Of a DNA stretch of 15,127 bases, positions 1 through 15,127 are shown piece by piece. The translations under genes were made by a program, and so were the position numbers. Within the stretch, counting starts at the first letter, position 1. The number at the start of each line of letters is the position of its first letter. The notes below the pieces were generated by a model, which was given only the letters and a program-made list of their open reading frames with translations, was not told the DNA's origin and did not search any database. The stretch comes from Acidobacteriaceae bacterium. Its GTDB lineage: Bacteria > Acidobacteriota > Terriglobia > Terriglobales > SbA1. The stretch lies in the NCBI GenBank assembly GCA_019237515.1, contig JAFAGX010000284.1, positions 1-15,127 of the forward strand, given 5' to 3'.

Positions 1-684
1 AACGTGGAGCGAGTGTTTTTGGTCGGCCCACCCACTGCCCAACTCCCCGAACTGGAACGCCAGGCAGTTGATGTCATCAAGCAGTCGGGTGTGAAACAGA
101 TCGTGAAGCTCTCAGCCATGGGCGGGCGAGAGGCCATTTTTCCGCGCCAGCACGCCGAATCAGAAGACTCTATTCGCGCTTGCGGTGTGTCATATACGTT
201 CCTGCGACCGAACGGGTTCATGCAGAACTTCGTCAACTACAACGCCGGGACCATCAACAGTCAAAACGCGTTCTATGGAAGTCAGGGCGAGGGCGGGGTC
301 AGCCACATCGATATCCGGGACATTGCTGCGGTTGCGGTGAAGACCCTAATCGAAGATGGTCACGCAGGTAAGGTCTACACGTTGACAGGACCAGAGGCAC
401 TCAGCAATAGCGAAGTCGCTCGAATTTTATCCGAGGTGCTTGGGCGCGAGGTTCGATACGTCGATTTGCCACCGGCGCAGTTCAGACAGGCTCTGGTGTC
501 CGCCGGTGTTCCGGACTGGAGTGCCGATGCGTTGCTTGATCTACAAAGACTGTATCGCGAAGGCAAGGCAGCGGCGGTTACAAATGACGTCGAGCAAATT
601 CTGGGGCGGAAGCCAATCAGGTTTTCTGAATTTGCCCGCGACTATCGACACGCTTTCGAGGCGCGAGAGCAAGCTGCAAGTTAA
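1..684 (+). CDS. NmrA-type NAD(P)-binding SDR family reductase, 5' partial
   Basis: The reading frame is open from the first base, so the gene begins left of the window; the GTG at 4 is not its start. About 227 codons are visible. The protein opens at the strand resembling VFLVGPP that follows the Rossmann glycine motif in atypical short-chain dehydrogenases of the NmrA/QorB group, so the GxxGxxG nucleotide-binding segment is missing. Family hallmarks that remain are GVKQIVKLSAMGG, the following H-AESE segment and LRPNGFMQN. The family contains NAD(P)H-quinone reductases and redox-sensing regulators that lost catalysis; the substrate cannot be told from sequence. The C-terminal half (YTLTGPEALSNSEVA and onward) is the usual small helical lid. 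It converges on the ABC ATPase gene, with 37 bp between the two stop codons, so it is not in an operon with any visible gene. Confidence 0.88.
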   Translation, partial: NVERVFLVGPPTAQLPELERQAVDVIKQSGVKQIVKLSAMGGREAIFPRQHAESEDSIRACGVSYTFLRPNGFMQNFVNYNAGTINSQNAFYGSQGEGGVSHIDIRDIAAVAVKTLIEDGHAGKVYTLTGPEALSNSEVARILSEVLGREVRYVDLPPAQFRQALVSAGVPDWSADALLDLQRLYREGKAAAVTNDVEQILGRKPIRFSEFARDYRHAFEAREQAAS

Positions 685-721
685 CCGCACCGCACTGGAA
701 ATTTAGCTGATCTAATCTAAT

Positions 722-2473
722 CTAATGCTCAATGCTGCTGGGGGAACCAGAACCGCCCAAAATCAAGCGATCGCCTTCCGGATCGTGGCTGAATAGTTCG
801 GCGTAGCGACCCCAGTTCAGTGCAGTATCGACCTGTGCCTGCACTTCGGTTTCGGGGAAGTGCTCGTCCAGAATGTCGCGAAAGAACTCGACCGCGATGG
901 AATGGTCGGCTTTTTTCTCAAGCGTGCGGTACACCTGCTGTAAAAGCGTAACGTGGGCAAGCACAGCCTCGCGAAAAAGGATTTTCCTGGTCGCTATATC
1001 GGCTTCGGCAAACATCTTACCGGCGTCGGTCAGCTTGATATCGCCATGGCGGGACACCGCGAATCCGAGCATAGTGGCGGCATCGACGATTGGTAATAGA
1101 TCATCGACTTCCATCAAAAGTTCTTCCGCCACGTGATAAAGGTCATCCTCGCCGCCGCGATCGTTGAGCAGTTCGACCAAGCCGGCGATCCCGCCCGGGC
1201 GAGCATGCGGCAGCATTTGGTAAGCCGCCTTGGACACAACTGCAGCGCTTGGCAGCTCGAACTCTCGCTCGGGCTGCGTCATCACCTTATAAACGTAGTC
1301 CACGTAGAGCAGGAACTCGGCGGAATTATGGTTACGGGGGTGTGGGATACCGACTCGAAAGTCTGCTCGAATTCGCGCCGGGTTGCGGCTCAACACGATA
1401 ATGCGGTCCGCAAGGCTGACGGCTTCTTCGATGTTGTGCGTGACCAGGAAAATGCTGCGAGTGGGAACCTTTTTGCTTAGCCACAGTTCGAGCAGTTCAC
1501 CGCGAAGGTTTTCCGCCGTGAGAACGTCGAGTGCCGAGAAGGCTTCATCCATGAAGAGCACTTCCGGTTCGACAGCTAGCGCCCTGGCAAAGCCTACCCG
1601 CTGCTTCATGCCTCCCGAAAGCTCTTTCGGATAGGCGGTCTCGAACCCTTTTAATCCGACCGAATTCAGAGCGCGAATCGCTCGCGGATGCCGTTCCTCG
1701 TGGCTCATTCCTCTGGCTACAAGCGGTGCCTCTACGTTGTCTAATACGGTCAGCCAGGGAAATAGAGCGAAACTCTGGAATACGATGGCGACATTGGGAC
1801 GACATTCCTGCAGCGGCTTGCCGTGCCAGAACACTTGTCCGGAGGTGGGCTGGGAAAGCCCGGCGAGAATTCGCAACAGCGTAGACTTGCCCGACCCGGA
1901 AGCTCCTAGGAGGGCAATGATGCAATCGGCTTCGAGCGACAGGTCGGTCGGGGCGATGACTTGTATGCTTCGTCCATCCGGTTGCACAAAACTCTTTTCG
2001 ACACCTTTCGCCTCGAGTACCGGTTCCGTGATTTCAGAAGTGACTTCAGAAACCGGGGCTGCGGGACGTTCAAGTTGTGGCGCGCGCTCAATGTCTGAAG
2101 GGAGTTCCTCGGCCGCAGCTTCTCCCGACAGCTCGCTCATCAGTTGTTTGAATGCTTCTTCCGGGAGTTCATCGAAGAATCGAATGCGATCTGCGGGTTC
2201 CATTTTTTCGATGATTGCGCGGACTTCCTCTGTCGTTCGCGTGTGCAGCAAAACATAAGCGTGAAAGTAAGGGGCGTGGGAGATCAAAGCAGCCGCGGAA
2301 TTGATCGGCAACCGTGTAAAGACGAGTTGTTGCTCATCAAAGGGCAGAGCAAGCAAGAGCTCGCTAGCTGCGGTTGGTTCTACCTGTTGCAAGAATGCCG
2401 CGGCGTCGTCTAGCCCGTGAGACAGACTCTCCCGGAGTCTTTCTACGAGTTCAGGATTGAGCTGGGTGGCCAT
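722..2473 (-). CDS. ABC transporter ATP-binding protein (nitrate/sulfonate/taurine type) with MgtE-N-like N-terminus and AAA-associated C-terminal domain
   Basis: This 583-residue protein should power a membrane importer from the cytoplasmic face. Residues about 1-118 are helical, with repeated LP.D....V..RLP and MEPADRIRFFDELPEE patterns resembling the MgtE intracellular N domain. A charged, proline-rich linker (about 119-150) follows. The ATPase core spans about 151-380: Walker A GASGSGKST (190-198), Q-loop Q233 in FQSFALFPW, signature LSGGMKQR (285-292), Walker B VLFMDEAFSALD (305-316) and switch H346. These match the NrtD/SsuB/TauB group, and all catalytic residues are present. Residues about 410-570 match the C-terminal AAA-associated domain seen on some nitrate/sulfonate ATPases. 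Ordinary SsuB/TauB proteins are about 250-270 residues, so both ends are additions. No permease or binding protein lies next to it here, so the substrate (nitrate, sulfonate or other anion) is not known. Confidence 0.9.
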   Translation of the reverse strand: MATQLNPELVERLRESLSHGLDDAAAFLQQVEPTAASELLLALPFDEQQLVFTRLPINSAAALISHAPYFHAYVLLHTRTTEEVRAIIEKMEPADRIRFFDELPEEAFKQLMSELSGEAAAEELPSDIERAPQLERPAAPVSEVTSEITEPVLEAKGVEKSFVQPDGRSIQVIAPTDLSLEADCIIALLGASGSGKSTLLRILAGLSQPTSGQVFWHGKPLQECRPNVAIVFQSFALFPWLTVLDNVEAPLVARGMSHEERHPRAIRALNSVGLKGFETAYPKELSGGMKQRVGFARALAVEPEVLFMDEAFSALDVLTAENLRGELLELWLSKKVPTRSIFLVTHNIEEAVSLADRIIVLSRNPARIRADFRVGIPHPRNHNSAEFLLYVDYVYKVMTQPEREFELPSAAVVSKAAYQMLPHARPGGIAGLVELLNDRGGEDDLYHVAEELLMEVDDLLPIVDAATMLGFAVSRHGDIKLTDAGKMFAEADIATRKILFREAVLAHVTLLQQVYRTLEKKADHSIAVEFFRDILDEHFPETEVQAQVDTALNWGRYAELFSHDPEGDRLILGGSGSPSSIEH

Positions 2474-2510
2474 GCCTAGACATATCCAGTTCCGCTACGA
2501 TGTGAAAGGG

Positions 2511-2520
2511 ATACTATAAT
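2511..2520. promoter_or_regulatory. candidate bidirectional -10 region
   Basis: The bases ATACTATAAT carry a perfect TATAAT on the + strand (2515-2520) and read ATTATAGTAT on the - strand, where TATAGT is one base off the consensus. It sits between the leftward ABC ATPase gene (start 2473) and the rightward small gene (start 2551). On the - strand a TTGCTT lies 16 bp upstream as a weak -35; on the + strand no good -35 is visible. This is a prediction from motif alone. Confidence 0.3.
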
Positions 2521-2550
2521 GGGCAGAACAATTGAAGCAAAGAAGTGGTT

Positions 2551-2739
2551 ATGCCAACGCCTCCAGCGGACAAGCCGCAAGATCAAGAGTCGCCCGCCGT
2601 TGAACACGTATCAGGAGCCCACGAATTGCTGCAAAGTCTACGAAAACGAATCGGAGAGCATCCCGAACTCGCCGAGGCCATTCTTAAGCTGGAAACAGCA
2701 CTAAACATTTTGACAGTCAACACCGGGGGGATGCTTTAG
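2551..2739 (+). CDS. small helical protein of unknown function (62 aa)
   Basis: A 62-codon frame runs from the ATG at 2551 to a TAG at 2737-2739; a GTG two codons upstream (2545) is in frame, but the ATG sits better behind an AAGAAG-like purine stretch. The protein has a Pro/Gln-rich, probably disordered head (about 1-20). A helical tail follows with hydrophobic spacing LLQSLRKRI, then LAEAILKLETALNILT, suggesting an amphipathic helix pair or coiled coil. There is no signal peptide or membrane segment. It is divergent from the ABC ATPase gene and may share its promoter region. I do not recognise the family. Codon choice looks ordinary and the frame is clean, so I regard it as a probable but unproven gene. 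Confidence 0.5.
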   Translation: MPTPPADKPQDQESPAVEHVSGAHELLQSLRKRIGEHPELAEAILKLETALNILTVNTGGML

Positions 2740-2940
2740 CTTTTTAGCAGCATGACGTTGACTCCTGCCGAAGAGACATGCTCTTAGGGCCTTTCTGGTA
2801 CTCGCTGTGAAAGACCTCTAGAAATATCTTCACTGAGCCGAGCAGATTCTGCTGCATTTGCCGTGCTAAATGCCATCCCTTCAGGCTTTCCACTTGGCAG
2901 ACTGCGTGCAGCATGCAACCACATACGCCGGTCCCAGTGT

Positions 2941-2946
2941 GGAGGA
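2941..2946 (+). promoter_or_regulatory. strong ribosome binding site for the 53-aa gene
   Basis: GGAGGA ends three bases before the ATG at 2950. The near-perfect Shine-Dalgarno match decides this start over in-frame codons further upstream (from 2863), which have no such site and encode Cys/Arg-rich sequence that looks non-coding. Confidence 0.7.
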
Positions 2947-2949
2947 GAA

Positions 2950-3111
2950 ATGGCAGACAGCGATTGGAGAGATTTGTGTGAACGGATAACGCGAGAGCGC
3001 GATCCTGAACAGCTGATGACATTAGTCGAAGAACTCAACCGCACTCTGGCGCAACAGGAAAGGGAATTGCGACCGCTAGCTCAAAGCGAGATCTCCGAGC
3101 AGTATCCATGA
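2950..3111 (+). CDS. small acidic helical protein of unknown function (53 aa)
   Basis: The frame starts at an ATG directly after GGAGGAGAA and ends with TGA at 3109-3111. The protein begins MADSDWRDLCERITRERDP and continues with EQLMTLVEELNRTLAQQERE, a single charged amphipathic helix rich in Glu, Arg and Leu, with no signal peptide and no membrane segment. From memory, very small proteins of this style (LCERI..E.DPE.LM.LV.ELNR.L) recur in Acidobacteriota genomes as uncharacterised proteins; I cannot search to confirm this. It converges on the response-regulator gene with only 34 bp between stop codons. Its role is unknown; a small cytosolic regulator or partner protein is possible. Confidence 0.65.
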   Translation: MADSDWRDLCERITRERDPEQLMTLVEELNRTLAQQERELRPLAQSEISEQYP

Positions 3112-3145
3112 ACGGCTCGCAAAATTTTGTTTCCAGCCTAAAAAA

Positions 3146-3778
3146 TCATAGCCAGCCATTGGTGCGAGCGATGCGTGCGGCCTCGACCCGATTGGCGGCG
3201 CCCAACTTGCTGATCGCCTCAGAAAGATAATTGCGAACCGTGCCTTCCGAGAGCCCCAGTTGATGCGCGATGTCAATGCTGGCCATGCCGTCGCCCGCCA
3301 GACGCAATACCTGGCGCTCACGATCAGTAAGCGGATCGGGCTCTGCCCAAGCCTCGGTAGCCAGTTCTGGATCGATCACTCGCAAGCCTTGATGGACGCG
3401 GCGCACTGCTTCGGCGAGTTCCTCAGCCTTCATGTCTTTCAGGAGATATCCGGATGCACCCGCTTCGAGTGCACGTCGCAGGTATCCGGCGCGAGCGAAC
3501 GTGGTCAAGATAATTACCCGCGTTCCTGACCGCCGGCGCTTCAGTTCGGCCGCAACGTCGAGACCAGTCATTTCGGGCATTTCAATATCAGTGATAAACA
3601 CATCTGGCTTTTGCTCGAGAACGGCCCGTAGTGCATCTTTTCCGTTACGGGTTTGTGCCAGCACACTGATGTCGCTTTCGATCTCCAGCAGGGCGGCAAG
3701 CGCGCCGAGTACCATGCCTTGATCTTCCGCGATGACAACGCGAATGGTTTTACGATCGGTTTTGGCGGTGGGATTCAT
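3146..3778 (-). CDS. NarL/FixJ-family response regulator (LuxR-type HTH)
   Basis: This 210-residue protein is the output half of a two-component pair. The receiver domain (about 12-130) has the acidic pair E18-D19, phospho-acceptor D64 in FITDIEMP, T92 in ILTTF and K114 in YLLKD. A LuxR-type DNA-binding domain follows at about 146-208, with LTDRERQVLRL, the recognition helix region LSEGTVRNYLSEAISKLG and the closing ARIARTNGWL. All phosphotransfer residues are present. Its ATG overlaps the stop of the histidine kinase gene as ATGA (3775-3778), so the two are probably translationally coupled and the kinase is the likely cognate partner. The layout resembles DesR, which controls membrane lipid desaturase, but the target genes here are not known; the unit may control itself or nearby genes. 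Confidence 0.93.
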   Translation of the reverse strand: MNPTAKTDRKTIRVVIAEDQGMVLGALAALLEIESDISVLAQTRNGKDALRAVLEQKPDVFITDIEMPEMTGLDVAAELKRRRSGTRVIILTTFARAGYLRRALEAGASGYLLKDMKAEELAEAVRRVHQGLRVIDPELATEAWAEPDPLTDRERQVLRLAGDGMASIDIAHQLGLSEGTVRNYLSEAISKLGAANRVEAARIARTNGWL

Positions 3779-4857
3779 CGTTTGGCCGCCTGCAAAGGAA
3801 ATTCAATTGAGAGCGTGGTACCTGGATTGGTTTTCCGGAGCAGAGTTCCTCCGAGCGCTTCGATCCGTTCCCGCATTCCGCGTAAACCGTTGCCCTCGAT
3901 CAATGCGCCACCACAGCCGTCGTCCTGAATTTCCAGACGGCAGTTGCCTTTTTCAGGAAGCAGGCGGAGCAGGCAATTGCGGGCATTTGCATGACGAACG
4001 ATATTGGTGACTGCTTCGCGAACCACCAGCCCGACAACGGTTTCCTGCGCCGGTGTCAGGGTGATCTGCACGGCCTCCGCTTTCACCTTAACTCCAGCCG
4101 TCCGCAATGCTTCCTGGGCCTGCTTCAATTCGGCCTCAAGCCCGTTCGCACGGTAGCCTCGGATCGTGTTACGCACCTCGGCGAGAGCCTCGCGTGATGT
4201 GCGTTCAACGTCGGCAATTTCGTGCTTCGCGCGTTGGGGATCGAGGTCAACCAGTTTTCCGGCAAGCTCGGATTTAAGGATAATGACCGAGAGTGTATGG
4301 CCGAGGACGTCATGCATGTCGCGGGCAATCCGTTCGCGTTCCGCAACCTTCGCCAGATGTTCGATTTCCTGATTTGCCCGTTTAAGCTCGCAGTACATGC
4401 GGGTCTTCTGAGCGAAGTAAATGTTACTAACCCCGACGACCAAGGTCAGGGCGGCGCTGTAAAACAAGAACCAGCCAGAAAGATGAAGCAACCAGGTTTC
4501 CAATGCCGCCACTCCGACAATTACGGCAATCAAAGAGAAGATCGTGAGCTCAGAGTCGATGATGTAGGGCAGCAGGGCGGCGGCAAAGATGAAAAAGCAA
4601 GATGCTCCACCGTTAAACGGGGCATACAAGACTCCGACCAGCACCATGGCGGCGAGGCCGGCGAGCGCGAGCGCTGTACTTTCGATGGACGCGATGCCTA
4701 GGTATAGCGCAACAAAAATGGCTGTGCCCAGCAGCGTGAGTAACCATTCTTTCAGGCCCGCGTGATCGAGGATTGGCTGCAGAAAGAAGAAACCGAAATA
4801 CAGCATTGGCGTGTAAAAGGTCCATCCACGCTCGCTCTTTTCAGCCGGAAATCTCAT
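3775..4857 (-). CDS. DesK-like membrane sensor histidine kinase
   Basis: This 360-residue protein has about six hydrophobic segments between residues 12 and 148 with little periplasmic loop. A helical linker follows, then the HisKA_3 dimerisation/phosphoacceptor box ERIARDMHDVLGHTLS with H182, then a HATPase_c domain with N-box REAVTNIVRHANA (N285), G1 DDGCGG (about 312-317) and G2 NGLRGMRERI. All catalytic elements are intact. Lack of a large extracytoplasmic domain suggests it senses the membrane or a small membrane partner, as in DesK. The start is supported by AGGAG seven bases upstream of the ATG. It lies 16 bp after a small membrane protein gene and overlaps the response-regulator gene by 4 bp, forming a leftward three-gene unit. 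The stimulus is unknown. Confidence 0.93.
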   Translation of the reverse strand: MRFPAEKSERGWTFYTPMLYFGFFFLQPILDHAGLKEWLLTLLGTAIFVALYLGIASIESTALALAGLAAMVLVGVLYAPFNGGASCFFIFAAALLPYIIDSELTIFSLIAVIVGVAALETWLLHLSGWFLFYSAALTLVVGVSNIYFAQKTRMYCELKRANQEIEHLAKVAERERIARDMHDVLGHTLSVIILKSELAGKLVDLDPQRAKHEIADVERTSREALAEVRNTIRGYRANGLEAELKQAQEALRTAGVKVKAEAVQITLTPAQETVVGLVVREAVTNIVRHANARNCLLRLLPEKGNCRLEIQDDGCGGALIEGNGLRGMRERIEALGGTLLRKTNPGTTLSIEFPLQAAKR

Positions 4858-4873
4858 TTTCGCTCTCCTAAGC

Positions 4874-5059
4874 CTAACGCTTTTCTCGATTTTGAGGTAA
4901 GTGTGCCGGATCTGCTGCTGGAGCGATCATTACGCATGCGAGCACGAAAGAGACTGGCACCAGCAGTGCCAATAGACCGAAATTTCCATTGGCCGCCAAG
5001 ATGAACAGAGCGGCCACCGTTAATAACCAGCCCGCCAGGTTGCTCGCGTTTGCTGCCAT
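4874..5059 (-). CDS. small two-helix membrane protein upstream of the sensor kinase (61 aa)
   Basis: The chosen start is the ATG at 5059, because AGGAGGG lies four bases upstream of it (5064-5070); an in-frame ATG at 5089 would add ten residues but lacks such a site. The 61-residue protein reads MAANASNLAGWLL, then two closely spaced hydrophobic stretches (about 8-22 and 26-45) separated by NGNFG, then a short polar tail ending in NREKR. It is probably an inner-membrane hairpin. Its stop lies 16 bp before the histidine kinase start, and the kinase Shine-Dalgarno sits in that gap, so the two are co-transcribed. It could be a sensory or stabilising partner of the kinase, but that is inferred only from position. 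The family is not one I can name. Confidence 0.7.
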   Translation of the reverse strand: MAANASNLAGWLLTVAALFILAANGNFGLLALLVPVSFVLACVMIAPAADPAHLPQNREKR

Positions 5060-5063
5060 GATG

Positions 5064-5070
5064 CCCTCCT
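5064..5070 (-). promoter_or_regulatory. ribosome binding site deciding the start of the 61-aa membrane protein
   Basis: On the - strand AGGAGGG is followed by CATC and then the ATG at 5059. This is a near-ideal site and favours the shorter 61-residue product over the longer frame that opens at 5089. Confidence 0.7.
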
Positions 5071-5206
5071 GAATTGCCTCAGTCATCAAGTAAGTGCCAT
5101 GATGCCCCCCATCAGAATCGTGTGCTAGTGGAGATCATCATTCGGAGTGCATGACAAATGTCATCGTCGGGTGTTCGCGCATCGGCGCCAAATAGCATCG
5201 GTTCGG

Positions 5207-5212
5207 TATAAT
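5207..5212 (+). promoter_or_regulatory. candidate -10 element upstream of the PP2C gene
   Basis: A perfect TATAAT occurs in the 212-bp divergent region between the small membrane protein and the phosphatase. No convincing TTGACA-like -35 is present at 16-18 bp upstream. If used, transcription would start near 5219, leaving a leader of about 50 bases to the ATG at 5272. Confidence 0.28.
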
Positions 5213-5271
5213 CCCAGTTCGCTGGATTGCGACTATCAGCAGGACAAGACGAATTGAGCCAAACGAATTTC

Positions 5272-6030
5272 ATGCGTGCACGAGAAGGAGTTGAGGTCGC
5301 GGCCTTGAGCGACGTGGGTTGCCAGCGGTCCAATAATGAAGACTCCTACGTATATTGGGAACCGGAAAACGACTCGGAATTTCAAAGCAAGGGCAGACTG
5401 GCGATTGTGGCCGATGGAATGGGCGGTCATGAAGGTGGGCAGGAAGCCAGCAGCCTGGCCGTGCGCACTATGCAGGAGGTTTTCGCCGAGAAGCAGGGCG
5501 AAGATATCAAGTCACTGCTGATCGCCGCTTTCCAGGCCGCACACGACCGCATTCACCGCTATGCCGCCCAACATCCCGAACTGCGGGGTATGGGCACCAC
5601 TGCAACCGCGGTGGTTTTGCACGCCATGGATCTGTACTACTCGCACGTTGGCGACAGCCGACTTTACCTGGTGCGGGCCGGGAAAGCTTCCCGCCTGACC
5701 CACGACCATTCCTATGTCACCCGCCTGGTAGACTCCGGTTTGATCACAGAGGAAGAGGCCGAGACTCATCCGCAGCGGCATATTCTGACCACCGCCCTGG
5801 GCGTGGGTCCTGAGTCGTCGCCAGAGATGCTCGATCAATCCATTGAAATCGAGGCAGGCGACATCTTGGTCTTGTGTACCGACGGTTTATGGGGTTTGGT
5901 TGCCGACGCGGAAATTGCGGATGCCGTTACGTCCAATGCTCCGCCCGAAGCCTGCCGCAAGCTCGTGGATTTAGCGAAAAAACGCGGCGGCCCCGACAAT
6001 ATCACTTTACAAGTGATTCGCGTATCTTAG
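5272..6030 (+). CDS. PP2C-family (PPM) Ser/Thr protein phosphatase, Stp1/PrpC-like
   Basis: A metal-dependent phosphatase that removes phosphate from Ser/Thr, normally opposing Hanks-type kinases. Counting from the ATG at 5272 (252 residues), the PPM motifs appear in order: SDVGCQRSNNEDS with E23-D24, VADGMGGHEGG with D48, RGMGTTATAVVL, SHVGDSRLYLVR, LTHDHSYV, LTTALG, LCTDGLWGLV with D204, and GGPDNITLQVI with D242-N243. All metal-binding aspartates are present and the length is that of a single-domain bacterial enzyme. The frame is open upstream to a TTG at 5227, but the ATG gives the usual N-terminus for this family; neither start has a strong ribosome site, so the exact start is uncertain. 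No kinase or FHA gene is adjacent, so the substrate is unknown. Confidence 0.93.
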   Translation: MRAREGVEVAALSDVGCQRSNNEDSYVYWEPENDSEFQSKGRLAIVADGMGGHEGGQEASSLAVRTMQEVFAEKQGEDIKSLLIAAFQAAHDRIHRYAAQHPELRGMGTTATAVVLHAMDLYYSHVGDSRLYLVRAGKASRLTHDHSYVTRLVDSGLITEEEAETHPQRHILTTALGVGPESSPEMLDQSIEIEAGDILVLCTDGLWGLVADAEIADAVTSNAPPEACRKLVDLAKKRGGPDNITLQVIRVS

Positions 6031-6069
6031 CCGGTTTCTTGCGTTGTTTACTGTGCGAATCCGAACCAC

Positions 6070-6099
6070 TTGACGTCTTGAGCAGTCAACAATTAAAGT
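6070..6099 (+). promoter_or_regulatory. candidate sigma70-type promoter with inverted repeat, upstream of the sulfite oxidase
   Basis: TTGACG (6070-6075) and TAAAGT (6094-6099) are separated by 18 bp, giving a start near 6106. TTGAC (6070-6074) and GTCAA (6085-6089) form a 5-bp inverted repeat with a 10-bp spacer that overlaps the -35 and spacer, which is where a repressor could sit. Both points are motif-based only. Confidence 0.35.
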
Positions 6100-6123
6100 C
6101 TATCGGGTTTGTAGGGAATAGAC

Positions 6124-7290
6124 ATGTTAACCAGGCGTGACTTCTTGTCGAAAGTTCCGGCAGCGGCGGCTGCAGCCAGTTCGCTTTATGCCGTGCCGCT
6201 GTGGGCGAGGGAAGAGCCAAACGTTGATATCCCGGGCGAAGATCGCATGATCGTGCGCTCTGCACGCTTTCTCGATCTCGAAATGCCGCCCGAATTCTTC
6301 GATTCCTGGATCACACCGGTGCCGCACTTTTTCGTGCGCAATCACATGCACGAACCGGCTGCAATCGACCTGAAACATTGGCGCATGACTATTAGCGGCG
6401 AAGTCGAGAACCCACTGACGTTAAGTTGGAAGGATCTGGAGCGAATGCCGGCGCAGACGGTCACGAATACCTTGGAATGCGCCGGAAACGGGCGGGCATT
6501 TCACCAGCCACACGTTCCTGGCGTTCAGTGGCAGAAAGGGGCCGTGGGGAATGCGCAATTTGCCGGGCCGAGGCTGCGCGACGTTTTGCAGCGCGCCGGT
6601 GTGAAGCCAACTGGCAAGCACGTAATGTTTCACGGGTTAGATGAGGTGCCGGGTAAGGTGCCGCCGTTTATCCGCAGCATACCGATTGAGAAGGCGTTAG
6701 ATGGCAACACGCTGGTCGCGACGAAGATGAACGGTAGGGCGCTGTCGAAACATCATGGATTTCCGGCCCGCGCGATGGTCCCAGGGTGGATCGGCGCTGC
6801 TTCTTGCAAATGGCTTGGCGAGATCAAAGTGCTGGACAAAGAATTTGACGGTAATTTCATGAAGCCCGGTTATCGCATACCCAACCACCCGCTGAAACCC
6901 GGGGAACCGCTTAACATAGACGATAGCCACGTACTGACCAGCTTGAATGTGAAATCCGTGATTTCGTCTCCAGCGGATCAAACAACCATCAAATTCAAAG
7001 CGCAGCAAGTTCGCGGGGCGGCATGGGCCGGTGAAGCCGAGATTGTAAGAGTCGAAGTCTCAACCGATGGCGGGACAAGTTGGGAAGACGCTCAGTTGGG
7101 GCGAGAGCAGGCGAAGTACGCATGGCGTTTGTGGAGCTATCTCTGGAACGTCCCTAAGTCTGGCGAGTACACGATCATGTCGCGCGCGACGGATAGCCAG
7201 GGACGGGTGCAGCCCGCAAGCGTCGACTGGAACCCCAGCGGCTATTTCTATAATGCTATCGATCAGGTCAAAGTTAATGTTCAAGTTTAA
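6124..7290 (+). CDS. Tat-exported molybdopterin sulfite oxidase/dehydrogenase (SorA-like)
   Basis: Periplasmic Mo enzyme expected to oxidise sulfite to sulfate and pass electrons to a cytochrome c. The 388-residue protein starts with TRRDFLS, a twin-arginine signal followed by an Ala-rich core, as needed for export of a folded Moco protein. The oxidoreductase domain spans about 60-240, with C119 in NTLECAGNGR as the expected Mo-ligating cysteine and HGFPARAMVPGWIGAASCKWLG as the second signature. The Mo-cofactor dimerisation domain follows at about 265-388, ending in SVDWNPSGY. There is no haem b5 domain, as in bacterial SorA and unlike animal sulfite oxidase. GTAGGGA about eight bases before the ATG supports the start. 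The next gene, overlapping by 14 bp, is a monohaem cytochrome c. Another substrate of this fold, such as an S- or N-oxide, cannot be excluded. Confidence 0.9.
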   Translation: MLTRRDFLSKVPAAAAAASSLYAVPLWAREEPNVDIPGEDRMIVRSARFLDLEMPPEFFDSWITPVPHFFVRNHMHEPAAIDLKHWRMTISGEVENPLTLSWKDLERMPAQTVTNTLECAGNGRAFHQPHVPGVQWQKGAVGNAQFAGPRLRDVLQRAGVKPTGKHVMFHGLDEVPGKVPPFIRSIPIEKALDGNTLVATKMNGRALSKHHGFPARAMVPGWIGAASCKWLGEIKVLDKEFDGNFMKPGYRIPNHPLKPGEPLNIDDSHVLTSLNVKSVISSPADQTTIKFKAQQVRGAAWAGEAEIVRVEVSTDGGTSWEDAQLGREQAKYAWRLWSYLWNVPKSGEYTIMSRATDSQGRVQPASVDWNPSGYFYNAIDQVKVNVQV

Positions 7291-7606
7291 GGAAGCTGCT
7301 TACGTATCTTTAATTGCCCTAGTTATTTTGTGCGGCGAACCCCTACTAGCGCAACCGCCAGAGCTTCCGCCCGGTGCGATGCAGCAAAAGGTGACAACGG
7401 CCTGCACGGAGTGCCACGAATCGCGCATCATCCTGCAACAGCGCTTGAGCAAGGCCGCATGGACAAAAGAAGTCGACAAGATGATCAAATGGGGAGCGGT
7501 CGTCGATGCCACAGACCGGGACGCATTCATTGACTACTTGAGCATAAACTTCTCCGCGGACAAGACGCCGGAGCCGATGCCAAGATCCACTGCGGCAAAA
7601 AAGTAG
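7277..7606 (+). CDS. small periplasmic monohaem cytochrome c, electron acceptor of the sulfite oxidase
   Basis: The start is the ATG at 7277, which lies inside the last codons of the sulfite oxidase gene, a 14-bp overlap in another frame. The 109-residue precursor has a signal peptide of about 25 residues (hydrophobic core VSLIALVILCG, likely cut after LLAQ). A single haem-binding motif CTECH follows (C43, C46, H47). EVDKMIKWGA and DAFIDYLSINF downstream are typical of small class I cytochromes; the Met in KMIKWG is a candidate distal haem ligand. The overlap implies translational coupling and matched amounts with the Mo subunit. The pair resembles SorAB-type sulfite dehydrogenases by arrangement, and electrons would pass on to a terminal oxidase not seen here. 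Confidence 0.88.
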   Translation: MFKFKEAAYVSLIALVILCGEPLLAQPPELPPGAMQQKVTTACTECHESRIILQQRLSKAAWTKEVDKMIKWGAVVDATDRDAFIDYLSINFSADKTPEPMPRSTAAKK

Positions 7607-7686
7607 GTGCCGAAATTCTCTCCTTGAAACTGACCTAATGATCTCAGTAATTTGCAGCTCGCTCGCGCAGTGTACAAAAAGCCAAA

Positions 7687-8685
7687 TTAGCGGGCGGGCT
7701 GATGAAGGCTGCGGCGGCTCTGGTCCCATTTCCAGGCAGTGACCACGATGTCGTGCAAAGATCGCTTGGCTTTCCAGCCGAGAACTCTCTGTGCGAGCGA
7801 CGGGTCGGCGACTAACTGTGGTGGATCACCTTCTCGCCGCGGAGCAAATCGTTGCGGCACACGTTTGCCTGTAACTCGCTCGATGGTTGCAATGACCTCG
7901 CGCACTGAACTCCCCTGTCCGGTCCCTAGATTCAACGCAGTTGATGGATTGTTTTCAAGGTACTCAATGCCCGACACATGTGCTTCGGCCAGATCATTCA
8001 CGTGAATGTAATCGCGAATACAGGTGCCGTCAGGAGTCGAATAGTCACTGCCAAAAATTTCCAGCTCAGCACGCTCGCCATGGATCGCTTCGAAGGCCGA
8101 AGGAATCAGATGTGTCTCTGGATCATGAATTTCTCCGATTGCTCCACTCTCATCCGCCCCCGCCGCATTGAAGTAACGAAAAGAGACAAAACGCAATCCA
8201 TAAGCGTGACTGTAGGCTGCAAGCGCATTCTCGAATGCGACCTTGGTTATGCCGTATGGATTGATGGGCAAACGCGGAGTTTTCTCAGTGATGGGCACGA
8301 CCGCAGGTATTCCATAGGTTGCGCACGTCGAAGAGAAAATGAATTTTCGTACGCCTGAGTCTATGACCTCATTGAGCAATGAGATCCCGTCCACCACATT
8401 GTTTTGAAAATATTTTCGAGGATTGGATACAGATTCACCCACATAAGCGCAGGCGGCAAAATGCATCACAGCATCCACGCGCTGTAGCGCTGGCCGCAGC
8501 TTGCTGATGTCGGAGATATCGGCGACGATGAGCTCGAAACCTTCCGCAAGCTGCCGATGCCCAGTCGATAAATTATCGTAGATGATGGCTTCGTAGCCCT
8601 TGTGACGCAGCTCCCGAGCTGCGTGCGATCCGATATAGCCAGCGCCTCCAACTACTAGAACCCTCGATCGTCTTTGGTCGAGCAT
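7687..8685 (-). CDS. galE: UDP-glucose/UDP-hexose 4-epimerase (GalE type)
   Basis: The enzyme interconverts UDP-Glc and UDP-Gal, and in some family members UDP-GlcNAc and UDP-GalNAc. The 332-residue protein chosen from the ATG at 8685 has the NAD+ motif GGAGYIGSH (13-21), FSSTCATYG with T120 in the catalytic Ser/Thr position, Y144-GIT-K148 as the YxxxK pair, RYFNAAGAD, and the C-terminal APRREGDPP segment. Length and ends match GalE (about 325-340). The frame is open to 8820, but those 45 extra codons have no similarity to the family and cover the divergent control region. At the position of E. coli Tyr299, which limits the sugar pocket, this protein has L291, so N-acetylated sugars are possible substrates. 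It is divergent from an exopolysaccharide-like cluster and may feed it; the direction and sugar are inferred. Confidence 0.93.
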   Translation of the reverse strand: MLDQRRSRVLVVGGAGYIGSHAARELRHKGYEAIIYDNLSTGHRQLAEGFELIVADISDISKLRPALQRVDAVMHFAACAYVGESVSNPRKYFQNNVVDGISLLNEVIDSGVRKFIFSSTCATYGIPAVVPITEKTPRLPINPYGITKVAFENALAAYSHAYGLRFVSFRYFNAAGADESGAIGEIHDPETHLIPSAFEAIHGERAELEIFGSDYSTPDGTCIRDYIHVNDLAEAHVSGIEYLENNPSTALNLGTGQGSSVREVIATIERVTGKRVPQRFAPRREGDPPQLVADPSLAQRVLGWKAKRSLHDIVVTAWKWDQSRRSLHQPAR

Positions 8686-8789
8686 CTGTCCATAATACCC
8701 AACGCGCAAACGATCTGCGGATTCATTCCAAACTGAGGGTGCAACGCAATTTTTGGAGTTCTTAAGCGGGCCAGGAGTGCGGTTCCGAG

Positions 8790-8829
8790 GTGTGAAAACA
8801 CTTTCACTTGTTTTCCTCACACTTAAGTG
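8790..8829. repeat. cluster of inverted repeats, possible operator
   Basis: Three overlapping symmetries are visible: GTGAAA-ACAC-TTTCAC (8792-8807, perfect 6-bp arms), GAAAAC ... GTTTTC (8794-8799 and 8810-8815, perfect 6-bp arms, 10-bp spacer), and the perfect palindrome CACTTAAGTG (8820-8829). There is no trailing T run in either direction, so a binding site is more likely than a terminator. Confidence 0.4.
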
Positions 8830-8848
8830 GAGTCATCTCCCAAAGGTA

Positions 8849-8883
8849 ACGAAGCACGAATTACTTCTGTGCTACGAAGCACG
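8849..8883. repeat. 10-bp direct repeat ACGAAGCACG, 25-bp period
   Basis: ACGAAGCACG occurs at 8849-8858 and again at 8874-8883. Between them GTGCT (8869-8873) pairs with AGCAC (8853-8857) of the first copy. A spacing of 25 bp, about 2.4 helix turns, does not place both copies exactly on one face. It may be a protein-binding site or chance. Confidence 0.3.
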
Positions 8884-9044
8884 CTTGGACGCATACTCCG
8901 CCAGAACTTCGATCTGAACCTAAGCTGCTTTTCTAAAACCACTTAGCTGATTTGTGTGTGGCTTTGCCGGAGCGGCCGTCTCGCGGCGCACGGCACTATG
9001 GGGCTGGCAAGGTGATTGCTTCCTCTCTGACTTCCCCCCTACTG

Positions 9045-10025
9045 ATGCTCCGACTCATTCGCATGCTTCTCATGACTGGCTTGTGCACAGGTCTATGTTG
9101 TGCCCAGTCTCCCAGTGTCAAGGTAATGCCCTGGGACAATCACTCCGCTGCGGTGTCGCTGACCTTCGACGACGCGCGACCGGTACAGTTGGATGTTGCA
9201 GTCCCGGAATTAAATAAGCGGCATCTGCATGCAACCTTCTTCGTAATCGTTTCCAAGCTTACGCGTCTGGATGACTGGCGGAAGGCGCAGCTTGAAGGGC
9301 ATGAGATTGGGAATCATTCCTTGACGCATCCGCATCCGGATGTGCTCGCCAAAGCCGATGAAGAGCTTCAGGTGGAAGACGCGAAACTCTTCCTCGACAG
9401 TAATTTTCATTCCGACATTCTGGTTTTCGCGTATCCCTACTCGGAAATGTCGTCAGGGTTCGGATATTGGGTAAAGCGGTACGACTTTGCGGCTCGCGGG
9501 TGGCGTGGAGATGGAAATCTCCTTTACGTAAGTTCCGACACGGATCCGGATTGGTACAACTTGCCGAGCCAACCGGCTTACACGAAATACGGTTTAGACG
9601 CTTACAAAAGCTGGATCGAAAAAGCGGAGTCGATGCATGCCTGGACGACATTACAGATCCACGGTATCGGGGATCCTTCAACCGGTTTTGAGCCGATCCC
9701 CACAGCTACCTTCACAGCACTCCTGGACTATTTGAAAGCGGAACAGGACAAGGGTTTGTGGGTCGGCCCATTCGGTCAAGTTGCCGCATATCTGCGCGCA
9801 CAGAGAGTTCTCGAAAAAGCTCGGCTGCAAGTTGCAGGGAATGAAGAAAGGCTCAGTTGGGATTTACCAAAACCGTTTCCCACGGGTGTGGTGTTGAAGG
9901 TGACGATGAGCGGCAACGGCCGTACCCGGTTATTTCAAGGGAATCGCGAACTGCGCCGGGCGAAAGACGGCACTTACGCAGTTTCATTCGATGCAAAAGA
10001 GCTGACGATTCGAGGTCGCGCGTGA
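9045..10025 (+). CDS. secreted NodB-type polysaccharide deacetylase (CE4)
   Basis: Expected to remove acetyl groups from N-acetylated sugars of an extracellular or periplasmic glycan. From the ATG at 9045 the protein has 326 residues and starts with a signal peptide, MLRLIRMLLMTGLCTGLCCAQ. NodB motifs follow: SLTFDDA with catalytic D42 and metal-binding D43, GHEIGNHSLTHP with metal-binding H91 and H95, FAYPYSE (128-134) as motif 3, and LQIHGIG with H206 as motif 5. A further region of about 70 residues rich in beta-strand patterns closes the protein. The upstream in-frame TTG at 8952 is less likely, since it would bury the signal peptide; an ATG at 9063 is an alternative start. The stop overlaps the GTG start of the next gene (GTGA), a glycosyltransferase, suggesting a deacetylase-synthase pair as in pgaB/pgaC-like systems. 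Confidence 0.87.
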   Translation: MLRLIRMLLMTGLCTGLCCAQSPSVKVMPWDNHSAAVSLTFDDARPVQLDVAVPELNKRHLHATFFVIVSKLTRLDDWRKAQLEGHEIGNHSLTHPHPDVLAKADEELQVEDAKLFLDSNFHSDILVFAYPYSEMSSGFGYWVKRYDFAARGWRGDGNLLYVSSDTDPDWYNLPSQPAYTKYGLDAYKSWIEKAESMHAWTTLQIHGIGDPSTGFEPIPTATFTALLDYLKAEQDKGLWVGPFGQVAAYLRAQRVLEKARLQVAGNEERLSWDLPKPFPTGVVLKVTMSGNGRTRLFQGNRELRRAKDGTYAVSFDAKELTIRGRA

Positions 10026-11044
10026 AACGACTCTGCGTTCTCATTCCGGCTAAAGACGAGCGTCTCGGAATCGCGAAGACCCTGAAGAGCATTCTGAACG
10101 CGGGAGTCCTGCCGCTGGACATCTATGTCGTTGACGACGGCTCGAAAGATGGCACAGGGGAAATCGCAAAAACGTTTCAAGTGAACGTGTTGAGAAATGC
10201 GAAGAACATCGGCAAAGCGCACGCCCTGGCTCGCGCCTCGTCAGTCGCGGAACTGGTCCGACGCTATGACTACATCTGCCTAATGGATGCAGATACTGAG
10301 ATTTGCCGGGAATATTTCCAGGCGGTGCGGAACGCCTTAAGTGATCCCGAGGTGGCCGTGGTCTGCGGCCGAGCCAATAGTATTCCGCATAACTGGCTGA
10401 CAGCATATCGCTGTCTTGCGTATTGGCTGTCGCATGGCGTTTACAAGCATGGGCAAAGCAACATGGGAGTGATTACCGTAACTCCCGGCTGCGCTTCCAG
10501 CTTTCGCAATGACGCCTTCGGTCAGCTCGATTGGAACAAAGACACGATTGTCGAGGACATGGACTGCACGATCCAGGTTCATCGAAAAAATATGGGCCGG
10601 ATTGTCTATGAACCGAAGGCACGAGTGTTCACCCAGGATCCCAGCACGATTCGGGATTACATCAAGCAGATGTACCGCTGGCATACCGGCGCGTGGCAGA
10701 TCGGTCAGAAGTACCAAATGTTTGCAGGCCTGAGCAAGATCGACTGGGAATACAAGCTGCTCATGGGCGAAGGCGCATTTTTCGGGCTGCTGTACCTTTT
10801 ACTGCCGCTGTGGCTCATGGTCTTCCGGAAATTTGCCTTTGTCGCCGTCGGTATGGATGGGCTCGCTCTAATGCTGCTGTCGCTAGTTTGCGCCGTTTCG
10901 GAATCAAGAATTGACGTCTTCACCTCGTCTCCCTTGTACGTGCTCCTTCGGTTCGTGGATTGCTCGGTCTTTTTGTACAGCTTCTGGAAAACGGTCATTC
11001 TGAAAAAGCAAGTAAGAGGATGGTTTGCAGTTACCCGGTACTAA
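10022..11044 (+). CDS. family 2 glycosyltransferase, processive-type, membrane anchored
   Basis: The start is GTG at 10022, preceded by GAGGT five bases away and overlapping the deacetylase stop. The 340-residue protein has the GT-A core with VVDDGSKDGT (D38-D39), MDADTE with D89 and D91, IVEDMD with the likely base D179 and acceptor-side D181, and QMYRW (216-220). The last is the Q-x-x-R-W motif of processive synthases such as cellulose, hyaluronan and poly-GlcNAc synthases. About three membrane segments follow (about 251-267, 271-290 and 305-325). N-terminal membrane helices found in PgaC/IcaA are absent, so it is shorter than those (about 400). It most likely polymerises a UDP-sugar at the inner membrane; the neighbouring deacetylase points to an N-acetylhexosamine, but this is inference. 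Confidence 0.9.
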   Translation: MKRLCVLIPAKDERLGIAKTLKSILNAGVLPLDIYVVDDGSKDGTGEIAKTFQVNVLRNAKNIGKAHALARASSVAELVRRYDYICLMDADTEICREYFQAVRNALSDPEVAVVCGRANSIPHNWLTAYRCLAYWLSHGVYKHGQSNMGVITVTPGCASSFRNDAFGQLDWNKDTIVEDMDCTIQVHRKNMGRIVYEPKARVFTQDPSTIRDYIKQMYRWHTGAWQIGQKYQMFAGLSKIDWEYKLLMGEGAFFGLLYLLLPLWLMVFRKFAFVAVGMDGLALMLLSLVCAVSESRIDVFTSSPLYVLLRFVDCSVFLYSFWKTVILKKQVRGWFAVTRY

Positions 11045-11047
11045 CAG

Positions 11048-11869
11048 ATGAAACTTAGGCTTTTGGCACTAATCACGTTGTTGCTGGTGAGGTCACTGGC
11101 ATTGGCACAGGCTGCGGCACCCGCGGTGCAAGGGACGGTCATCGATGGCATGGGCTTGCCCGGCCAGGCATGGACTTCGCTGGGCAATGTGAGTCCGATC
11201 GAGCGCAACAATGTGTATTCGCAATCGTATTTCGAGCAAGGCGCAACCGTTTGGGCCACAAACTCGGGCGGAGTGACGGTGACTCCATACGCCTCGCTGG
11301 GTCTTCTCTTCGACACCGACGGCGATCCTTGGAACAACAGTATCCAGCCAACCGCAGGACTGAAAGCGAACAAATTTTTCCGCAACGGGGTTGTGAGTTT
11401 CGGTTCGGCGTACGCCTATCAAGATCGGTTCAACAGCATCCACAGCAGCGCACTGATGTACTACGCGCAAGACTGGTTTGGCTGGCAACCCGTAACCGAG
11501 AAAGCCAGCCGGTTCCCGGGAAGTACATGGGCGATTGTGGGCAACGTTTCGCCGGTCGAGCACGGAAACCTGATCGCGCAAGGCTTTATCACGCAAGGCG
11601 TAGTCGCAAAGCGATTCAAAGCGGCGACGCTGGTACCGTTCGGGCAAACCACATTGTCCCGCGACACTCACGGTTTTGACTGGGACAACAAGGCCATTTA
11701 TGGCGGTGGATTAAAAGCAGTCGTTCCGCACGGCGATGCCTACACGGAATTGGGGCTCGCCTATCTGCGCGAGCGACGATTTGATCCCGACCGCTCCGCT
11801 GGCCAGGTCGCGATTTTCATGAATTTTTCGTTCGGTTGGAATCTCTTAGGAAGAAAGGTGGGTCGATAA
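11048..11869 (+). CDS. outer-membrane beta-barrel-like protein with internal duplication
   Basis: The gene begins three bases after the glycosyltransferase stop. The 273-residue product has a clear signal peptide (MKLRLLALITLLLVRSLALAQ) followed by alternating aromatic and polar stretches typical of outer-membrane strands, and ends in NFSFGWNLLGRKVGR. Two similar halves are visible about 119 residues apart: about 37-128 with GNVSPIERNN, SQSYFEQG and FDTDGDPWNN, and about 156-245 with GNVSPVEHGN, AQGFITQG and RDTHGFDWDN. There are no TPR repeats, unlike PgaA or BcsC. Its place after a synthase suggests an export pore or surface partner for the glycan; this is inferred from position and strand pattern. 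I cannot assign a named family; a distant link to the C-terminal barrels of NfrA or BcsC is only a guess. Confidence 0.75.
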   Translation: MKLRLLALITLLLVRSLALAQAAAPAVQGTVIDGMGLPGQAWTSLGNVSPIERNNVYSQSYFEQGATVWATNSGGVTVTPYASLGLLFDTDGDPWNNSIQPTAGLKANKFFRNGVVSFGSAYAYQDRFNSIHSSALMYYAQDWFGWQPVTEKASRFPGSTWAIVGNVSPVEHGNLIAQGFITQGVVAKRFKAATLVPFGQTTLSRDTHGFDWDNKAIYGGGLKAVVPHGDAYTELGLAYLRERRFDPDRSAGQVAIFMNFSFGWNLLGRKVGR

Positions 11870-11871
11870 CC

Positions 11872-11985
11872 ATGTCGTATGTGGGATTTGGAAGTATTTC
11901 CGGAATTGTTCACCTGCTGGCCAGACTCAATTTCACTGGCAGGATCATGGTGATCGGGGCGCTCCTGATTGTGCTTTGCCGTTGA
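11872..11985 (+). CDS. predicted 37-aa single-helix membrane peptide
   Basis: An ATG two bases after the stop of the barrel gene opens a 37-codon frame ending in TGA at 11983-11985. It encodes MSYVGFGSISGIVHLLARLN, then FTGRIMVIGALLIVLCR, so the second half is one hydrophobic helix with a positive flank. Purine-rich AAGGTGG lies about 13 bases upstream, which is a poor ribosome site, but translation could be coupled to the preceding gene. Small membrane subunits are common in polysaccharide synthase clusters, and this position would suit one, yet the frame is short enough to be chance. No family is recognised. Confidence 0.35.
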   Translation: MSYVGFGSISGIVHLLARLNFTGRIMVIGALLIVLCR

Positions 11986-12038
11986 GATTTTTCAAGGCGG
12001 CACATTAAGGATTAACGGCAGATCGAGATTGGAGTTAT

Positions 12039-13973
12039 ATGCGGAGTTTCAGAATCGTCGCGTTATTGCTTGTTGCGGGCTCGGCTACAGCTTTAGCCGC
12101 TAGCGGTCCGGAGTTGGTGTCGGTCAACTTGAGCTCGCCGATGGTAATTGGCGGCAGTGAAGTGCATGGCACTGTGACGCTCAACTCCGCAGCACCGTAT
12201 GACGTCCAAGTGTCCCTGGCTGCCGATCCGGCGAACGCAGCCAAGATTCCTGCAAGTGTGACCGTGCCGGCGGGATCCAAGGATGCGAGTTTCGCGATCA
12301 ATACCTTACCCAGGACGATTGGTCCAGGTGGTGGTGACGCGGTGATTACGGTTTATGGTAACTACGGAGTAACTAAGCGTGGTTCTCTCACCGTGCTGCC
12401 TCCCGTTTCGTTCGAGCAGATGATCGATCGCGTCGTGGAGCGCGAACGCACGTTAGTCAGCACAATAAAGAGCATGCATCCATTGGCTGAGACATATATC
12501 CAGGACCTTCGCGAAGACAAGAACCACAACGTGCAGCCAGTAAACGATCACTATTTTCTAGGACGGCTCGATTTTCACGAGGGACCGCAAGATGAGTTGT
12601 TCCAGAACCACAATTCAAGCTCGTTCTCGGCTCTCCTGAATATGATTTCCGCCGGCTTCACACATCAGTTTTTGCCGCGTGGCTTTGCGCAAATGGCAAT
12701 GCTCGATGGGGATTTCCAGAAGAGCAATTACAACTTCACGTATGTTCGGCAGGAATTCCTTGGCGAGGCGCGTTGCCTTGTGATCGATATTCAACCAAAA
12801 GACAAAGCACCGAGCGGCTTGTTCACAGGAAGAATCTGGGTGGAAGACCGCGAGTTCAATATTGTCCGCTTTAATGGGACGTATTCGGCGCACTCCCGTT
12901 ATACCTACTATCTCCACTTTGATAGTTGGCGCTTGAACGTGCAACCGCATTTGTGGCTGCCTGCGTATATCTACATTGAGGAGTCAGGTACGAAGCTGAA
13001 GACTCCACCTTTTCATAGCTTGTACTTCAAAGCGCAGACCCGCCTGTGGGCTTATGACCCTGAGTCACTGAAACACAACGACGAATTTACAGGTATCAAG
13101 CTAGACAGCTCGGTAGACGACCACGCATCGATCGCCGACAAAAGCCCGGTACAAGCGCAGCGTTTGTGGGAGCGCATGGCGGAAGACAATGCTGTAGATC
13201 ATCTGCAAAAGATCGGGCTGCTCGCCCCTCGCGGAGAGGTCGACACAGTTCTACAGACCGTCACCAACAATTTAATCATCACCAACAAATTGGAAATCGA
13301 GCCTGACGTGCGCTGCCGGGTGTTACTGACTACTCCTCTTGAGTCTTTTACGATTGGCCACACCATCGTGGTGAGCCGTGGACTGCTGGATGTCCTGCCC
13401 GATGAATCCTCCCTGGCAATGGTCATCGCTCACGAGCTAAGTCATATTGCTCTGGGACACCGCGTTAGCACCAATCTCGCATTCGCAGACCGTTTTCTGT
13501 TCCCAGATCTCTCTACGTTTCAGCATCTGGATTTTGCGCGTAGCCCGACCGACGAAGAAGCCGCCGACAAGAAGGGAATGGAGTTGCTGGCGAACTCTCC
13601 CTACAAAGACAAGCTGGCCAATGCGGGGCTTTTCTTAAAGGCACTGCAAGACCATGCATCGCTTTCCAATCTGATCCGGCCGCATCTTGGAAATAGAATG
13701 CGCAATCATAGCGAGATGCGAATGGCCGCACTGTTGAGCACGGCGCCAGCATTGGAGAAACAGCGGATCGATCAGATTGCGGCGCTTCCCATGGGCGGCC
13801 GGATCAAGCTAAGTCCCTGGAATGACCAGTTGTACCTGATGAAGCTCGAATCGGTCGCGCTGCTGTCACCCCAGGAAAAGATGCCGTTCGAGGTAGCACC
13901 TTTTTTCCCCTACGTGAGCTATAGCGCTTCAGCCGGCCAGGCCGAAGTAGCGGAGATCGCGGCGAAGCCATAA
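12039..13973 (+). CDS. secreted M48-type zinc metalloprotease with N-terminal Ig-like and LolA-like regions
   Basis: The 644-residue protein starts behind GGAG with a signal peptide (MRSFRIVALLLVAGSATALA). Residues about 24-120 look like one Ig-like beta domain (VHGTVTLNS, VTVPAGSKDASFAI, GSLTVLPP). Residues about 125-345 form a region with EFLGEARCLVIDIQP, GRIWVEDREFNIVRFNGTY and LWLPAYIYIEE, which resembles the LolA/LppX-type lipid-binding fold of outer-membrane lipoprotein sorting proteins. The peptidase region at about 385-570 has HELSH (H465, E466, H469) and a downstream E506-EAA-D510, the M48 third-ligand motif. All zinc ligands are present. Known M48 proteins such as BepA act in outer-membrane quality control, so a role in maturing or removing envelope proteins of this locus is plausible but unproven. 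It begins 53 bp after the small peptide gene. Confidence 0.82.
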   Translation: MRSFRIVALLLVAGSATALAASGPELVSVNLSSPMVIGGSEVHGTVTLNSAAPYDVQVSLAADPANAAKIPASVTVPAGSKDASFAINTLPRTIGPGGGDAVITVYGNYGVTKRGSLTVLPPVSFEQMIDRVVERERTLVSTIKSMHPLAETYIQDLREDKNHNVQPVNDHYFLGRLDFHEGPQDELFQNHNSSSFSALLNMISAGFTHQFLPRGFAQMAMLDGDFQKSNYNFTYVRQEFLGEARCLVIDIQPKDKAPSGLFTGRIWVEDREFNIVRFNGTYSAHSRYTYYLHFDSWRLNVQPHLWLPAYIYIEESGTKLKTPPFHSLYFKAQTRLWAYDPESLKHNDEFTGIKLDSSVDDHASIADKSPVQAQRLWERMAEDNAVDHLQKIGLLAPRGEVDTVLQTVTNNLIITNKLEIEPDVRCRVLLTTPLESFTIGHTIVVSRGLLDVLPDESSLAMVIAHELSHIALGHRVSTNLAFADRFLFPDLSTFQHLDFARSPTDEEAADKKGMELLANSPYKDKLANAGLFLKALQDHASLSNLIRPHLGNRMRNHSEMRMAALLSTAPALEKQRIDQIAALPMGGRIKLSPWNDQLYLMKLESVALLSPQEKMPFEVAPFFPYVSYSASAGQAEVAEIAAKP

Positions 13974-14048
13974 AGCTCGCTACAAGTCATTGTTCGTTTA
14001 GACATTCTCCCCCGCCTTCCCCAACCTGTGGTGGTTAGAAAGGAAGTT

Positions 14049-15127
14049 ATGCGGAAATACCTTGTATTGTGGGTTGGTCTTTTCTTCAGTTGCATGCTGG
14101 TGGGCTGCGGAGGTGGAAGTCTCAGCAGTAACCCCAGCAACAATCAATCTTCGACACCAACGCCACCCAATCCGAACTATAACCCTCAGGCTGCCAAATA
14201 CGGCCAGTGGACGACGAGCACCACAAAAATGCCCATTAACCCGATCCACGCGGCTCTGCTGCATACCGGGAAAATTCTTGTAGTCTCAGGCTCCGGAAAT
14301 TGTCCGCCGCAGCAGGCCGGCTGTCCCCAAGGTCCGCAGTATTCTCAAGGCGCCGCGCTGTTTGATTTGTCAAACAACAACACTCACATCATTCCCACCA
14401 GCTGGGACATGTTTTGCAATGGCATGTCCATCATGCAAGATGGGCGAGCGCTGCTCCAGGGCGGCACAAAAACCTACGGCACATTGGCGTTAGTTGGCGC
14501 AGCCGGGGATACTCCGTTTTTGGGCTTGCCCAATGCGTCGATTTTCGATCCATCCAGCGAATCTTTCGGTGATATACCCGCAACGGCCCACGGACGCTGG
14601 TATCCCACGGTGACGGAATTAAACGACGGCCGAATGATGACTACGGCTGGGTTGAACGACAGCGATGGCAATAACAACAACACCAGCGAAATCTGGAACG
14701 GACAACAATGGAGCGCCGAAATTGCAGGCAACCCGAACATTCCGGATTTTCCCACATTCCAATTTCCACTCTATCCACGCATGCATCTGCTGCCAACGGG
14801 GCATGTCTTCTACTCGGCCCCATCATCGGCGGCGCTCGATTTTGATCCAAGCACTCAGACTTGGAAGCTGGTGGCTTGGACAATCTATCCGGGATTGACT
14901 GATCCCAACGGCGAGCGAACCTACGGAACGTCGGTGCTTTTGCCCCTGACTCCCCAGAACAATTACAGCCCGAAGGTGATCATCATGGGGGGCGACAATC
15001 CGGCCACCAACACAACTGAGTTGATTGACTTGAGCCCAGCAGGAATGAACATTTCTTCCTCATGCCCAAATTACGCACCCTGTTGGGTACAAGGGCCACC
15101 GATGGCGCAGGCGCGCGTCGAAATGGA
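14049..15127 (+). CDS. galactose/glyoxal oxidase-like Kelch lipoprotein, putative copper-radical oxidase, 3' partial
   Basis: The frame opens at an ATG behind AAAGGAAG and stays open to the window edge; 359 residues are visible. The signal peptide ends in the lipobox LVGC (C20), then a Gly/Ser/Asn/Pro-rich linker, so it is a lipoprotein on the cell surface or in the periplasm. Kelch-like repeats follow: ALLQGGTKTYG, RMMTTAGLNDSDG and VIIMGGDN. DMFCNGMSIMQDGR with C123 matches the galactose oxidase DMFCPGISMD site, and GRWYPTVTELNDGR with Y185 matches the partner tyrosine of the Tyr-Cys radical cofactor. The spacing of 62 residues is close to that of glyoxal oxidase. The axial Tyr-His pair and the last His ligand would lie beyond the edge and cannot be checked. 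Such enzymes oxidise an alcohol or aldehyde to give H2O2; its place after a glycan cluster suggests glycan modification, like GlxA beside CslA in Streptomyces. Confidence 0.82.
   Translation, partial: MRKYLVLWVGLFFSCMLVGCGGGSLSSNPSNNQSSTPTPPNPNYNPQAAKYGQWTTSTTKMPINPIHAALLHTGKILVVSGSGNCPPQQAGCPQGPQYSQGAALFDLSNNNTHIIPTSWDMFCNGMSIMQDGRALLQGGTKTYGTLALVGAAGDTPFLGLPNASIFDPSSESFGDIPATAHGRWYPTVTELNDGRMMTTAGLNDSDGNNNNTSEIWNGQQWSAEIAGNPNIPDFPTFQFPLYPRMHLLPTGHVFYSAPSSAALDFDPSTQTWKLVAWTIYPGLTDPNGERTYGTSVLLPLTPQNNYSPKVIIMGGDNPATNTTELIDLSPAGMNISSSCPNYAPCWVQGPPMAQARVEM

Follow-up and report, generated by a model that had tools for sequence, protein, structure and literature searches.

The closest described parallel to the locus considered here comes from Streptomyces, where cslA and glxA are described as a putative operon with a converging endoglucanase gene (PMC3543389). 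The CslA and GlxA proteins are reported to form a complex in a system that makes cellulose (PMC11022532), and a third source sets out the active-site make-up of GlxA and describes its second-shell tryptophan, W288, as functionally important (PMC13094651). According to the 2013 paper, Streptomyces alone had the three genes linked in the set of genomes it examined (PMC3543389). The same text describes a Gram-negative case, the fbfB region of Stigmatella aurantiaca, in which a galactose-oxidase-like gene lies beside a glycosyltransferase gene. For the Acidobacteriota, the cellulose locus is given as bcsAB, bcsZ (GH8), and bcsC (PMC9693552).

The DNA analyzed here (“the window”) is a stretch of 15,127 nucleotides from an Acidobacteriaceae bacterium. 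Between positions 9045 and 15127, six genes, all on the + strand, are tightly packed, and open reading frames together with family models give their order, 5' to 3', as deacetylase, glycosyltransferase, barrel, small peptide, metalloprotease, and oxidase. A galE gene is divergent from this cluster. The features are as follows.

7687 to 8820, − strand: galE (TIGR01179, 401 bits, cut-off 262), divergent from the cluster
9045 to 10025, + strand: secreted CE4 (NodB-fold) polysaccharide deacetylase, 326 residues (PF01522, 66 bits)
10022 to 11044, + strand: GT2 synthase-like glycosyltransferase, 340 residues (PF00535, 82 bits; PF13632, 71 bits)
11048 to 11869, + strand: predicted outer-membrane β-barrel, 273 residues (AlphaFold2 model, Foldseek)
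11872 to 11985, + strand: single-pass membrane peptide, 37 residues (homologs in the same place in relatives)
12039 to 13973, + strand: Ig-like, LolA-like, and M48 metalloprotease protein, 644 residues (PF01435, 37 bits, cut-off 20.3)
14049 to 15127, + strand: GlxA-type copper radical oxidase lipoprotein, 359 residues present, cut by the contig end (NF052501, 128 bits, below its cut-off)

The deacetylase and GT2 genes overlap by 4 bp, and the intervals that follow are 3 bp from GT2 to barrel, 2 bp from barrel to peptide, 53 bp from peptide to M48, and 75 bp from M48 to oxidase. No terminator-like site was found between the genes on the + strand in a weak scan, in which such sites were no commoner than in shuffled sequence. 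An earlier sequence-only reading had listed all of these genes, including a GT2 with a QxxRW motif, its 4-bp overlap with the deacetylase gene, and the barrel gene 3 bp beyond it, and each was found about where it had been placed.

Relatives of the locus were drawn from an alignment scan of genome contigs for the GT2, which returned nine loci in eight genomes, all of them metagenome assemblies labeled Acidobacteria, Acidobacteriaceae, or Acidobacteriota. An order-level sample, with the GT2 in 7 of 397 genomes, added one further genome (G150), for nine genomes and ten GT2 contigs in all, many of these assemblies being on short contigs. The sequence-only reading had counted the epimerase as part of the set and had built on it a galactosaminogalactan theme. 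As a member, galE was rejected: none of the ten GT2 contigs of relatives carries a match at E ≤ 1e-4, where at least 4 kb of upstream sequence is present on five (L003, L004, L008, L009, and L023) and little on the others. The theme that rested on the epimerase is accordingly not supported either.

Linkage in related genomes, the lack of which the sequence-only reading had named as refuting its proposal, was found for the genes to the right of the GT2, in every relative for the barrel and in part of them for the M48 and oxidase genes. The GT2 and barrel genes adjoin on all ten relative contigs, and the oxidase and the Ig-containing M48 gene each lie on the GT2 contig in five of the nine genomes (the oxidase being cut by the contig end in G004 and G005). 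The oxidase is on another contig in G002, G006, and G007; in G002 and G007 the M48 gene stands beside it there, that of G002 being cut by the contig end so that its Ig part is not visible. G001 has its M48 gene on a different contig and not next to the oxidase found. In G150, deacetylase, GT2, and barrel stand in series, and neither oxidase nor M48 gave a match with the thresholds applied. Absences among the relatives are a mixture of contig breaks and some true losses. Locus L003 reproduces the exact order of the window from deacetylase to oxidase at 57–69% identity, followed by a converging GH16 gene; L004 and L005 contain the same genes rearranged, and L008 keeps parts together in a re-ordered locus with another CE4 protein. 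In G002, deacetylase, GT2, barrel, peptide, and a TonB gene are on one contig and M48, oxidase, and GH16 on another, a split repeated in G007 without the deacetylase. A TonB_C gene accompanies the locus or its M48 gene on the contig in G001, G002, G006, G007, and G008. Such recurrence of the set among relatives indicates more than chance.

Searches beyond these assemblies were also made. Of the 119 distinct longest-contig sizes for the GT2 relatives listed among metagenome proteins, 14 also occur among the 117 for the listed barrel relatives; one of these (54266) is in the M48 list as well, which is a hint of shared contigs only. Matches on plasmids were limited to GT2s and oxidases of less than 60% identity, and an incomplete gene table lists no GT2 within 6 kb in the plasmid oxidase regions of Streptomyces NBC_01431 and Nostoc C052. 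Downstream of a Mesorhizobium plasmid GT2 gene lies a DUF3131 gene, and a fourth plasmid region, in Sinorhizobium, is unannotated.

From the observed gene set, motifs, linkage, and co-occurrence we infer the substrate, the order of steps, the localization, and the activity of every part. It is fairly probable that these genes specify a surface-glycan system that depends on a synthase, has a copper radical oxidase of its own, and works like CslA-GlxA-CslZ of Streptomyces. The GT2 would polymerize a sugar, most likely a β-linked N-acetylhexosamine, at the inner membrane and feed the chain to the periplasm, where the CE4 enzyme would take acetyl groups off it. Passage across the outer membrane would be provided or gated by the 12-strand barrel together with the small peptide and the TonB protein found in some relatives. 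In the periplasm, the Ig/LolA-like/M48 protein may act as a protease or chaperone in the maturation or quality control of the barrel or of the lipoprotein oxidase. The GlxA-type oxidase would oxidize primary alcohols of the emerging chain with release of H2O2, and the GH16 glycanase of the relatives would trim it. Barrel, lipoprotein oxidase, and, in some relatives, TonB are the added parts that a two-membrane cell needs.

As to the polymer, the enzymes of the set point in two directions: an amino sugar is suggested by the PgaC-like GT2 and the deacetylase, a β-glucan by the GH16 enzymes of the relatives. The GT2 carries the motifs VDDGS, DAD, VED, and QMYRW and, at the threshold used, hydrophobic segments at residues 256–274 and 281–299 and none at the N terminus. 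Its best NCBIfam model is PgaC_IcaA at 91 bits, far under the cut-off of 422, and the CelA model, through which likeness to CslA-type (cellulose-synthase-like) enzymes was judged in place of CslA itself, gives 23 bits against a cut-off of 699; the protein thus falls outside both classes as scored. Lacking an N-terminal transmembrane segment and scoring far under every curated synthase model, it is a putative synthase of presumed processivity. The deacetylase, whose best start is the ATG at 9045, has a hydrophobic N terminus (residues 1–19), TFDD at residue 40, and HSLTH at residue 91, with the TFDD and HSxxH stretches aligning with those of PgdA (2C1G). Its PF01522 match supplies the secreted CE4 deacetylase typical of Pga/Ica systems, the IcaB model gives it 24 bits against a cut-off of 248, and no second Pfam domain is shown in it. 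A deacetylase of the window type (50–75% identity) is on the GT2 contig in seven of the nine genomes. G007 has no deacetylase match, an unrelated protein of 491 residues occupying its place, and the nearby CE4 of G008 is a different protein, Big_2-CE4. The GH16-PKD glycanase of the relatives converges on the oxidase in L003, L055, and L088 and on the M48 gene in L004; weaker matches in other orientations occur in L008 and L089, and a search run without a positive control found none in G001, G005, or G150.

These properties bear on the possibility, less expected yet plausible, that the glycan is a cellulose-like or mixed-linkage-like β-glucan and that the CE4 enzyme, with O-acetyl groups or peptidoglycan as its target, allows passage of the polymer. 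The GH16 enzymes of the relatives are nearest to the ExoK and BglS β-glucanase models, below the cut-offs, and to solved β-glucanase structures, and the Streptomyces counterpart is reported to make cellulose (PMC11022532). Action on peptidoglycan would likewise be consistent with the solved deacetylases closest to the window CE4, which are mostly peptidoglycan deacetylases. Against this, the GT2 is much nearer to PgaC/IcaA than to CelA (91 versus 23 bits), and a CE4 gene lies directly upstream of the GT2 gene, overlapping it or nearly so, both in the window and in four of the nine genomes (G001, G002, G003, and G150).

The oxidase starts at the ATG at 14049 and has an LVGC lipobox, from which it is predicted to be a lipoprotein, probably of the outer membrane. 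Homologs are about 580–600 residues in full length. The window fragment scores 35.4 bits with Glyoxal_oxid_N, just under the cut-off of 37.5, and the GlxA equivalog model of NCBIfam, NF052501, gives 128 bits for the fragment and 306 for the full-length L003 protein, both below its cut-off of 800. DMFC and RWYP (Cys and Trp-Tyr) are present in the fragment, the cut preceding the remaining cofactor residues, and full-length relatives also keep YH and TH. A comparison of L003 with GlxA (4UNM), together with a motif scan, finds the copper-site Cys, Trp-Tyr, Tyr-His, and His in full-length relatives, that is, the GlxA-type complement of Cys-Tyr, second-shell Trp, axial Tyr, and two His ligands, the assignment of aligned positions to GlxA active-site residues being our own matching.

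The searches for GT2, M48, and oxidase each covered 398 genomes of the family of G001 at the same settings (the samples are presumed identical), with at most five, three, and three candidates scored per genome, respectively. The GT2 is in 9 of the 398, and the wider oxidase search finds 55 positive genomes. The oxidase subtype, defined by a score above 800 bits, occurs in eight of the nine GT2-positive genomes and in none of the 389 GT2-negative ones, where G005 is counted by a contig-edge piece (584 bits over 305 positions); the best match outside the subtype has 628 bits and covers only positions 47–553. Fisher's test, which ignores kinship, gives 6e-16. In a phylum-level sample the GT2 is in 1 of 391 genomes, the query center itself, and since the three samples (order, family, and phylum) share genomes and contain that center, these counts are not prevalence estimates. 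In an oxidase tree of 31 rows, the nine rows of the subtype (the window and eight from seven GT2 genomes) are set apart from all others by a branch of support 97/100, with long branches among the other rows, as a warning of the tree program indicates. The tree was made from 41 stretches past the length limit, ten of which were dropped: six as duplicates and four as partial (L076, L081, L091, and L094, two of them also copies of each other). The oxidase pieces of L004, L005, and L083 fell short of that limit. G005 is therefore absent, and paralogs from GT2 genomes without a returned locus, e.g. G003:C23 and G007:C21, are left out as well. The tie between GT2 and oxidase that the sequence-only reading had drawn is borne out by a subtype that follows the GT2 genome by genome.

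The same genome-by-genome tracking would also suit an oxidase that is a structural partner of the synthase, or a source of H2O2, and does not modify the glycan; such a role would have a precedent in the reported complex of GlxA with CslA (PMC11022532). This is rather unlikely, as the lipoprotein signal places the oxidase probably in the outer membrane, away from the inner-membrane synthase, and the retention of the copper-site residues suggests that catalysis matters.

The AlphaFold2 model of the barrel, of middling confidence (mean pLDDT 64, pTM 0.59), has 12 strands and in Foldseek comes closest to outer-membrane barrels, among them invasin and PcoB; the fold search named no function, the likeness being to barrels in general and to no known glycan exporter. 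The two halves of the protein, N- and C-terminal, share 34% identity over 97 columns (E 3e-16), so that the barrel probably arose by duplication. The 37-residue peptide next to it, with the motif GSxSGxxHxxAR, has homologs of 50–80% identity in the same place in five relatives (L001–L005) and longer forms with a similar N terminus in L006, L008, and L023 and, more loosely, L007. Second codon positions are the least variable in 15 of 15 pairwise comparisons and third positions the most variable in 13, tying with first positions in the other two. Taken together, position, codon pattern, and longer forms make it look like a real gene.

The M48 protein has a hydrophobic N terminus, HELSH at residue 465, and DEEAAD at 505, hence the HExxH with downstream Glu of an M48 peptidase. 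A LolA_like match in its middle (16.7 bits) is under the cut-off of 30. In its model (pLDDT 52) the Ig-like region 26–120 is good, part of 220–340 fair, and the M48 part poor; some of the best matches in the fold search were spurious, and nothing useful emerged besides Ig-like folds. As a marker of the locus in simple form the M48 family was rejected, being present in 340 of the 398 genomes. By the matches obtained, the Ig-domain form alone appears to track the GT2: a match starting by residue 25, and thus including the Ig domain, occurs in seven of the nine GT2 genomes versus 1 of the 389 others among the matches listed, the exception being G435, which has an Ig-M48 protein without the GT2. 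Other early starts among the matches listed have much lower scores (G433 at residue 29; G132, G202, and G402 at 48–64). It is quite improbable that the locus consists of two independent neighbors, an operon of deacetylase, GT2, and barrel and a functionally separate unit of M48 and oxidase. Such a split would suit the M48 gene lying elsewhere in G001, the presence of the first unit alone in G150, the gaps ahead of the M48 and oxidase genes (53 and 75 bp), and the near-universality of other M48 family members. Against it, the re-ordered loci L004 and L005 (and L008, with its other CE4) keep the parts together, and the oxidase subtype is absent from all 389 GT2-negative genomes.

If a synthase-dependent glycan system with a dedicated oxidase is indeed encoded here, the pairing of a synthase with a radical copper oxidase is no peculiarity of Streptomyces but occurs also in a common two-membrane soil phylum, with other protein families filling the remaining roles. 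The effect of the oxidase on the glycan could then be tested in a second system, and the locus would offer a candidate route to oxidized, partly deacetylated polymers. A more speculative extension, very unlikely as it stands, is a self-curing glycan, in which amines left by the deacetylase and C6 aldehydes made by the oxidase on one polymer would form imine cross-links and give a tough coat, while the M48 protein would watch over the maturation of both barrel and oxidase.

How the locus relates to described systems can be stated part by part. With PgaABCD and IcaADBC it shares a GT2 closest to PgaC/IcaA, a secreted CE4 deacetylase, and a barrel, whereas its GT2 scores 91 bits against the cut-off of 422 and it includes an oxidase. 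The 273-residue barrel is too small for a TPR part like that of PgaA, the deacetylase shows no second Pfam domain, and no PgaD match is listed among the window proteins. Like the acidobacterial bcsAB-bcsZ-bcsC, it is a polysaccharide synthase locus of the Acidobacteriota, but none of those genes is in it. The fbfB region of Stigmatella aurantiaca, compared here by its published description alone, differs in that its genes are divergent and, as far as that text goes, no endoglucanase is nearby. No description of this gene set was found in the open literature, judged mostly by titles and the beginnings of abstracts, with subscription papers mostly outside the search; the relevant papers that came up concern GlxA and galactose oxidase, already known, and acidobacterial cellulose.

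With CslA-GlxA-CslZ(-LpmP), the locus shares a GT2 gene linked to a GlxA-type oxidase gene (on the GT2 contig in five of the nine genomes and elsewhere in three), conserved copper-site residues, and a glycanase gene converging next to the oxidase in L003, L055, and L088. It differs in a GT2 that is not of the CelA type by model score, in an oxidase that reaches 306 bits against a cut-off of 800, and in a glycanase of GH16, CslZ belonging to another family. Beyond the Streptomyces system it adds a CE4 deacetylase, a barrel, a small peptide, an M48 protein, and, in some relatives, TonB, and its oxidase is a predicted lipoprotein of a two-membrane cell. The locus is a probable functional parallel to CslA-GlxA-CslZ, and by the tests applied to its sequences it is not a member of that system.

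In the genome of one relative, G007, the position held in other genomes by the deacetylase is taken by a different protein:

L009 8526-9998 and L007 2-640: 491-residue protein, overlapping the start of the GT2 gene by 4 bp

This protein matched nothing in Pfam, NCBIfam or the PDB, and a stretch similar to it (AHHEGALV) lies in the N-terminal part of the GT2 cluster P0073. The GT2 of the relative L001 (1971-2990) carries one in-frame stop that may reflect either true decay or an assembly error.

A motif resembling that of the 37-residue membrane peptide of the window (11872-11985, + strand) forms, in frame, the N-terminal start of some M48 proteins (P0310 and P0339), and also begins longer proline-containing proteins at three further loci (L006, L008 and L023). 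These sequences hint at a recurring membrane anchor.

The M48 family itself is present in 340 of the 398 genomes sampled from the family of G001. The following arrangement lies in a genome without the GT2 (G175):

L057 8643-11194: TonB_C-like gene adjoining an M48 protein without an Ig domain

Additional copper radical oxidases of Acidobacteriota (L065-L087), some situated in long open frames, differ in architecture from the oxidase of the locus and come mostly from genomes without a GT2 of the window type.

Two further features lie elsewhere in the window:

722-2473: MgtE_N domain, ABC ATPase and, at the C-terminus, an AAA-associated domain, all within a single protein
6124-7606: molybdopterin oxidoreductase that includes a Mo-co dimerisation domain, and after it a small CxxCH-motif protein

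The small CxxCH protein matched no Pfam family. Together with the oxidoreductase it perhaps constitutes a sulfite-dehydrogenase-like pair.
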